Shown piece by piece: positions 1-64,000 of a DNA stretch of 64,000 bases. A program made the position numbers and the translations under genes. This DNA comes from Olsenella timonensis (GTDB taxonomy: Bacteria > Actinomycetota > Coriobacteriia > Coriobacteriales > Atopobiaceae): assembly GCF_900119915.1 (NCBI RefSeq), contig NZ_LT635455.1:1054001-1118000 (forward strand). Direction: 5' to 3'. Numbering within the stretch: position 1 is the first letter of the stretch; each line of letters begins with the position of its first letter. The notes below the pieces were generated by a model. It was given only the letters and a program-made list of their open reading frames with translations. It was not told the origin of the DNA and ran no database searches.

Positions 1-933
1 GACGACATCACGGCGGAGATCCTGTCCTCCGCCTCGGACGAGGGCGAGTGCGAGGGGTACCCCATCTCGTGGAAGCGGACCCAGGCGCGATGGGGGTGGC
101 GGATCGCCCTCGTCGACACCTACTCGCGTGACGCCGCCCTGCGCACCCAGGCCCTCAACGGCCTGGTCATACTGGCGACATCGATGGTCGTGCTCTTCGT
201 CATCGCCTACCTGCTCTCGGGATGGGTGCTGCGCCCGGTCGCGCACGCCTGGGAGCAGCAGCGCCGCTTCGTCTCAGACGCGTCCCATGAGCTCAAGACC
301 CCGCTCGCCGTCATCCTCGCCAACACGCAGATACTCGAGCGCGCGCAGCTGGGCGAGGACGCCGCTCGCTGGGTGCACAGCACCGGCGAGGAGGCGACGC
401 ACATGAAGGAGCTCGTCGAGGACCTGCTCACGCTCGCGCGCGCCGACGAGGCGAGCGACGGCTCGGCGGACGGCATCGCGGCCCCGCAGGAGACGGACCT
501 GACCGAGCTCGTCTCCGGGTGCTGCCTCGAGTTCGACGCGGTTGCCTACGAGCGTGGATGCTCGATCGAGCCTGTCCTCTCCCCTTCCGTCGTCGCGCGC
601 GCCCGCGCGGACGACTACGGCCGCGTCGTTCGGACGCTGCTCGACAACGCGACCAAGTACGCCGACCGCGGGAGCGTCGTTCGTGTGACGCTCTCCCAGG
701 CAGGCCGCAGGGCGCGTCTCACGGTCACCAACCACGGCGAGGTCATCGCACCCGACAAGCTGGACCACCTCTTCGACCGCTTCTATCGGACCGACGACGC
801 CCGCGAGCGGCGGGGTGAGGGTGGGTTCGGGCTCGGGCTCGCGATCGCCAAGAGCCTCGTCGAGTCACAGGGGGGCACCATCACGGCGGCCTCGAGCGAG
901 CGCGACGGAACGACGTTCACCGTCCTGCTCTAG
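1..933 (+). CDS. Sensor histidine kinase, C-terminal part (5' end outside window)
   Basis: The reading frame is open from base 1, so the N-terminus lies upstream. What is visible is the end of an extracytoplasmic part, one membrane segment (about residues 52-78 of the visible part), then a HisKA dimerisation domain with the phospho-acceptor His in SDASHELKTP (His96). An HATPase_c domain follows, with N-box DNATKY and G2-box GFGLGLAIAKS. The linker between membrane and H-box is very short and I see no HAMP domain. This is a membrane kinase of a two-component system. The partner regulator is probably upstream and outside the window, so the signal cannot be named. The next gene (dinB) is convergent. 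Confidence 0.93.
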   Translation, partial: DDITAEILSSASDEGECEGYPISWKRTQARWGWRIALVDTYSRDAALRTQALNGLVILATSMVVLFVIAYLLSGWVLRPVAHAWEQQRRFVSDASHELKTPLAVILANTQILERAQLGEDAARWVHSTGEEATHMKELVEDLLTLARADEASDGSADGIAAPQETDLTELVSGCCLEFDAVAYERGCSIEPVLSPSVVARARADDYGRVVRTLLDNATKYADRGSVVRVTLSQAGRRARLTVTNHGEVIAPDKLDHLFDRFYRTDDARERRGEGGFGLGLAIAKSLVESQGGTITAASSERDGTTFTVLL

Positions 934-970
934 CCCCCGGCCGACCGGCTCACGAGCCTCTCTCGTCACC

Positions 971-2248
971 TCAGAAGTCGGCCTTGTTCATCGGCGCGGT
1001 GTCGGTCGTGGCTTCCCTGAAGCGCAGGTCGCGCCCATAGCCTATCGCATCGTCGCCGTAGCGCTCCCTGAGAGCGTCCGTGACGCGCCCGAGCGCGGAG
1101 CGGTCCCGACCCCCGGGCGGCCCCTCGTTCAGGGCGTCGAGGAGCGAGAGCTGCTCCTCTCCCCCGTCGAACCCCGACGCCCCCACGCCGACCAGCCGGA
1201 CCGGGACTCCCTCGTGCCAGAGCTCGGCCAGCAGCCGCAGCGCCAGCTCCGAGATGTCGCGCTCGTCGTCGCTCGCATGCGGGAGCGCGCGCTGGGCGGT
1301 ATGCGCCCGAAAGGCGTCGAACTTGAGCTTGAGGGTTATGGTCCTGCCCCTGAGGCCCTTTCTCCGGAGCCTGCGCGCCACCAGGCCGCTGACGTGGCGC
1401 ACCGCCGCCTCGAGCTCGTCCCGCGTCGAGAGGTCGCGAGAGAACGTGCGCTCGTTGGAGACGGACTTGGGAAGCTCCTCCGCCGCCGCCTCGCAGACCG
1501 GGCTGCGCTCCTCGCCGGAGGCGCGCAGCACCAAGCGGGGGCCCGCCACGCCGAGTTCGCGCCGCAGGGCGGCCACGTCCGCCCGGGCGAGCTCGCCGAG
1601 CGTGCGTATGCCCATCTCGGCGAGGCGGCGCTGCGTCGCCGGGCCCACCCCGCTCATGGCTCCCACGGGAAGCGGAGCGAGAAACGACCGCTCGGTCCCG
1701 GGGACGACAACGGTGAGACCGCGCGGCTTCTCCCGCTCGGAGGCGATCTTCGCGACGGTCTTGTTGACGCCGACGCCGATCGAGCACGTCACGCCGAGCG
1801 CGGCGACGCGCCCCTGGATGCGTCGGCATATCGCGACCGGGCTCTCGTGGGAGTACCGACCAGGCGTCACGTCGAAGAAGGCCTCGTCGATGGAGACCTG
1901 CTCGACGAGCGGGGTCTCGTCGACGAGGATCGACATGACGGCGTCGCTCATCTCGCGATATCGCTCGTAGTGCCCCTGGGTCCATATGGCATGCGGGCAG
2001 AGGCGGCGCGCGGTGGCGGCGGGCATGGCGGAGTGAACGCCGTAGCGCCGCGCCTCGTAGGATGCCGTCGAGACGACGCCGCGCTTCTCGGCGGACCCTC
2101 CCACGATGAGCGGACGTCCCCGCCACTCCGGGTGGTCGAGCTGTTCGACCGATGCGAAGAAGGCGTCGAGGTCGAGCAGTCCCACGGCAGGGCCCTCCCA
2201 TGCGAGAAGGTCCTGGGAATGCGCCTCGCTGCCGATGTCGCCTCCCAT
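971..2248 (-). CDS. dinB: DNA polymerase IV (Y-family translesion polymerase)
   Basis: This is an error-prone polymerase for lesion bypass. The catalytic carboxylates are in LLDLDAFFASVEQ (Asp26) and SIDEAFFDVT (Asp121, Glu122). The Y-family segment GVGVNKTVAKIASE and helix-hairpin-helix/little-finger regions follow, and the length (425 aa) fits the family. The ATG at 2248 has no clear ribosome site. An in-frame GTG at 2185, preceded by GGGAGGG with about 7 bases spacing, would put the first catalytic Asp at residue 5 and may be the true start. It lies 47 bases after rsfS and could be co-transcribed with it. No LexA box was recognised. Confidence 0.93.
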   Translation of the reverse strand: MGGDIGSEAHSQDLLAWEGPAVGLLDLDAFFASVEQLDHPEWRGRPLIVGGSAEKRGVVSTASYEARRYGVHSAMPAATARRLCPHAIWTQGHYERYREMSDAVMSILVDETPLVEQVSIDEAFFDVTPGRYSHESPVAICRRIQGRVAALGVTCSIGVGVNKTVAKIASEREKPRGLTVVVPGTERSFLAPLPVGAMSGVGPATQRRLAEMGIRTLGELARADVAALRRELGVAGPRLVLRASGEERSPVCEAAAEELPKSVSNERTFSRDLSTRDELEAAVRHVSGLVARRLRRKGLRGRTITLKLKFDAFRAHTAQRALPHASDDERDISELALRLLAELWHEGVPVRLVGVGASGFDGGEEQLSLLDALNEGPPGGRDRSALGRVTDALRERYGDDAIGYGRDLRFREATTDTAPMNKADF

Positions 2249-2295
2249 GTCGCGCGTGTGCCCGGCGCGTCCGGACCGCCCGGCGGGGCGGGCCG

Positions 2296-2652
2296 CTAGG
2301 AGAGCTCCAGGGGGACGCGCGCGGCGTCGCCCCAGAGGTTCTCGAGGCGGTAGAACTCACGCGTCTCGCGGCGGAACACGTGCACGACGACCGAGCCGTA
2401 GTCCACGAGGACCCACGACAGCCCCTCGCGGCCCTCGCACGAGAGCGGCGAGACGCCGCAGTTGGCGCTCACCTTCTCGCGAACCTCGTCGACGATGGCG
2501 TCGACCTGGCGGGGGTTGTCCCCCGAGCAGACGAGGAAGTAGTCGCAGACGTCGGTCAGGGGCGAGAGGTCGAGAAGGACGACGTCGTCCGCCTTCTTCG
2601 AGTCGGCGGCGAGCGCGGCCACGCGGGCGAGCTCGAGCGGGGTGACGGTCAT
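2296..2652 (-). CDS. rsfS: Ribosome silencing factor RsfS (Iojap family)
   Basis: A protein of 118 residues that binds L14 and blocks subunit joining when translation should be reduced. The Iojap/RsfS core is clear: KKADDVVLLDLSPLTDVCDYF, then EGREGLSWVLVDYGSVVVHVF near the C-terminus. The start at 2652 is chosen because CTAAGGAGACACAC lies directly in front of this ATG; an upstream in-frame extension has no family similarity. It is the promoter-distal member of the rplU-to-rsfS group, as in many Gram-positive genomes, following the YqeK-like and nadD genes. Confidence 0.95.
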   Translation of the reverse strand: MTVTPLELARVAALAADSKKADDVVLLDLSPLTDVCDYFLVCSGDNPRQVDAIVDEVREKVSANCGVSPLSCEGREGLSWVLVDYGSVVVHVFRRETREFYRLENLWGDAARVPLELS

Positions 2653-2662
2653 GTGTGTCTCC

Positions 2663-3331
2663 TTAGGTACGGCCCCTCCCGGCGCGTCGCGCCGCGAGGG
2701 AGTTGTAGACGTCGATGGTCCCGGGGTAGAGATAGCGCCCACCCTCGAGCACGTAGACTATGCCGCCGACGAACGAGTCCCAGAAGAGGTCGTCGAGGGG
2801 GGCCCTGCCCACGAGCGCGCGCAGGCGGTCGATGGGGGGAGAGTCGGGCCTGAGGGGCTCGATCCCGTCGGCAACGAAGAGCACCTCGTCGAGGGGGGCC
2901 ATGTCTGCCGCTGCCGAGGTGTGCACCGATATGGCGTGCCACACCGCCGGCGGGAGCTCGGGGAAGCGGCTGGGCAGCGTGCGGGCGGCGATCATGCCGT
3001 GCAGGACCGAGTGGACGAGCTCGAGCTCCACGCCGAGGTCGATGCCGAGCTCGCGGGCGTGGGAGAGCTGCTCGGACACGGGCGAGGCCTTCTCCCAGTC
3101 GTGCAGGAGGCCGGCCGCGCGAGCAAGGAATGGGTCCACGCCGTAGGTCAGCGCGAGGCGCTCGGCGGTCTTGGCGACGGAGAGCGAGTGGGCGAGGCGC
3201 CGGGGCTTCTCGGCCAGGTGCTCCGAGAGCTCCGACGTGATGCGGGCGAGAAGGACCCGCTGCGCCGGCGTGTAGCTCGCCGCGGGCAGGGCGTCTGCGC
3301 ACCCCCTCCCCTTCGCCTTCTTCTTCGCCAT
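2663..3331 (-). CDS. yqeK: HD-domain phosphohydrolase, YqeK-like (predicted Ap4A hydrolase)
   Basis: A 222-residue HD-superfamily protein. Metal ligands are visible as His48 (RRLAHSLSVAKTAE) and His77-Asp78 (AAGLLHDWEK), with later His residues in ELVHSVLHG and ISVHTS. Members of the YqeK family are symmetrical diadenosine tetraphosphate hydrolases, and the position between nadD and rsfS is the usual one for YqeK. The start overlaps the nadD stop by one base (TGATG), so translation is probably coupled. The N-terminal 20 residues, rich in Lys, are not part of the conserved domain. Confidence 0.88.
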   Translation of the reverse strand: MAKKKAKGRGCADALPAASYTPAQRVLLARITSELSEHLAEKPRRLAHSLSVAKTAERLALTYGVDPFLARAAGLLHDWEKASPVSEQLSHARELGIDLGVELELVHSVLHGMIAARTLPSRFPELPPAVWHAISVHTSAAADMAPLDEVLFVADGIEPLRPDSPPIDRLRALVGRAPLDDLFWDSFVGGIVYVLEGGRYLYPGTIDVYNSLAARRAGRGRT

Positions 3332-4038
3332 CAGGCGACCACCTCGCCCGTGTGCCCGTAGCGGTTGCGGGGGGCGCCGTAGAGCCCGTGCTTGTGAAGG
3401 TAGCCGGTCACAGCGTCGGGCGTGAGGTAGCGCAGGCTCTGGCCCGCCGCGACGCGGTCCCTGAGGTGGCTCGAGGAGATGGCCAGGGCCGGGACGGAGA
3501 GGTAGGTCACGTCGAAGTCGAGCCCCGAGGCGGCTATGGCGTCCCATGCACGGTCGAGGTCGTAGCCGGGGCGCGTGGCCGCCACGAGGTGCGCCAGGCG
3601 CGCGATGTCGGCGGCGTCGCGCCACGAGACGATATCGGTGATGGCGTCTGCGCCGGTGATGAAGTAGAACTCGACGTTGTCGGGATAGAGCTCGCGCAGG
3701 AGGCGGAGGGTGTCAGCCGTGTAGGTCACGCCCGCGCGGTCGATCTCGAAGCGGGAGGCGACGAAGTGGGGGTTGTCTGCGGTGGCGAGCAGCGTCATCG
3801 CGAAGCGCTCCTCGCCAGAGGTGACGCGCTGGTCCTGCTTGAAGGCGGGACGCCCGGCGGGCATGAAGACGACGAGGTCGAGCGAGAGGTCGTCGAAGGC
3901 CTGCTCGGCGGTCACGAGGTGCCCGTTGTGGATGGGGTCGAACGTGCCGCCCATGACGCCCAGGCGATAGGTCCTCCCCGCGTCGGACCCCAGTACGGGG
4001 AGATCCACCTCGCGCAGGCGCGCGGCGTCCACGGTCAT
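3331..4038 (-). CDS. nadD: Nicotinate-nucleotide adenylyltransferase
   Basis: Converts nicotinate mononucleotide plus ATP to deamido-NAD in NAD synthesis. The nucleotidyltransferase signature GGTFDPIHNGH (HxGH at residues 37-40) is present, with the C-terminal ISSSHLRD motif that contacts the adenylate. The chosen ATG at 4038 overlaps the proA stop (ATGA). It gives an N-terminal extension of about 25 residues before the Rossmann strand, longer than usual, so an internal start is possible. A longer in-frame extension to 4233 would run inside proA and is rejected. Confidence 0.95.
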   Translation of the reverse strand: MTVDAARLREVDLPVLGSDAGRTYRLGVMGGTFDPIHNGHLVTAEQAFDDLSLDLVVFMPAGRPAFKQDQRVTSGEERFAMTLLATADNPHFVASRFEIDRAGVTYTADTLRLLRELYPDNVEFYFITGADAITDIVSWRDAADIARLAHLVAATRPGYDLDRAWDAIAASGLDFDVTYLSVPALAISSSHLRDRVAAGQSLRYLTPDAVTGYLHKHGLYGAPRNRYGHTGEVVA

Positions 4039-5318
4039 CGCACCTGCCCCTCCCCTCGCACGACCCACTTGAGCGTGGTGAGGGCCTCGGCCCCCATCGG
4101 CCCGCGCGCGTGAAGCTTCTGGGTGGAGATGCCGATCTCGGCGCCGAGGCCGAAGACGCCGCCGTCGGTGAAGCGCGTCGAGGCGTTGGCGTATACGACC
4201 GCGGCGTCGACGTCCGCGAGAAACGCCTCGCACGCAGCGTAGGAGTCGGCGACGATGGCCTCGGAGTGCCCGGTCCCGTAGCGGTTCACGTGTGCGACCG
4301 CCTCACCCAGGTCCCGGACCACGTGGCAGCTGATCTCCGGTGCGAGGTACTCCCTGCCCCAGTCGTCCTCGGTTGCCTCCACGAGGTGCGCGGACACGAG
4401 CGCTCGGTCCCCCTCGCCAAGGGAGCCGGCGACGGCGAGCGTGCGCGCGTCTCCGTGCACGAGGACGCCCGCCCCGGCGAGCTCGACCAGCATGCCGGGA
4501 AGGAAGCGGTCCGCGACGGCGTCGTCGACCAGCAGAGACTCCGCGGCGTTGCAGACGCCCACGCGCTGGGTCTTGGCGTTCATGACGATCGCACGCGCAC
4601 GGCCGAGGTCGGCGCTCTCGTGGACGTAGACGTGACAGTTGCCGGTGCCGGTCTCGATGACGGGGACCTTCGCGCCCTCGACGCAGGCCCGGATGAGCGC
4701 CGCGCCGCCGCGCGGGATGAGGACGTCCACGAGCCCCGTGGCGCCGAGGAGCTCGGCGGTCTGGGTGTGGTTGGCGTCGTCGTCGACGTACTGGAGCGCG
4801 TCGACGGGGAGGCCGGCGTCGGCGAGGGCCGCGCGGCACGCCTCGACGAGGGCAAGGCAGGACTCGCGGGCCGCCGACCCGCCCTTGAGGACGCAGGCGT
4901 TCCCCGAGCGGAGGCAGAGGCCGAAGGCGTCGGCCGTGACGTTGGGACGCGCCTCGTAGATCATCGCCACGACGCCGAGCGGCACGCTTATGCGCTCGAC
5001 GCGCAGCCCGTTCTGCAGGGTCGAACCGCCGAGCACGCGGCCGAGCGGGTCGTCCTGGCGCGCGATCTGGTCGAGCGAGTCGGCGATCTGGTCGATGCGG
5101 CCCTCGTCGAGCATGAGGCGGTCCTGGAGCGGCTCGCTCATGCCTGCGGCCCTCGCGCGCCCGAGGTCGAGCGCGTTGGCGGCGACGATGTCGTTCGATG
5201 CGGCACGGATGCGCTCGGCGGCGCGGCGCAGCGCGAGCTCGCGCACGGCCCGGGAGGCTCGCGCGAGCACCGGCGCGGAGGTTCGGGCGAGAAGCGCCTT
5301 GTCCCTGGCCTCGGACAT
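4035..5318 (-). CDS. proA: Gamma-glutamyl phosphate reductase (glutamate-5-semialdehyde dehydrogenase)
   Basis: Second step of proline synthesis: NADPH-dependent reduction of glutamyl-5-phosphate. The 427-residue length is typical. Visible motifs are IYEARPNVTADAF, LKGGSAA, PRGGAALI, IETGTGNCHVYV and the catalytic Cys256 in TQRVGVCNAAES. An AAAGGAG ribosome site lies about 6 bases before the ATG. It is separated from proB by 55 bases and overlaps nadD by 4 bases, so proB-proA-nadD appear to be one transcript. ProA and ProB are expected to act as a complex, because the acyl phosphate is labile. Confidence 0.97.
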   Translation of the reverse strand: MSEARDKALLARTSAPVLARASRAVRELALRRAAERIRAASNDIVAANALDLGRARAAGMSEPLQDRLMLDEGRIDQIADSLDQIARQDDPLGRVLGGSTLQNGLRVERISVPLGVVAMIYEARPNVTADAFGLCLRSGNACVLKGGSAARESCLALVEACRAALADAGLPVDALQYVDDDANHTQTAELLGATGLVDVLIPRGGAALIRACVEGAKVPVIETGTGNCHVYVHESADLGRARAIVMNAKTQRVGVCNAAESLLVDDAVADRFLPGMLVELAGAGVLVHGDARTLAVAGSLGEGDRALVSAHLVEATEDDWGREYLAPEISCHVVRDLGEAVAHVNRYGTGHSEAIVADSYAACEAFLADVDAAVVYANASTRFTDGGVFGLGAEIGISTQKLHARGPMGAEALTTLKWVVRGEGQVR

Positions 5319-5373
5319 GTCAGTCTCCTTTCGTCGTCCTTCCTAGAGGATACCCGACGCCCGCGCGGGGGCG

Positions 5374-6486
5374 CTAGAAGACGAGAAGGTCGTCGCGGTG
5401 CACCGCCGGCTGGGCGCGCTCGTCGCCGAGGAAGCGCGCGATGACGTCGAGCTTGATGCCGCGCACCCGCGCCATGTCCTCCGAGGAGTAGCGCACCACG
5501 CCGCGGCCGACGACGTCGCCGGTGTCGGAGCGGACGTTGACGACGTCGCCGGCGGAGAACGAGCCGCTCGAGGCGCTCACCCCGACGGGCAGGATGGACG
5601 CCCCGCGCTCCAGCACGGCCCTCGTGGCCCCGGCATCGAGCGAGATGGACCCGCGCGGAACCTCGGCGAGGCCGATCCAGAGCTTGCGCCCGCCCTCGTG
5701 CGGCGCGCCGGCCGGGGCCTCGAAGCGCGTGCCGACGCGCTCCCCCGCCACGGCGTCGAGCAGCGCGTCGGGCCTCCTCCCTCGACAGATGATCATGGGG
5801 ACGCCGACGGCGAGCATGGCCCGGGCGGCCCTGAGCTTCGACGACATGCCGCCGGTGCCAAACGACGTGCCGGCGCCCCCCGCGAGAGCCGTGAGCTCGG
5901 GCCCGACCTCGTCGACGTGCTCGATGAGGGTTGCCGTGGGGTCCTCCTGGGGGTTCGCGGTGTAGAGGCCGTCGACGTCGGAGCAGATGAGATAGAGGTC
6001 GGCGCCCACCATCGCCGAGACCAGCGCCCCGAGCATGTCGTTGTCGCCGAAGGCGAACTCGGCGGTGGAGACGGTGTCGTTCTCGTTCACGACGGGAACG
6101 GCGCCCAGCTCGATCAGGCGCGAGAGCGTCGTGCGCGCGTTGAGGAAGCCATCGCGGTCCATGACGTCCCGGCGGGTGAGGAGGACCTGGCCGCAGGGGA
6201 TGCCGCGCTCGGCGAGGACGTCGGCGTACGCCTGGGTGAGGCGGGCCTGCCCGGCCGAGGCGCAGGCCTGCAGCGTCGCCAGGTCCTCGGGGCGATCGGA
6301 GAAGCCAAGCGTCTCGCGACCGGCGGCGGCAGCGCCGGAGGAGACAATGACGACGCGGGTGCCGAGCGAAACAAGCCTGGCGACCTGGTCGCAGAGGGAG
6401 CGAATGTAGTCGCGGTCGAGCGCGCCGGCAGCGTCGACGAGCGTCGAGGAGCCGACCTTGACGACCACGAGCCTCGGCCGCGCCAT
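5374..6486 (-). CDS. proB: Glutamate 5-kinase with C-terminal PUA domain
   Basis: First step of proline synthesis, phosphorylating the gamma-carboxyl of glutamate. The amino-acid kinase domain (about residues 1-260) shows VVKVGSST at the N-terminus, VSSGAAAAG, and VVNENDTVS in the catalytic region. The C-terminal part (about 275-360) is a PUA domain (ISLDAGATRAVLERGASILPVG). This matches the long, proline-feedback-inhibited form of the enzyme. The ATG abuts the obg stop codon (TAGATG), so the two are translationally coupled. Confidence 0.97.
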   Translation of the reverse strand: MARPRLVVVKVGSSTLVDAAGALDRDYIRSLCDQVARLVSLGTRVVIVSSGAAAAGRETLGFSDRPEDLATLQACASAGQARLTQAYADVLAERGIPCGQVLLTRRDVMDRDGFLNARTTLSRLIELGAVPVVNENDTVSTAEFAFGDNDMLGALVSAMVGADLYLICSDVDGLYTANPQEDPTATLIEHVDEVGPELTALAGGAGTSFGTGGMSSKLRAARAMLAVGVPMIICRGRRPDALLDAVAGERVGTRFEAPAGAPHEGGRKLWIGLAEVPRGSISLDAGATRAVLERGASILPVGVSASSGSFSAGDVVNVRSDTGDVVGRGVVRYSSEDMARVRGIKLDVIARFLGDERAQPAVHRDDLLVF

Positions 6487-8007
<1,521 letters not shown>

Positions 8008-8032
8008 TCAACACTCTGGACGACGCGACGAG

Positions 8033-8281
8033 CTACGCCTCGCGGACGTGGACGCGGTGCTTGACGCCCTTGGTGAACTCGACGGTGCCGGCGGTGAGGG
8101 CGAACAGCGTGTCGTCCTTGCCGATGCCGACGTTGTCACCCGGGTGGATGTGAGTGCCGCGCTGACGGACGAGAATCTCGCCGGCCTTCACGAACTGGCC
8201 GCCGTAGCGCTTGGTGCCCAGACGCTGGGCGTTGGAATCGCGGCCGTTGCGGGACGAGCCGAGACCTTTCTTGTGAGCCAT
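8033..8281 (-). CDS. rpmA: 50S ribosomal protein L27
   Basis: An 82-residue L27 that begins directly with [16 protein letters not shown], the N-terminus that reaches the peptidyl-transferase centre. It has no N-terminal cleavable extension of the kind seen in Firmicutes. The core [22 protein letters not shown] is fully conserved. It follows rplU by 36 bases and is followed by a strong hairpin terminator. Confidence 0.98.
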
Positions 8282-8317
8282 GATATGACCTGCCTTTTCT
8301 TACGCGAGGGACGAGCG

Positions 8318-8626
8318 TTACGCGGGAATCTCGACGACCTTGAGCTTCGTCAGGTTCTGACGGTGGCCGTTGGCGCGGTGATAGCGCTTGCGCTTCTTGA
8401 GCTTGAAGACGAGGACCTTCTCGCCCTTGAACTGCTCGACGACCTCGGCGGTGACCTTCTTGCCCTCGAGGGGAGCAGAGCCAACGATGGTCTTGGTGCC
8501 GTCGTTCACGAGAAGGACGGGCAGCTCGACCTTGTCGCCAGGCTGCGCGTCGAGCTTCTCGACGTCGATGACGTCACCCTCGGCAACCTTATACTGCTTG
8601 CCACCAGTTGCTACGATTGCGTACAT
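8318..8626 (-). CDS. rplU: 50S ribosomal protein L21
   Basis: A 102-residue L21 beginning MYAIVATGGKQYKVAEGDVI and ending with the conserved FKLKKRKRYHRANGHRQ region, which contacts 23S rRNA. It is the first gene of the rplU-rpmA pair and has a consensus-like promoter about 45 bases upstream, so ribosomal-protein expression here is set independently of the upstream DUF2344 gene. Confidence 0.98.
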   Translation of the reverse strand: MYAIVATGGKQYKVAEGDVIDVEKLDAQPGDKVELPVLLVNDGTKTIVGSAPLEGKKVTAEVVEQFKGEKVLVFKLKKRKRYHRANGHRQNLTKLKVVEIPA

Positions 8627-8667
8627 GTGCGGAACCCTTCATTGCTGGCTGAATGCAACAGTTGCTT

Positions 8668-8696
8668 ATATTACTAGCAGCGTCCGGACTCGTCAA
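8668..8696 (-). promoter_or_regulatory. Strong sigma-70-type promoter for rplU
   Basis: On the minus strand TTGACG and TAATAT are separated by exactly 17 bases. The -10 ends 41 bases before the rplU ATG. It is the best -35/-10 match I found in the window, in keeping with the high expression expected for ribosomal proteins. Confidence 0.8.
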
Positions 8697-8775
8697 CAAA
8701 GGAGTTGGCGTGACCTGCGGATACCGTAAGGGAAAAGACGGCACCGAGCGTCGCGCCCGGACGATGCGACCTTGC

Positions 8776-9546
8776 TCAGGATAATGGTGCGCGACACTCT
8801 TCGCCAAAGGGTCCGAGAGGCTCCACAAGACGCCCATGTTCCTCGTGCCACTGCCCGGTGCGACGCACCCGCATGACCTCCGCCTCCCCCGCCCCGACGC
8901 GCTCGAGGGCGGCGGCGACGAGAATCTGGGGCCGCAGCGCCCCGGCGTGCGACGAGCGCGTCTCGAGCTCGAGCCGCACGACGCCCGGGGCGACGTCGCA
9001 GGCCCCGGCGCCCGCGAGCGCGACGCCGACGTCGACCGTCTTCGCCCGGTCTCCGCGCAGGTAGGTGAGCGACCCCTCGCCCCTGACCGCCTCGATGCCC
9101 TCGAGGAGGTCGTCGGCGCGAGCGCCCCCGCACTCGACCGTCACCTCCCATGCGGCGCGGTCCAGCCAGGCCTCCAGCGCGGGAAGGCGCCCGGGGACGT
9201 AGGAGGCCCCGGACGGGGCGAGTGCGCCGGGCGTGGCCGCGCGCAGCCTCTCGAGGGCCTCGCGCGCATCCACCTCCTCGGTCAGACGCACGTCAAAGTA
9301 CTCGCACACCGAGCTCGTCCCGGTGGGGAGCGCGCTCGAGAACTGTATGCGCATCCGCCGCGCGAACCCGTTTCCGATCGAGAAGGGAAGCCCCGAGCGC
9401 CTCACGCAGCGCTCCACGGTCGAGATCAGGTCGAGGTGACCGAGGAAGGCGAGGCGGCTGTCCTTGCGGTAGCGGACGCGCAGGCGGGAGAGGTCCGCCT
9501 TGACGGGGAGGTCCTGCGGACGCGCGCACGTAGGCTGGACGCTCAT
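8776..9546 (-). CDS. DUF2344 / TIGR03936 radical SAM-linked protein
   Basis: A 256-residue protein of the DUF2344 family, recognised by RVRYRKDSRLAFLGHLDLISTVERC near the N-terminus and the region FARRMRIQFSSALPTGTSS. Members almost always sit next to, or are fused to, a TIGR03960 radical SAM protein, as here: the start overlaps that gene's stop by 4 bases (ATGA). The function is not established. The conserved pairing suggests that the two act together, perhaps with this protein supplying substrate recognition; that is inference. Confidence 0.9.
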   Translation of the reverse strand: MSVQPTCARPQDLPVKADLSRLRVRYRKDSRLAFLGHLDLISTVERCVRRSGLPFSIGNGFARRMRIQFSSALPTGTSSVCEYFDVRLTEEVDAREALERLRAATPGALAPSGASYVPGRLPALEAWLDRAAWEVTVECGGARADDLLEGIEAVRGEGSLTYLRGDRAKTVDVGVALAGAGACDVAPGVVRLELETRSSHAGALRPQILVAAALERVGAGEAEVMRVRRTGQWHEEHGRLVEPLGPFGEECRAPLS

Positions 9547-11420
9547 GCGCGCTCACCCCACAGGACGTTCCCGACGCCGAGGGTGGGGCACACGCCGCAG
9601 CCCGTGCAGCTCTCCCGCGTGCAGTCGGGCGTCGTGACGCCCTCGATGGCACGAAGCCACTCGCGCTGCAGGTAGCCCTTGCCCACGCCGGGCGAGGTGT
9701 GGTCCCACGGCAGGCGCGCGGCGAGCGGGAACTCCTCGCAGGCAACGTCAGCGAGGTCGAGGCCGCAGTCTCGCGCGGCCGCGCGCCATGCGTCGAAGTC
9801 GAACTCGCTCGTCCACGCGTCGAACCTGCAGCCCAGCTCCCATGCGCGGCGCACGAGGGGAAAGCCCGCGCGCCCCATCTTGGAGAGCGCGCCCTCGACG
9901 AGCGAGACGTCGGCGTCATGGTAGGAGACGCGAATCGCCCGGTCGCGCACCTCGTGCAGCAGAAGCTGCTGGCGGCGGCGCACCTCGTCGGGATGGAGCT
10001 GGCCGCACCACTGGAAGGGGGTGAAGGACTTGGGGACGAGCACGGCGACCGAGATGGAGACCGACACGCCGCTCTTGGGACCGCGCCCCACGACCTCGCG
10101 CCCGATCTCGAGCACGCGCTCGGCGAGGCGCGCTATGCCAACGACGTCCTCGTCGGTCTCGGTCGGAAGGCCCATCATGAAGTAGAGCTTCATCCTGCGC
10201 CATCCGGCCGAGAAGGCGTTTCTCGCGGCGCTCTCCACGTCCTCCTCGGAGACGTTCTTGTTGATCACGTCGCGCAGACGCTGACTGCCGGCCTCGGGCG
10301 CGAAGGTGAGCCCTCCCCTGCGGCCCCCCGCCACGGCGGCGGCCATGTCGACGCCGAAGGAGTCGAGCCGCTGCGAGGGGATGGACACGCGCACGCCCCT
10401 GCCCTCGAGCGAGGCGTTGAGGCCGTCGAGGATCGCGGCGCACTGCGAATGGTCGGTCGTGGAGAGGGACGAGAGGGAGATCTCATTGTGCCCGCTGGCG
10501 AGCAGCCCCTCCACACCGCAGCTCACCACCTGCTCGGCGGGGCGCTCCCGCACGGGGCGATACGTCATGCCGGCCTGGCAGAACCTGCAGCCACGCGCGC
10601 ACCCGCGCAGGACCTCGAGCGGGAGGCGGTCCTGGACGATGCCGGCGTAGGGGACGATCCTCTGCGCGACGGCGGGTGTCTCGGAGAGATCGGCGACGCA
10701 GCGCTTATGGACCACCTCGGGCACGTCCTCCCCCGCCCGCGGGACCGCGTAGCCCCAGCGGGTGGACGTCTCGTCGACGCGGACCTCGTAGAGCGAGGGC
10801 ACGTAGGTTCCCGGCACCCGGGAGAGGCGGCGAAGCAGGTCGGCGCGGGCGAGCCCCTCAGCGCGCGCGGCGCGTATGCAGGCGCACGCCTCGACGATCG
10901 AGTCCTCGCCGTCGCCGAGCAGCACCGCGTCGAAGACCTCGGCGATCGGCTCGCAGTTCCACGCGGACGGGCCGCCGGCGAGGATGATCGGGTCGTCCTC
11001 GTCGCGCTCGGCGGAGGAGAGCGCGATGCCCGCGAGGTCGAGCGCCTCGAGCACGTTGGTGGCGATGAGCTCGTGCGCGAGCGTGAAGCCGACGGCGTCG
11101 AAGGAGGCGAGCGGCGCCGCCCCCTCGAGGGAGAGCAGCGGGATGCCCCTGTCGCGCATGAGGCCGGCCTTGTCCTTCCAGGGGAGGTAGCAGCGCTCGC
11201 AGCTCATCCCCTCCTGCGCGTTCACCCGGTCGTAGAGAATCGCCACGCCGAGGTTGGGCTGGCCCACCTCGTAGACGTCGGCGTAGACCATGCAGAGGTG
11301 GAAGGGGCCGTCCTGCTCCTCGCAGGAGCCCCATTCGTGGTCGAGGTAGCGAGCCGGGTGCTCGACGTGCGGCAGCAGCGGCTCGATCAGGTGAAAGAGG
11401 TTCTCGCGCGCCGCCCTCAT
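9543..11420 (-). CDS. Radical SAM protein, TIGR03960 family (B12-binding-like N-terminus)
   Basis: A 625-residue radical SAM enzyme of unknown substrate. The N-terminal third contains a region resembling the cobalamin-binding domains of this family (about residues 40-200). The radical SAM cluster motif is RGCARGCRFCQAG (CxxxCxxC), followed by SLSSTDHS and LTFAPEAGSQRLRD. The extreme C-terminus has a further Cys cluster, CTRESCTGCGVCP, probably a second Fe-S site. The ATG at 11420 overlaps the upstream gene's stop (ATGA). An in-frame extension to 12230 runs inside the next gene and is rejected. Confidence 0.92.
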   Translation of the reverse strand: MRAARENLFHLIEPLLPHVEHPARYLDHEWGSCEEQDGPFHLCMVYADVYEVGQPNLGVAILYDRVNAQEGMSCERCYLPWKDKAGLMRDRGIPLLSLEGAAPLASFDAVGFTLAHELIATNVLEALDLAGIALSSAERDEDDPIILAGGPSAWNCEPIAEVFDAVLLGDGEDSIVEACACIRAARAEGLARADLLRRLSRVPGTYVPSLYEVRVDETSTRWGYAVPRAGEDVPEVVHKRCVADLSETPAVAQRIVPYAGIVQDRLPLEVLRGCARGCRFCQAGMTYRPVRERPAEQVVSCGVEGLLASGHNEISLSSLSTTDHSQCAAILDGLNASLEGRGVRVSIPSQRLDSFGVDMAAAVAGGRRGGLTFAPEAGSQRLRDVINKNVSEEDVESAARNAFSAGWRRMKLYFMMGLPTETDEDVVGIARLAERVLEIGREVVGRGPKSGVSVSISVAVLVPKSFTPFQWCGQLHPDEVRRRQQLLLHEVRDRAIRVSYHDADVSLVEGALSKMGRAGFPLVRRAWELGCRFDAWTSEFDFDAWRAAARDCGLDLADVACEEFPLAARLPWDHTSPGVGKGYLQREWLRAIEGVTTPDCTRESCTGCGVCPTLGVGNVLWGERA

Positions 11421-12343
11421 GAGAGCTCCCCCTCCACGGTCACGTAGCCGTCGTCCGCCTCGCGCGCGGAGAGGAGGACCGGGGCGTCGGCGGCCGTCGG
11501 CGAGGGGTGCCGGCGACGGTCCGAGAGCTGCGGCGGGTCGAGCCGCAGCCTGAGGGCGCTGCCGGTCGCGAGCGTGCCCGCATAGGCGACGCCGGCGCGC
11601 AGCAGCGCGCCCGCGCCGGGCAGCGCGACGAGAAGCGCGCGGGCGAGCGAGCGCCACCCCATGCCGGCCGCAGCCACGCAGGCGAGCTCGAGGGCACGCG
11701 CGGGCTCCATCGGGCGGCCGTACGCCGCGGCCACGTCGAGCGCGAGCTTGAGCTGCTTGGCGGTCATGACCGGCAGGTCCGAGCCGGGGATGAGGGGGAC
11801 CGCGCCGACGACCGCGTTCTCGACGGCGCAGCGGCCCACGAGACGGTCGACGACGGCCCGACGGCAGAACGGGAAGCTGGCGGCGAACGCGAGCTCCTTG
11901 TCGGTCGCGGAGGCGAGCCAGACGGCGAGCTTGTCGGCCAGGACGTCCGGCGACGAGGCGGCGATGACGTGCACGAGCGCGGCCGGGCCCTCCTCGAGCT
12001 CGAGACACGGGGCCTCGAGGGCGCCCTCGACGACGACGGCCACGGGAACGCCGGCGCGCGCATAGGCGCAGAGCTCCCCCGCGCCGGAGCTCGGGCCGAC
12101 GAGGGCGACGACGACGTCGGGCGCGTCGGACGGCGGGCACGCCCCCTCGAGCGGGCAGACGACGACCTCGGCGCTCGGGCGCACCGGCATCAGGGCCTCG
12201 CGCACGGCGCGCGCGAGGGGGCGCGGGCACCCGTCGCCGACGAGGACGTGCGCCGACACCCGCTCGTCACGGCTGAGCGACGAGCTGCGCGCGAACCCCG
12301 CAACCTCCGCCACCCGACCGACCGTCCATCCCTTCCCTGCCAC
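11417..12343 (-). CDS. DUF697-domain protein of unknown function
   Basis: A 308-residue protein. The part I can place is a DUF697-like region at about residues 165-255: NAVVGAVPLIPGSDLPVMT, AAYGRPMEPARALELACV and a hydrophobic, glycine-rich stretch ALLVALPGAGALLRAGVAYAG. In other proteins DUF697 follows a GTPase domain. Here no P-loop is visible, and the N-terminal half (about 35-150) looks like a nucleotide-free alpha/beta domain. It is the first gene of a three-gene unit with the TIGR03960 and DUF2344 genes, all with ATGA overlaps, so a joint role is likely but unknown. Confidence 0.75.
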   Translation of the reverse strand: MAGKGWTVGRVAEVAGFARSSSLSRDERVSAHVLVGDGCPRPLARAVREALMPVRPSAEVVVCPLEGACPPSDAPDVVVALVGPSSGAGELCAYARAGVPVAVVVEGALEAPCLELEEGPAALVHVIAASSPDVLADKLAVWLASATDKELAFAASFPFCRRAVVDRLVGRCAVENAVVGAVPLIPGSDLPVMTAKQLKLALDVAAAYGRPMEPARALELACVAAAGMGWRSLARALLVALPGAGALLRAGVAYAGTLATGSALRLRLDPPQLSDRRRHPSPTAADAPVLLSAREADDGYVTVEGELS

Positions 12344-12369
12344 GAATAACTCCCATCACTCGCGCGACG

Positions 12370-13563
12370 CTAGGCCGCCTTCTGACGATGCCTCCAGAAC
12401 GACTGCACGATGCCGATCGACGCGAGCTGGACGACCATCGACGACGAGCCGTATGACACGAAGGGCAGCGGGATGCCCGTGATGGGCATGATGCCGAGGC
12501 ACATCCCGACGTTCTCGAGCACCTGGAACGTCCACATCGCCACGCACCCGACGAGGGCGAGGCGCGTGAAGTACGACTCCGTCCTCATGGCGAGCAGGAC
12601 GGTGGACAGTATCATCCAAGCATACAGGCCGAGAAGGACGAGCGAGCCCACAAAGCCGAACTGCTCCGCGAACAGCGAGAAGACGAAGTCGGTCTGGGCC
12701 TCGGGAACGAAGCCGTCGAGCGCCTGCGTGGCGTTGCCGAGGCCCTTGCCGAACAGGCCGCCCGAGCCCACGGCGATCATCGCCTGCTGGAGGTTGTAGC
12801 CGTCGCCCGTCGGGTCGACGCTCGGGTCGATGAAGACCGTGAGGCGCTTGAGCTGGTACTCCTTGAGAATGTGCGGGAGCCCGTCGATCGTCGACGTCAC
12901 GACGACGAGCGCGGCCACGCCGACGATGAGCGCGATCGTGAGCAGCACCCAGGTGCGCGGGGCGCCGCTCACGATGATGACGGTGGCGCCGATGAAGAAG
13001 ATGATGAGGCCCGTCCCGAGGTCGAGCGACAGTATCAGAAGCAGGGGCACGAGCAGCGTCCCGCAGAGCTTGGCGTAGTCCCTGAACGTCTCGATCTTGC
13101 CGTTGTACTGAGCGCAGGCGGACGCCATGAGGAAGATCGTCACGATCTTGCCGGGCTCCGAGGGCTGGAAGCGCAGCGGGCCGATCCGCACCCAGCCGAC
13201 CATGCCGAGGCCGCCCTCGTAGCCGAGCCCGGGGACGCGCGGCAGCACCATGAGCACGCAGGCGAGGACGAACAGCGCCGTCGTCATGTTGGAGAGCGCC
13301 CGACAGTCGTAGCGCCAGACGGCGACGGCGCCGGCGAGGCCGATCGCGATGCCCGCGAGGTGGCTCGTGAAGTTGGCCTCGGGTATGGAGATGGAGGCGG
13401 ACCAGATGGTGACGATCCCGATGATGACGATCAGCAGCGCGGGGATCAGCTGCGTGAGGTAGAGCCCGTCGAGCGGGCCGCGCGAGCGTCCCACGCGACG
13501 GCGCGCGGCAGGACGAGACGCCGCCCCGGACGAACCCCTGAGACCCAGAGCCAAGCCCATCAC
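12370..13563 (-). CDS. rodA: Rod-shape peptidoglycan polymerase, FtsW/RodA/SpoVE family
   Basis: A polytopic SEDS glycosyltransferase (397 aa, about ten membrane segments) that polymerises lipid II for side-wall growth. Recognisable stretches are FQPSEPGKIVTIFLMASACA, the DLGTGLIIF motif, and near the C-terminus GIMPITGIPLPFVSYGSSSM. It lies directly after the gene for its likely transpeptidase partner PBP2. The start is ambiguous: GTG at 13563 and ATG at 13560 are adjacent and share the same weak GGGG ribosome site at the pbp2 stop. Confidence 0.95.
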   Translation of the reverse strand: MMGLALGLRGSSGAASRPAARRRVGRSRGPLDGLYLTQLIPALLIVIIGIVTIWSASISIPEANFTSHLAGIAIGLAGAVAVWRYDCRALSNMTTALFVLACVLMVLPRVPGLGYEGGLGMVGWVRIGPLRFQPSEPGKIVTIFLMASACAQYNGKIETFRDYAKLCGTLLVPLLLILSLDLGTGLIIFFIGATVIIVSGAPRTWVLLTIALIVGVAALVVVTSTIDGLPHILKEYQLKRLTVFIDPSVDPTGDGYNLQQAMIAVGSGGLFGKGLGNATQALDGFVPEAQTDFVFSLFAEQFGFVGSLVLLGLYAWMILSTVLLAMRTESYFTRLALVGCVAMWTFQVLENVGMCLGIMPITGIPLPFVSYGSSSMVVQLASIGIVQSFWRHRQKAA

Positions 13564-13566
13564 CCC

Positions 13567-15606
13567 CTAGTCCCCGACGGCATAGACGGCGGTCGACGTG
13601 TCGGGCTCGCCGTAGATGGCGCCGAGCGTGTCGCGGGCGACGAGCATAGCGGTGGTCGATCCCCAGTCGCCGCCGTCGACGGTGGAGAAGACGACGTACT
13701 TGGGGTCGTCCGACGGCGCGTAGCACCCGAACCAGCACGCGTTTCCGTCCGCCGGCTGCTCCGCGGTGCCCGTCTTTCCGGCGACCGACACGCTCAGGTT
13801 GGTCCAGTGCGCGGCCTGGGACGGGGACTCCTCGTAGATGACGCCCCACATGCCGCGCTCGACGAGCTCGCGGTAGGCGGAGTCCTCCTCGACGTCCAGG
13901 ATCTGCTCGGGCTTGTACTCGGAGACGAAGCCGTCGCCGACCTTGGAGCGGACGCCCCTGAGGACGTGCGGCCTCCACGCGGGACCCCGGTTGGCGATGC
14001 TGCAGTAGGAGACGGCCATCTGCAGGCAGGTGACGAGCACGTCGCCCTGGCCAATCGCGATGTTGCAGTTGTCGCCGCCCTTCCAGGAGCTGTCCTCGTC
14101 CGAGTACCCGAGCTCCTTGTAGTACTCGCGCTTCCAGGCGGCGTCCGGGACGCGCCCGACGGCCTCGCCGCTGAGGTCTATGCCGGTCGCCGACCCGAGG
14201 CCGTAGGAGCGAAACGTCTCCTGCATCCCCTCGGGGTCGTCGGCGTAGTAGAAGCCCTTGCCGATCTCGTAGAAGACGACGTCGCATGACATCGTGATGC
14301 CGTTGACGAGGTTCATCGACCCGTGGCCGTCGTGGTTGTAGCACATCATGACGGTGCTGTCGCTGCGATCGCCCGACCACGTCCACCATCCGGAGCAGTA
14401 CCACGAGCTCTCGGAGGTCGCTATGCCGTAGTCGAGCGCAGCGAAGGAGGTGAGGGGCTTTATGACCGAGCCGGAGGGGTACTGGCCCGTTATCGCGCGG
14501 TTCATGAGGGGGTAGTTGGCGTCCTCGGCCGACAGGACGTCCCAGTCCGCCTGCGAGATGCCGCCCGTGAACACGTTGGGCGAGAACGTGGGGTAGCTCG
14601 CCATGGCGATGACCTCGCCGTTGGTGCAGTCCAGGGCGACGAGGCAGCCGCCGGTGCAGGGCTGGCCGCTGTCCTGCTGCTGCTGTATGACGCGCTCGAG
14701 GGACTCCTCGGCCGCGCGCTGGACGCCCGCGTCGATCGTCAGGACGATGTCGGAGCCGCCCTCAGGCTCGATGCTGGTGGAATAGCCGAGCACGCTGCCG
14801 CTCGCGTCGACAAAGACGACCTGCTCGCCGCGGGTGCCGGCGAGCACGCTCTCGTAGCTCAGCTCGACGCCCGACTGCCCGACGACGTCACCCGAGCGAT
14901 AGGTGACCGACCCCTCCTCCGCGCTCTCGCTCTGCGCGAGCTGCTCCTCGGTGACGGTGCTCACGTACCCGACGACGTGCGCCGCGAGCGATCCGTTGGG
15001 GTAGGAGCGCTGGGTGCGCTGCTGCACGGAGACGCCGGGAAAGGCCTCGGGGTGCTCGCCGATGAAGGCGACGACGCGTCGCGAGACGTCGACGGACACC
15101 GTCCGCGGGCTCTGGTAGCCCTCCGTCGTGTCCTGGATCTTGCGCCTGACGGCCTGCGCGGGCATGCCGATGAGGTTGGCAAGCAGCTGGACCTCGACGA
15201 CGTCGTCCAGAACGTCCCCCTCGGCGACGACCGTCAGGCTCGCTCGGTTGCCGACGATCTCGTTCCCGTTGCGGTCGAGGATCCTCCCGCGGGGCGCCGG
15301 GGTGTAGATGGTGCTGCGACGGTTCTTCTCGGCCTGCTCGGCATACTCCTCAGACGAGACGAGCTGCATCGACCACAGGCGGGCGACGAGCGCCGTGAAG
15401 ACGCCGCCAACGAAGACGGCAAGCCCCACGAGACGCGACGAGGCGGTCTTCTCGGCGGACGAGTCGCCCCCGCCCGACGCGCGCGGCGCGGCCCCGCCGA
15501 TGTCGAAGGTGAAGTTGGCCTCGCCGCGGCCGAAGACCAGGAACACGACGACCAGGGCGACCGCCAGCACGACGCACACGATAACGATGACGAGGGAGAG
15601 CTCCAT
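13567..15606 (-). CDS. mrdA: Penicillin-binding protein 2, class B transpeptidase
   Basis: Elongasome transpeptidase. The dimerisation domain begins near TPAPRGRILDRNGNEIVGN. In the penicillin-binding domain the catalytic Ser380-x-x-Lys383 is in YPSGSVIKP, SxD is Ser440-Cys-Asp442, and KTG is at 611-613. The gene follows mreD and precedes rodA, the standard rod-shape arrangement. The N-terminus is odd: it has two hydrophobic segments (about residues 3-25 and 58-76) joined by a Ser/Gly-rich linker, where class B PBPs normally have one. This would need an outside N-terminus to keep the catalytic domain extracellular. Confidence 0.95.
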   Translation of the reverse strand: MELSLVIVIVCVVLAVALVVVFLVFGRGEANFTFDIGGAAPRASGGGDSSAEKTASSRLVGLAVFVGGVFTALVARLWSMQLVSSEEYAEQAEKNRRSTIYTPAPRGRILDRNGNEIVGNRASLTVVAEGDVLDDVVEVQLLANLIGMPAQAVRRKIQDTTEGYQSPRTVSVDVSRRVVAFIGEHPEAFPGVSVQQRTQRSYPNGSLAAHVVGYVSTVTEEQLAQSESAEEGSVTYRSGDVVGQSGVELSYESVLAGTRGEQVVFVDASGSVLGYSTSIEPEGGSDIVLTIDAGVQRAAEESLERVIQQQQDSGQPCTGGCLVALDCTNGEVIAMASYPTFSPNVFTGGISQADWDVLSAEDANYPLMNRAITGQYPSGSVIKPLTSFAALDYGIATSESSWYCSGWWTWSGDRSDSTVMMCYNHDGHGSMNLVNGITMSCDVVFYEIGKGFYYADDPEGMQETFRSYGLGSATGIDLSGEAVGRVPDAAWKREYYKELGYSDEDSSWKGGDNCNIAIGQGDVLVTCLQMAVSYCSIANRGPAWRPHVLRGVRSKVGDGFVSEYKPEQILDVEEDSAYRELVERGMWGVIYEESPSQAAHWTNLSVSVAGKTGTAEQPADGNACWFGCYAPSDDPKYVVFSTVDGGDWGSTTAMLVARDTLGAIYGEPDTSTAVYAVGD

Positions 15607-15614
15607 GCCCGCCC

Positions 15615-16166
15615 CTAGAGGCCCCGACGGCCGAGGCCGCCGCGGCTGTGACGGCCGGAGAGCCCCATGCCGTGCGCGCGAACGCGGGCGAAGTAGTAGG
15701 CGAAGGGCAGGAACGCGACGAGCGTGAGCACGGCGGTGGGCAGGGCGCGCAGGAAGAGGACGTCGACGAGCGAGCTCGCCTGCCCCACGAGCAGCATGGC
15801 GACGTGATAGACGACGCTGACGCCGAGGGACCCGGCGCCGACGTAGGCAGCCGAGGCGGCGAGGTCGCCGACGAGCCGGTCGCGCGCGCCGGCGCCGAGC
15901 ACGTAGCCCATGACGGTGAGGCAGAACGCCATGAGGCCGATGGGCCCGGTCGACGAGAGGTCGAAGAGGAGGCCGGCGACGAACCCCGCGACCGCCGCCG
16001 CGCTCCCGCCCGTGAGCAGCGAGAAGCAGGCGGTGAAGACGAGGGCGAAGTTCGCGCGGCCGTTGCCGAGCGCGACGTTGGGGGCGAGCACGAGCTGGAG
16101 GACGAAGCAGACCACGGCGAGGACGACCGTGGTGCGCGTCTCGCGGTTCTTGTCGGCTACCCGCAT
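15615..16166 (-). CDS. mreD: Rod shape-determining protein MreD
   Basis: A small integral membrane protein (183 aa, 5-6 predicted segments) between mreC and pbp2. MreD is poorly conserved in sequence, so the call rests on length, hydrophobic pattern (VVLAVVCFVLQLVLAPNVAL; AAVAGFVAGLLFDLSSTGPI, the latter a typical MreD motif) and gene order. The start at 16166 has a strong GGGAGGGGAG site in front. Upstream in-frame sequence belongs to the mreC region in another frame. The charged, glycine-rich C-terminal tail is probably cytoplasmic. Confidence 0.9.
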   Translation of the reverse strand: MRVADKNRETRTTVVLAVVCFVLQLVLAPNVALGNGRANFALVFTACFSLLTGGSAAAVAGFVAGLLFDLSSTGPIGLMAFCLTVMGYVLGAGARDRLVGDLAASAAYVGAGSLGVSVVYHVAMLLVGQASSLVDVLFLRALPTAVLTLVAFLPFAYYFARVRAHGMGLSGRHSRGGLGRRGL

Positions 16167-16177
16167 CTCTCCCCTCC

Positions 16178-17173
16178 CTACTCCGCCTGGGACTCGTCGG
16201 AGGTCGAGCCGGCGTCGGACTCCTGGTCGTCCGCCTGCGCGTCGCTCCCCGTGGTGGTGCCGTGCTCCTGCGCGTCGGCCTCGGATATGTCCTCCGCGGT
16301 CGCGCGCTGGTCCTCGGTGATCGAGGTGATGACCAGGACCTCCTCGGAGCGAGTCGTGTCGGCGTAGAGGTCGACGACGATGTCGAGGTAGAGGTCGCCG
16401 GGGTTGTTCGTGACGCTTGCGACCTCCCCGATGGGAAGGCCCTTGGGGAAGACCCCGCCCAGGCCGCTCGTGACGATCACGTCGCCGACGGCGACCTCCT
16501 GCCCCGTCGAGACAAGCTCCAGGCGGACCTCGCCGGAGGAGGAACCCTCCAGCATCCCCTGCGCGCGGCTCGACTGGATCATGGCAGAGATCGACGAGCT
16601 CTCGTCGGAGAGCAGGCGCACCGTCGACGTGGTCGCACTGCAGGTGACAATCTGGCCGATCACGCCGCTCGCGGTCGTGACCGGCATGCCGGCGGAGAGT
16701 CCCGAGGAGGACCCCTTGTCGATCGTGACCGTGGCGCTCCAGGAGTCGGTCGAGCCCGATATGATCCGGGCGGCGACGGTCTGGAGATCGTTGTTGTCGC
16801 GAAGGTCGAGAAGGTCCTGCAGTCGCTGGGCGGAGCTGGCGTCCTCCTCGAGCTCGGCGTTTCTCGCCCGCAGCTCGTCCACCTCGGCCTGGAGCTCCGA
16901 GAGGGTCGCCTGGTCGGCCGTGAGGTTGGCGAAGACGTTGCCAAGGCCGCGGATGGGTGCGGTCACGGTGGCGCCGAGCATCCGCACGGGCGAGGTGACG
17001 GTCTGGAACGCGCCGCGAACCGCCTCGAGGGGGCCGTCCGACCCGCCCTGACAGCTCAGCGTGAAGAGGGCGACGGAGAGGACGAGGCACACGACGAGCT
17101 CGCGCGCGCCGCCAGAGCGTCGATTTGTGCCCAGGGTCGGTGCCGCCCCCCGACCGCTCGAGGTCAGCGGCAC
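16178..17173 (-). CDS. mreC: Rod shape-determining protein MreC
   Basis: A bitopic elongasome scaffold of 331 aa. One N-terminal membrane segment (about 25-40) is followed by a coiled coil (LSELQAEVDELRARNAELEE, about 90-125), then the beta-rich MreC core with SGLSAGMPVTTASGVIGQI and VTSGLGGVFPKGLPIGEV. The last 50 residues are a low-complexity Asp/Glu/Ser/Thr/Gln tail. It begins with GTG, one base after the mreB stop, so translation is coupled to mreB. Confidence 0.95.
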   Translation of the reverse strand: MPLTSSGRGAAPTLGTNRRSGGARELVVCLVLSVALFTLSCQGGSDGPLEAVRGAFQTVTSPVRMLGATVTAPIRGLGNVFANLTADQATLSELQAEVDELRARNAELEEDASSAQRLQDLLDLRDNNDLQTVAARIISGSTDSWSATVTIDKGSSSGLSAGMPVTTASGVIGQIVTCSATTSTVRLLSDESSSISAMIQSSRAQGMLEGSSSGEVRLELVSTGQEVAVGDVIVTSGLGGVFPKGLPIGEVASVTNNPGDLYLDIVVDLYADTTRSEEVLVITSITEDQRATAEDISEADAQEHGTTTGSDAQADDQESDAGSTSDESQAE

Positions 17174-17174
17174 G

Positions 17175-18230
17175 CTACTGCCCCGTGCTCTGGACGAAGC
17201 CGCCGGACAGCGCGTTGGCCTCGAGGACCTTGGCGCAGCCGTTGACGACGTTCTCGAGGGCGGTGGGGCTCACGTTGACGGGCACCCCCGTCTCCTCCCG
17301 CAGGCGCTGGTCAAGTCCGCGAAGCAGGCCGCCGCCGCCCGTGAGGAGGATGCCGTAGTACATGAGGTCGGAGGCGAGGTCGGGAGGCGTGACATCGAGA
17401 GCGTCCTTGACGGCCTTGGTGACCTCGTCGAGGGGGCGGTCAAGCGCGCGGCGGATCTCCTCGCTCTCGATGCGGACGGTCTTGGGCAGGCCGCTCATGA
17501 CGTCACGACCGTTGACCTCGACATCGAGCTCCTCGGCGAGCGGCGCGGCGGAGCCGACCTTGATCTTGATGTCCTCGGCGGTGCGCTCGCCGATGGAGAG
17601 GTTGTAGGCGTCACGAACGTGCTGGAGGATCGTCTGGTCGAACTCGTCCCCGGCGGTGCGGATCGACTGGGACACGACGATGCCGCCCATCGAGATGACG
17701 GCGACCTCGGTGGTGCCTCCCCCGATGTCGACGACCATCGACCCCGTGGGGTCCTCGATGGGCAGGTCCGCGCCGATGGCGGCGGCCATGGGCTCCTCGA
17801 TGAGGTAGGCCTGCCGAGCCCCGGCCTGGATCGTTGCCTCGAAGACGGCGCGCTTCTCGACGGAGGTGACGCCGGAGGGCACGCACACGACGACGCGAGG
17901 GCGCGGCGACCACGGGTAGCGGCGCTCGCGAGCCTTCTCGATGAAGTAGCGCAGCATGACCTCGGTGACGTCAAAGTCGGCGATGACGCCGTCCTTGAGC
18001 GGGCGCTCGGCGATGATGGAGCCGGGGGTGCGGCCGATCATGCGCTTTGCGTCGGCGCCGACGGCGAGCACCCTGCTCTCGCTCTTGTCGATGGCGACGA
18101 CCGAGGGCTCGTTGATGACGATGCCCTGGCCGCGCACGGCGACGAGCGTGTTGGCGGTGCCGAGGTCGATCGCGAGGTCGCCCCCGTACTCGCCGAACAG
18201 GTTCGAGAAGATGGTGTCAATGAGTGACAT
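17175..18230 (-). CDS. mreB: Rod shape-determining actin homologue MreB
   Basis: A 351-residue bacterial actin that organises side-wall synthesis. Conserved nucleotide-binding segments are IDLGTANTLVAVRGQGIV (phosphate 1), VVDIGGGTTEVAVIS (phosphate 2) and YGILLTGGGGLLRGLDQ (adenosine motif). It is the first gene of mreB-mreC-mreD-pbp2-rodA. It follows the TPR-protein gene by only 8 bases, so the cluster may also be read from promoters further upstream. Confidence 0.98.
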   Translation of the reverse strand: MSLIDTIFSNLFGEYGGDLAIDLGTANTLVAVRGQGIVINEPSVVAIDKSESRVLAVGADAKRMIGRTPGSIIAERPLKDGVIADFDVTEVMLRYFIEKARERRYPWSPRPRVVVCVPSGVTSVEKRAVFEATIQAGARQAYLIEEPMAAAIGADLPIEDPTGSMVVDIGGGTTEVAVISMGGIVVSQSIRTAGDEFDQTILQHVRDAYNLSIGERTAEDIKIKVGSAAPLAEELDVEVNGRDVMSGLPKTVRIESEEIRRALDRPLDEVTKAVKDALDVTPPDLASDLMYYGILLTGGGGLLRGLDQRLREETGVPVNVSPTALENVVNGCAKVLEANALSGGFVQSTGQ

Positions 18231-18238
18231 GGGGCTTC

Positions 18239-19672
18239 CTACTCGGTAGTCTCGGGAGACGCCGTTGCGGAGTCGGCGGCGCTGCCCGTCGAGGCGTCGG
18301 CGGCGGAGTCGGACCCCGTCGAGGCGTCGGTGGCGGAGCCGTCCGTGGCGGCGCTTCCGTCGGCGCCGTCATCGGTGCTCGAGGCGGAGTCCTGGGAGAG
18401 GTAGACCGGGGTGACGGAGCGGACCTTCCACCCGATGCCGTCACGCGTCATCTCGATCGTGTAGTCCTGCTCGCCGCCGCTCGAGAGCGACGCGCTGAGA
18501 TAGACGGTGGACTCCATCATCGAGCGGTCGACGCCGGTGACGCTCACCTCGGCACCGGAGGGGATGACGTCGGAGATCTCCTGGATCTGCACCGTCGAGA
18601 GGTCGCTCACCACATACGACGAGAGGTCGGAGCCCTGCGTCTTCGCGTCAAAGAGCTGCTCGGCGACGGACTGCTGGGTGGGCCAGCCGTAGCCGTTGAT
18701 GTAGGCGAACGCCCCGCCGCCGCCGACGAGGGCGAGCAGGACGAGGATGACGATGAACACCTTGAGCCCGGTGTGACGGTGCTTGCGCCTCACCTTGCGG
18801 TCGATCCTGTCCTGCTGGACGAGGTCCTCCTCGCTGACCGAGAAGAAGCCCGTGTCCTCCGGGGAGGGCATGAGCTCGCCCGAGGCCCCCGAGGGGTCGA
18901 GGGGGTCGTAGGAGGTGGGGCCGTAGCCCGCCGCGGCGAGAAAGGCGTCGGTCTCGGAGGGGCGGCGGGAGTCGATCGAGGCGACGGCCTTGCGGGCCGC
19001 GTCATAGGCGGCCTGAGCGTCCGGGGAGAGCTCGAGGCTGCCGTCGGCGGTCGCGTGGGCGAACGCGTCGACCGCCTCGTTCATGCGGTTGGCGGCAACG
19101 TAGGCGAGCGCGAGGTCGCACCAGATCTTGTTCTGGTCCTCGAGCGGGGTCGTGAAGTCGAGCGCCGTGCGATAGGCCTCGACCGCGTCGACGGGACGCC
19201 CGAGGCGCATGAAGCAGCCGCCCAGGTCGCAGAGCGCGAGGGACGGGGCGGGATTGGACTCGTCGATGGCGGCGCTGCGGTAGGCGATCCCGGCGTTTCG
19301 GACGTCGCCGAGCTGCTCGTAGGCCGTGCCGAGCGCCATGTATGCCTTGTAGGGCGTCGGGTAGGAGGAGTCGGAGACGGCGTCGGTGAGCGAGACGACG
19401 GCCTCCTGCGGGCGACCGGCGGCGAGCAGGGCGCGTCCACGGTTGCAGCTGAGCGCACCGCGCTTGCCGTAGGAGGCGTCGGCGAGGGCGTCGCCGTAGG
19501 CGATCGCAGCCTGCTCGAACCGGCCGAGCTTCATGTAGGCGTTGCCTCGGAGGTGGTCGGCCTCGCCGGCCGCCTCCCCGCCCTGGCGGGCCCCCTCGAG
19601 CAGCGTGGCCGCGGTGAGCCAGTCGCCCCCCTGGTACGCGCGCTTGCCGGACTCAAATGCCTGCTGATTCAC
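18239..19672 (-). CDS. TPR-repeat membrane protein with low-complexity tail
   Basis: A 477-residue protein of unknown function. Residues 1-260 form several tetratricopeptide-like helical repeats (QQAFESGKRAYQGGDWLTAA; PTPYKAYMALGTAYEQLGD; APSLALCDLGGCFMRLGR), a protein-binding scaffold. A single membrane segment (LKVFIVILVLLALVGGGGAF) near residue 350 is followed by an extracytoplasmic domain and a Ser/Asp/Ala/Thr-rich tail containing a tandem 10-residue repeat (DASTGSDSAA / DASTGSAADS). The GTG start at 19672 is chosen for its GGGAGG site. Its place before mreB hints at a cell-envelope role, which is inference. Confidence 0.8.
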   Translation of the reverse strand: MNQQAFESGKRAYQGGDWLTAATLLEGARQGGEAAGEADHLRGNAYMKLGRFEQAAIAYGDALADASYGKRGALSCNRGRALLAAGRPQEAVVSLTDAVSDSSYPTPYKAYMALGTAYEQLGDVRNAGIAYRSAAIDESNPAPSLALCDLGGCFMRLGRPVDAVEAYRTALDFTTPLEDQNKIWCDLALAYVAANRMNEAVDAFAHATADGSLELSPDAQAAYDAARKAVASIDSRRPSETDAFLAAAGYGPTSYDPLDPSGASGELMPSPEDTGFFSVSEEDLVQQDRIDRKVRRKHRHTGLKVFIVILVLLALVGGGGAFAYINGYGWPTQQSVAEQLFDAKTQGSDLSSYVVSDLSTVQIQEISDVIPSGAEVSVTGVDRSMMESTVYLSASLSSGGEQDYTIEMTRDGIGWKVRSVTPVYLSQDSASSTDDGADGSAATDGSATDASTGSDSAADASTGSAADSATASPETTE

Positions 19673-19689
19673 GATGACCTCCCGGGTGG

Positions 19690-20247
19690 CTACGACGCCG
19701 AGGCGCCCGTGCGCTCGATGCGGATCGAATTGATTACGTCGCCCGCCCTGAGCGCGGCGATGACCTCGGTCCCCTCGAGCGTCCGGCCGAAGACGGTGTA
19801 GCCCGAGTCGAGGCCGTGCTGGGGACCGAGGCAGAAGTAGAACTGGGACCCCGCGGAATCGGGGTCGGCGGAGCGCGCCATGGCCAGCGCGGCGTCGTCG
19901 TGCGAGTTGCGCGGGTTGGTGGCGTACTCCTGGCGGATGCGATAGCCGGGGCCGCCCGTGCCGGGGCGCCCGTGAGGACCCGCCTCGCCGCGCGCCACCT
20001 GCTCGGGGGTCATGTCCCGAGTGTTGGGGCACCCGCCCTGGATCACGAAGCCCGGGACGTAGCGATGGAACTTGAGCCCGTCGTAGAAGCCGCTCGAGGC
20101 GAGCTCGCAGAAGTTCGCGACGTGCACGGGGGCGCCGAGCCCGTCGAGCGCGACCCGGATGACGCCCTTGGAGGTGTCGAAGACCGCGACCTCGTCACCA
20201 GCGACGGCGTACTCCGGCGTGTAGAGCGGATCCTGTATGAAACCCAT
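19690..20247 (-). CDS. Cyclophilin-type peptidyl-prolyl cis-trans isomerase
   Basis: A 185-residue cytoplasmic cyclophilin-type proline isomerase; no signal peptide is visible. Family motifs are FYDGLKFHRYVPGFVIQGG, the segment AMARSADPDSAGSQFYFCLG (usual SMAxxGPNTNGSQFFI) and YTVFGRTLEGTEV. The ATG at 20247 is preceded by GGGAGGCGAC. It is first in a unit with the TPR protein (17-base gap) and then mreB. An AT-rich promoter-like region lies upstream. Confidence 0.93.
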   Translation of the reverse strand: MGFIQDPLYTPEYAVAGDEVAVFDTSKGVIRVALDGLGAPVHVANFCELASSGFYDGLKFHRYVPGFVIQGGCPNTRDMTPEQVARGEAGPHGRPGTGGPGYRIRQEYATNPRNSHDDAALAMARSADPDSAGSQFYFCLGPQHGLDSGYTVFGRTLEGTEVIAALRAGDVINSIRIERTGASAS

Positions 20248-20300
20248 GTCGCCTCCCAATCGAGCGCCCTGAGGCGTCGAGCCGATTCTTCAACTCCATG

Positions 20301-20306
20301 ATTTTA
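20301..20306 (-). promoter_or_regulatory. Candidate -10 box for the cyclophilin gene
   Basis: TAAAAT on the minus strand, 53 bases before the start codon, lies in the only AT-rich patch between two GC-rich genes. I see no good -35 hexamer, so the call is tentative. Confidence 0.4.
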
Positions 20307-20368
20307 TCAGTATGCACAATGTTTCACATATTCGGCAGACGACAAAGGCGACGCTCTGCCCCATGGGC

Positions 20369-21340
20369 CTACTCCTCGCGCACGGGCCTCCAGGCGTCGT
20401 AGTTCTCGTCGAAGAGCGTCGCGTAGTCGGCGGCGCCGTCGAGGGTCGCCCGAACCGAGTCCGCGACCTGTGACGGATCGTCCGCGTCCGCGGCCTCCCC
20501 CCAGGCGCTTGTCAGGGCGTCGACGCGGTTCCTCAGCCAGTTGCCGAGCGTCTGGATGTGCTCGAGGTCGTCGGCATAGGCGCCGTCCTGGTCGTCGAGC
20601 TGGGAGGCGTCTGATATGAGGTTGGAGACGTCGATGGCGATCGCCTGGGCGCCCTCGAGCCCGTCGGCGGCGGCGGAGGCGTCCCCCCGCTCGCAGGCGG
20701 CGAGAAGGTCGTCCTCGCTCTCGCCCACCGCGTCGGCGAGCTCGGAAAGCTGCTCGTAGGCGGACTCGATATGGTCGAACGAGTCCAGGGAGACGCCGTC
20801 GTCGTCGACCTGCACGCGGTCCTGGCCGCTCAGCGACTCGACCTCTCCCGGGAACCCCGACATCGAGGTGTCGGCCGGCTCGGTCGCCCGCGTGACGGAC
20901 GCCGAGGGGTCCCAGGGGTGGGTGATGAGCAGGGCGGCGCCGCCCACGACGGCGACGGCGAACGCCGCGGCGAAGGCGAAGGCGCGCGGGCGGGGCATGC
21001 GGTCGCGCGCGGCGACGGGCGAGGACTGCCCGTCCGCCGCGGGAATGGCGCTCTCGATGCGCGTCATGACGCCGGTGCGCGCGCTGCCCTGCTCCTCCCC
21101 GTCGTCGATCTCGGGGAGGTCGAGGTCGCGCTTCGGACGCGGGGCGGGCACCTCCCTGACGACGGCCCCGCACTTGGGGCACGTCGCCGCGTCGGGCCCC
21201 ACGAGCGCGCCGCAGGACGGGCACCACGCGAGCTCGCCGAGGTCGATCCTGCGCGTGACCTCGGTCGCCGCCTGGCAGCGGGGGCAGCGCTCCGCCCCGT
21301 CGGGGATGGTCGCGCCGCATCTGGGACAGGTCGGGGGCAC
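20369..21340 (-). CDS. Double zinc-ribbon membrane protein of unknown function
   Basis: A 323-residue protein. The N-terminus has paired CxxC zinc ribbons (CPRCGATIPDGAERCPRC and CPSCGALVGPDAATCPKC, residues about 4-60). A Pro/Asp-rich linker, one membrane segment (FAFAAAFAVAVVGGAALLI) and an acidic, helical extracytoplasmic domain (about 150 residues) follow. No enzymatic motif is seen. A GTG at 21340 is the likely start because it falls one base after the aconitase stop; upstream in-frame sequence lies inside that gene. Such zinc-ribbon/one-TM proteins are common in Actinomycetota, but their roles are unknown. Confidence 0.75.
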   Translation of the reverse strand: MPPTCPRCGATIPDGAERCPRCQAATEVTRRIDLGELAWCPSCGALVGPDAATCPKCGAVVREVPAPRPKRDLDLPEIDDGEEQGSARTGVMTRIESAIPAADGQSSPVAARDRMPRPRAFAFAAAFAVAVVGGAALLITHPWDPSASVTRATEPADTSMSGFPGEVESLSGQDRVQVDDDGVSLDSFDHIESAYEQLSELADAVGESEDDLLAACERGDASAAADGLEGAQAIAIDVSNLISDASQLDDQDGAYADDLEHIQTLGNWLRNRVDALTSAWGEAADADDPSQVADSVRATLDGAADYATLFDENYDAWRPVREE

Positions 21341-21341
21341 C

Positions 21342-24020
21342 TCAGCGACCCCCGTCGCAGAGCGAGTCGAGCACGTACGGCAGGATGCCCCCGCGCGCGA
21401 GGAAGGCCCCCTCGGTGGGCGTGTCGACACGCACGACGCAGGTGAAGCGCACCTGCGTCCCGTCCGGGCGGGAGGCGCAGACGCCCACACTCGCCGGGAC
21501 CGGAAGCCCGTCCGAGAGGTCGACGGGGCCGATGTCGAAGACCTCGTCGCCGACGAGCCCGAGCGTCGCGGCGCTCTCCCCGTCGACGAACTGCAGCGGG
21601 AGGATTCCCATCTGCACGAGGTTGGAGCGGTGGATGCGCTCGAAGCTCTCGGCGATCACGGCACGGACACCCAGGAGCAGCGGCCCCTTGCCCGCCCAGT
21701 CGCGGCTCGAGCCGGAGCCGTAGAGCTTACCCGCCACCACGACGAGCGGGACTCCGGCGGCACGGTACGCCTCGGCGGCGTCGAAGATCGGGACGACCTC
21801 GCCAGATCGCAGGTCCTTCGTCCACCCGCCCACGCGCCCGTCGGCGAGCGCGTTGCGAAGCTTCACGTTGGCAAAGGTGCCGCGAGCCATGACCTCGTGG
21901 TTTCCGCGACGCGCGCCGTAGGTGTTGTAGTCGGACGGCTCGACGCCGCGCTCGCAGAGGTAGCGCGCGGCGGGCGAGCCCTGGGCGATCGAGCCCGCCG
22001 GGGAGATGTGGTCGGTGGTGACGAAGTCGCCGAGGAGGGCGAGCGCACGGGCGCCGCGGACCTCGACGACCTCCTGCTCGCGCGCGAGCTCGAAGTAGGG
22101 GGCGCGCCGGACGTAGGTGGAGCGCTCGTCCCAGTCGAAGGTGGCAGACTCGCCGGAGTCGATGGCCCGCCAGGCGCTCGACCCCTCGAGCAGGCCGCGC
22201 GCGCCCTCGGCGAAGAGCGTGGTGTCGAGGGCCGAGGCGAGCGCGGACTCGACCTCGTCGTCGGTGGGCATGATGTCGGAGAGCATGACCGGCGACCCGT
22301 CGGACGCCGTGCCGACCGGCTCCGTCGTGAGGTCGACGTCCATCGTCCCGACGAGCGAGTAGGCGACGACGAGCGCCGGCGCGCAGAGGTAGTTCTGGCT
22401 CACGTCGGGCGAGATGCGTCCCTCGAAGTTGCGGTTGCCGGACAGCACGCTCGTGAGCTCGAGCCCGGCGGCGTGGGGCCTGAGGCACGCCTTGATCTCG
22501 CCGGAGTTGCCGATGCAGCTCATGCACCCAAAGCCGCAGGTGTAGAAGCCGAGCTCGCGCAGGGGCCCGACCAGGCCGCAGCGCTCGAGCAGAAGCTCGG
22601 TGGCGTGGCTTCCCGGCGCGAGAATCTTCTTCACCCAGGGACGGGGGGCGAGCCCGCGCTCGACGGCGTGCCGCGCGAGGAGTCCGGCGGCGACCATCAT
22701 GGCGGGGTCGGTCGCCGTCGTGCAGCTCGTGATGGCGGCGATGGCGATCGCACCGTGGCCGAGCTCGCCGACGCCCTCGACGGTCACGCGCTCGGAGAGG
22801 TCGCGGCCAGAGGCCGCGGCAGACGCCTCGAAGCGCGCCTTGAGCCCCGCGACCGACACCCTGTCGTGCGGCCGGGCGGGCCCGGCGAGCGAGGGCTCGA
22901 CGGAGCCGAGGTCGAGAGTGAGCGTGCGCGCGTAGACGCGCCCCTCCCCAACCCCGTACACGCCCTGCTCCTCGAGGTAGGCGCGGGCGAACGCGAGCTC
23001 GCGCCCGTCGCGGCCCGCAAGCGCGAGGTAGTCGAAGGTGACGTCGTCGGCCGGGAAGATCGTCGCGGTGGCACCGTACTCCGGCGTCATGTTCGCGACG
23101 CAGGCGCGCTGGGTGGCCGTGAGCGAGGCGACGCCCTCCCCCGTCACCTCGACGATGGAGCCGACCACGCCCTCCGCGCGCAGGAGCTCGGCCACCGTGA
23201 GCGCGACGTCCATGCCCGAGGCCCCCGCCGAGAGGGAGCCGGTCAGGCGAAGCTCGACGACGGGCGGCACGAGCATGGAGACGGGCTGGCCGAGCGCCGC
23301 CGCCTCCGCCTCGATGCCGCCGACGCCCCAGCCCAGCACGCCCACGCCGTTGGCGGTGGTGGTGTGGGAGTCCGTGCCCACGAGCGTGTCGAAGCACGCC
23401 ACGTCCCCCTCGGCGGCCGAGAGGGCGTCGGTCGTGACCACGCTGCAGAGTCGCTCGATGTTCAGCTGGTGGCAGATGCCTCCCCCCGGCGGGACGATCT
23501 CGACGTTGCTGAACGAGCGGCTCGCCCACTTGAGGAAGGAGAAGCGCTCGCGGTTGCGGTCGGCCTCGATTTGCTGGTTCCTCTCGACCGCGGACGCGCA
23601 CTCGGCCTCGTCCGCGATGACGGAGTGGTCGACGACGAGCGTGCAGGGGATGCGCGGGTTGACGCGGGCGGGGTCGCCTCCGCGCTCGACCATGGCGTCG
23701 CGCATCGCGGCGAAGTCGACGAACACCGGGACGCCGGTGAAGTCCTGGAAGAGGACGCGCGCCGGCATGAACTCGATCTCGTCCCCGGCGGTGCCCGAGA
23801 GCCCCGCGCGCAGGACGGCGTCGGCCATGCGGACGGCGTCGTCGTCGGTCTCCGCGCGACGGACCACGTTCTCGAGCAGGATCACCAGCGCGCGCGGGAG
23901 CCGCTCGGCGCCGGGGACGCCCGACACGACGTACGCGAGGCGCTCGACTCCGGCGGCCGAGAGCGTCCGCGGGCGGCGCGCGGCGCGGACCGCGGCGTCA
24001 ATCTCAGTGGTTGGTGTCAT
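21342..24020 (-). CDS. acnA: Aconitate hydratase, AcnA/IRP type
   Basis: An 892-residue [4Fe-4S] hydratase interconverting citrate and isocitrate. Family features: TDSHTTTANGVGVLGWGVGG, VLSGNRNFEGRI, GDFVTTDHISPAGSI and LYGSGSSRDWAGKG. Cluster Cys ligands are in ITSCTTATDP and CGFGCMSCIGNSG. Some usually invariant positions differ (SCTNTSNP is SCTTATDP; GCTGC is GCMSC). No citrate synthase or isocitrate dehydrogenase is nearby, so it may serve a partial pathway to 2-oxoglutarate. The start overlaps the ATPase gene by 17 bases. Confidence 0.9.
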   Translation of the reverse strand: MTPTTEIDAAVRAARRPRTLSAAGVERLAYVVSGVPGAERLPRALVILLENVVRRAETDDDAVRMADAVLRAGLSGTAGDEIEFMPARVLFQDFTGVPVFVDFAAMRDAMVERGGDPARVNPRIPCTLVVDHSVIADEAECASAVERNQQIEADRNRERFSFLKWASRSFSNVEIVPPGGGICHQLNIERLCSVVTTDALSAAEGDVACFDTLVGTDSHTTTANGVGVLGWGVGGIEAEAAALGQPVSMLVPPVVELRLTGSLSAGASGMDVALTVAELLRAEGVVGSIVEVTGEGVASLTATQRACVANMTPEYGATATIFPADDVTFDYLALAGRDGRELAFARAYLEEQGVYGVGEGRVYARTLTLDLGSVEPSLAGPARPHDRVSVAGLKARFEASAAASGRDLSERVTVEGVGELGHGAIAIAAITSCTTATDPAMMVAAGLLARHAVERGLAPRPWVKKILAPGSHATELLLERCGLVGPLRELGFYTCGFGCMSCIGNSGEIKACLRPHAAGLELTSVLSGNRNFEGRISPDVSQNYLCAPALVVAYSLVGTMDVDLTTEPVGTASDGSPVMLSDIMPTDDEVESALASALDTTLFAEGARGLLEGSSAWRAIDSGESATFDWDERSTYVRRAPYFELAREQEVVEVRGARALALLGDFVTTDHISPAGSIAQGSPAARYLCERGVEPSDYNTYGARRGNHEVMARGTFANVKLRNALADGRVGGWTKDLRSGEVVPIFDAAEAYRAAGVPLVVVAGKLYGSGSSRDWAGKGPLLLGVRAVIAESFERIHRSNLVQMGILPLQFVDGESAATLGLVGDEVFDIGPVDLSDGLPVPASVGVCASRPDGTQVRFTCVVRVDTPTEGAFLARGGILPYVLDSLCDGGR

Positions 24021-26400
24021 CTCTGCCCTCCACCCTTCTCACTATCTCCAGGAAGCGCTCGTCCCTGACGAGGCCGGAGACCAATCGCCCGTACATCCAG
24101 TTGAAGAAAGCGACGGCGGCAACGCCGGCCGCGAGGACGACCACGCCCATGCTACCCGTAAACGAGACGATCTCGAAGAACGGGGCGGCAACCGTACACC
24201 CAAGCGCAACAATGGCCGCGATCACGACGAGGAGGGCCGTGCGCAGCGGCGTGAGCGGCTGGGAGATGCGCCAGATGAGCGCGATGCCGACGAACGAGAC
24301 GAGCACGGTGCACACCGACGAAATCTCGTCGAAGGAGTGCCCGAGCGCGCGCCCGCAGACGAGCTCCGCGAGCAGCGCGCACACGATGGCGGCCGAGGCG
24401 GGCAGCGACCGCGCGAGGACGTTGGCGAGGAAGTTGCCGCGCACGAGCTCGTGGTTGGGCTCGAGCGCGAGCACGAACGACGGGATGCCGATCACCGCCG
24501 TGGAGAGCAGCGACATCTGGATCGGGATGAAGGGATAGGGCGGCATCACGATGCAGACGAGGGCGAGCACGGCCGTGAACACGGTCTTCACGAGAAACAG
24601 GGACGCCGACCGCTGCAGGTTGTTAATCGATCGCCGGCCCTCGGCGACGACCTCGGGCATGTGGGAGAAGTCGTTGTCCGCGAGGACTATCTCAGAGACG
24701 TTGCGCGCGGCGGCCGACCCCGACGCCATGGCGACCGAGCAGTCGGCCTCGCGCAGCGCGAGCACGTCGTTCACGCCGTCGCCGGTCATGGCGACGGTGC
24801 GGCCGCGACGGTGGAGCGCGCGGACCAGCTCGCGCTTCTGCTGCGGGGTCACGCGACCGAAGACGCGGGCCTCGTCGACGGCGGCCTCGAGGGCCTCGGG
24901 AGTGCTCAGCGTCGTGGCGTCGACGAAGCGTTCGGCCTGCGGCACGCCGGCGCGCTCGGCTATGGCGGACACCGTGCGCGGGTCGTCGCCGGAGATGACG
25001 CGAAGCTCGACTCCCTGCTCGAGGAAGAAGCGCATCGTCTGAGGGGCCGACGCGCGGATCTCGTCGCGGATGGCGACGCATCCGATCAGGCGAACCTCGC
25101 CCTCGACCTCGTCCTCAGGCGAGAAGGACGCGCACTCGCCGATCACGAGCACGCGCTCGGTGGCGTCGAAGGCCCTCGCGAGGGCGTCCGCCTCACCGAC
25201 GCGAGCCGAGCCGAGCACGAAGGCGGCGGCGCCCATCACCAGCGAGCGGCCGTCGGCGGTGACGCAGCCGGAGTACTTGCGCGCGGACGAGAAGGGCACG
25301 GCGCGCACGACCGGCTCGGACCCGAGGCCCCGCCCGGCGGCGTAGCGCAGGATCGCGCGGGCGGTCTCGTTGGCGTCCGCCTCGTTGGCCGCCACGATCG
25401 TCGCGAGCGCGGCGGCGACGCCCCCCTCGGACTCGCCGGGGGCCGCGACCACAGCCGCGACCTCCATCTCGCCGGTCGTGATGGTGCCGGTCTTGTCGAG
25501 GCAGAGCGTGTCGACGCGCGCGAGCGTCTCGACGCAGTAGGCCTGCTGGACGAGGACCATGCGCCGGCCGAGCCGGAAGGTGGCGATCGCGAGGACCGAC
25601 GAGGTGAGCAGGACGAGCCCCTGGGGAATCATGCCGATCACCGCGGCGACCGAGGTGAGGATCGCGTCGTTCAGGCTGCCGCCGTCCATGAGCCACGAGC
25701 GCAGGAAAAGCCCCAGGCCCAGCGGGACGAGCACGACCGTGCCGAGCCTGATGATGGCGCGCAGCGTGTCCTGGATCTCCGAGCGCACCGCCTTGACGTA
25801 CTTCGCCTCGGCGTTGATGCGTGCGGCATAGCCCTCGGCGCCCACGCGCGTCACGCGCGCGACGAGGCTCCCCGCGTCGACGAAGCTGCCGGAGAGCAGC
25901 TCGTCCCCGGGCCCCTTCGAGACGGGCTTCGCCTCGCCCGTGAGCAGGCTCTCGTTCATCGAGACGCAGCCCTCGACGATCACGGCGTCGGCGGGCACCT
26001 GGTCGCCGTGGGCGAGACGCATGAGGTCGTCCACCACAAGCTCCGAGGGCGCGACCATACGCTCGCCCCCGGACCGAATGACGCCGACCTCCTTCTGGGT
26101 GAGGATGGTCAGCTTGTCGACCATGCGCTTGGCGCGGACCTCCTGCGCCACGCCGATGAGGAGGTTGGCCGCCACGACGAGCATGAACAGCATGTTGCGG
26201 TACTGGCCGGTCAGGAGCACCAGCAGCGCCAGGGCCAGGTTGACGCCGTTGAACAGCGTCAGGGCATGCTCGGCGACGATCTGGCGCACGGTCTTGGTGC
26301 GCACGTCGGTGTTGGCGTTCACGCGGCCGGACGCCACGCGCTCGGCGACCTCGGCGTCCGTGAGGCCCGTGAGCGGCCCGCTCTTCTCGTCCTGCGTCAT
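24004..26400 (-). CDS. Cation-transporting P-type ATPase, CtpE-like
   Basis: A 798-residue P-type ATPase. Actuator motif TGEA is at 154-157, phosphorylation motif DKTGT at Asp302, and TGDGVND lies in the hinge. The M4 ion-site sequence is GMIPQGLVLL; there are four N-terminal and about six C-terminal membrane segments. No heavy-metal CPC motif or N-terminal metal-binding domain is seen. Length and M4 sequence resemble mycobacterial CtpE, a calcium transporter, so Ca2+ is a reasonable but unproven substrate. The ATG at 26400 follows GAGGGGAGAG. The next gene, acnA, overlaps its end by 17 bases. Confidence 0.88.
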   Translation of the reverse strand: MTQDEKSGPLTGLTDAEVAERVASGRVNANTDVRTKTVRQIVAEHALTLFNGVNLALALLVLLTGQYRNMLFMLVVAANLLIGVAQEVRAKRMVDKLTILTQKEVGVIRSGGERMVAPSELVVDDLMRLAHGDQVPADAVIVEGCVSMNESLLTGEAKPVSKGPGDELLSGSFVDAGSLVARVTRVGAEGYAARINAEAKYVKAVRSEIQDTLRAIIRLGTVVLVPLGLGLFLRSWLMDGGSLNDAILTSVAAVIGMIPQGLVLLTSSVLAIATFRLGRRMVLVQQAYCVETLARVDTLCLDKTGTITTGEMEVAAVVAAPGESEGGVAAALATIVAANEADANETARAILRYAAGRGLGSEPVVRAVPFSSARKYSGCVTADGRSLVMGAAAFVLGSARVGEADALARAFDATERVLVIGECASFSPEDEVEGEVRLIGCVAIRDEIRASAPQTMRFFLEQGVELRVISGDDPRTVSAIAERAGVPQAERFVDATTLSTPEALEAAVDEARVFGRVTPQQKRELVRALHRRGRTVAMTGDGVNDVLALREADCSVAMASGSAAARNVSEIVLADNDFSHMPEVVAEGRRSINNLQRSASLFLVKTVFTAVLALVCIVMPPYPFIPIQMSLLSTAVIGIPSFVLALEPNHELVRGNFLANVLARSLPASAAIVCALLAELVCGRALGHSFDEISSVCTVLVSFVGIALIWRISQPLTPLRTALLVVIAAIVALGCTVAAPFFEIVSFTGSMGVVVLAAGVAAVAFFNWMYGRLVSGLVRDERFLEIVRRVEGRDDTNH

Positions 26401-26537
26401 CTCTCCCCTCTCGTCAGGCGACCATTGTGACACGTGCCCCCGACGCGGGAGAGAACCTTACGAAAAAGAGAGAATGCCTCCACGCCCGCACGAGAAGCGG
26501 GCCCGCCCGCAGCATGCGGACGGGCCCGGCAATCGCG

Positions 26538-26614
26538 TGGTGCGCCCAGGGGGATTCGAACCCACGACCTTCTGCTCCGGAGGCAGACGCTCTCATCCAC
26601 TGAGCTATGGGCGC
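26538..26614 (-). tRNA. tRNA-Arg (anticodon CCG)
   Basis: A full cloverleaf on the minus strand: acceptor GCGCCCA/TGGGCGC, D-arm GCTC/GAGC, anticodon arm TCTGC-CTCCGGA-GCAGA with anticodon CCG, T-arm GTGGG-TTCGAAT-CCCCC. Discriminator A and a genomically encoded CCA complete the 77-base gene. It reads the CGG codon, frequent in a GC-rich genome. Confidence 0.97.
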
Positions 26615-26714
26615 GTGCGCAAGACAGTATAGCCGATTGCCCGGCGTCGTGCGCAACGAGTCGGTAACACGTGCGTGCTATCATCGCGCCGCACGTCACG
26701 ACCCAAGGAGCCAC

Positions 26715-27740
26715 ATGATTGCAGTCGTCAAGGAAACGGCCACGCCCGAGCAGCTCGACCATCTCGTCCGCTGGATCGAGGACCGTGGGTTCAGGACCAA
26801 CGTCTCGCCGGGTGACGAGGAGACCATCATCGGCATCATCGGCGACACCACGCGCATCGACCCGTTCATCCTCGAGAGCATGGACATCGTCGAGCGCGTC
26901 CAGCGCGTCTCCGAGCCCTACAAGCTCGCCAACCGCAAGTTCCACCCCGAGGACACCGTCGTCGACTGCGGCCACGGCGTGCTCGTGGGCGGCGGGCACT
27001 TCCAGGTGATCGCCGGCCCGTGCTCAGTCGAGGGGAGGAGCCTGCTCGAGATAGCCCGCGCGGTCAGGGCGGCCGGGGCGACCATGCTCCGCGGGGGAGC
27101 CTTCAAGCCCCGAACCTCGCCGTACACCTCGCAGGGCATGGGGGCGAGGGGCCTCGACCTGCTCATGGAGGCGGGGGCGGAGCTTGACATGCCCGTCGTG
27201 ACCGAGGTCATGGACCCGCGCGACGTCGCCCTGTTCCTCGAGAAGGGCGTCGACGTCCTTCAGGTGGGCGCGCGCAACGCCCAGAACTTCCCGCTCCTGC
27301 GGGAGGTGGGGCGCTCCGGCGTGCCGGTGCTGCTCAAGCGCGGCATGTCCGAGACCATCGACGAGCTGCTCATGGGCGCCGAGTACGTGATGAGCGAGGG
27401 CAACGCGAACGTCATGCTCTGCGAGCGCGGCATCCGCACCTTCGAGACGCGCACGCGCAACACCTTCGACGTGAACGCCATCCCGGTCCTGCACCACCTC
27501 ACGCACCTGCCGGTCGTCGGCGACCCGAGCCACGCCACGGGCTATACGCGCTACGTGCGCAGCGCCGCCTACGCCGCCGTCGCGGCGGGTGCCGACGCGC
27601 TCGAGATCGAGGTCCACGACTGCCCGAGCCAGGCGTGGTCAGACGGTGCGCAGGCCCTCACGCCGGCGCAGTTCTCCGACGCCATGCGCCGCGTCACGCT
27701 CATCCGCGAGGCAGTGACGGCCCCGGTCGAGGAGGTCTAG
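26715..27740 (+). CDS. aroF: 3-deoxy-7-phosphoheptulonate synthase (DAHP synthase, type I-beta)
   Basis: Commits PEP and erythrose 4-phosphate to the shikimate pathway. Residues 1-70 form the ferredoxin-like regulatory domain of the I-beta form, followed by the barrel with VIAGPCSVEG, RGGAFKPRTSPYTSQG, QVGARNAQNFPLL and PVVGDPSHATGY. The 341-residue length is typical. The ATG at 26715 has AAGGAG 5 bases upstream. It leads aroF-tyrA-aroB, with stop and start abutting. TATCAT at 26679-26684 could be the -10. Feedback control by Tyr or Phe through the N-domain is likely for the family. Confidence 0.96.
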   Translation: MIAVVKETATPEQLDHLVRWIEDRGFRTNVSPGDEETIIGIIGDTTRIDPFILESMDIVERVQRVSEPYKLANRKFHPEDTVVDCGHGVLVGGGHFQVIAGPCSVEGRSLLEIARAVRAAGATMLRGGAFKPRTSPYTSQGMGARGLDLLMEAGAELDMPVVTEVMDPRDVALFLEKGVDVLQVGARNAQNFPLLREVGRSGVPVLLKRGMSETIDELLMGAEYVMSEGNANVMLCERGIRTFETRTRNTFDVNAIPVLHHLTHLPVVGDPSHATGYTRYVRSAAYAAVAAGADALEIEVHDCPSQAWSDGAQALTPAQFSDAMRRVTLIREAVTAPVEEV

Positions 27741-28643
27741 GTGTCCGAGGAGAGCAGCTTCCAGGACGTGGGGGGCCAGCGCCCTGCGCCCACCTTCGTC
27801 CCGGGACGGCGCGGGGTGGTGAGCCTCGGCCTCATGGGGGGCTCGTTCGCCAAGGCGTTCGCCGCGGCGGGCGCCGAGGTGCTCGCATGGAACCGAACGC
27901 GCTCCACGCTCGAGCTCGCCATGATAGAGACCGTGGCGGGTGAGCTCACCGAGGAGACGATCCCCACCTGCGAGCTCATCGTGCTCGCGGGCTACCCCGC
28001 CTCCACCATCGAGTGGCTTGAGCGCTACGCGCCGCTGGTGTCGCCCGGCGCCATCGTCATCGACACCGTGGGCGTGAAGCGCGTCATCTGCGAGCGATGC
28101 GAGGAGATCTGCTCCGGCTACCCGTTCGCGTTCGTGGGCTGCCACCCCATGGCGGGCACGCAGTACTCCGGCTTCGCGCACGCGCGGGCGACGATGTTCA
28201 AGGGGGCGCCGATGGTCGTGGTGCCGCCCTCCATGGACGACCTCGAGCGCGCCACGGTGCTCGAGCGCCTGAAAGCGCTGCTCGAGCCGTGCCAGTTCGG
28301 GAGCTTCACGCTGGCGACGGCCGACGAGCACGACCGCAACATCGCGTTCACGTCCCAGCTCGCGCACGTCGTCTCCAACGCCTACGTCAAGAGCCCCACG
28401 GCCCGTGACCACCGGGGCTTCTCGGCTGGCTCGTACCGGGACCTCACGCGCGTGGCTCGCCTCAACGCCCCCATGTGGACCGAGCTCTTCCTCGACAACG
28501 CCGACCACCTGGGCGCCGAACTCGACACCATCATCGACAACCTGAGCGCCTACCGCGACGCCCTCGCCGCGCGCGACGCCGAGCGTCTCGAGGCGCTCCT
28601 TGCCGAGGGGGACAGGATCAAGCGCGAAGTGGAGGGAAGATGA
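27741..28643 (+). CDS. tyrA: Prephenate dehydrogenase
   Basis: NAD(P)-dependent oxidative decarboxylation of prephenate toward tyrosine (300 aa). Recognisable parts are the N-terminal Rossmann region VVSLGLMGGSFAKAF, the catalytic segment VGCHPMAGTQYSGF, and RDHRGFSAGSYRDLTRVA. No chorismate mutase or ACT domain is attached. The first Gly of the usual GLGLIGGS is Ser28 here. The GTG start follows the aroF TAG directly, and the stop overlaps aroB (ATGA). The roughly 24 N-terminal residues before the Rossmann strand are not conserved, so a downstream start is possible. Confidence 0.93.
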   Translation: MSEESSFQDVGGQRPAPTFVPGRRGVVSLGLMGGSFAKAFAAAGAEVLAWNRTRSTLELAMIETVAGELTEETIPTCELIVLAGYPASTIEWLERYAPLVSPGAIVIDTVGVKRVICERCEEICSGYPFAFVGCHPMAGTQYSGFAHARATMFKGAPMVVVPPSMDDLERATVLERLKALLEPCQFGSFTLATADEHDRNIAFTSQLAHVVSNAYVKSPTARDHRGFSAGSYRDLTRVARLNAPMWTELFLDNADHLGAELDTIIDNLSAYRDALAARDAERLEALLAEGDRIKREVEGR

Positions 28644-29728
28644 GAGGTCAGGACATGCAGACCGTTACCGTGAACACTCCGTCCGGACGCTATGACGTGG
28701 TCGTCGGACGGGGGCTCCTCGAGTCGGTCGGAGAGCGCACCCGCGCCGCCGCCGGCGGGGAGACGGCCTTCGTCGTGAGCAACGTCAACGTGAGCCCCCT
28801 CTACGGCGAGCGCGTGGCCTCCTCGCTCGGCGACGCCGGATACCGCGTCGCGTCCATGACGGTCGGCGCGGGAGAGAGCATCAAGAACATGTACGAGCTC
28901 ATGGGCATTCTCGATCGCATGGCAGACGCCGGCATGACGCGCGACGACGTCGTCGTCGCGCTCGGCGGGGGCGTGGTCGGCGACCTGGCAGGCTTCGCCG
29001 CGGCCGTCTACATGCGAGGGTGCAAGGTGGTACAGGTGCCCACCTCCCTGCTCGCGATGGTCGACTCTTCGGTCGGCGGGAAGACGGGGGTCGACCTCAG
29101 GGCGGGCAAGAATCTCGCAGGCGCCTTCTTCCAGCCGCGCGCGGTCATCGCGGACCTCGACTGCCTCTCCACCATCGACCGGCATCTCCTCACCGACTCC
29201 TGCGGAGAGGTGCTCAAGTACGGCGTGATGTGCGACCCCGACCTCTTCGAGGCGCTCTCCCGATCCCCGATCAACGAGGGCGATCTCGCCTTCGATCGCC
29301 TCACACAGGTGGTCACCCGCTGCGTCGAGATCAAGCGCGACGTGGTCGACGCGGACGAGCGCGAGGGCGGCATCCGACAGACCCTCAACCTGGGCCACAC
29401 CATCGGCCATGCGATCGAGGCGGCGAGCGAGTACCGGCTCGGACACGGCTCCTGCGTCGCGGCGGGCATGTGCTTCATGGCCCGCGCGTGCGCGCGCCTC
29501 GGAAGGTGCTCCGACCGGACGGCGGAGAAGATCGTCGACGCCGTGGGGCGCTACGGGCTGCCCATCACCTCCGCGGTGCCCACCGAGACCCTCTTTGACC
29601 GCGCCCTCTCCGACAAGAAGCGCCACGGAAGCCGGATGAACGTCGTGACGATACGCGACATCGGCGTCGTGGATGTCGAGGGCGTCTCGCTCGACGAGTT
29701 CCGGCAGATGATCGAGCTCGGCCGCTAA
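28640..29728 (+). CDS. aroB: 3-dehydroquinate synthase
   Basis: Cyclises DAHP to 3-dehydroquinate using NAD+ and a divalent metal. The 362-residue protein shows GGGVVGDLAGFAAAVYMRG, PTSLLAMVDSSVGGKTGVD and the metal-binding segment NLGHTIGHAIEA. The ATG at 28640 overlaps the tyrA stop and has GGAGGGA upstream; ATG at 28655 is a less likely alternative. It is the last gene of this block and is followed by a very stable hairpin. Confidence 0.97.
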   Translation: MRGQDMQTVTVNTPSGRYDVVVGRGLLESVGERTRAAAGGETAFVVSNVNVSPLYGERVASSLGDAGYRVASMTVGAGESIKNMYELMGILDRMADAGMTRDDVVVALGGGVVGDLAGFAAAVYMRGCKVVQVPTSLLAMVDSSVGGKTGVDLRAGKNLAGAFFQPRAVIADLDCLSTIDRHLLTDSCGEVLKYGVMCDPDLFEALSRSPINEGDLAFDRLTQVVTRCVEIKRDVVDADEREGGIRQTLNLGHTIGHAIEAASEYRLGHGSCVAAGMCFMARACARLGRCSDRTAEKIVDAVGRYGLPITSAVPTETLFDRALSDKKRHGSRMNVVTIRDIGVVDVEGVSLDEFRQMIELGR

Positions 29729-29746
29729 GCCTGCGAGCTCGCGCAT

Positions 29747-29785
29747 GAGAGGGGGCGCCCCGCAGGCTGCGGGGCGCCCCCTCTC
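29747..29785. terminator. 18-bp perfect hairpin between convergent aroB and PTS genes
   Basis: Two 18-base arms (GAGAGGGGGCGCCCCGCA and its complement) flank a 3-base loop. It begins 18 bases after the aroB stop and ends 20 bases before the EIIC stop on the other strand. There is no T-tract, so it may work as a bidirectional terminator or mRNA 3'-end stabiliser. Confidence 0.75.
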
Positions 29786-29805
29786 GCGTGACGATGACGG
29801 GACCG

Positions 29806-30906
29806 CTAGGCGAGGACGTTGTACTCTTCGCCGGGCTGCTTCTGCTCCTCGGCGTCGAGGGGCTTCTTGATCAGGGCGAGCATCACGCCGCCGACGACCG
29901 CGCCCACGACGATGGAGAGCGCATACCAGACCGGGTTGATGACCACGGGAAGGACGATGAAGCCGCCGTGCGGGACGGGGCAGCCCACGTCGCCGATGGC
30001 GCCGAACAGGCAGGCCGCGACGCAGCCGACGATCATGGACGGGACCACGTGCTTGAGGTCCTTGGCGGCAAACGGGATGGCACCCTCGGTGATGCCCAGG
30101 CAGCCGATGATCGCGATCGACTTGGCAAGGTCGCGGTCGGACTCGCTCCACTTGTTCTTCGCGATGAGCGTGGAGACGAAGATGGCGATCGGGGGCACGG
30201 CGCAGATGATGCGGAACAGGCCGTTGGGGAAGTAGTTACCCTCGTTGATGAGGGCGAGGGTGAACATGGAGACCGACTTGGTAACGGGGCCGCCGTAGTC
30301 AAGCTCGCCGAAGATGCCGATGGCCACGGCGAGGGCGTACTTGCCGGCGCCCTGGAGGTCGTCCATGAGGGCCACGAGCGAGTTCATAATCCAGGCGCAG
30401 GGCGTGGCGAAGACGAAGTAGTAGGCAAACCCGACGACGAGCGTCGTGAGGGTCGGGATGACCAGGATGGGCATGATGGTGCGCAGCGTCTTGCCGACCT
30501 TCCAGCCCTTCATCCACTTGGCGAAGTAGCCGGCGCACAGGCCGAGCACGAGGGCGCCGAGGAAGCCGGACTTGACCTCGGTGCCAAAGACGGTGGCAAC
30601 GGAGCTGTTGGCAACGAAGCCGAGGATGAAGCCGGGGGCCAGGCCGGGCTTGGCCGCGACCGAGTAGGCGATATAGGCTGAGAAGACCGGGATCATCATC
30701 GAGAGGCCGGCCTTGCCCACCACGGACAGATAGGTCATGATCTGCCCGTTGGGAACCATGCCCGAGTCGGTGGACGTCGCGCCGAGAAGCGAGATGGCGT
30801 AGAGGATGCCACCGGCGACCACGAGCGGAATCATGAACGAGACGCCGCTCAGCAGGTGACGCTGGACGTCCTTCCAGAACGACGACGCCTTGACGGTTTC
30901 AGACAT
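29806..30906 (-). CDS. PTS system fructose-family EIIC component
   Basis: A membrane sugar permease (366 aa, about nine hydrophobic segments) of the fructose EIIC family. Family landmarks are HLLSGVSFMIPLVVAGGILYA at the N-terminus, GFLGALVLGLCAGYFAKWMKG, and the late segment LGITEGAIPFAAKD. In the substrate region the usual GPVNK/GPINK reads GPVTK, so the substrate need not be fructose. It follows a stand-alone EIIB and an aldolase. No EIIA is present in this cluster and must come from elsewhere. Confidence 0.9.
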   Translation of the reverse strand: MSETVKASSFWKDVQRHLLSGVSFMIPLVVAGGILYAISLLGATSTDSGMVPNGQIMTYLSVVGKAGLSMMIPVFSAYIAYSVAAKPGLAPGFILGFVANSSVATVFGTEVKSGFLGALVLGLCAGYFAKWMKGWKVGKTLRTIMPILVIPTLTTLVVGFAYYFVFATPCAWIMNSLVALMDDLQGAGKYALAVAIGIFGELDYGGPVTKSVSMFTLALINEGNYFPNGLFRIICAVPPIAIFVSTLIAKNKWSESDRDLAKSIAIIGCLGITEGAIPFAAKDLKHVVPSMIVGCVAACLFGAIGDVGCPVPHGGFIVLPVVINPVWYALSIVVGAVVGGVMLALIKKPLDAEEQKQPGEEYNVLA

Positions 30907-30935
30907 TCCTTCTCCTTTCCAAGCCCAAGGGCTGA

Positions 30936-31253
30936 CTACTTGTTCGCCTCGACGAGGGCGACCGCCGCGTCGACAATCTCCTCGGGGTGCGAGATGGCCT
31001 TGTTGACGTCGGCGTTGAGCACGAGGGCGTTCTCGAATCGCTCGGTTCCCTCGATGACGACGCCGACCGCAAGGATGACGACGTCGGCGGCGTCGACCTC
31101 GTCCTGGGTAAGCTCGTTCTCCGGGCCCATGGCGCCCTGCGTCTCGATCTTCACGTCAAACCCGCGGCGACGGCACTCCTGCTCGAGGGCCTCCTGCGCC
31201 ATGTACGTGTGCGCGATGCCCGTGGGGCACGCGGTGATGCCAACGACCTTCAT
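30936..31253 (-). CDS. PTS system fructose-family EIIB component
   Basis: A 105-residue cytoplasmic phosphocarrier. The phospho-acceptor is Cys9 in GITACPTGIAHTYMAQEAL, and the rest (GFDVKIETQGAMGPENELT, ADVVILAVGV) is typical of fructose EIIB. The ATG at 31253 has AGGAG in front. It passes phosphate from an EIIA to sugar carried by the adjacent EIIC, 29 bases downstream. Confidence 0.94.
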   Translation of the reverse strand: MKVVGITACPTGIAHTYMAQEALEQECRRRGFDVKIETQGAMGPENELTQDEVDAADVVILAVGVVIEGTERFENALVLNADVNKAISHPEEIVDAAVALVEANK

Positions 31254-31299
31254 TGCTTCTCCTTTGTCAATCCGACAGTTGCTTATGACCGCTCGATCC

Positions 31300-31929
31300 C
31301 TACGCCGTGAGCCTGTCGAGCTCACGGTCGAAGATCTCGAGGCTTGCCCTGAGCGCCCCCTCGTCGCACGCGACGAGGTCGGCCTTCCGGAAGATGCCCC
31401 CGGCGGTGCCGACGTAGGCATACCCGCCCTCGATGACCTCAACGACGTTCTCGGCGTTCACGCCGCCGACCGCCATGAGCGGGAGGTCCCCCATCGGCTC
31501 GCAGACCTTCCTCGCGTAGCCGTGCGAGAGCTCGTTCGCCGGAAACACCTTCACGACGTCGGCCCCCCGACGGAAGAGCTCGCGAATCTCGCTCGGCGTG
31601 TAGCCGCCGGGGACCGAGACGATGTCGTTCTCGCGGCAGTAGTCGAGCATCTCCTGGGTCATCATGTCGGGGGCGAGCGCGAAGCGAGCGCCGCAGTCGG
31701 CGGCGCGCTTGAGGCCCTCGAGGTCGAGCACGGTGCCGGCGCCTATGTTCAGGCGCCCGCCAAACTCGTCCACGATGCGGCGGATGGTCTCGAAGGCCCC
31801 CTCGGTGTTGAGCGTGATCTCCATGTTCCTGACGTGCCGGGAGTCGAGAAGCACCCCTGCGGCGACCCGCACCTGCTCGTACGTGTACCCACGAAAGATA
31901 CCCGTTGCCACGCTCAACCTGACGCCCAT
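31300..31929 (-). CDS. KDPG/KHG aldolase-family protein
   Basis: A 209-residue class I aldolase related to 2-keto-3-deoxy-6-phosphogluconate aldolase. The Schiff-base Lys is in DVVKVFPANE. Other family segments are MEITLNTEGAFETIRR, NIGAGTVLDLE, VPGGYTPSEI and LMAVGGVNAENV. The N-terminal strand that usually carries the catalytic Arg/Glu region is divergent. As the first gene of the aldolase-EIIB-EIIC unit it suggests that the imported phospho-sugar is converted to a 2-keto-3-deoxy acid before cleavage. The start is chosen for GAGAGGAGCAGGG. Confidence 0.85.
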   Translation of the reverse strand: MGVRLSVATGIFRGYTYEQVRVAAGVLLDSRHVRNMEITLNTEGAFETIRRIVDEFGGRLNIGAGTVLDLEGLKRAADCGARFALAPDMMTQEMLDYCRENDIVSVPGGYTPSEIRELFRRGADVVKVFPANELSHGYARKVCEPMGDLPLMAVGGVNAENVVEVIEGGYAYVGTAGGIFRKADLVACDEGALRASLEIFDRELDRLTA

Positions 31930-31961
31930 CCCTGCTCCTCTCCGTCCCGGTCCGCCGATTG

Positions 31962-31989
31962 TTCGAGTTTCTCGAAATTGAGCTTCGAG
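31962..31989. promoter_or_regulatory. Triple TTCGAG/CTCGAA operator-like cluster
   Basis: TTCGAG-TTT-CTCGAA (31962-31976) is a perfect 6-bp inverted repeat. A third copy, TTCGAG at 31984-31989, makes a second inverted pair with the middle CTCGAA. The cluster lies 33-60 bases upstream of the aldolase start, in the divergent spacer shared with the repressor-like gene. It may be an operator or leader element. Confidence 0.5.
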
Positions 31990-32054
31990 ACTTGCGCCCT
32001 CGGTGACCCCATACGAAAATGTATTCACTGACCGAGCTTCTCTGCAGAAGGGCC

Positions 32055-32095
32055 AGTTTTTCTAAAGAGAAGTTTAGTTCTGATTTAGTTTTTCT
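32055..32095. promoter_or_regulatory. AT-rich divergent promoter region with direct repeats
   Basis: Within the 246-base spacer between the aldolase (minus) and the regulator (plus), AGTTTTTCT occurs at 32055-32063 and again at 32087-32095, exactly 32 bases apart (about three helical turns). CTAAA-N6-TTTAG forms an inverted repeat between them (32062-32077). This is the most AT-rich stretch in the region and probably holds promoters and repressor sites. Confidence 0.5.
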
Positions 32096-32175
32096 CAATT
32101 TCTCAACGGTGAGCGGTCGAACACCGAGGTCAAGCGGGTGCCCGTCGCTCCCGGGAATGACTCGAAAGGCGTCCC

Positions 32176-32844
32176 GTGAGCTTCTTCGACAACCTCAACG
32201 CACTGATTCAGCAGCGCGGGCTGACGCAGGAGGAGGTGGCCCGGGCCGCCGGCGTCACTCCCGGGGCGGTCACGGGCTGGCGCAACGGCTCCACCCCCCG
32301 ACGTGGTGCCATCCAGCGACTCTGCGACTCCTTTGGGCTGGTCGAGGACGACCTGCTCTCTGACTCCGTCGGCCTCCAGGCAAAGTCCCGCGAGGCGGCG
32401 GGCTCCGGACAGACGTCGATCCCCCTCGTCAGCGGCATCAACCCGGAGCGCGAGGCAAAGGGCGCCCGGCGCTTCATCGAGGTGCCGAGCCACGTCGTGG
32501 AGGGCCGCCCCAACGCCTACGCGCTCGTCGCGAAGGACGACGGGATGAGCCGCGTGATCCCCGTCGGGTCTCACGTGGTCGTCGACCCCGAGGACCTCTG
32601 TCCCGAGAACGGCACCCCAATCGCGTTCAAGTTCATCGACCTTCAGTCAATCGACCAGCTCTGGACCTCGGGCGAGCGCATTCAGTTTCGCCTGTGGTAC
32701 GTCGGCGTCACCCACCTCATGCTGACGCCGCAGAGCTACCGCGAGAAGATCGAGGACCTCGTCATGAGGCTCGAGGACGCCGACTCGATGATCGAGATAC
32801 TGGGCGGCGTCGTCTGGTTCCAGTCGTCGCAGATGCCGCGCTGA
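32176..32844 (+). CDS. XRE-family HTH regulator with degenerate S24 (LexA/CI-like) domain
   Basis: A 222-residue DNA-binding protein. Residues 6-60 are a lambda-repressor-type HTH (LTQEEVARAAGVTPGAVTGWRNG). Residues 80-190 resemble the LexA/CI C-terminal domain, but where the nucleophile motif GDSM is expected the sequence is DDGM (Gly123). The catalytic Lys segment is FRLWYV instead of a Lys-containing one, so self-cleavage is unlikely. It is divergent from the aldolase/PTS unit and is its probable regulator. The GTG start has only a weak AAAGG site. Confidence 0.85.
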   Translation: MSFFDNLNALIQQRGLTQEEVARAAGVTPGAVTGWRNGSTPRRGAIQRLCDSFGLVEDDLLSDSVGLQAKSREAAGSGQTSIPLVSGINPEREAKGARRFIEVPSHVVEGRPNAYALVAKDDGMSRVIPVGSHVVVDPEDLCPENGTPIAFKFIDLQSIDQLWTSGERIQFRLWYVGVTHLMLTPQSYREKIEDLVMRLEDADSMIEILGGVVWFQSSQMPR

Positions 32845-32957
32845 GCGTTTCGCCCACGTGTCGCGAGTGTCCCGAATCCGCCCTTCTCGACGCCCGTGCG
32901 ACGAGTGCGCGGTAGCATGATGTGGTCAGGCAGCCACCCGATCACGCTGGAGCGCCC

Positions 32958-34277
32958 TTGAACGTCATCATCCATCCCGGCGCACTCTCGGGCGAGGTGA
33001 TCGCGCCCTCGTCCAAGTCCGAGGCGCATCGCCTCCTCATCTGCGCCGCGTTCGCGCCCGGGACGACCGACGTCGACTGCACGTCGACGTCCGCGGACAT
33101 CGACGCGACGATATCGTGCCTCGAGGCGCTCGGCGCCCGCGTCGCGCGCACGCGCGCCGGCTTCCGCGTTCGCCCGGTTCCCGGCAGCTCGGCAAGCGAC
33201 AACCTGCCCGAGCCCTCCCCGCACGCGACGCTCGACTGCGGGGAGTCCGGCTCGACGCTTCGCTTCATGCTGCCCGTGGTCTGCGCGCTCGGGCGCGGCG
33301 CCGAGCTCGTCTGCCGCGGCAGACTGCCGCAGCGCCCGCTCTCCCCCCTCTACGAGCAGCTCGTCGAGCACGGGGCGACGCTCTCCCCGCAGGGGGCCTC
33401 CCCGCTCGAGGTCTCCGGCCGCATCCGGTCCGGTCGCTACGCCCTCCCCGGGAACGTCTCGTCGCAGTACGTGAGCGGGCTTCTGCTCGCGGCCCCGCTC
33501 CTGCGCGCCCCCGTCGAGGTGGTCGTCGGCGAGCCGGTGGAGTCGCTCCCCTACATCGACCTCACGGTCGCGGCCCTCGAGCGCTTTGGCGTCGAGGTGT
33601 CCTGCGCGCAGGGCGCTGACGAGGGGGGCGCGCAGGCGCGCGTCTACGACGTCTGCGCGCCCGACGGCCTCGTCTCCCCCGGATCGGTCGCGGTGGGCGG
33701 CGACTGGTCCAACGCCGCGTTCTGGCTCGTGGCCGGGGCGATCGGCGAGCGCGGCGTCGCCGTCCGCGGCCTCGACGCGAGAAGCGCGCAGGGCGACCGG
33801 AGGGTTCTCTCGGCGCTCGCGATGCTCGGCGCCCGCGTGCTGCGCACGCCGGCCGGCTCCGCCGTGCGCCCGGCGGAGCTCAGGGGCGCGACGATCGACG
33901 TGACCGACTGCCCCGACCTCGTCCCCCCGCTCGCCGCCGCCGCGGCTCTCGCGCGGGGCACGACGCGCATCGTCGGCGCGGCGCGCCTCCGCCTCAAGGA
34001 GTCGGACCGCATCGAGACCGTCTCCGCGGCGATCCGCGCCCTCGGCGGTTCCGTCAGGGCGAGCGCCGACGGCCTGGAGATCGACGGCTCCCCGCGCCTG
34101 CGCGGCGGCGTCGTCGACGCCGCGAACGACCATCGCATCGCCATGATGGCCGCCGTGCTCGCCACGCGCTGCGAGGGTCCGACCACCATACTCGGCGCCG
34201 AGTGCGTCGAGAAGTCCTACCCCCGTTTCTTCGATGACCTCGCCTCGCTCGGGGGCGTGGTCGAAAGGGAGGCATGA
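32958..34277 (+). CDS. aroA: 3-phosphoshikimate 1-carboxyvinyltransferase (EPSP synthase)
   Basis: Condenses PEP with shikimate 3-phosphate. Motifs: APSSKSEAHRLLI at the N-terminus, TLDCGESGSTLRFMLP, LKESDRIETV and VVDAANDHRIAMMAAV. The likely start is TTG at 32958, giving 439 aa that begin at the first beta strand (NVIIHPGALSGEV), with TGGAG 6-8 bases upstream. An ATG 36 bases earlier (32922) lacks a site. It opens the second aromatic block, and its stop overlaps aroC (ATGA). Confidence 0.95.
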   Translation: MNVIIHPGALSGEVIAPSSKSEAHRLLICAAFAPGTTDVDCTSTSADIDATISCLEALGARVARTRAGFRVRPVPGSSASDNLPEPSPHATLDCGESGSTLRFMLPVVCALGRGAELVCRGRLPQRPLSPLYEQLVEHGATLSPQGASPLEVSGRIRSGRYALPGNVSSQYVSGLLLAAPLLRAPVEVVVGEPVESLPYIDLTVAALERFGVEVSCAQGADEGGAQARVYDVCAPDGLVSPGSVAVGGDWSNAAFWLVAGAIGERGVAVRGLDARSAQGDRRVLSALAMLGARVLRTPAGSAVRPAELRGATIDVTDCPDLVPPLAAAAALARGTTRIVGAARLRLKESDRIETVSAAIRALGGSVRASADGLEIDGSPRLRGGVVDAANDHRIAMMAAVLATRCEGPTTILGAECVEKSYPRFFDDLASLGGVVEREA

Positions 34278-35392
34278 TGCCGTCCACGCTAGGCACCGCC
34301 CTGCGCGTCACCGTCTTCGGACAGTCCCACTCCCCCGCCGTCGGATGCGTCGTTGAGGGCCTGCCCGCCGGCGTCCCGATTGACGTCGAGGCGCTCGCGG
34401 CGTTCGTCGCCCGACGGGCACCCGGATCCGACCCCTGGAGCACGCCGCGCAGGGAGCCCGACGCCCCCCGGATCGTCTCGGGGCTGAACCCGCGGGGCGA
34501 GACGTGCGGGGCACCGCTCGCGGCCGTGATCGAGAACACCAACACCCGCTCCCGGGACTATGACAACCTGCTCACCGTTCCTCGTCCCGGGCACGCCGAC
34601 TTCACCGCCTGGGCGAAGTGGCACGGCTCCCAGGACGTCCCCGGCGGCGGGCACTTCTCGGGCCGCCTCACCGCGGCGCTGTGCGTCGCCGGGGGCGTCG
34701 CGCTGCAGTGGCTCGCCGGCCGCGGCGTCGCCGTGCGCGCGCACGTGTCCGAGCTCGGCGGCATAGAGGACGCGCCCTTCTCGGCCCTCGACAACTCGCC
34801 GGCGGCGAACCGGGAGCTCGCCGCGCAGATGGCCGCCCTCGCCGACGGGCGGCGCGTCCCCACGATCGACGCCGACGCGGGCGCGCGCATGGTCGAGGCG
34901 GTGCTCGAGGCGCGCTCGCGCAAGGACACGCTCGGGGGGATCGTGGAGTGCGTGGCGACGGGCCTGCCCGCGGGCGCCGGCTCGCCGATGTTCGACGGCA
35001 TCGAGAACGTCCTCGCGCGCGACCTCTTTGGCATCCCCTCCGTCAAGGGGGTCGAGTTCGGCCGCGGCTTCGAGTCGGCGCGCCTGCGCGGCTCGCAGAA
35101 CAACGACCCCTACGAGGTCCGCGACGGCACCTGCGTCCCGCGCACCAACAACGCCGGCGGCATCCTCGGCGGCATCACCACCGGAGCCCCCATCCTGGTG
35201 CGCTGCGCGTTCAAGCCCATCTCCAGCATCATGATGGACCAGGACTCCGTCGACCTCGCGACGATGGAGCCCGCGACGCTGCGCGTCCACGGGCGGCATG
35301 ACACGACGGCGGTCATCCGCGCCGTCCCCGTGGTCGAGGCGGTCTGCGCCCTGGGCCTCGCGGACGTGCTGCTCGCCTGGCCGGCGCAGTAG
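34274..35392 (+). CDS. aroC: Chorismate synthase
   Basis: Last common step of aromatic synthesis: anti-1,4-elimination of phosphate from EPSP, requiring reduced FMN. The 372-residue protein has the signatures GQSHSPAVGCVVEGLPAG, GHADFTAWAKWHG (usual GHAD...KY) and RGSQNNDPYEVRDG, plus TNNAGGILGGITTGAPI. GGGAGGC precedes the ATG, which overlaps the aroA stop. A second ATG follows at once (34277). Confidence 0.96.
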   Translation: MMPSTLGTALRVTVFGQSHSPAVGCVVEGLPAGVPIDVEALAAFVARRAPGSDPWSTPRREPDAPRIVSGLNPRGETCGAPLAAVIENTNTRSRDYDNLLTVPRPGHADFTAWAKWHGSQDVPGGGHFSGRLTAALCVAGGVALQWLAGRGVAVRAHVSELGGIEDAPFSALDNSPAANRELAAQMAALADGRRVPTIDADAGARMVEAVLEARSRKDTLGGIVECVATGLPAGAGSPMFDGIENVLARDLFGIPSVKGVEFGRGFESARLRGSQNNDPYEVRDGTCVPRTNNAGGILGGITTGAPILVRCAFKPISSIMMDQDSVDLATMEPATLRVHGRHDTTAVIRAVPVVEAVCALGLADVLLAWPAQ

Positions 35393-35400
35393 CCGCCGGG

Positions 35401-35406
35401 TACAAT
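35401..35406 (+). promoter_or_regulatory. Candidate -10 box before pheA
   Basis: TACAAT lies 31 bases before the pheA ATG, in the 44-base gap after aroC. The matching -35 position reads TGGCCG, a weak fit, so this may be an internal promoter of the aro block. Confidence 0.45.
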
Positions 35407-35436
35407 GATGCCCGCACGCGACCAGGAGGATGAACC

Positions 35437-36588
35437 ATGGCAGAGCTCTCTGACCTCAGGCAGCAGATCGATCGGATAGACGCGCGGATCTTCGAGCTCT
35501 TCGAGGAGCGCGCCGGGGTGTCCGAGGAGGTCGCGGCCTACAAGCGCGAGCACGGCCTTCGCGTCTTCGACCCCGCCCGCGAGCGCGCGAAGGTCGCCGA
35601 CGCCGCCGCGCGCGTCCCCGAGGACCTCGCCACCCACGCACAGGTCCTGATGGAGCTGCTCATGGAGGCCTCCCGCGCACGCCAGCACGAGCTTCTCGAC
35701 GACGCGCCCGCCGACGCCACGCTCCAGGAGATAGGCACCGCCCGCACGCGCACCCCCGAGCTCTTCCCGCCATCCGCCCGCGTCTCGTGCCAGGGCGTCG
35801 AGGGCGCCTACTCCCAGATCGCCGCCGAGAAGATCTTCCGGCGGCCGCTCATCTCGTACTCTCCCACCTTCGACGGGGTCTTTAGGTCGGTGGAGCAGGG
35901 TCTCGCCCGCTACGGCGTCCTCCCGTTCGAGAACTCGACCGCGGGCTCGGTGCGCCAGGTCTTCGACCTCATGATGGAGCACTCGTTCCATGTCGTGCGC
36001 ACCACGCGCGTCAAGGTTGACCACAACCTGCTCGCCAATCCCGGCGCCACGCTCGAGGGGCTGCGCGACATCTACAGCCACGAGCAGGCCATCGGTCAGT
36101 GCGCGGAGTTCCTCTCGGGGCTCCCCGACGTTCGCGTGCACGTCTGCGAGAACACCGCGGTCGCGGCCGAGCGCGTCGCCTCCTCGGGGCGCACGGACGC
36201 GGCGGCGCTTTCCTCTCTTCCGTGCGCGGCGCTCTACGGCCTCGTGCCCCTCTCGCGCAGCGTCCAGGACCATGACAACAATTACACGCGATTCGCCTGC
36301 ATCTCGAAGGACCTCGAGGTCTATCCCGGCGCCGACCGCACCTCGCTCATGGTCGTGCTCCCCCACGAGCCCGGCTCGCTCTACAAGCTGCTCGCCAAGT
36401 TCTATGCCCTCGACATCAACCTCCTCAAGCTCGAGAGCCGCCCGATTCCCGAGCGCGACTTCGAGTTCATGTTCTACTTCGAGCTGGAGTGCCCGGTGGC
36501 GTCTCCCGAGTTCTCCCTGCTCATGGCGTCGATTGCAGGCCTCTGCCAGGAGGGCCGCTACCTCGGCAGCTACGCGGAGGTGCTCTAG
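35437..36588 (+). CDS. pheA: Bifunctional chorismate mutase / prephenate dehydratase
   Basis: Makes phenylpyruvate from chorismate (383 aa). Residues 1-90 are an AroQ-type chorismate mutase (LSDLRQQIDRIDARIFELFEERAG; R.FDPARER). About 115-290 is prephenate dehydratase, with GVEGAYSQIAAEK, VLPFENSTAGSV and the catalytic Thr-Arg-Phe in NNYTRF (284-286). About 300-380 is an ACT domain with the ESRP motif at 333-336, which in this family binds phenylalanine as feedback inhibitor. AGGAGG lies about 7 bases before the ATG. The next gene starts directly at its stop. Confidence 0.96.
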   Translation: MAELSDLRQQIDRIDARIFELFEERAGVSEEVAAYKREHGLRVFDPARERAKVADAAARVPEDLATHAQVLMELLMEASRARQHELLDDAPADATLQEIGTARTRTPELFPPSARVSCQGVEGAYSQIAAEKIFRRPLISYSPTFDGVFRSVEQGLARYGVLPFENSTAGSVRQVFDLMMEHSFHVVRTTRVKVDHNLLANPGATLEGLRDIYSHEQAIGQCAEFLSGLPDVRVHVCENTAVAAERVASSGRTDAAALSSLPCAALYGLVPLSRSVQDHDNNYTRFACISKDLEVYPGADRTSLMVVLPHEPGSLYKLLAKFYALDINLLKLESRPIPERDFEFMFYFELECPVASPEFSLLMASIAGLCQEGRYLGSYAEVL

Positions 36589-37881
36589 GTGGGCGCCGCC
36601 GAGCGCGGCCTGGGGGACGCGCCCTTCGGCCTCGTGGGACGTCGCCTCGGGCACAGCTGGTCGCCCCACATCCACGAGCGGCTGGGGTCGGCCCCCTATC
36701 GTCTCGTCGAGCTCGAGCCCGACGAGGTCGAGCCGTTCGTGCGCGGCGGGGCATGGCGCGGCCTCAACGTGACCATCCCCTACAAGACCGACGCCGCGCG
36801 CCTGGCCGACGTCCGCTCGCCTGCCGTCGAGGCGCTCGGCGCCGCGAACACCCTCGTGCGCGACGCGAACGGTCGCGTCGTCGCCGAGAACACCGACGTC
36901 CTCGGCTTCTCCTGGATGCTCGACCGCTTCTGCCGCACGCGGCTGCACGACTCCGCGCGCCGCGCGCTCGAGGGTCGCGAGGTCCTCGTCCTGGGGAGCG
37001 GGGGCGCCAGCCGCGCGGTGTGCTACGCCCTCGAGACGGTCGGCGGGGCCGTGCCCCGCGTCATCTCGCGCCGCGGCCCCGACTCCTACGACGGCCTCGC
37101 CGAGCGCCACCCCCGCGCCGCCCTCGTCGTCAACACCACCCCGGTGGGCATGTTTCCCGGCTGCCCCGCCTCGCCGCTCGACGGAGAGACGCTGGACGGG
37201 CTTCCCGAGCTGCTCGGTGTTCTCGACATCGTGTACAACCCCCTGCGAACCGGGCTGGTCCTTCTCGCCGAGAGGCGCGGCCTCCCCGCAGAGAGCGGGC
37301 TCTCCATGCTCGTCGCCCAGGCGCTCTACGCGAGCGAGCTCTTCCAGGGGCGCGATCTTGACGACGAGCTCGTGTCGACGATCGAGCGCGAGCTCGCGGC
37401 GCGGTTGCGCAACGTCGTCCTCGTCGGCATGCCGGGTGCCGGCAAGTCGAGCTGCGGCCGCGAGCTCGCTCGCCTGCTGAACCGGCCGTTCGTCGACATC
37501 GACGACGCGATAGCGCTCGAGTGCGGCAGGGACGCCGCAAGCATCATCACCGAGGACGGGGAGGACGCCTTCCGCGCGGTGGAGACCGAGGTGACCGGAC
37601 GCTACGGCGCGCGCTCCGGGCTCGTCATCGCCTGCGGGGGCGGGGTCGTCACGCGTCCCGAGAACTACGACCTGCTGCATCAGAACGGCACGATCGTGCT
37701 GCTCGACCGGCCCCTCGAGGAGCTCCGCAGTGAGGGGCGCCCCGTGTCCCAGTCTCGTGGCGTCGAGCGCCTCGCCGAGGAGCGCATGGACCTCTACCGG
37801 TCGTGGGCGGACGTCACCCTGCGCTGCACGGGGTCTGCCGCGGGTGACGCCGACGCGCTGCGCGCGAGCCTCTCCCTCTAG
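36589..37881 (+). CDS. aroE-aroK: Shikimate dehydrogenase - shikimate kinase fusion
   Basis: One 430-residue chain with two enzymes. Residues 10-262 are shikimate dehydrogenase: GRRLGHSWSPHIHE, catalytic Lys66 in NVTIPYK, Asp103 in ENTD, cofactor loop VLGSGGASRA. Residues 275-430 are shikimate kinase: P-loop GMPGAGKS (280-287), FVDIDDAI, EDAFRAVE and IACGGGVV. Fusing the two non-adjacent partners of the pathway (reduction and phosphorylation of shikimate) allows direct transfer of shikimate. The GTG start follows the pheA TAG without a gap. Confidence 0.93.
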   Translation: MGAAERGLGDAPFGLVGRRLGHSWSPHIHERLGSAPYRLVELEPDEVEPFVRGGAWRGLNVTIPYKTDAARLADVRSPAVEALGAANTLVRDANGRVVAENTDVLGFSWMLDRFCRTRLHDSARRALEGREVLVLGSGGASRAVCYALETVGGAVPRVISRRGPDSYDGLAERHPRAALVVNTTPVGMFPGCPASPLDGETLDGLPELLGVLDIVYNPLRTGLVLLAERRGLPAESGLSMLVAQALYASELFQGRDLDDELVSTIERELAARLRNVVLVGMPGAGKSSCGRELARLLNRPFVDIDDAIALECGRDAASIITEDGEDAFRAVETEVTGRYGARSGLVIACGGGVVTRPENYDLLHQNGTIVLLDRPLEELRSEGRPVSQSRGVERLAEERMDLYRSWADVTLRCTGSAAGDADALRASLSL

Positions 37882-38057
37882 CGCCCCGTCAGAGGACGAC
37901 ACAACTCCACCGCAATTATCGCCGTCTGCGACACCGCTCGGCGGAGTCGAGCGACCGCTGGGGGCCGCCCCGTATACTGCTTCCGATACGACGAGACGAC
38001 ATGCTGAGTGAGGAGACGGGGCTCCCGCTCGCGATTCGACGACGAAGGAGTCGCGAC

Positions 38058-38996
38058 GTGGACAGAGAGCAGATTGCAGAGGAGGTCCTCGCCGCCGTGG
38101 GCGGGAAGGACAACGTCGCTGCGAACGACATCTGCATGACCCGTCTGAGGATTCTCACACAGGACCCCACGCTCGTCGACACCGACCAGCTCTCCGCCGC
38201 ACGGGGGGTGCTCGGCTTCTTCCGGCGCGGCACCAACGGCATCGAGGTGGTCTTCGGGCCGGGCAAGGTCGAGGCGGTCCACGAGGCGCTCGCCCGTCTG
38301 ACGGGAGTCGAGGGCGTAGGCGATGCCTTCGTCGGGTCCCCCACCCCCGTCGTCACGCCCCTGCACGTGCATATCTCGCAGAACCCCCTGCGAGACGCTG
38401 CTATCGTCCAGAACGAGCGCAGCGAGTCCGCCGCGCCGGGCGAGGAGTCCGTCGACGACCTCGTGAGCCTGCTCGACATGATCGAGCCGCAGGCGGGCGA
38501 GGCCGTCGCGGGGGACGACGAGGCCGAGGAGGACGAGGGAGGCCACGGGGCGCCGGCGCGCCTGCTCGTGATCAACGGGCCCAACATCAACATGCTCGGC
38601 ATTCGCGAGCCGGACATCTACGGGCGCGACACCTACCGCGCCATGCTCCAGCTCTGCCAGGACGCCGCCAAGGAGGCGGGGTTCGCCGAGTGCACCTGCT
38701 TCCAGTCCAACCACGAGGGCGACCTCATCGACGCCATCCAGGACGCCTACGGCAGCTACGCCGGCATCGTGATCAACCCGGGCGCCTACACGCACACCTC
38801 AATCGCGATACTCGACGCCGCCAAGGCCGTGGGGCTGCCGATGGTGGAGGTCCACATCTCCAAGCTCGACGAGCGCGAGTCGTTCAGACAGGTCTCCTAC
38901 ATCCGCGCCGCGTGCTTCGAGACGATCACGGGCATGGGCATCGAGGGCTACCGCAGGGCGATCTACGACCTCGCGGCGCACATCGGGCTCTCGTAG
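38058..38996 (+). CDS. aroQ: PTS EIIB (glucose family) domain fused to type II 3-dehydroquinase
   Basis: A 312-residue two-domain protein. Residues 2-84 match the glucose-family EIIB fold: EVLAAVGGKDNVAANDICMTRLRI with phospho-acceptor Cys26, then GVLGFFRRGTNGIEVVFGPG. An acidic, probably flexible linker spans about 85-165. Residues 166-312 are type II dehydroquinase, with LLVINGPNINMLGIREP, Arg183, Tyr188, His219, Asn240, His246, His266, Ser268 and Arg277 all in place. GTG at 38058 has AAGGAG 7 bases upstream and is preferred to ATG 38001. It removes water from 3-dehydroquinate in the pathway of the preceding genes. I know of no described protein with this fusion. Confidence 0.9.
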   Translation: MDREQIAEEVLAAVGGKDNVAANDICMTRLRILTQDPTLVDTDQLSAARGVLGFFRRGTNGIEVVFGPGKVEAVHEALARLTGVEGVGDAFVGSPTPVVTPLHVHISQNPLRDAAIVQNERSESAAPGEESVDDLVSLLDMIEPQAGEAVAGDDEAEEDEGGHGAPARLLVINGPNINMLGIREPDIYGRDTYRAMLQLCQDAAKEAGFAECTCFQSNHEGDLIDAIQDAYGSYAGIVINPGAYTHTSIAILDAAKAVGLPMVEVHISKLDERESFRQVSYIRAACFETITGMGIEGYRRAIYDLAAHIGLS

Positions 38997-39592
38997 GTGC
39001 GGCAGTCCCAGACGGCGCCCTCGATGGCAATGTAGTCCACGGGCACGTCATGCGGGTCCGCGGGCAGCGGGTTTGAAGAGATCATCGTCCTTCTCGCCAG
39101 GCCGATCTTGTGACCGGGGTAGAACGCCAGGAACCGGTCGTAGTATCCCCCGCCGTAGCCCACACGGTGGCCCGCGCCGTCGAAGACGAGCCCCGGGACC
39201 AGGCAGACCGAGCCCACGAGCTGGGACGGCTCGACGAGCGAGGGGGCGTCTGCGGGCGGCTCGAGGATTCCCGTCGCCGCCGGGGCGAGCTCGTCGAGCG
39301 AGAGGATCTCGTGAAACGCCATCTGATGAGCGGCGAGGTCGACGCGGGGCACGCCGACGCGTCGGCCCGACGCGAGCAGACGCTCGATCAGGGCATGGGT
39401 CGCGACCTCGGCGCCCCGGGAGACGTAGGTGAGCACGAGCGGCGCCCCGGCGAAGAGGGGAAACGCCGCGAGGGCGCTCTCGATGGAGGAGTCGCTCTCC
39501 AGGCGAGTCCTGACGGGAATCGAGCGCCGCGCGGAGAGGTAGTTGCTCCTGAGGGAGCTCTTGTCGGCGTCGGTTCCGTACGAGCTTGCCAA
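38963..39592 (-). CDS. fthC: 5-formyltetrahydrofolate cyclo-ligase
   Basis: ATP-dependent conversion of 5-formyl-THF to 5,10-methenyl-THF (209 aa). Motifs: KSSLRSNYLSARRSIP at the N-terminus, LVPGLVFDGAGHRVGYGGGYYDRFL (nucleotide- and folate-binding loop), then DVPVDYIAIEG. A TTG at 39592, preceded by GAGAGGGGGG, is the likely start. Its 3' end overlaps the convergent aroQ-fusion gene by 34 bases, so the two 3' ends are encoded on opposite strands of the same DNA. Confidence 0.92.
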   Translation of the reverse strand: MASSYGTDADKSSLRSNYLSARRSIPVRTRLESDSSIESALAAFPLFAGAPLVLTYVSRGAEVATHALIERLLASGRRVGVPRVDLAAHQMAFHEILSLDELAPAATGILEPPADAPSLVEPSQLVGSVCLVPGLVFDGAGHRVGYGGGYYDRFLAFYPGHKIGLARRTMISSNPLPADPHDVPVDYIAIEGAVWDCRTYESPMCAARS

Positions 39593-39729
39593 GATGCCCC
39601 CCTCTCGTGTGCCTGACGTTCCCATTCTAGCAGTGTTTCTCGCGCGCCCGTTCGCGCGGAGGCCGTCTTTGCCGTACCATGGGTGGTCGACTGAGACGTC
39701 CGCGCACGAGCGCGAGGAACGGAGGCACC

Positions 39730-40779
39730 ATGCCCAACGAGGGTAGCTACGAGGCCGCCAAGCGGCGCAGCGACGAGGTACACGCCGACCTCGCCACCAA
39801 CCCCGGCAACTACACGATGCTCACCGGCGACCGTCCCACCGGACGGCTCCACCTGGGGCACTACTTCGGCACGCTCGTCGACCGCGTGCGCCTGCAGGAC
39901 ATGGGCGTGCGCACCAACATCATCATCGCCGACTACCAGGTCATCACCGACCGCGACACGACCGAGCACATCCGTGACAACGTGTACAACATGGTGGTCG
40001 ACTACCTCGCCTGCGGGATCGACCCCGACAGGACCATGATCTTCACGCACTCCGCGGTCCCCGAGCTCAACCAGCTCATGCTGCCGTTCCTGTCGCTCGT
40101 GACCGAGGCCGAGATGGAGCGTAACCCGACGGTCAAGGCCGAGCAGGAGGCGAGCGGGCACGCCCTCACGGGGCTTCTGCTCACCTACCCCGTCCATCAG
40201 GCCTGCGACATCCTCTTCTGCAAGGGGAACATCGTGCCCGTGGGACGCGACCAGCTCCCCCACATCGAGATCACCGACAAGATCGCGCGGCGCTTCAACG
40301 AGCGCTACGGACGCGTCTTCCCCGAGCCCGTGGGACTGCTCACCTCGACGCCGCTGCTCCCGGGACTCGACGGGCGCAAGATGAGCAAGTCCTACGGCAA
40401 CGCGATCTCCATCTCGATGACCGCCGAGGAGACCGCGCGCCTGATCAAGAAGTCCAAGAGTGACTCCGAGCGCATGATCACCTTCGACCCCGAGAACCGT
40501 CCGGAGATCTCCGGCCTGCTCACCACCGCCGGCATCTGCACCGGGCGCGAGCCGGCCGAGATCGCGGAGGAGATCGGCATGGGCGGGGCGGGCCAGCTCA
40601 AGCGCTACGTCACCGAGGCCGTGAACGGCTACTTCGAGCCCATCCGCGCGCGCCGCGAGGAGATCGCCCGAGACATGGAGTACGTCGCCGACGTGCTTGC
40701 CGAGGGCAACCGTCGCGCCCGTGAGATCGCCGCGGCGACCCTCGACGAGGTCCGCGAGGCCATGGGGATGGTCTACTAG
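39730..40779 (+). CDS. trpS: Tryptophanyl-tRNA synthetase
   Basis: Class Ic synthetase of 349 aa. The HIGH motif is HLGH (residues 41-44, in PTGRLHLGHYFG) and KMSKS is at 217-221, followed by SYGNAI. QEASGHALTGLLLTYPVHQACDIL contains the tryptophan pocket. GGAGG lies 5 bases before the ATG. The 137-base upstream spacer, shared with fthC, shows no T-box leader. Confidence 0.96.
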   Translation: MPNEGSYEAAKRRSDEVHADLATNPGNYTMLTGDRPTGRLHLGHYFGTLVDRVRLQDMGVRTNIIIADYQVITDRDTTEHIRDNVYNMVVDYLACGIDPDRTMIFTHSAVPELNQLMLPFLSLVTEAEMERNPTVKAEQEASGHALTGLLLTYPVHQACDILFCKGNIVPVGRDQLPHIEITDKIARRFNERYGRVFPEPVGLLTSTPLLPGLDGRKMSKSYGNAISISMTAEETARLIKKSKSDSERMITFDPENRPEISGLLTTAGICTGREPAEIAEEIGMGGAGQLKRYVTEAVNGYFEPIRARREEIARDMEYVADVLAEGNRRAREIAAATLDEVREAMGMVY

Positions 40780-41130
40780 CTGTTGAATGTCGGTAGGTTG
40801 TTTACGCCGACGGCGCGCGCCTGCCGGCGCCCCGGGCGGTCGTCCTTCTCGGCCAGGCCCCGATTAACATACAGAATCCGGGTTTGTCCGAAAACTTCCC
40901 TGCGGATATACGATACTTAACCGGATTCTGCATGATAATGCGAGGGTTATAGGACAAACCGCTTATATACCGCTTTGGATACGCCGCGGAGCTGAGGAGG
41001 CTGCGTTGTGCCTCTCCTGATTCTGCTGGCTGGAGCGCACTCGCAGGCGAGGGGGCGACGCCCGGGAGGCGGCACGGGACCTATCCAGAGCGGTTAAAAG
41101 CGCTTGCGTGCCAAACAGAGCTCCACACGA
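40780..41130. other. Gene-free 351 bases with interlocking inverted repeats
   Basis: I find no credible gene here on either strand. It holds CAGAATCCGG (40872-40881) complementary to CCGGATTCTG (40921-40930), and GGTTTGTCC (40881-40889) complementary to GGACAAACC (40952-40960). The order of arms is a-b-a'-b', a pseudoknot-like topology. CCGCTTTGGATA (40970-40981) pairs, with one mismatch, with TATCCAGAGCGG (41082-41093). A structured RNA or a decayed mobile element are both possible. Confidence 0.5.
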
Positions 41131-41168
41131 CAAAACCCCAGGCCGCACTGAGCTGACCTGGGGTTTTG
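41131..41168. terminator. Bidirectional terminator between trpS and OTC genes
   Basis: Perfect 12-bp stem CAAAACCCCAGG / CCTGGGGTTTTG with a 14-base loop. The AAAA/TTTT at the stem base gives a T-run on both strands. It lies 31 bases after the OTC stop on the minus strand. Confidence 0.8.
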
Positions 41169-41199
41169 ACACGTCCGAAGGACCCAAACTCGAGAAGGG

Positions 41200-42198
41200 C
41201 TACCGCAGCGTCGCGAGCATCACGGCCTTTATCGAGTGAAGGCGGTTCTCGGCCTCGTCGAAGACCCGGCTGCGCGGCCCCTCGAAGACCTCGTCGGTCA
41301 CCTCGAGCTCGGGCAGGCCGAACTTCTGGAAGACCTCCTCGCCGATCGTGGTCTTGCGGTCATGGAAGCTCGGCAGGCAGTGCATGAAGATCGCGTCGGG
41401 CGCCGCCTTGGCCATGAGCTTGGCGTTGACCTGGTACGGTGAGAGCAGGCGGATGCGCTCGCCCCAGAGGTCGGAGGACTCGCCCATGGAGACCCAGATG
41501 TCGGTGTAGATGACGCTCGCGCCGGCGGCGCCCTCGTCGACGCTCTCGGTCAGCGTGATCGTGGCGCCCGTCTCGGCGGCGACGGCGCGGCACTGCTCCA
41601 CGAGCGCGGCGTCCGGCATCTGCTCGGCGGGGCCGCAGGCGTAGAAGTCGATTCCCAGCTTGGCGCAGACCACCATGAGCGAGTTGCCGACGTTGTTGCC
41701 CGCGTCGCCCATGAAGGTCACCTTGCGGCCGCGCATGCCGCCCCGCCCGAACTCCTCCTCCATCGTGAGGACGTCGGCGATCATCTGCGTGGGATGGAAC
41801 TCGGTCGTGAGGCCGTTCCACACGGGGACGCCCGCGTATGCGGCGAGCTCCTCGACGCGCTCCTGGCCGTAGCCGCGGTACTCGATGCCGTCGAACATGC
41901 GCCCGAGCACGCGCGCCGTGTCGGCGATGGACTCCTTCTTGCCGATCTGGCTCGCGCTCGGGTCGAGGTAGACCGCGTGCATGCCGAGGTCGGCGGCGCC
42001 CACCTCGAAGGCGCACCGCGTCCGCGTCGAGGTCTTCTCGAAGATGAGGGCGACGTTCTTCCCCTCGAGATAGCGATGCTGCTCGCCCGCGCGCTTCTTC
42101 GCCTTGAGGTCGGCGGAGAGGTCGAGCAGGTAGCGTATCTCCTCGGGCGTGAAGTCGAGGAGCTTGAGGAAGTTTCGTCCGGTGAGGCTCACGGCCAT
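41200..42198 (-). CDS. arcB: Ornithine carbamoyltransferase (probably catabolic)
   Basis: Transfers carbamoyl between carbamoyl phosphate/ornithine and citrulline (332 aa). The carbamoyl-phosphate site is EKTSTRTR (Ser57-Thr-Arg-Thr-Arg61), and the ornithine loop is [10 protein letters not shown]. Placement just after arginine deiminase, with no arginine-synthesis genes nearby, argues for the catabolic form that phosphorolyses citrulline. Carbamate kinase is not in this window. AAAGGAG precedes the ATG. Confidence 0.93.
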
Positions 42199-42269
42199 GT
42201 CCGACTCCTTTCAGCGGCGAATGTGCGTGCCCGATTGTACCCGATGCGACGAGGCGGGCGTCGCGCGCC

Positions 42270-43520
42270 CTACAGCGCCTCGCGCCAGAACGCCATCGAC
42301 ATGCAGTGCGGGCCACCGCGCCCGCGCGACAGCTCCGCGGACGGGACCTCCAGCAGCTCGACGCCCTCACGGGCGAGAATGTCGTTGGTGACGGCGTTGC
42401 GCTGGTAGACGACGACGCGCCCCGGCGCCACGGCCAGCGTGTTGGATCCGTCGTTCCACTGCTCGCGCACGCTCGCGATGGGGTCGTCGCCGCCGCACTT
42501 GATCAGGCGCACGCCGTCGAGCCCGAGCGCGCGGGCGAGGATGACGTCGAGCGTGTCGTCGAGCCGACGGATGCGCACCTCGCCCTCATGGGCGCCGCGG
42601 GTCAGCTCGAAGACGACGAGCGTCCCCAGGATTCCCGGATGGACCGTGAACGTGTCGACGTCCACCTGGGTGAACACCGTGTCGAGGTGCATGAAGGACC
42701 GCTTGTGCGGAATCGAGAAGGCAAAGACGCGCGCGACCCCGGACTCCGGCCGGCCCCACAGCAGCCGGTGCGCGAGCTCGTCGATTGCGGCCGACGACGT
42801 GCGCTCCGAGATGCCGATCGCGACCACGTCCGGCCCGAGCACGAGAATGTCGCCGCCCTCGACGTGATGCGGCCGGTCGCTCGTGTACCACAGCGGCACG
42901 CCCCCGTACTCCGGGTGGTACCTCATCACGAACTCGCCGAAGACGCCCTCGCGACGCCGCGTCCGCGAGAGCATGCTGTTGAGCGAGACGCCCTGCCCGA
43001 TCACGGTGAAGGTGTCGCGCGTGAAGTAGATGTTGGGGATGGGGTCGATGACCAGGGGCGACCCGGCGTTGCGGTCGGTGAGCATGAGGTCGGCGAGCGA
43101 TGCGGCGCGCCCGGGCGAGAGGTCGAGCTCGTCCGCGCGCACGCCCTCGATGCACTTGTCGACCATGGCGCGCGTGTCGGGGATCGAGTCGAGGAGCTCC
43201 ATCACCGCGCGACGCGCGGCACGCCCGTCGAGCCCGGACTCGTCAAGCCAGCGCTCGCAGAACTCGCGTCGGGCACCGGGCGCCGCGTCGAGCGACTCGG
43301 CAACGAGCTCGTCGAGGTAGAGCACCTCGACACCCTCGTCGACGAGCATGCGGGCGAAGCAGTCGTGCTCCCGCTGCGCCTCCTCGAGGAAGGGGATGTC
43401 GTCAAACAGGAGCGGCCCGAGGGTGTCGGGCGAGAGGTTCAGGAGCTCGCCGCCGGGTCGGTAGAGCATGACCTTGCGCAGGCGGCCGATCTCTGAGCGG
43501 ATGTTGAGACCCTCGTACAT
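42270..43520 (-). CDS. arcA: Arginine deiminase
   Basis: Hydrolyses arginine to citrulline and ammonia, the first step of the ATP-yielding ADI pathway and an acid-stress defence (416 aa). The catalytic Cys406 is in GRGGPHCMSMAF at the C-terminus. FTRDTFTVIGQGVSLNSM and VEGGDILVLGPD form other parts of the guanidino-modifying active site. GAAAGGAACT lies about 11 bases before the ATG. It leads the arcA-arcB pair; no arginine/ornithine antiporter is present here. Confidence 0.96.
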   Translation of the reverse strand: MYEGLNIRSEIGRLRKVMLYRPGGELLNLSPDTLGPLLFDDIPFLEEAQREHDCFARMLVDEGVEVLYLDELVAESLDAAPGARREFCERWLDESGLDGRAARRAVMELLDSIPDTRAMVDKCIEGVRADELDLSPGRAASLADLMLTDRNAGSPLVIDPIPNIYFTRDTFTVIGQGVSLNSMLSRTRRREGVFGEFVMRYHPEYGGVPLWYTSDRPHHVEGGDILVLGPDVVAIGISERTSSAAIDELAHRLLWGRPESGVARVFAFSIPHKRSFMHLDTVFTQVDVDTFTVHPGILGTLVVFELTRGAHEGEVRIRRLDDTLDVILARALGLDGVRLIKCGGDDPIASVREQWNDGSNTLAVAPGRVVVYQRNAVTNDILAREGVELLEVPSAELSRGRGGPHCMSMAFWREAL

Positions 43521-43651
43521 GGCGCTCCCTTCGAGTTCCTTTCACAACCATAACGCACCTCGGCACGCCCGGGGGCACGCACGGCTGCTATCATCAAGAT
43601 AGTGCACATTTTTCGGCGCGGCACGCGCCGCCAAGCAAGGGATGTGAATCA

Positions 43652-46003
43652 ATGAGCAAGGACGTCGCCGAGAAGAGCGAGAAGGCCGAGAAGGGCGAGA
43701 AGGGCGCCAAGGCGGGCAAGGAGGGCAAGGCGCCCGGCCTCGACTTCTCCTACACCCAGAACCGCGAGCTCAGCTGGCTGCGCTTCGACGACCGAATCCT
43801 CGACGAGGCCTATGACGAGACCGTGCCCGTGTTCGAGCGCCTCAAGTTCTGCGAGATCGTGGAGTCCAACCTCGACGAGTGGTTCATGATTCGCGTGGGA
43901 GGGCTCTCCGACCTCGCCTCCCTCAAGAACCAGCCCAAGGACAACAAGTCCAACATGACTCCGGGCGAGCAGCTCGACGCCATCTTCGAGGCCCTCCCCG
44001 CCCTCGTCGCGCGCCATGAGCGCGGCCTGGCCGAGGTCGAGCGGGCGCTCGCCGACCACGGGCTCGTGCGCGTCTCGCCGAGCGACTACACCGAGGCCGA
44101 CCGCGCGGCCGTGGCGCGCCACTTCGACCGTCGCCTGGCCCCGATCATCTCGCCGCTCATCGTCGACCCGCGCCACCCCTTCCCCAACCTGCGCAACGGG
44201 CGCCTGTTCGTCGCCTGCTCGCTCGACGGCGCCGAGGAGAGCGGGCTGCTCGGCATCATCGAGGTGCCCGCCACCGAGCAGCGTGTCGTCGCGCTGCCCT
44301 CCTCGCCCAAGGCCTATCGCTACACCCTGCTCGAGGACGTCCTCGAGACCTGCCTCGACCAGTGCTTCGGTGACTACGTCCCCAAGCGCTCCGCCGTCAT
44401 CCGCGTCACGCGCAACGCCGACATCGACCCCGACGGCGAGGGCGTCGAGGAGGAGGAGGACTACCGCCAGCACATGAAGAAGGTGCTCAAGCTCCGCCAG
44501 CGCCTCCAGCCCGTTCGCCTCGAGGTCCGCGGCAAGCTCGGCAAGAAGCTCGAGGACCTCATCGCCGGCGAGCTGTCGCTCGAGCCGCGTCGCGTCTTTC
44601 GCCTGGGCCGCCCGATCGACCTCGGCTACGTCTACGGACTCGAGTCCCACATCCCCGACCACGAGCACGCGGCATGCGTCTACCGCTCCTTCGAGCCCCA
44701 GGTCTCCCCGATGGTCGACCTTTCCCTCCCCATGCGCGGCCAGGTTGAGGACCACGACGTCCTGCTCACCTATCCCTACGAGTCCATGACGCCGCTGCTG
44801 CGCCTCCTGCGCGAGGCCTCGTCCGACGACGCCTGCATCTCCATCAAGATCACGCTCTACCGCGTCGCCAAGAGCTCGCACCTCTGCGAGAGCCTGATCA
44901 GCGCCGCGGAGGCCGGCAAGGACGTCACCGTCCTCATGGAGCTGCGCGCCCGCTTCGACGAGGCCAACAACATCGCCTGGGCGGAGCGGCTCGAGGACGC
45001 CGGCTGCACCGTGATCTACGGCTCGGAGGGCTTCAAGTGCCACTCCAAGATCTGCCAGATCACCTATCACGACCGCGACGGCATCAGCCGCATCACCTGC
45101 CTCGGCACCGGCAACTTCAACGAGAAGACCGCGACGCTCTACTCCGACTTCATGTACCTCACCGCCGCGGAGGGCATCGGCGCGGACGGCAACACGTTCT
45201 TCCGCAACCTCTCGCTCGGCAACCTCCGCGGCTCATACAAGCACCTCGGCGTGGCGCCGGTCGGCCTCAAGCCGCTGGTCATGCGCGGCCTCGACCGAGA
45301 GATCGCGCGGGCGCGCTCAGGGGAGCCCGCCAAGGTCTTCCTCAAGATGAACTCGCTCACCGACCGTGACGTCATCGACAAGATCTCCGAGGCGTGCGAG
45401 GCCGGCGTGGAGGTCGTCATGATCGTGCGCGGCATCTGCTGCATCAAGGCCGGCGTCCCCGGCAAGACCGACGGCCTCGTGGTCCGGCAGATCGCCGGCC
45501 GCTTCCTCGAGCACGCGCGCATCTACGCCTTTGGCGCCGACATGGACACGATCTACCTCTCCAGCGCTGACATGATGACGAGAAACACCGAGCGCCGCGT
45601 CGAGATCGCCTATCCCGTTCGCGACCCGGCGTGCTCGCAGATTGTGCGGCACTTCATCGAGCTCCAGCTCGCCGACAACGTGAAGGCGCGCCAGCTCACC
45701 TCCGAGGGCACCTGGGCGCGCATCGAGTCCGACCCCGACGCCCCGCTGGTCGTCTGCCAGGAGGTGCTGCTGCGCGAGGCGTATGCCCGCGCCAAGGCCG
45801 CCGTCGACGAGCGCGCCGCCGCGGGCAAGGCCGACCGCATCGAGCCCGAGGCGGAGGCGGCCCCGGCCCTCGCGTCCGTCGAGCCGGACGCCCCGAGGCC
45901 GGGCTACGTCGAGGTCGGAGCCGCGACGACGGAGCCGCCCGCGCCGGAGGGCGGGGCCGCCCCCGTTCCCGTGACGGCCGCCCCCGCGCCCCCGTTCCCG
46001 TGA
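43652..46003 (+). CDS. ppk1: Polyphosphate kinase 1 (C-terminus altered by 29-bp duplication)
   Basis: Reversibly polymerises ATP gamma-phosphate into polyphosphate (783 aa). The autophosphorylated His464 is in FKCHSKICQI and the second essential His621 in LEHARIYAFG; the 157-residue spacing equals that of the E. coli enzyme. A Lys/Glu-rich N-terminus of about 28 residues precedes the N domain. The last residues (APAPPFP) come from a tandem 29-bp duplication at 45962-46019. Without it the frame would continue 25 more residues to a stop at 46098, overlapping the next gene (GTGA). The catalytic core is intact. Confidence 0.94.
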   Translation: MSKDVAEKSEKAEKGEKGAKAGKEGKAPGLDFSYTQNRELSWLRFDDRILDEAYDETVPVFERLKFCEIVESNLDEWFMIRVGGLSDLASLKNQPKDNKSNMTPGEQLDAIFEALPALVARHERGLAEVERALADHGLVRVSPSDYTEADRAAVARHFDRRLAPIISPLIVDPRHPFPNLRNGRLFVACSLDGAEESGLLGIIEVPATEQRVVALPSSPKAYRYTLLEDVLETCLDQCFGDYVPKRSAVIRVTRNADIDPDGEGVEEEEDYRQHMKKVLKLRQRLQPVRLEVRGKLGKKLEDLIAGELSLEPRRVFRLGRPIDLGYVYGLESHIPDHEHAACVYRSFEPQVSPMVDLSLPMRGQVEDHDVLLTYPYESMTPLLRLLREASSDDACISIKITLYRVAKSSHLCESLISAAEAGKDVTVLMELRARFDEANNIAWAERLEDAGCTVIYGSEGFKCHSKICQITYHDRDGISRITCLGTGNFNEKTATLYSDFMYLTAAEGIGADGNTFFRNLSLGNLRGSYKHLGVAPVGLKPLVMRGLDREIARARSGEPAKVFLKMNSLTDRDVIDKISEACEAGVEVVMIVRGICCIKAGVPGKTDGLVVRQIAGRFLEHARIYAFGADMDTIYLSSADMMTRNTERRVEIAYPVRDPACSQIVRHFIELQLADNVKARQLTSEGTWARIESDPDAPLVVCQEVLLREAYARAKAAVDERAAAGKADRIEPEAEAAPALASVEPDAPRPGYVEVGAATTEPPAPEGGAAPVPVTAAPAPPFP

Positions 46004-46019
46004 CGGCCGCCCCCGCGCC
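45962..46019 (+). repeat. Two perfect tandem copies of a 29-bp unit in the ppk1 3' end
   Basis: The unit beginning CCCGTTCCCGTGACGG occurs at 45962-45990 and again at 45991-46019. Because 29 is not a multiple of 3, the second copy is read in another frame and gives TGA at 46001-46003. Removing one unit restores a frame ending in LFGQAFGTLFGGGDE and TGA at 46096-46098. Confidence 0.95.
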
Positions 46020-46094
46020 CCGCCGCGGTCGCCTCTCGAGGGCGATGTCGCTCTTCGGCCAGGCCTTCGGCACCCTCTTCGGCGGCGGTGACGA

Positions 46095-47462
46095 GTGATC
46101 GACGGACGTGATCTGGAGCTCGTCTGCGAGAGCATGACCTACGGGCCGGACGCCGTCGCCCACGACGGTGACGGGAGGGCCGTCTTTGTTTCCGGCGCCG
46201 TGGCGGGAGACACGGTGCGCGCCGTCGTCGATCGCGAGGAGGGGCGCTGGGCCCATGCCCGCGCGACGGAGATCCTCGCAGCCTCCCCCGATCGGGTGCG
46301 ACCCGCCTGTCCCTACGTCGGCGCATGCGGCGGGTGCCCCTGGGGCGGGCTCTCCTACGACGCCCAGGCGCGCGCCAAGCGCTCCGGGGTCGTCGACGCC
46401 CTCTCCCGCATCGCCCGCATGGGGGACGGGCGCGCCGAGGACCTCGTCGCGCCGCTCGTCTCCCCCGGCGACCCCTGGGGATACCGAAACAAGGTCGAGC
46501 TGGCCGTCGCAAGCGAGGGCGGTCGCACGACGCTCGGCATGCACGCGGCCGGTGGCGGCGTCGTGCGCGTCAAGGGCTGCATGCTGCTCGACAAGGCCCA
46601 CGCCGGCTCTGTCAAGGCGGTCTCCGGCGCCCTCTCCTACCTCGCCGGGCGCCACGCGCTCGACCTGGAGCGCGTGGGAGTGCGCGTCTCGCGTCGAACC
46701 GGCGACGTCGAGGTCGCCCTGTGGGGCAGGCCCGGGCCCTTCCCCCGCGCGCAGGTCGCAAGGGTCCTCGCAGACGCGCTCCACCCGACCTCGGTCGTGC
46801 GCGTCATGCAGAAGGGGCCCGCCAAGGCGCGCCGCATCGCCGGGGTGGAGTGCCTCTCCGGTGCCGGGTCCTGGTCCGAGAAGGTCGGCTCGGAGCAGAT
46901 GCGCGTCTCGGCCCCCTCGTTCTTCCAGGTCAACACCGCAGGGGCCGAGAGGCTCGTCGACCTCGTCCTGGACGCCCTGCAGCCGGGGGGCGACGAGGAA
47001 GCCATGGACCTCTACTGCGGCGCCGGCACCTTCACACTGCCGCTCGCGCGGCGCGCGGGCTTCGTCTCCGCCGTGGAGTCATATGGGCCCGCGGTGCGCG
47101 ACCTTCGCCGCAACCTCGAGCGGGCAGGACTCGACAACGTCGACCCGATCGGCGGGGACGCGGGCCGCGAGTTCCCCGACACCGACGCCGACGTCATCGT
47201 CGTGGACCCCCCTCGAGCCGGACTCGCCGCCGACGTGGTGGCGCGCCTCTCCGAGCAGCCCGCGAGGGCAATCGCCTACGTCTCGTGCGACCCGGCGACG
47301 CTTGCGCGCGACCTGGCGCGCTTCGAGGAGGCGGGCTCGTTCGTCCCGACGCGCGTGACGCCCGTCGACCTCTTCCCGCAGACCTACCACGTCGAGACGG
47401 TCACCCTCCTCGAGCGCCGCTTGGCGGGCTCCTCGGCGCCCTGTGCCTCCCGAACGCGTTAA
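46095..47462 (+). CDS. 23S rRNA (uracil-5-)-methyltransferase, RumA/RlmD-like
   Basis: SAM-dependent RNA m5U methyltransferase of 455 aa. An N-terminal TRAM-like domain is followed by Fe-S ligands in CPYVGACGGC. The SAM motif is DLYCGAGTFTLPLA, IVVDPPRAG is present, and the catalytic nucleophile is Cys398 in YVSCDPATLARDL. The family includes rRNA (U747, U1939) and tRNA (U54) enzymes, and which base this one targets cannot be decided here. The GTG start overlaps the ancestral ppk1 stop (46096-46098), so the two genes were once directly coupled. Confidence 0.92.
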   Translation: MIDGRDLELVCESMTYGPDAVAHDGDGRAVFVSGAVAGDTVRAVVDREEGRWAHARATEILAASPDRVRPACPYVGACGGCPWGGLSYDAQARAKRSGVVDALSRIARMGDGRAEDLVAPLVSPGDPWGYRNKVELAVASEGGRTTLGMHAAGGGVVRVKGCMLLDKAHAGSVKAVSGALSYLAGRHALDLERVGVRVSRRTGDVEVALWGRPGPFPRAQVARVLADALHPTSVVRVMQKGPAKARRIAGVECLSGAGSWSEKVGSEQMRVSAPSFFQVNTAGAERLVDLVLDALQPGGDEEAMDLYCGAGTFTLPLARRAGFVSAVESYGPAVRDLRRNLERAGLDNVDPIGGDAGREFPDTDADVIVVDPPRAGLAADVVARLSEQPARAIAYVSCDPATLARDLARFEEAGSFVPTRVTPVDLFPQTYHVETVTLLERRLAGSSAPCASRTR

Positions 47463-47612
47463 TTCCCACTTGTCTGTAGGAATAAAGCCCAGCTCATGAC
47501 CGTTGACCGTCAATTTGGCCTATACGCGGGAAACGGTTGCGCGACTACGTGGAAACGTGTAAAAAAAGAGGGAACCTGGGCAGGGGGCCCAGGCAAGAGA
47601 GAGGATCCAGAC

Positions 47613-47798
47613 ATGAAGGCTACGGTCAACGAGGAATGCATCGGCTGCGGGATGTGCGAGGGCACCTGCCCTGACGTCTTCTCCATCTCTGACGACGGCG
47701 TCGCCGTCGCCATCGAGGAGGACGTTCCCGAGGACGCCGAGGACGCCGCCCAGGAGGCTGCCGACACCTGCCCCGTCTCCGCCATCGTCATCGAGTAG
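47613..47798 (+). CDS. Single-cluster [4Fe-4S] ferredoxin
   Basis: A 61-residue acidic electron carrier. Cluster ligands are in CIGCGMCEGTCPDVF and DTCPVSAIVIE, the arrangement of monocluster bacterial ferredoxins. The ATG is chosen for AGAGAGGA upstream and because it gives the standard MKATVNEECIGCG beginning. A strong terminator follows, so it is a separate transcript ending before maf. Redox partners are not evident nearby. Confidence 0.95.
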   Translation: MKATVNEECIGCGMCEGTCPDVFSISDDGVAVAIEEDVPEDAEDAAQEAADTCPVSAIVIE

Positions 47799-47824
47799 AT
47801 CGGCACGCGTCATCAGACGTCCTG

Positions 47825-47849
47825 CGGGGGCCGCGAAGGCCCCCGTTTT
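47825..47849 (+). terminator. Rho-independent terminator after ferredoxin gene
   Basis: Stem CGGGGGCC / GGCCCCCG with a 5-base loop, followed by TTTTC. It lies 27 bases after the ferredoxin stop and only 18 bases before the TTG start of maf. Confidence 0.88.
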
Positions 47850-47866
47850 CGTATGGAGGTAGCACG

Positions 47867-48499
47867 TTGATCCTAGCCTCGCAGTCACCGCGCCGTCGGG
47901 CCCTGCTTGCCGACGCCGGCTTTACCCTCACGGTCGTCCCGGCCGACATCGACGAGGCGCCGCGCCCGTCCGAGACGCCCATGGAGCTGGTGGGGCGCCT
48001 CTCGGCAGAGAAGGCCGAGGCCGTGCGCTCCTCGCTCTCCGCCGCGCCGGACGACGGCCTGCTCGTTGCCGCCGACACCGTCGTCTGGACGGGGGCCGAG
48101 GCACTGGGCAAGCCCGCCGACGCCGCCGACGCCGCGCGCATGCTCCGAGCGCTCTCCGGTCGAACGCACCGCGTCTCGACCGGTGTGTGCGCGATGCTGC
48201 TTCGCGCGGACGGCTCCCTCTCCGCCGAGTCGCGCTTCGTCGAGACCACCGAGGTCACGTTCTGGGACCTCACCGAGAGCCAGGTGGCCGCCTACGTCGC
48301 CACAGGCGAGCCACTCGACAAGGCGGGGGCCTACGGCATCCAGGGGACGGGGCGGCTCCTTGTCCGCGCAATCAGGGGGGACTACGAGAACGTCGTGGGG
48401 CTGCCCGTCTCCCGGCTCGTCCGCGAGCTGGGTGCGCTCCAGGGCGCGCGCGGCGACCTCGTGGCAGACGCGATCAGATTGGGAGGGGCCCATGCCTAG
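47867..48499 (+). CDS. maf: Maf family nucleoside triphosphate pyrophosphatase
   Basis: A 210-residue house-cleaning pyrophosphatase acting on non-canonical or m5 pyrimidine nucleotides. Motifs: LASQSPRRRALLADAG at the N-terminus, LVAADTVVWTG (metal/base contact), GKPADAADAARMLRALSGRTH, and DKAGAYGIQG. The start is TTG with GGAGGT 6 bases upstream. Its 3' end overlaps the next gene by 8 bases. The YhdE-like (dTTP/UTP) and YceF-like (m7GTP) subgroups cannot be separated safely by eye. Confidence 0.94.
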   Translation: MILASQSPRRRALLADAGFTLTVVPADIDEAPRPSETPMELVGRLSAEKAEAVRSSLSAAPDDGLLVAADTVVWTGAEALGKPADAADAARMLRALSGRTHRVSTGVCAMLLRADGSLSAESRFVETTEVTFWDLTESQVAAYVATGEPLDKAGAYGIQGTGRLLVRAIRGDYENVVGLPVSRLVRELGALQGARGDLVADAIRLGGAHA

Positions 48500-49469
48500 C
48501 GAGAAGCACGTCGTGAGCGTCACGCAGATACCCGGCATCTTTGCCGCCCATGCCACCAACGCGCAGGCCGGAACTGGTTGCACGGTCATCGTCTGTCCCC
48601 ACGGCGCCGTGGGCGGCGTCGACGTCCGCGGCGGGGCGCCCGCCACGCGCGAGACCGACCTCCTGCGCCCCGAGGAGACCGTCGAGGTGCTCCACGCGGT
48701 CGTGCTCTCGGGCGGCAGCGCCTTCGGCCTCGCCGCCTCGTGCGGCGTCGCCGAGGAGCTCGAGCGGCGTGGGGTCGGCCTCGACGTCGGCGTCGCGCGC
48801 GTGCCGATCGTCTCGGGCGCGTGCCTGTTCGACCTCGCATGCGGCGACGTCCGCGTGCGCCCGACGGCCGCTGACGGGCGCGACGCCTGCGCCGCGGCGC
48901 TCGACGGCGGAACCGCGCCGCTCCCCCGGGGGAACGTCGGTGCGGGCACCGGATGCACGGTCGGCAAGCTCGCCGGCCCCGACCGGGCGATGAAGTCGGG
49001 CCTCGGGGAGGACGTGGAGCGCGCGGGGAAGCTCCTCTGCGGTGCCGTCGCCGCCGTCAACGCCTGCGGCGACGTCCGAGACCCCGAAACCGGCGAGCCC
49101 GCAGCGGGGATGCGGACCGAGGACGGGCGCGCGCTCGCGAGCAGCGCCGAGGCTCTTCTCGGCGGTTTTGCCCAGATGCCGCTCGAGCGGACCAACACCA
49201 CGATATCGTGCGTCGTCACCAACGCACGGCTCACCAAGGCCCAGGCAACCAAGGTCGCCCAGATGGCGGCCGACGCCTATGCCCACGCCATCACGCCCAC
49301 CCACACGACCAACGACGGGGACACCGTCTTCGTCATGGCGACGGGCGAGGTGGACGCCCCGGTGGACGTCGTCGGGGCGTTGGCCACGCGAGCGCTCGGG
49401 CGCGCCATCGTCGACGGCGCGCGGCAGGCCGTCTCCGCCTACGGCTACCCTGCCGCCCGCGACCTGTAG
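48492..49469 (+). CDS. P1 family peptidase (DmpA/S58-type Ntn-hydrolase)
   Basis: A 325-residue member of the self-processing DmpA/BapA aminopeptidase group. Features: TQIPGIFAAHATNAQAGTGCTVI near the N-terminus, VVLSGGSAFGLAASCGVAE, GNVGAGTGCTVGK, and ERTNTTISCVVTNA (Thr234-Thr237), where the chain would be cut to expose the N-terminal nucleophile. The substrate is unknown; relatives act on D- or beta-amino-acyl peptides. GGGAGGGG precedes the ATG, which lies inside the maf 3' end, so the two are co-translated. Confidence 0.9.
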   Translation: MPSEKHVVSVTQIPGIFAAHATNAQAGTGCTVIVCPHGAVGGVDVRGGAPATRETDLLRPEETVEVLHAVVLSGGSAFGLAASCGVAEELERRGVGLDVGVARVPIVSGACLFDLACGDVRVRPTAADGRDACAAALDGGTAPLPRGNVGAGTGCTVGKLAGPDRAMKSGLGEDVERAGKLLCGAVAAVNACGDVRDPETGEPAAGMRTEDGRALASSAEALLGGFAQMPLERTNTTISCVVTNARLTKAQATKVAQMAADAYAHAITPTHTTNDGDTVFVMATGEVDAPVDVVGALATRALGRAIVDGARQAVSAYGYPAARDL

Positions 49470-49482
49470 GCGTGTCGTCGAC

Positions 49483-50517
49483 CTAGTTGAACTTCACGAG
49501 CTTCTGGGCAGCGCGGTAGCCGGCCAGCGTGAGGGCACGCCCGACGGTGCCGGGGAGGTTGGTTGCCATGCCCACGATGCCGTGGCGCGCACGGCGATAC
49601 ATCCGCCTGTCATAGGCGCGCAGCTCGTCCCAGAGCCCCTGCAGCTCGTCCATGGCGTCAGGGCGCTCGCTCTTCTTGGAGAAGACCGAGCAGATGGCCA
49701 TGATGATCGTAAAGTAGTTCATCATGTAGCTGCGCAGCTTCGCCGAGGCGATGTCGTCGTAGACGTGATAGGCGTGCATCATGACGCGCGCCACGCGCCA
49801 GTAGTGGTCCACGCGGCTCGTGAGGACCTTGTCGTTGACGGACTGGTCCTCGCGCCCGATGAAGTAGCGGTAGACGTCCTCGTCAAGGTAATAGATGCTG
49901 CGACACGCCGGGAAGGGCACGTACGCGTATATGTTGTCGACGTAGAACGTGTGGGGCGGCATCTCGAGGCCCACCTCGCGCAGCACGTCCACGCGATAGG
50001 TGAGCGCATGCATGAGCAGGTACTGCCACATCATGAAGTGGCCCATGTCGTTCCAGGTGAAGATGCGCCCCACGGGCAGCACGTGACGGTAGTCGACCAC
50101 GTTCTGCGTGTCATCCTCGACGTGCTCGTACACGTAGTTGGTGATGACCAGGTCAACGTGCTCCCCCAGCTCCTCGAAGCGCCTCAGCTGGTCGAGAAGG
50201 GCACGCACGGCCTGCGCGTCCACCCAGTCGTCGGAGTCGACGTTCTTGAAGTAGGTGCCGCGCGCGTTCCTCACCGCCTGCATGACCGCGGCGCCGTGCC
50301 CCCCGTTCTCCTGGTGGACGGCCCTGATGATCGAGGGGTGGCGCTCCGCCCAGGCGTCGGCCCTGGCCGGCGTGTCGTCCTTTGTGGAACCGTCGTCCAC
50401 GATGACGATCTCGACGTCATCGGCGTAGTCGGTGCCCTCGAGGATCGACTCGATGCAGTGGTCCATGTAGGCGGCCGAGTTGTAGCACGGGATGCCGAAG
50501 GTGATGGTCTTCTTCAT
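49483..50517 (-). CDS. Glycosyltransferase, family 2
   Basis: A 344-residue GT-A glycosyltransferase. The N-terminal domain shows FGIPCYNSAAYMDHCIESIL and VEIVIVDDGSTKDDT, with the metal/nucleotide-binding VDSDDW at residues 93-98. The C-terminal half is helical with a short hydrophobic stretch and basic end, suggesting membrane association. It follows the UDP-galactopyranose mutase gene by 48 bases, so a galactofuranosyl- or related cell-surface glycan transferase is plausible; the acceptor is unknown. Confidence 0.88.
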   Translation of the reverse strand: MKKTITFGIPCYNSAAYMDHCIESILEGTDYADDVEIVIVDDGSTKDDTPARADAWAERHPSIIRAVHQENGGHGAAVMQAVRNARGTYFKNVDSDDWVDAQAVRALLDQLRRFEELGEHVDLVITNYVYEHVEDDTQNVVDYRHVLPVGRIFTWNDMGHFMMWQYLLMHALTYRVDVLREVGLEMPPHTFYVDNIYAYVPFPACRSIYYLDEDVYRYFIGREDQSVNDKVLTSRVDHYWRVARVMMHAYHVYDDIASAKLRSYMMNYFTIIMAICSVFSKKSERPDAMDELQGLWDELRAYDRRMYRRARHGIVGMATNLPGTVGRALTLAGYRAAQKLVKFN

Positions 50518-50565
50518 GTGTCCCCTCTGGGATGTGCGGCGCGGGCGAGCGAAGCGGCGAGCTCG

Positions 50566-51768
50566 TCAGCTGTGCTGGGCGATGATCTCGTCGGAGAGGT
50601 CGAGCGCGGAGGCGACGACGCCGTCCATGTCGTAGTAGCGGTACTCGGCGAGACGCCCGACGCAGTGGAAGTTCACGAGGTCCTCGACGCGCGCGCGATA
50701 GCGGCGGTAGAGCTCGAGGTTCGCGTCCTCGAGGATGGCATAGTAGGGATCCTGGCCGCTGCCCGGCTCGTAGGCCTTCGAGTACTCCCTCATGATCGTG
50801 GTCTTGCCGGGCACCACCTGCCCGGTCATGTTCTTGAACTCGGTGATGCGGGTGAAGTCCTCGCTCGTGGTGTAGTTCACGGTGCCGACGGGCTGGAACT
50901 GGTCGACGGGCAGCGTCTCGAAGACCATGTCGAGCGTGCGGTACGGCAGCGCGCCGAGGTCGAGGTCGAAGAGCTCGTCGAGCGGGCCGGTGTAGATGAT
51001 CTCCCCGCCGTAGGGCCGTCCGCAGACCGAGACGCTCATCTCGGAGACCTTGAGGATGTCGCGGGCGTCCACGTCGAGGAAGACGGAGATGAGGTCGTGC
51101 TCGAGCATGTGCTCGAAGAGCGCGGTGTAGCCCTCGGCGGGCATCCCCTGATGGGGGGCCTGCGGGAAGTACCGGTCGTCGTCGCCGACGAAGACCGGCA
51201 CGCGCCCGGTGATCGAGGGGTCGATCTGGTCGGGCGTCTGCCCCCACTGCTTCATCGTGTAGTGCAGGAAGACGTTCTCGTAGACGTAGTCGGCGACCTC
51301 GACGAGCTCGGGGTCGTTCTTCTCGCGAAGCTCCATGATCGGGACCTTCTTGTTCTCGCCGAAGGTGTCCACGAGCTTCCGATAGAGGCGCTCGCCCTTC
51401 TCGTCCCCGAAGGCGAGCCTGAGGGAGCGGTGGTTGAAGGGCACCGGCATGAGCGTGCCGTGAATGTTGGCGAGAACCTTGTGCTGGTAGTCGGTCCACT
51501 CGGTGAAGCGCGAGAGGAACTCGTCCACGCGGTCGTTCACGGTGTGATAGATGTGCGGGCCGTACTTGTGGACGAGGACGCCCGCGTCGTCGAGGAAGTC
51601 GTAGGCGTTTCCGGCGATGTGGTCGCGGCGCTCGAGGACGCAGACCTTGAACCCGCAGGACTCGGCGAGGCGGCGCGCGCAGGTCGCCCCGGCGTAGCCC
51701 GCGCCGACGACGATCGCGTCAAAGCAGTCGGGGTTGAAGCCGGCGGGAAGGCCCTTCTCGATGCTCAT
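50566..51768 (-). CDS. glf: UDP-galactopyranose mutase
   Basis: Flavoenzyme that converts UDP-galactopyranose to UDP-galactofuranose (400 aa). FAD site: AIVVGAGYAGATCARRLAE. Other family segments: HIAGNAYDFLDDAGVLVHKYGPHIYHT, FNHRSLRL, NYTTSEDFTRITEFKN and LAEYRYYDMD. It supplies the donor for galactofuranose-containing surface glycans, and the adjacent family 2 glycosyltransferase may use it. It is divergent from pta. Confidence 0.96.
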   Translation of the reverse strand: MSIEKGLPAGFNPDCFDAIVVGAGYAGATCARRLAESCGFKVCVLERRDHIAGNAYDFLDDAGVLVHKYGPHIYHTVNDRVDEFLSRFTEWTDYQHKVLANIHGTLMPVPFNHRSLRLAFGDEKGERLYRKLVDTFGENKKVPIMELREKNDPELVEVADYVYENVFLHYTMKQWGQTPDQIDPSITGRVPVFVGDDDRYFPQAPHQGMPAEGYTALFEHMLEHDLISVFLDVDARDILKVSEMSVSVCGRPYGGEIIYTGPLDELFDLDLGALPYRTLDMVFETLPVDQFQPVGTVNYTTSEDFTRITEFKNMTGQVVPGKTTIMREYSKAYEPGSGQDPYYAILEDANLELYRRYRARVEDLVNFHCVGRLAEYRYYDMDGVVASALDLSDEIIAQHS

Positions 51769-51843
51769 GGAAATCCTCTCTGTGCGCGCCGCGGGACGAG
51801 GCGCGTTCGCCCATTCGTCCGACTGATTCTATCACCTCGAACC

Positions 51844-51849
51844 TATAAT
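51844..51849 (+). promoter_or_regulatory. Candidate -10 box for pta
   Basis: A perfect TATAAT lies 81 bases before the pta ATG, in the 162-base spacer shared with divergent glf. No convincing -35 hexamer is present at 16-18 bases. The 5' leader would be about 75 bases. Confidence 0.55.
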
Positions 51850-51930
51850 GGAGCGTGATGGCGCGCATGCCCGACCAAGACACACAATCGGGACGCGCGG
51901 GTAGAGCCACGAGCACGTGAAGGAGTTTCG

Positions 51931-52929
51931 ATGAGCGATTTTCTCGCACGCATGAAGGCCGCGGCCAAGGCCTACAAGAAGACGATCGTCCTGCCCGAGG
52001 GCGAGGACCCGCGCACGCTCGAGGCGGCGCGCAAGATCGTCGAGGAGGACCTGGCAAACCTCGTCATCCTGGGCGACCCCGCCAAGATCGACGTCGAGGG
52101 CGTCACCGTGATCGACCCGACCTCCCCCACCGCCCCCAGGCACGAGGCCTACGCGCAGAAGTTCGCCGAGCTCCGCGCCAAGAAGGGCGTCACCATCGAG
52201 CAGGCCCGCGCTCAGATGATGGACGCCACCTACTACGGAACCATGATGGTTAAGATGGGCGACGCCGACGGCCTGGTCTCCGGCGCCTGCCACTCCACCG
52301 CAAACACGCTGCGTCCCGCGCTGCAGATCCTGAAGACCGCGCCGGGCACCAAGCTGGTCTCGGCCTTCATGGTCATGTGCACCAAGACCCCGCAGTTCGG
52401 CGCCGACGGCACGCTCGTCTTCGCGGACTGCGGCCTCAACATCGACCCGACCTCCGACGAGCTCTCCGAGATCGCCATCGCCTCCGCGAACTCCTTCGCG
52501 ACGTTCATGGATGACGTCGAGCCCAGGGTGGCCATGCTCTCCTACTCCACGATGGGCTCGGCAGGCGGCGACACCGCCAAGAAGGTCCAGGAGGCCACGG
52601 CCTTTGCCAAGGAGAAGGCCCCCGAGCTCGCCATTGACGGCGACCTGCAGCTCGATGCCGCGATCGTGCCCGAGGTCGCCGCCCTCAAGGCCCCCGAGAG
52701 CAAGGTGGCCGGCCACGCCAACGTCCTCGTCTTCCCCAACCTGGAGACCGGCAACATCGGCTACAAGCTCGTCCAGCGCTTTGGCAACGCCGAGGCGTAC
52801 GGCCCCATCCTCCAGGGCATCGCCAAGCCGGTGAACGACCTCTCGCGCGGCTGCGTCGCCGACGACATCGTGGGCGTCGTCGCCATCACCGCCGTCCAGG
52901 CGCAGATGGCCGAGATGCACGAAGGGTAG
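51931..52929 (+). CDS. pta: Phosphate acetyltransferase
   Basis: Interconverts acetyl-CoA and acetyl phosphate (332 aa, the short PTA form without the N-terminal regulatory P-loop domain). Features: KKTIVLPEGEDPRTLEAARKI, DGLVSGACHSTANTLRPALQIL, SYSTMGSAGGD and VLVFPNLETGNIGYKL. With acetate kinase, 8.4 kb downstream on the other strand, it makes ATP from acetyl-CoA. GAAGGAG precedes the ATG. A small membrane-protein gene follows after two bases. Confidence 0.96.
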   Translation: MSDFLARMKAAAKAYKKTIVLPEGEDPRTLEAARKIVEEDLANLVILGDPAKIDVEGVTVIDPTSPTAPRHEAYAQKFAELRAKKGVTIEQARAQMMDATYYGTMMVKMGDADGLVSGACHSTANTLRPALQILKTAPGTKLVSAFMVMCTKTPQFGADGTLVFADCGLNIDPTSDELSEIAIASANSFATFMDDVEPRVAMLSYSTMGSAGGDTAKKVQEATAFAKEKAPELAIDGDLQLDAAIVPEVAALKAPESKVAGHANVLVFPNLETGNIGYKLVQRFGNAEAYGPILQGIAKPVNDLSRGCVADDIVGVVAITAVQAQMAEMHEG

Positions 52930-52931
52930 AC

Positions 52932-53336
52932 ATGATCGCCGTCTGGATCGTAGCCACCTGCTTCACGCTGGTCGGGGCCCTCTACTCGGGGCCCAAGTGG
53001 CTTCGCCTCCTCTCCTGTCGAGGGCGGGCCACGGGGACGTTCGTCTCTGCGCAGAGCGGCCTGGGAACCGGCAGCCAGCCCATGAGGGCGCTGTATCGCT
53101 ACGAGGTCGACGGCCGCGTCTACGAGGGGTCGAGCGGGTGGACCACGTTCATCGTCGTGCGAAGAGGCGGACCGTGCAAGGTGCGCTACAGCCTGTCCGA
53201 CCCCTCGCGGTCCTATCTCGCACAGTTTGGCACCTACGCTAACGTCGCCATCGGGACCGTGTTCTTCCTGGTGGGGCTCGCTGTCTTTGGCGTTGGCGCG
53301 ATGCTCGTCGCCCACTACCCCGAGCTGATTGGCTAG
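52932..53336 (+). CDS. DUF3592-like small membrane protein
   Basis: A 134-residue protein with hydrophobic segments at each end (IAVWIVATCFTLVGALYSG and VAIGTVFFLVGLAVFGVGAMLV) and a central soluble part (RYEVDGRVYEGSSGW; GGPCKVRYSLSDPSRSYL) resembling DUF3592. No function is known. It starts two bases after the pta stop and ends before a strong terminator, so it is co-transcribed with pta. Confidence 0.75.
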   Translation: MIAVWIVATCFTLVGALYSGPKWLRLLSCRGRATGTFVSAQSGLGTGSQPMRALYRYEVDGRVYEGSSGWTTFIVVRRGGPCKVRYSLSDPSRSYLAQFGTYANVAIGTVFFLVGLAVFGVGAMLVAHYPELIG

Positions 53337-53356
53337 GGATATCAGCAAGGACTCCT

Positions 53357-53395
53357 AGGCGGCCCGGCAACCTCCTTGCCGGGCCGCCTTCTTGT
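53357..53395 (+). terminator. Rho-independent terminator of the pta unit
   Basis: Stem AGGCGGCCCGGCAA paired with TTGCCGGGCCGCCT around CCTCC, followed by TCTTGT. It starts 20 bases after the DUF3592 gene. Confidence 0.88.
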
Positions 53396-53727
53396 GGAGA
53401 GCCCCTGGGAGATCAGCTACCTCGGAACGGGCCCGTCGCAAACCCCGGCGGCGGTCGCCCGCTTGTCGAGGCTTCGACGCTCGCGCGTGCCGCGCGGCCG
53501 CGGCCGCCGTGCCGCCTATGACGCGACAGGGCTCCCCTCTTCGCCGAGTGTACGAAACCATCGACCGCAACTACGCCCGTCAGTGATTAAGGGACATGTT
53601 CACCCTGTTAAGAAGTGAACGTATGAGCATACGGTCATGCCTATCGCGCGAGTTTCGTACACTCGGCAAACGGAACGGCCGCACTCCGGGGTATTGGTTC
53701 ACTTTGCGGGCGCGTGACCGGTACAGA
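53396..53727. other. Gene-free stretch containing a 125-base inverted-repeat element
   Basis: I see no credible gene between the pta-unit terminator and the pckA terminator. The notable content is a pair of perfect 16-base inverted arms (53543-53558 and 53652-53667) with smaller hairpins between them; see the separate repeat entry. The flanking sequence is GC-rich without clear signals. Confidence 0.6.
53543..53667. repeat. 125-base element with 16-bp perfect terminal inverted repeats
   Basis: Arms GCCGAGTGTACGAAAC (53543-53558) and its exact complement (53652-53667) enclose 93 bases. Inside are GTTCAC-N11-GTGAAC (53598-53620) and CGTATG-AG-CATACG (53620-53633). As RNA it could fold into a long stem with one or two internal hairpins; as DNA it resembles a small non-autonomous element. 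No target-site duplication is evident. Confidence 0.7.
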
Positions 53728-53731
53728 AGAA

Positions 53732-53754
53732 GCCCCGGGCCTGTGACCCGGGGC
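53732..53754 (-). terminator. Rho-independent terminator of pckA
   Basis: On the minus strand GCCCCGGG and CCCGGGGC form an 8-bp stem with a 7-base loop, followed by TTCTTCTGT. It lies 75 bases after the pckA stop codon. Confidence 0.75.
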
Positions 53755-53828
53755 CTTGGTCGAGCGAGAGGAACGATGAGCCGGAAGGGCAAACCCAAAC
53801 CGTACGGGAGGAGCGGGAGGCGCCGAGC

Positions 53829-55430
53829 CTAGCGACCGATGGGCTTGGGGCCGGCGGCGCGAATTTCGGGCGCCATCGTGGTGAGGCGCTTCTCGGCGTT
53901 GTCGACGAACATCTGGGCGAGCTTCTCGGCCATCTCGTCGTAGGCGGCGCGGTCCTCCCAGGTGTTGCGCGCGTTGAGCAGCTCGCTCGGCACCCCCGGG
54001 CAGGAGGTGGGGACGTCGAGGTTGAAGCGCTCGTCGTGCACGTACTCGGAGTCGTCGATGATGCCGGACTGGGCGGCCTCGACCATCTTGCGGGTGTAGG
54101 CGAGCTTCATGCGCTTGCCCACGCCGTAGGGGCCGCCGGTCCAGCCGGTGTTGATGAGGTAGACGCGCACGCCGCCCGTGTCGATCTTCTCGCCGAGCAT
54201 CTGCGCGTAGACGTTGGGGTCGAGCGGCATGAACGGCTCGCCAAAGAGCGAGGAGAACGTGGGCTGGGGCTCCTTGATGCCGCGCTCGGTGCCGGCGACC
54301 TTGGAGGTGAAGCCGGTCATGAAGTGGTACATGGCGGCGTTGCGGTCGAGCTTGGCGATCGGCGGCAGAACGCCGAAGGCGTCGGCCGTGAGGAAGATGA
54401 CGACGTCGGGCGTGCGCTTGGCGCGGCCCTTGGCCACGGCGCCGGGGACGAACTCGACCGGGTAGGCCACGCGGCCGTTCTCGGTGAGCGAGGTGTCGAA
54501 GTAGTCCGCCACGCGGGTGTCCTCGTCGATCACCACGTTCTCGCACATGGAGCCAAAGCGGATGGCGTTCCAGATCTGCGGCTCTGTCTCGGGCGTGATG
54601 TCGATGGTCTTGGCGTAGCAGCCGCCCTCGATGTTGAAGACGCGGTCCTCGGCCCAGCCGTGCTCGTCATCGCCGATGAGCAGGCGGTCCTCGGCGGCGG
54701 AGAGGGTCGTCTTGCCGGTTCCGGAGAGGCCGAAGAAGACCGTGGTGCCGTGGGAGCGCGGGTTCATGTTGCAGGAGCAGTGCATGGTGAGCACGTGGTC
54801 CTCAACGGGCAGCAGGTAGTTCATGACGGAGAAGATCGACTTCTTGATCTCCCCGGAGTACTGGGTGCCCACGACGAGGATCGTGCGCTCCTGGAAGTTA
54901 ATCAGGACGGCGGCCTCGGAGTGGGTCCCGTGGACCTCGGGGTCGAGCTTGAGCGTGGGGGCGGCCATGACGACGAAGTCGGCGTCGCCGAAGTTGCGGA
55001 GCTCGTCGTCGGTCGGGCGCACGAGCATCTGGTGGACGAAGAGCGCCTGGCTCGCGAGCTCGCAGATCGCACAGATCTTGCGGGAGTAGCGGCGCTCGGC
55101 GCCGGCGAGACCGTGCACGACGAAGAGGCGACGCTCGGAGAGGTGGCCGATGACCTCGCTCTTGATCTTCTGGTAGTTCTCCTCGGAGAACGGCACGTTG
55201 ACGTTGCCCCAGGCGATCTTGTCGTGGACGTCGGGGGTGTCGACGATGAAGCGGTCCTTGGGCGAGCGACCGGTGTACTGGCCGGTGATGACGGAGAGCG
55301 AACCGGTGCTGGTGAGCTCGCCCTCGCCGCGCTCGACGGCGGTCTCGATCAGCACGGCCGGGGACGCGTCGATGACGGTCTTCTCCTCCGTGTGGGCGAT
55401 GCCGTAGCGCTGAAGTTCCTCGATGATCAT
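53829..55430 (-). CDS. pckA: Phosphoenolpyruvate carboxykinase (ATP)
   Basis: ATP-dependent interconversion of oxaloacetate and PEP plus CO2 (533 aa). The kinase-1 P-loop is GLSGTGKTT (from residue 234). Other family parts: GQYTGRSPKDRFIV near the N-terminus, IFLTADAFGVLPP, INTGWTGGPYGVGKRMKL and MKLAYTRKMVEAA. The start is chosen for AAGGAGG 6 bases before ATG 55430. In fermentative bacteria this enzyme often runs toward oxaloacetate and conserves ATP; here it also touches the PEP pool used by the PTS and shikimate genes of this window. Confidence 0.97.
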   Translation of the reverse strand: MIIEELQRYGIAHTEEKTVIDASPAVLIETAVERGEGELTSTGSLSVITGQYTGRSPKDRFIVDTPDVHDKIAWGNVNVPFSEENYQKIKSEVIGHLSERRLFVVHGLAGAERRYSRKICAICELASQALFVHQMLVRPTDDELRNFGDADFVVMAAPTLKLDPEVHGTHSEAAVLINFQERTILVVGTQYSGEIKKSIFSVMNYLLPVEDHVLTMHCSCNMNPRSHGTTVFFGLSGTGKTTLSAAEDRLLIGDDEHGWAEDRVFNIEGGCYAKTIDITPETEPQIWNAIRFGSMCENVVIDEDTRVADYFDTSLTENGRVAYPVEFVPGAVAKGRAKRTPDVVIFLTADAFGVLPPIAKLDRNAAMYHFMTGFTSKVAGTERGIKEPQPTFSSLFGEPFMPLDPNVYAQMLGEKIDTGGVRVYLINTGWTGGPYGVGKRMKLAYTRKMVEAAQSGIIDDSEYVHDERFNLDVPTSCPGVPSELLNARNTWEDRAAYDEMAEKLAQMFVDNAEKRLTTMAPEIRAAGPKPIGR

Positions 55431-55509
55431 GCGTGCCTCCTTATGGCTGGCGGGCGTGCCGCCGCTCTTAGACGCATCGAAGGCGCCCAAAGGAGGGCAC
55501 CAGTTGGCT

Positions 55510-55515
55510 ATTATG
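55510..55515 (-). promoter_or_regulatory. Candidate -10 box for pckA
   Basis: CATAAT on the minus strand lies 79 bases before the pckA start, within the 194-base divergent spacer. No clear -35 was found. Confidence 0.4.
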
Positions 55516-55624
55516 GCACAAAACCCCGCTTGCGGCCCCATTGGCCCCATTCGGCCGAGCATGCCAGCGGGAGGGCGCCTGCCGAAGTAGAGTCTTGAGG
55601 GATACGACCAAGGAGGGCACGAAC

Positions 55625-56509
55625 ATGGCCACGCTCACCACCATCACGGACGGCACGCTGTCAGCCACCATCGACTCCCAGGGAGCCCAGCTCATGAGTC
55701 TCGCGCTCGACGGCGGCGAGTACCTCTGGCAGGGCGACGAGCGGTTCTGGGCCCGCCGTGCTCCGGTGCTCTTCCCCATCGTCGGGTGCCTGCGCGGCGA
55801 CCATGCCGTCTCGGCCCGGGGCGACGTCTCGCTCAAGCGTCACGGAATCGCACGCCTCTACGAGCATGCCGTCGTCGACCGGACGCCCTCGAGCGTCACC
55901 TACGAGCTCTCCTCCACCGACGAGACCCGCGCTGCCTACCCCTTCGACTTTCGCCTGAACATGACCTACGCGCTCACGGGCGGACGCCTCACCCAGACCT
56001 TTGCCGTGACCAACACCGGCGACGTTGACCTCCCCTTCACCCTCGGCGGCCACCCCGCCTTCAACGTGCCCGTCCCCGGCGAGGAGGGGGCGGCCTTCTC
56101 GGACTTTGAGCTCGTCTTCCCCGAGCGCTGGACCGCGAGCGTGCCCACGATCGACGAGCGCGGCCTTCATGACTTCGCCCATATGAACGAGGTCTTCCGC
56201 GACAGCGACCGCCTGCAGCTCACCCACGAGCTCATCGAGCGGCTCCTGACCGTCGTCTTTGTCGACGTGCCCGGGCGCTCCGTGCGGCTCCTGGGCCCCG
56301 CGGGTCACGGCGTCGAGGTCGACTTCGACGGCTTTGACTATCTCGGCGTGTGGACCGCGAGCGCGGACGCCCCGTTCGTGGCAATCGAGCCCTGGGTGGG
56401 GTGCGCGACCGCCTATGACGAGTCCGACGTCTTTGAGGAGAAGCGCGGCACCATCACGCTCGCTCCAGGCGAGAGCTGCGAGAAGAGCTTCTCGATGAGG
56501 CCCTTCTAG
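55625..56509 (+). CDS. Aldose 1-epimerase family protein (galactose mutarotase-like, LacX-type)
   Basis: A 294-residue beta-sandwich sugar epimerase-like protein. Conserved positions: APVLFPIVGCL, LKRHGIARLYEHAV, FTLGGHPAFNVP (catalytic His region) and APFVAIEPWVG. Relatives act as mutarotases on hexoses or hexose 6-phosphates; the substrate is not evident. The ATG is chosen for AAGGAGG about 8 bases upstream. Its stop overlaps the next gene's GTG by one base (TAGTG). Confidence 0.88.
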   Translation: MATLTTITDGTLSATIDSQGAQLMSLALDGGEYLWQGDERFWARRAPVLFPIVGCLRGDHAVSARGDVSLKRHGIARLYEHAVVDRTPSSVTYELSSTDETRAAYPFDFRLNMTYALTGGRLTQTFAVTNTGDVDLPFTLGGHPAFNVPVPGEEGAAFSDFELVFPERWTASVPTIDERGLHDFAHMNEVFRDSDRLQLTHELIERLLTVVFVDVPGRSVRLLGPAGHGVEVDFDGFDYLGVWTASADAPFVAIEPWVGCATAYDESDVFEEKRGTITLAPGESCEKSFSMRPF

Positions 56510-57000
56510 TGGGCGGACGCATCCGGCTCGCCACCGAGAGGGACCTGGGCGCCGTGGCCGCCATCTACGAGGCGGCCCGCAGCTTCATGCGCGACCATGG
56601 CAACCCCACGCAATGGCCGGGCGACTACCCCTCCCTCACGGACGCCAAGGCGGACCTCGCTTCTGGGTGTCTCTGGGTGCTGGACGGCGGGTCGGGTCCC
56701 TCTGCGGTCATGAGCGTGATGCGCGGCCCCGACCCAACCTACGCACGAATCGACGGGGAACCGTGGCTGAACGACGATCCGTACTGGGTGATGCACCGCA
56801 TGGCCGTCGCTGAGTCCGGGCGCGGCGCCGGCACGCGCATGCTCTCCTGGCTGGTGGCCCGACACGACAACGTGCGCGCCGATACCCACGCCGACAACGT
56901 CCCGATGCAGCGCACGCTCGAGAAGTGCGGCTTCGTCCGCCGCGGCACCATCTGGGTCGAGGACGGCACGCCGCGGGTGGCGTACCACTTCGTTCGCTGA
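56509..57000 (+). CDS. GNAT family N-acetyltransferase
   Basis: A 163-residue acetyl-CoA-dependent acyltransferase. The N-terminal RLATERDLGAVAAIYEAARSF and the acetyl-CoA loop MAVAESGRGAGTRMLSWLV (R/Q-x-x-G-x-G/A) are clear, followed by DNVPMQRTLEKCGFVRRG. Acceptor unknown. The GTG start shares its first base with the preceding stop codon, so the two genes form one unit. It converges on the next gene with only 14 bases between stops. Confidence 0.9.
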   Translation: MGGRIRLATERDLGAVAAIYEAARSFMRDHGNPTQWPGDYPSLTDAKADLASGCLWVLDGGSGPSAVMSVMRGPDPTYARIDGEPWLNDDPYWVMHRMAVAESGRGAGTRMLSWLVARHDNVRADTHADNVPMQRTLEKCGFVRRGTIWVEDGTPRVAYHFVR

Positions 57001-57014
57001 CCGCGAGCCCTCGG

Positions 57015-57755
57015 TCAGCGGCAGGCGTCGACGAAGCTCCTCCAGAGGGCGAAGTCCGTACCGACCTCGCGCCAGGTGTACTCGGGGTGCCACTGCACGC
57101 CAACGCAGAAGCGCCGCCCCTCCACCTCGATCGCCTCCGGGACGCCGTCGGTGGCGCGCGCGACGAGATGCACGCGCTCTCCGAGGCGGTCGACGCAGCA
57201 ATGATGCGCGGAGTTTGCCTGCACGAACGTCTCGCCCCCCAGGGCGCGGGACAGAAGCGACCCCTCCTCGACCTCCACGGGATGCGAGACGCCGTTCAGG
57301 ATTCCCTCATGGCGCCATTGGACCATCCCCTCGCGCGCCCCCAGGCTCGGGACGTCCATGCACAGCGTCCCGCCGAGGACGACGTTCAGCAGCTGGGTCC
57401 CGCGACAGGTTGTGAGCAGGGGCTTGTCCGCTGCAAGGACGGCGCGCAGCAGGGGCACCTCGAAGGCGTCACGCTGCGGGCAGAGCGGGGCAGCGTCATA
57501 GGGGCGCTCGTCGCCCCAGAGGGCGGGGCTCACGTCCGGGCCGCCCGGCACGGCGACGCCGTCCGCGAGCGCCACGTAGTCGGCGATGACATCCTCGTCG
57601 GAGGTGAGCGCCATCATGAGCGGCAGCCCGCCCGCCGCCAGGATGGCGTCCACGAAGCAGTCCGCGATGGCCTCCTGCGGGGCGATGGTCTCCGAGCCCT
57701 CGACGCTCGCCGCCTCCCATCGAGGCGCCACCAAAATGACCGGTTTTCTCGCCAT
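57015..57755 (-). CDS. Class I glutamine amidotransferase-like hydrolase (peptidase C26, PuuD-type)
   Basis: A 246-residue gamma-glutamyl hydrolase-like protein. The nucleophile is Cys117 in LLTTCRGTQLLNV and the His/Glu pair is in VQWHPEY (His223, Glu225); VPGGPDVSP is also typical. Relatives hydrolyse gamma-glutamyl-GABA or other gamma-glutamyl amides. It starts one base after the ABC ATPase stop and is the last gene of the importer unit, so the importer may bring in a gamma-glutamyl compound or glutamate/glutamine; this is inference. Confidence 0.9.
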   Translation of the reverse strand: MARKPVILVAPRWEAASVEGSETIAPQEAIADCFVDAILAAGGLPLMMALTSDEDVIADYVALADGVAVPGGPDVSPALWGDERPYDAAPLCPQRDAFEVPLLRAVLAADKPLLTTCRGTQLLNVVLGGTLCMDVPSLGAREGMVQWRHEGILNGVSHPVEVEEGSLLSRALGGETFVQANSAHHCCVDRLGERVHLVARATDGVPEAIEVEGRRFCVGVQWHPEYTWREVGTDFALWRSFVDACR

Positions 57756-57756
57756 G

Positions 57757-58521
57757 CTAGTGGCCCTTGATCGAGTCGAGGAAGTCGCGGGCACGCTGGG
57801 TCGTGGGGTGGTCGAAGAACGCGTCGGGCGCACCCTCCTCCACGATCTGGCCGTCGGCCATGAAGACGACGCGGTCTGCCACGCGCCGTGCGAAGCCCAT
57901 CTCGTGCGTCACGACGACCATCGTCATGCCGCCGCGCGCGAGCTCGACCATGACGTCGAGGACCTCGTTGATCATCTCCGGGTCGAGGGCGCTCGTGGGC
58001 TCGTCGAACATCATGGCCTTGGGACGCATCGCGAGCGAGCGGGCGATCGCGGCGCGCTGCTGCTGGCCGCCGGAGAGCTGGGCGGGCACCTTGTGGGCCT
58101 GCTCGGCGACCCCAACGCGCTCGAGCAGCTCCATGGCCTGTCTCTCGGCCTCATCCCTGGGCACTCCCAGCACCTCGCGCGGGCCGAGCGTCACGTTGTC
58201 GAGGATCGTCATGTGCGCGAAGAGGTTGAACTGCTGGAATACCATCCCGAGCTCGGCGCGCATGCGGGCGAGGTCGCGCCCCTCCTGCGGCAGCGGCTCG
58301 CCCTCGATGAGGATCTCGCCGGAGTCGATGGTCTCGAGCCGGTTGATCGTGCGACACATCGTGGACTTGCCGGACCCCGACGGCCCGATCACGACGAGGA
58401 CCTCGCCCTTGCCCACGGCAAGGCTGACGTCCCTGAGCACGTGAAGGTCGCCGTAGTGCTTGTCCACGTGACGAAGCTCTATCACCGGCACGGTCTTCTC
58501 GTCTGAACTCACTTGGCTCAC
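57757..58521 (-). CDS. Polar amino-acid ABC transporter, ATP-binding protein
   Basis: A 254-residue GlnQ/GluA-type ATPase. Walker A is GPSGSGKS (46-53), Q-loop VFQQFNLF, signature LSGGQQQR, Walker [13 protein letters not shown] and H-loop [10 protein letters not shown]. It powers import through the two permeases encoded just upstream. GTG is the likely start, with CGGGAGCT directly before it. Confidence 0.96.
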
Positions 58522-58532
58522 AGCTCCCGTTC

Positions 58533-59366
58533 CTAGCGAATGATCTTGACGCCCGTGCGCCGCGCGACGTAGACGGACGCCTTGTTGATGGCAAAGTTGA
58601 TCAGGACGTAGATGACGGCCACGACCAGGTACATGGAGAGCAGCGCGTCGTAGTTGGTGATGAGCACGCGCGCGTTCTGCATGAGGTCGGGGTAGCTCAC
58701 CACGTAGGCGACCGTCGTGTCCTTGACCACGACGACGAGCTGCGCGATGAGCGACGGTATGACGTAGCGCACGGCCTGGGGCAGCACGATCCTCCGCATG
58801 GTCTTGGCCGGGCTGAGCCCGATCGAGAGCGCGGCCTCGACCTGGCCCCTGGGCACCGCGTTGACGCCCGCGCGGAAGACCTCGGCGAGCACGCCGGACG
58901 CGGCGAGCGCCACGGGCAGCGTGAGCATCCAGAAAGACGGCATCTGGACGCCGTACTGCGGAACCACGAGGAAGAAGAAGTAGATGAGCAGGAGGCTCGG
59001 CACGCCGCGGAAGAAGTCGGTGACCACGCGACAGGCGGCCGAGAGCGGGGCGATGCCGCTCACGCGCCCCAGCATGAGCAGGAGGCCGAGCACGAGCGCG
59101 ATGACGCCCGCCGTGAGCGCGACCTCAACCGTGCCGACGAAGCCCTGAAGCAGGAAGCGCCACGTGGGCCACTCGAGGAGGAACGACCAGTAGCGCGGCG
59201 CAAGCTGGCCCGTCACGTAGAACTGCCGTACGACGAGAAGGACGAGCAGGACGAGAAGAACGGCCGACGCCGCCGTCCCGATCGCGATGCGGCGCCTGGC
59301 ACGCGGCCCCGGGGCCTCGTAGAGGGCGGAGCGCGCGGTCGGCGCGGTCTGGGTGCGTGCGCTCAT
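58533..59366 (-). CDS. Polar amino-acid ABC transporter, permease
   Basis: A 277-residue HisM/GluD-like permease with about five membrane segments. The coupling-helix motif is [35 protein letters not shown] (EAA loop), and the N-terminal 30 residues are hydrophilic. The start overlaps the first permease gene by 4 bases (ATGA). Confidence 0.94.
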
Positions 59367-60022
59367 CGCAGAATCCTCACCCTCTTGTCAAGGCGGTTGC
59401 CCGCGAAGGATATGACGAAGGCGGTGAGCACGTAGCCGAGCGCGGAGATCAGGAAGGCGAGGATGCCCCCCGTCGCTCGCGTGTTGACGTAGGAGACCAC
59501 GCCCGTGAGCTCCTGCGGCGAGAGCGGCACCTGGGAGCCCAGTGCCGTCGTGAGCATGACGGCGATGAGGAGGTTGGTCATGGGCAGCACCGTGGTCCTC
59601 AGCGCCTGCGGGATCACGACATGGCGCAGGATCTGGGTGAACGTGAGCCCGACGGAGCGCGCCGCCTCGATCTGGCCCACGCCGATCGTGTTGATGCCGC
59701 TCATGAAGTTCTCCGACCCAAACGCCGACCCGAGCAGCACCACCGTCACGACGACGCAGGTGCGCCAGTCGAGCACCACGCGCAGCTGCGGCAGCGCATA
59801 GGCGATGAGGATGAGCAGCGCCACGCCGGGAATGTTGCGAAACACCTGGACGTAGAGCTCGCCGAGGCCGCGCAGCGGCGCGATCGGGCAGACGCGCGCC
59901 ACGGTCACGATCACGGCGAGCGCCATCACGAAGACGAACGAGACCGCCGTCATCGACCACGTGGCGATGAGCCCGTCCAGGTAGTTCTGCCCGTATGTCC
60001 CGAGAAGCTCACCGAGCCCCAT
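59363..60022 (-). CDS. Polar amino-acid ABC transporter, permease
   Basis: A 219-residue HisQ/GluC-like permease. The EAA loop INTIGVGQIEAARSVGLTFTQILRHVVIP couples to the ATPase, and about five membrane segments are seen. It pairs with the following permease to form the channel. It is separated from the binding-protein gene by a short spacer that contains a perfect 13-bp hairpin. Confidence 0.94.
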   Translation of the reverse strand: MGLGELLGTYGQNYLDGLIATWSMTAVSFVFVMALAVIVTVARVCPIAPLRGLGELYVQVFRNIPGVALLILIAYALPQLRVVLDWRTCVVVTVVLLGSAFGSENFMSGINTIGVGQIEAARSVGLTFTQILRHVVIPQALRTTVLPMTNLLIAVMLTTALGSQVPLSPQELTGVVSYVNTRATGGILAFLISALGYVLTAFVISFAGNRLDKRVRILR

Positions 60023-60038
60023 GGCACCTCCTCACATG

Positions 60039-60067
60039 GGTCAAAAGGGGACTGTCCCCTTTTGACC
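60039..60067. repeat. 13-bp palindromic hairpin between binding-protein and permease genes
   Basis: GGTCAAAAGGGGA, CTG, and the exact complement TCCCCTTTTGACC. It overlaps the stop codon of the binding-protein gene. Such a stem would protect the upstream message and lower expression of the permeases relative to the binding protein. Confidence 0.85.
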
Positions 60068-61035
60068 TACGCACCGATGGCAGGCGGCTCAGGAACCGTG
60101 TCGATGCCGGCGCGGTCGCCGATGCAGAGCTGCCAGAGCTCCTCCCAGACGCCCTCGTCCTCGATCTTCTGGAGCCAGTCGTTCACGAAGGCGACGCCGT
60201 CGGAGTCGAGCGGAAGGCCGATGCCGTACGCGTCGACGGGGCCGAACTCCTCGCCAGCGAGGCGATAGCGCCCCGGGTTGCGCGTCATGGACCCCATCTG
60301 CATGGCGGTGTCGATCACATAGGCGTCGACGCGGCCCTGCGAGAGCGCGGTGCGGGCCTCCTCGTCGGTCTTGAACTCCTGGACGTTGGCGTCCGGCGCG
60401 TACTCCTCGAGGATGGAAGGGCCGGTGGAGCCGGACTGGGCGGCGACGTTCCTGCCCGCGAGGTCCTCGACGGAGTTGATGTCGGAGTTGTCGGCCATCA
60501 CGAGGATTGACTGCTGGGTGGTGTAGTAGGGGCCGGCGAAGGAGATGACCTTCTTGCGGTCGTCGTTGATCGAATAGGTGGCAAAGACGACGTCGACCTG
60601 GTCGTTCTGCAGCACGGACTCGCGCGTGTCTGACGTGACCTGCGTGATCTCCTGCTTGGACTCGTCACCCAGGATGTAGCGCGTGAGCAGCTGGGAGAGG
60701 CCGGCGTCGAAGCCGCGGGTCTTGCCGTCCTGCTCGTTCAGGGACGAGAAGAGCAGCGAGGTCTGGACGCCGCCCACGCGCAGCGTGCCGGCCTCCTTGA
60801 CGGCGCTTGCCCAGGCGCTCGCGCCGACGACGTCGTCGGCGGCCACCTCGCCGGAGGCGATCAGCTCGTCGTAGGCGTCGGCGTCGAGCTGGGCCTCCTC
60901 GACGGCCTCCTCGTCAGAGGAGGAGGGTGCGGGCGCCTCGGCGTCATCGCAGGCGGCGAGGCCGAGGCTGGCGAGGGCGGCGGCGCCGAGGCCGAGGGCC
61001 TGGCGGCGGTTGAGCATGAGGTCATTGAGGGACAT
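60067..61035 (-). CDS. Amino-acid ABC transporter substrate-binding lipoprotein
   Basis: A 322-residue extracytoplasmic binding protein (SBP_bac_3 type). Signal peptide with twin Arg at 10-11 (NRRQALGLGA) and lipobox LAAC (Cys29), then an acidic Ser/Asp linker. The mature domain shows GFDAGLSQLLTRYI (usual GFDVDLAKAIA), DVVFATYSINDDRKKVISFAGPYY and LAGRNVAAQSGSTG. The ligand is probably glutamate or a related polar amino acid. It leads the importer unit. Confidence 0.94.
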   Translation of the reverse strand: MSLNDLMLNRRQALGLGAAALASLGLAACDDAEAPAPSSSDEEAVEEAQLDADAYDELIASGEVAADDVVGASAWASAVKEAGTLRVGGVQTSLLFSSLNEQDGKTRGFDAGLSQLLTRYILGDESKQEITQVTSDTRESVLQNDQVDVVFATYSINDDRKKVISFAGPYYTTQQSILVMADNSDINSVEDLAGRNVAAQSGSTGPSILEEYAPDANVQEFKTDEEARTALSQGRVDAYVIDTAMQMGSMTRNPGRYRLAGEEFGPVDAYGIGLPLDSDGVAFVNDWLQKIEDEGVWEELWQLCIGDRAGIDTVPEPPAIGA

Positions 61036-61075
61036 GGGACGTCCTTTCGTCAGGGACTCCGTTCACGTAGCCTTA

Positions 61076-61081
61076 ATTGTA
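61076..61081 (-). promoter_or_regulatory. Candidate -10 box for the amino-acid importer
   Basis: TACAAT on the minus strand lies 40 bases before the binding-protein ATG. GAGACT, 18 bases further upstream, is a weak -35. AAAGGA serves as ribosome site. Confidence 0.5.
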
Positions 61082-61147
61082 CCCAAATCGCTAGGAATTA
61101 GTCTCTAGCTGAAACAGGCCGTAAACTCGTGCGGCACATGGGCGCAC

Positions 61148-61215
61148 GCTTAGGGTTCCGGGGTAGTTGCGGTTTTCGGGGTTTCAAAACCTGCAACTAC
61201 CCCGGAATCCTAAGC
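61148..61215. repeat. Long near-perfect palindrome (29-bp stem)
   Basis: Left arm 61148-61176 (begins GCTTAGGGTTCCGG) and right arm 61186-61215 pair with one mismatch and one bulged base around a 9-base loop (CGGGGTTTC). It stands alone in the spacer between ackA and the importer and looks like a dispersed palindromic unit. Confidence 0.8.
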
Positions 61216-61224
61216 GCACAAACA

Positions 61225-61250
61225 GCGCCCGGGGCCGGGGCCCCGGGCGC
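61225..61250 (-). terminator. GC-rich hairpin downstream of ackA
   Basis: A 26-base perfect palindrome, GCGCCCGGGGCC-GG-GGCCCCGGGCGC. On the minus strand it begins 42 bases after the ackA stop and is followed by TGTTTGTG, a poor T-tract. Probable terminator. Confidence 0.6.
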
Positions 61251-61291
61251 CAGCACAGCAGAGCAGAGGTTCATGCCCTGAGACGAAGGAG

Positions 61292-62461
61292 CTAGCCCAG
61301 CAGCTCCTCGACGTCGAGGGCGATCATGTACTCCTCGTTGGTGGGAACCACCATGACGGTGATGGCGGAGTCGTCGGTCGAGATCACGCGCGGCTCGTCG
61401 GAGCGCACGGCGTTCTTGTCGTCGTCGATCCTGACGCCCATCCAGGAGAGCAGCTCGCAGATGCCGGCGCGGATCTCGGGGGCGTTCTCGCCGATGCCTG
61501 CGGTGAAGGCCATGGTGTCCACGCCCTCCATGGAGGCGGCCATCTCGGCGAAGAGCTGGGAGACGCGATAGTTGAACATGTCGAGGGCCATCTGGCACTT
61601 CTCGTCACCGCCCGCGGCACCGGCCTCGATGTCGCGGGAGTCGGAGGAGACCTCCGAGACGGCGAGCAGGCCGGACTTCTTGTTCATCATCGTGTCGATG
61701 TCATCGATGCTCATGTGCGCCTCGCGGCTCAGGTAGAACACCGTGGCAGGGTCGAGCGTCCCGCAGCGGGTGCCCATGATGAGGCCGTCGAGCGGGGTGA
61801 GGCCCATGGTGGTGTCCATGCACTTGCCGTCACGGATGGCGCAGAGGCTCGCGCCGGAGCCGAGGTGGCAGCTCACAAGCTTGTGGGTCCTGTCGCCCAT
61901 GAGCTCGTGAACGGTGCGCCAGATGTAGCGGTGGCTGGTGCCGTGGGCGCCGTACTTGCGCACGTGGTACGCGTCCGCGACGTCGCGCGGCAGGGCGTAG
62001 CGCCAGGCGCGCTCGGGCATGTTGTAGTGGAAGGCGGTGTCCGGCACGATGACGTTGCCCAGCTCGGGGAACATCTCGCGGCAGATCTCTATGACGTCGG
62101 CCTCGGCGTAGTTGTGCAGCGGCGCCAGCGGGGCGACCTCGCGGACCCAGCCGAGGGTCTCGTCGGTCACGACGGCGGACTCGGGGAAGTACCAGCCGCC
62201 CTGGACCACGCGGTGGCCGATGCCGCCGATGGGCTTGTCCACGGTCTTGAGGATGTCGAAGACGTACTTGATGGCGGTCTTGTGGTCGGGCAGCGCCACC
62301 TCGAGCTTCTGCTTCTCGCCGCCCATCTCCTCGTGGCCGACGAAGCTGCCGTCTATGCCGATGCGCTCGCAGTTGCCCTTGGCGTAGACCTCACGCGTGT
62401 CCACGTCCAGGAGCTGGTACTTGAGCGACGAGCTTCCGGCATTGATAACGAGTACGTTCAT
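61292..62461 (-). CDS. ackA: Acetate kinase
   Basis: Makes ATP and acetate from acetyl phosphate (389 aa). ASKHA-fold motifs: VLVINAGSSSLKYQLLD at the N-terminus, HRVVQGG, PDTAFHYNMP, KYGAHGTSHRYI (His-Gly-Thr-Ser-His), SCHLGSGASLCAI and FTAGIGENAPEIR. ATG 62461 is chosen for AGGAGAGTC; upstream in-frame codons lie in non-conserved sequence. It works with Pta encoded at 51931-52929. Confidence 0.97.
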   Translation of the reverse strand: MNVLVINAGSSSLKYQLLDVDTREVYAKGNCERIGIDGSFVGHEEMGGEKQKLEVALPDHKTAIKYVFDILKTVDKPIGGIGHRVVQGGWYFPESAVVTDETLGWVREVAPLAPLHNYAEADVIEICREMFPELGNVIVPDTAFHYNMPERAWRYALPRDVADAYHVRKYGAHGTSHRYIWRTVHELMGDRTHKLVSCHLGSGASLCAIRDGKCMDTTMGLTPLDGLIMGTRCGTLDPATVFYLSREAHMSIDDIDTMMNKKSGLLAVSEVSSDSRDIEAGAAGGDEKCQMALDMFNYRVSQLFAEMAASMEGVDTMAFTAGIGENAPEIRAGICELLSWMGVRIDDDKNAVRSDEPRVISTDDSAITVMVVPTNEEYMIALDVEELLG

Positions 62462-62591
62462 GACTCTCCTCCCGCGGGGGCCTCCCCCACTCTCAGGCGA
62501 AACACAGCACTCACATGATACGCCCGAGCCGCTGCCGCGGGAGGGCGGCATCGCCGAGCGGGGCGCGGCAGGGGGCGCGCGACGCGCCCGC

Positions 62592-62936
62592 CTAGGCCGG
62601 AACGAGCCCCTCGCCGAGGGGCTTTCCGCCGAGGACGTGCATGTGGAGGTGCATCACGGTCTGGCCGGCGGCGGCGCCCGTGTTCATGATGCAGCGGAAC
62701 CCCGTCTCGGCGACACCGGTCCGCTCGGCCACCGCACGGACGGCGCGCTCCATGGACGCCAGCGTCTCGGCGGGCACGTCGTCGACGAAGTTGTCATGAT
62801 GCGCCTTGGGAACCACGAGCACGTGCACCGGTGCCTGGGGGTTGAGGTCGTTGAAGGCGACGACGTTGTCGTCCTCGTAGAGGAACTCGCTCGGGATCTC
62901 TCCGTTCGCGATCTTGCAGAAGATGCAGTCTGACAT
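62592..62936 (-). CDS. HIT family protein (HinT-like nucleotide phosphoramidase)
   Basis: A 114-residue histidine-triad protein: CIFCKIANGEIPSEFLYED at the N-terminus, HVLVVPKAH, and the triad HLHMHVLGG. Members hydrolyse AMP-linked phosphoramidates. GGAGAGCCCC precedes the ATG. It lies between xseB and ackA on the same strand, 21 bases after xseB. Confidence 0.95.
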   Translation of the reverse strand: MSDCIFCKIANGEIPSEFLYEDDNVVAFNDLNPQAPVHVLVVPKAHHDNFVDDVPAETLASMERAVRAVAERTGVAETGFRCIMNTGAAAGQTVMHLHMHVLGGKPLGEGLVPA

Positions 62937-62957
62937 GGGGCTCTCCTCTCGCTGCGG

Positions 62958-63227
62958 CTACTCGTTCAGATAGGCGGTGCTCGGCGCCGCCGAGGTGTCC
63001 GTCGTGACGGCGTTCTCGTCGGTGGCGTCCAGCAGGACGCGAACCCTCTGCTCGGCGTTGGCCAGGCGCGCGCGCAGGCTCTTCAGGAGCTCTACGCCGC
63101 GGCCGTAGCGCTCGAGCGACTCCTCGAGCTCGAGCTCGCCCGACTCGAGCGCGCGCACGATCTGCTCGAGCTCGATGGAGGCCTCCTTGAACGTCATGTC
63201 CTCGACTGCCCTGGGCTCGTCTGCCAT
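62958..63227 (-). CDS. xseB: Exodeoxyribonuclease VII small subunit
   Basis: An 89-residue helical subunit: MTFKEASIELEQIVRALESGELELEESLERYGRGVELLKSLRARLANAEQ is the whole conserved region in two helices. It stabilises the large subunit, whose gene lies directly upstream. The C-terminal 20 residues are variable. GGGGAGAG precedes the ATG. Confidence 0.95.
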   Translation of the reverse strand: MADEPRAVEDMTFKEASIELEQIVRALESGELELEESLERYGRGVELLKSLRARLANAEQRVRVLLDATDENAVTTDTSAAPSTAYLNE

Positions 63228-63251
63228 GGTCTCTCCCCTTCCCGGGCGCTA

Positions 63252-64000
63252 CTACGCCCGATCTTCGTTGATTTTGGTGACCGTCGCGTCAAAGGACCCG
63301 GCACCCACGAGGACGCGAACCGCGTCTCCGCGCGCCAGCTCGAACGCGTCCTTCACGACATGGCCCGTCGCGTCGCGGGCGATCGCATATCCGCGCGAGA
63401 GGACCGAGAGCGGCGAGAGCGCGTCGAGCGAGGCGGCGAGGCGCGCGAGCGTGGCCTCGGAGGGGCGCAGGATCCGAGCCCCCACGCCGTCGAGGCGGGT
63501 CGCCATCTGGTCGCAGCGATCCATGGAGCGCGCGAGGGCACGGGGAATGGCGTCGTGAAGGCGCTGCTCGGTCTGGTTGAGGTCGGCCGCACGGTCGCGC
63601 ACGGAGGCGAGCGGGTCGGTGAGGCAGCGCCGCGCGCCAAGGGCATCGAGCGCCACCCGACGGCGAGCGAGGTCGGCGTCGACGCTGCCCGCCATGAGGC
63701 GTGCGGCGGCGTCAAGCCGCTGCCGTCGAAACTCGAGCGCGGACGACATAGCGCGGCCGAGGCGCACCTGGCGCTGGAGCATCTGGCGCTCCACCTCGTC
63801 GATCGCGGGCGCGACCGACTCCGCGGCAGCGGTGGGCGTTGACGCGCGGCGGTCGGCGACCATGTCTGCGATCGTGGTGTCGGGCTCGTGGCCGATGCCC
63901 GTCACCACGGGTACGGGGCAGGCGGCGATCGCCCGGGCGAGACCCTCGTCGTTGAAGCACATGAGATCCTCGAACGACCCGCCGCCGCGCACGAGCAGAA
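63252..64000 (-). CDS. xseA: Exodeoxyribonuclease VII large subunit (5' end outside window)
   Basis: The C-terminal 249 residues or so of the catalytic subunit of the single-strand-specific exonuclease VII. The visible part begins inside the catalytic domain (RGGGSFEDLMCFNDEGLARAI, PVVTGIGHEPDTTIADMVADRRASTPTAAAE) and continues through the long helical arm rich in Arg and Leu to a small C-terminal beta region. The frame is open to the window edge. It is followed by xseB after 24 bases. Confidence 0.95.
   Translation of the reverse strand, partial: LLVRGGGSFEDLMCFNDEGLARAIAACPVPVVTGIGHEPDTTIADMVADRRASTPTAAAESVAPAIDEVERQMLQRQVRLGRAMSSALEFRRQRLDAAARLMAGSVDADLARRRVALDALGARRCLTDPLASVRDRAADLNQTEQRLHDAIPRALARSMDRCDQMATRLDGVGARILRPSEATLARLAASLDALSPLSVLSRGYAIARDATGHVVKDAFELARGDAVRVLVGAGSFDATVTKINEDRA

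Follow-up and report, generated by a model that had tools for sequence, protein, structure and literature searches.

REP/RAYT systems consist of dispersed intergenic palindromes and one cognate gene, which has palindromes on either side, mostly in inverted orientation. A genome contains several such families, and every family has a gene of its own. The REP hairpin spans 20–40 bp and carries a GTAG or CGTC tag at its foot, and the cognate gene encodes an HUH Y1 transposase (PF01797). These pairs of REP or REPIN sequences with RAYT (TnpA-REP) genes, also named 'REPtrons', are the subject of PMC2817692, PMC3733652, PMC3116915 and PMC8266576.

In a 64,000-nucleotide window of the Olsenella timonensis genome, the gap between two convergent genes holds a palindrome, element A, that recurs at other intergenic sites. 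We read this, with a probability of roughly 0.6, as an arrangement like that of REP/RAYT, where dispersed palindromes accompany a cognate gene; a Vsr-like nuclease would stand in place of the Y1 transposase and would mobilise the palindromes. The gap itself is made of two unrelated mobile-element relics followed by a bidirectional terminator, and is not one structured RNA. The upstream gene is taken to be trpS, after the earlier sequence-only reading of this DNA and its family resemblance, and the downstream one is presumably argF-like, judging from its sequence. The features are the following.

39679–40779, plus strand: trpS ORF on the upstream side, facing argF convergently; the two genes are syntenic in 27 related genomes
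40861–40941, plus strand: element A, one solo of the dispersed palindromic repeat, 81 bp long; scores 88.7 bits against model R1
40863–40881, plus strand: left arm of element A; covariation across 43 copies
40899–40910, plus strand: conserved loop motif of element A, CCTGCGGATATA
40921–40939, plus strand: right arm of element A; covariation across 43 copies
40957–41105, no strand: element B, candidate internally deleted IS1595-like relic; end-to-end alignment of inverted repeats 40957–40981 / 41082–41105
40995–41082, plus strand: 3'-end remnant of an IS1595-like transposase gene, inside element B; 78–79% identity to coding copies in two relatives
41131–41168, no strand: bidirectional terminator between the convergent trpS and argF
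41200–42198, minus strand: argF-like ORF, downstream neighbour
53543–53667, no strand: solo member of the palindrome family found on the flanks of paralog L071; arms 53543–53558 / 53652–53667

The raised AT content that the sequence-only reading had noticed at 40860–40980 is borne out, with 43% G+C in 40861–40941 and 47% in 40942–40956 against 69% for the whole window. So is its clean terminator downstream, a perfect 12-bp inverted repeat with a 14-nt loop and a T run on each strand. Of the two origins it had offered, a decayed mobile element proved the better guess: element A is a dispersed palindromic repeat, and element B appears to be a deleted IS1595-like end. The long-range pairing it had reported is also real (40969–40988 / 41075–41094), and forms the inner portion of the inverted repeats at the two ends of element B. 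The interior of B resembles a transposase gene of two relatives (G018 and G030), at the 3' end of that gene. The transposase of a relative matches PF12762 (DDE_Tnp_IS1595) at 16.8 bits, for a cut-off of 27, and the IS1595 zinc-ribbon model, also below cut-off. Element B appears to share inverted repeats and a transposase C-terminal remnant with IS1595-family insertion sequences, and differs from them in being internally deleted and lacking an open transposase gene. By sequence resemblance, it fits the decayed, deleted end of an IS1595-like element; a target duplication, looked for by eye, was not found.

Element A is an imperfect palindrome with 19-nt arms that are 89% complementary. As to a possible MITE of a DDE transposon, marked by short terminal repeats with target-site duplications, element A is palindromic from end to end. 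Its stem scores 13, as compared to a maximum of 10 among 30 shuffles. The sequence-only reading had described two interleaved arm pairs here, allowing a pseudoknot or alternative hairpins. The first is the inner part of the arms of A and stands above chance; the structured-RNA reading of the region is not supported. The second exists (40881–40895 / 40946–40960, with a core of 9 bp) and is best read as chance: among 300 shuffles of the region at 40780–41130 (351 nt), 21 contain at least one 9-mer pair of this kind, and in the other 14 solo copies of A the complementarity at this place never exceeds 7 nt. This pair joins the loop of A to the edge of the unrelated element B. Since its size is seen in shuffles and it is missing from the other solos, the interleaved structure is rejected.

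A DNA search of the genome with element A returned 14 places. The covariance model R1, built from 11 copies, returned 21, both strands merged, and discounting four that lie inside an exact inverted contig-end duplicate leaves 17 distinct copies, which bears out the dispersed repeat for which a search of the same genome had been suggested. Fifteen of them are solos and two flank a gene. All 15 solos are intergenic, with convergent neighbour genes in six cases, tandem ones in eight and divergent ones in one, according to gene calls made by a simple codon score. At their boundaries, no target-site duplication or precise excision was evident, and no common sequence was evident outside the arms. 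Reading by eye directly outside the arms gave no common tetranucleotide of the GTAG/CGTC type. The window copy is probably passive, lodged between convergent genes beside the insertion-sequence relic.

Two side observations concern these copies. The contig end at 2128679–2176737 (outside the window; L004 and L064) is an exact inverted duplicate of about 2080620–2128678, the coordinates of paired matches adding up to 4257357. It closes in a string that we take to be Tn5/Nextera-like, and it is probably an assembly artefact; the A-type gene of this genome, described below, sits within it. In addition, the motif CTTCTCG/CGAGAAG is enriched within 150 bp of the solo hairpins (n=15), with 27 occurrences in 4.5 kb, one at 40845 beside the window copy, against a background of 10 in 7.5 kb of intergenic DNA of the window. 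A target preference, an outer stem or another repeat are candidate explanations.

Pairs of hairpins about 1.3 kb apart enclose a single ORF of about 375 aa, the A-type gene. Hairpin matches (E≤0.1) were found in 29 of the 60 relatives searched, 27 of which belong to the same genus (31 genomes), and 26 of the 31 possess the gene (E≤1e-20). The named relatives with the gene belong mostly to Olsenella and Thermophilibacter, family Atopobiaceae. Thirty gene loci were examined, drawn from the places listed in the gene search of the 31 genus genomes. The model hairpin stands on both sides of the gene at 18 of them, and on one side at one more that is cut by a contig end (L088). The upstream and downstream flanks match each other at E<1e-5 at 21 of the 30 loci, as compared to one among 51 window genes taken as controls. 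At the 18 two-sided loci, the hairpins lie on opposite strands in 12 cases and on the same strand in six; one upstream hairpin (L081) is more than 400 bp away and was detected by the model only. Seven orthologues with 41–47% identity (L091–L097) showed no matching flanking repeats at E<1e-5. The gene of this genome (L005, 1606–2792, minus strand) is frameshifted, residues 1–267 and 262–373 being in different frames. The A-type family may thus be inactive here, unless the frameshift is a sequencing error.

The number of hairpins follows the gene. The median is 24 matches per genome in the 15 genomes whose gene has 55% identity or more, and 2.5 in the other 16 (Mann–Whitney p 1e-5; counts include reverse-strand matches and are uncorrected for relatedness). 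There are exceptions: one genome (G014) has 16 hairpin matches and no gene at E≤1e-20, and two others (G006 and G007) have hairpins without a gene.

Each gene has hairpins of its own. Mean hairpin identity is 83% within a gene and 66% between genes, and none of 10,000 random pairings was as good. The closest hairpin is the partner at the same gene for 22 of 36; for the remainder, a hairpin of another gene is closer or equally close. Across 18 genes, protein identity and hairpin identity diverge together (Mantel r 0.77; 0 of 5,000 permutations as high). In four genomes that each contain two A-type genes, the hairpins of the two genes differ; the hairpin thus goes with the gene rather than with the genome.

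The arms also covary. We aligned 43 hairpins, namely 36 gene-flanking ones and 7 of the 15 solos of this genome. Two-sided changes occur in 15 of the 19 arm pairs, and 89% of cells pair as compared to 30–40% in slid controls, in an alignment that includes related rows and whose shuffle counts are not probabilities. The within-genome alignment of 11 copies contained no compensatory pairs, so that covariation becomes visible only once hairpins of diverged genes are included. Hence, the covariation that had been set as a check on the sequence-only reading is present, across dispersed, gene-flanking copies and not across orthologues of one locus. While the arms vary, the loop motif CCTGCGGATATA is largely kept. 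In some subfamilies (hairpins of L101, L083, L098 and L077), the 5' half holds a nested second inverted repeat, e.g. GAAATAACACGC ... GCGTGTTATTTC, with which two alternative hairpins are possible.

The arrangement extends to related genes. This genome contains seven diverged relatives of the A-type gene, four of which are flanked by matching repeats, with a sequence of their own that differs from A; the flank comparison for the other three (L065, L068 and L070) gave no matching repeats. Two paralog palindromes were searched and both are dispersed in this genome: that of L071 recurs at several other sites, that of L069 at about nine. ACCTGC lies in mid-loop in four of six hairpins of other paralogs here, for about 0.2 expected with a motif picked after seeing it. 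A profile of all relatives (A2) finds the gene family in 188 of 296 Coriobacteriia genomes and in 62 of the 125 genera sampled; per-genome paralog counts with this profile are lower bounds, at least about seven at the maximum. Searches with the A-type protein gave no match in phages and one weak match, from Collinsella, in plasmids.

The sites turn over between species. We read the trpS–argF junction in 27 genomes, and the A-type hairpin occurs in one of them, this genome, contrary to the conservation that a structured RNA at this place had led the earlier reading to look for. Most other junctions hold different palindromes, and in 20 of the 23 shorter junctions the best stem exceeds all 30 shuffles (it does not in G021, G009 and G017). 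A paralogous gene sits at the junction in four genomes (G001, G002, G007 and G020; E 1e-32 to 1e-36), and long inverted repeats lie across it in three of the four. At another site, 2 of 30 genomes contain an R1-type hairpin, several junctions measure just 20–48 bp, and ACCTGC also occurs in loops of other families. The junctions of both sites (L103–L129 and L248–L277) contain many unrelated long palindromes, several of them common to multiple species.

The A-type protein matches no Pfam or NCBIfam family, including a Pfam search with two full-length proteins up to E=1, and PADLOC and PDB-by-sequence searches returned nothing. An AlphaFold model from 39 homologues is confident, with a mean pLDDT of 89.7 and a pTM of 0.88. 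Foldseek gave no significant match in the PDB, Vsr being first at E 1.0. With VIA, residues about 146–324 of the model superpose on Vsr (1cw0, Z 9.2 over 118 residues, 2.8 Å); a mitoribosomal protein comes next to it (Z 9.0), and the C-terminal part also resembles TnsA (Z 5.7) and the R2 endonuclease (Z 4.8). Residues 1–182 resemble the AbiEi antitoxin 6y8q (Z 7.2 over 117 residues) and Rv2827c (Z 4.0). The model therefore suggests an AbiEi-like N-terminus followed by a Vsr-like, PD-(D/E)XK-type C-terminus. D235, N246 and Y247 are invariant in the 39 homologues, and D248 and H252 are kept in at least 90% of them. The nuclease-like motif is PD...(E/N)YDG..H, in which the A-type subfamily has FNYDG instead of VEYDG. 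Judged by this motif, where the usual E is N, catalysis is uncertain in the A-type subfamily. Two paralogs match REase_MTES_1575 below cut-off, and one of them also DUF559.

Element A would then be a solo, non-autonomous copy, whose full-length form would be the unit of about 1.3 kb, a gene with a palindrome on each side. The AbiEi-like N-terminal part of the protein probably recognises the cognate palindrome, presumably by reading its arms. At the hairpin, in extruded or single-stranded form, the Vsr-like C-terminal domain probably makes a nick or a cut in the DNA. Copying or transfer to other intergenic sites would follow, of the palindrome alone or together with the gene, and repair or replication would place the new hairpin copy. 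We give even odds to the wider proposal that this AbiEi-like/Vsr-like protein spreads its own hairpins, in many diverged families per genome across Coriobacteriia, and that every protein recognises the arms of its own hairpin around a common ACCTGC-type loop motif; this class of mobile element would correspond in function to REP/RAYT, with an enzyme unrelated to it.

The strongest rival to this mobile reading, which we regard as possible and rather unlikely, is that the protein binds the palindromes without moving them, as sites for regulation, chromosome organisation or defence that recombination or another enzyme has spread. The resemblance of the N-terminal part to an AbiEi antitoxin and the replacement of E by N in the nuclease motif agree with pure binding, and co-divergence of hairpin and protein needs recognition alone. 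On the other hand, the scarcity of solos between divergent genes (1 of 15) and the six between convergent ones are unlike operators, the long arms around a loop of about 40 nt do not resemble a dimer site, copies that are mostly inverted enclose the gene, and sites change from species to species. That a Y1 (RAYT-type) transposase, encoded at another place, moves the hairpins as REP-like elements and that the nuclease-like gene is a passenger is improbable. The repeats do look REP-like, and Y1_Tnp genes are found in 28 of the 31 genus genomes, including two of RAYT size in this one (1175497–1175826 and 1730085–1730417). However, G005 has 33 hairpin matches without a Y1_Tnp match, and no A-type hairpin lies next to either Y1 gene of this genome, which makes such a mover unlikely; in addition, the hairpin sequence tracks the nuclease-like protein.

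A structured RNA, with a pseudoknot or alternative hairpins and ending at the terminator, was the other origin offered by the sequence-only reading, and is now very improbable. The compensatory changes in the arms agree with it, as does the fold of the 106-nt stretch containing element A, which only 1 of 200 shuffles equals (z −3.3) and which betters the other 199. Against it, Rfam at gathering threshold gave no match except a tRNA elsewhere, a permissive Rfam scan of 40600–41300 gave two sub-threshold lncRNA models and nothing else, and a scan of the region found no sigma-70-like promoter; moreover, the hairpin is confined to 1 of the 27 junctions, the second arm pair is not shared, and the 3' half is the insertion-sequence relic. 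It is hardly credible that these are ordinary intergenic hairpins acting as terminators and repeated by chance or convergence. Six of the 15 solos do lie between convergent genes, but the common 81-bp sequence with its conserved loop motif contradicts this explanation, a separate terminator stands downstream of A, and hairpin pairs are gene-specific.

A keyword search of the literature, in a scope that left aside bioRxiv and most subscription journals, returned no description of a hairpin/nuclease system, and the A-type gene subfamily is so far unnamed by Pfam and NCBIfam. If the nuclease spreads the hairpins, bacterial repeats would have a new means of movement. Much of the fast-changing intergenic DNA of Coriobacteriia, which are common gut bacteria, would be accounted for in this way, and the many natural protein/arm pairs that vary together would offer a testable code of protein–hairpin recognition.

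The predicted C-terminal fold is shared with Vsr and related PD-(D/E)XK nucleases (DUF559, REase_MTES_1575, TnsA and the R2 endonuclease). The A-type protein differs from these in being fused to an AbiEi-like N-terminal part, and its gene stands alone between hairpins, with no methylase, transposase partner or reverse transcriptase beside it in the unit. Its first 182 residues are in turn like the AbiEi antitoxins of the type IV AbiE toxin–antitoxin systems. Unlike in AbiE, there is no room for an AbiEii partner, since one gene fills the unit between the A-type hairpins, and a nuclease-like domain follows the AbiEi-like part. With REP/RAYT, the A-type system shares dispersed palindromes, mostly inverted around the gene, and several families each with its own gene. 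It differs in its hairpin, of about 81 bp with arms of about 20 nt, a conserved loop motif and no evident GTAG tag, and in its cognate gene, which is not an HUH Y1 transposase and has a Vsr-like predicted fold. Overall, the layout is that of REP/RAYT, and membership fails on the enzyme. If the mobile reading is true, intergenic palindromes in bacteria are paired with, and spread by, no fewer than two unrelated types of enzyme.
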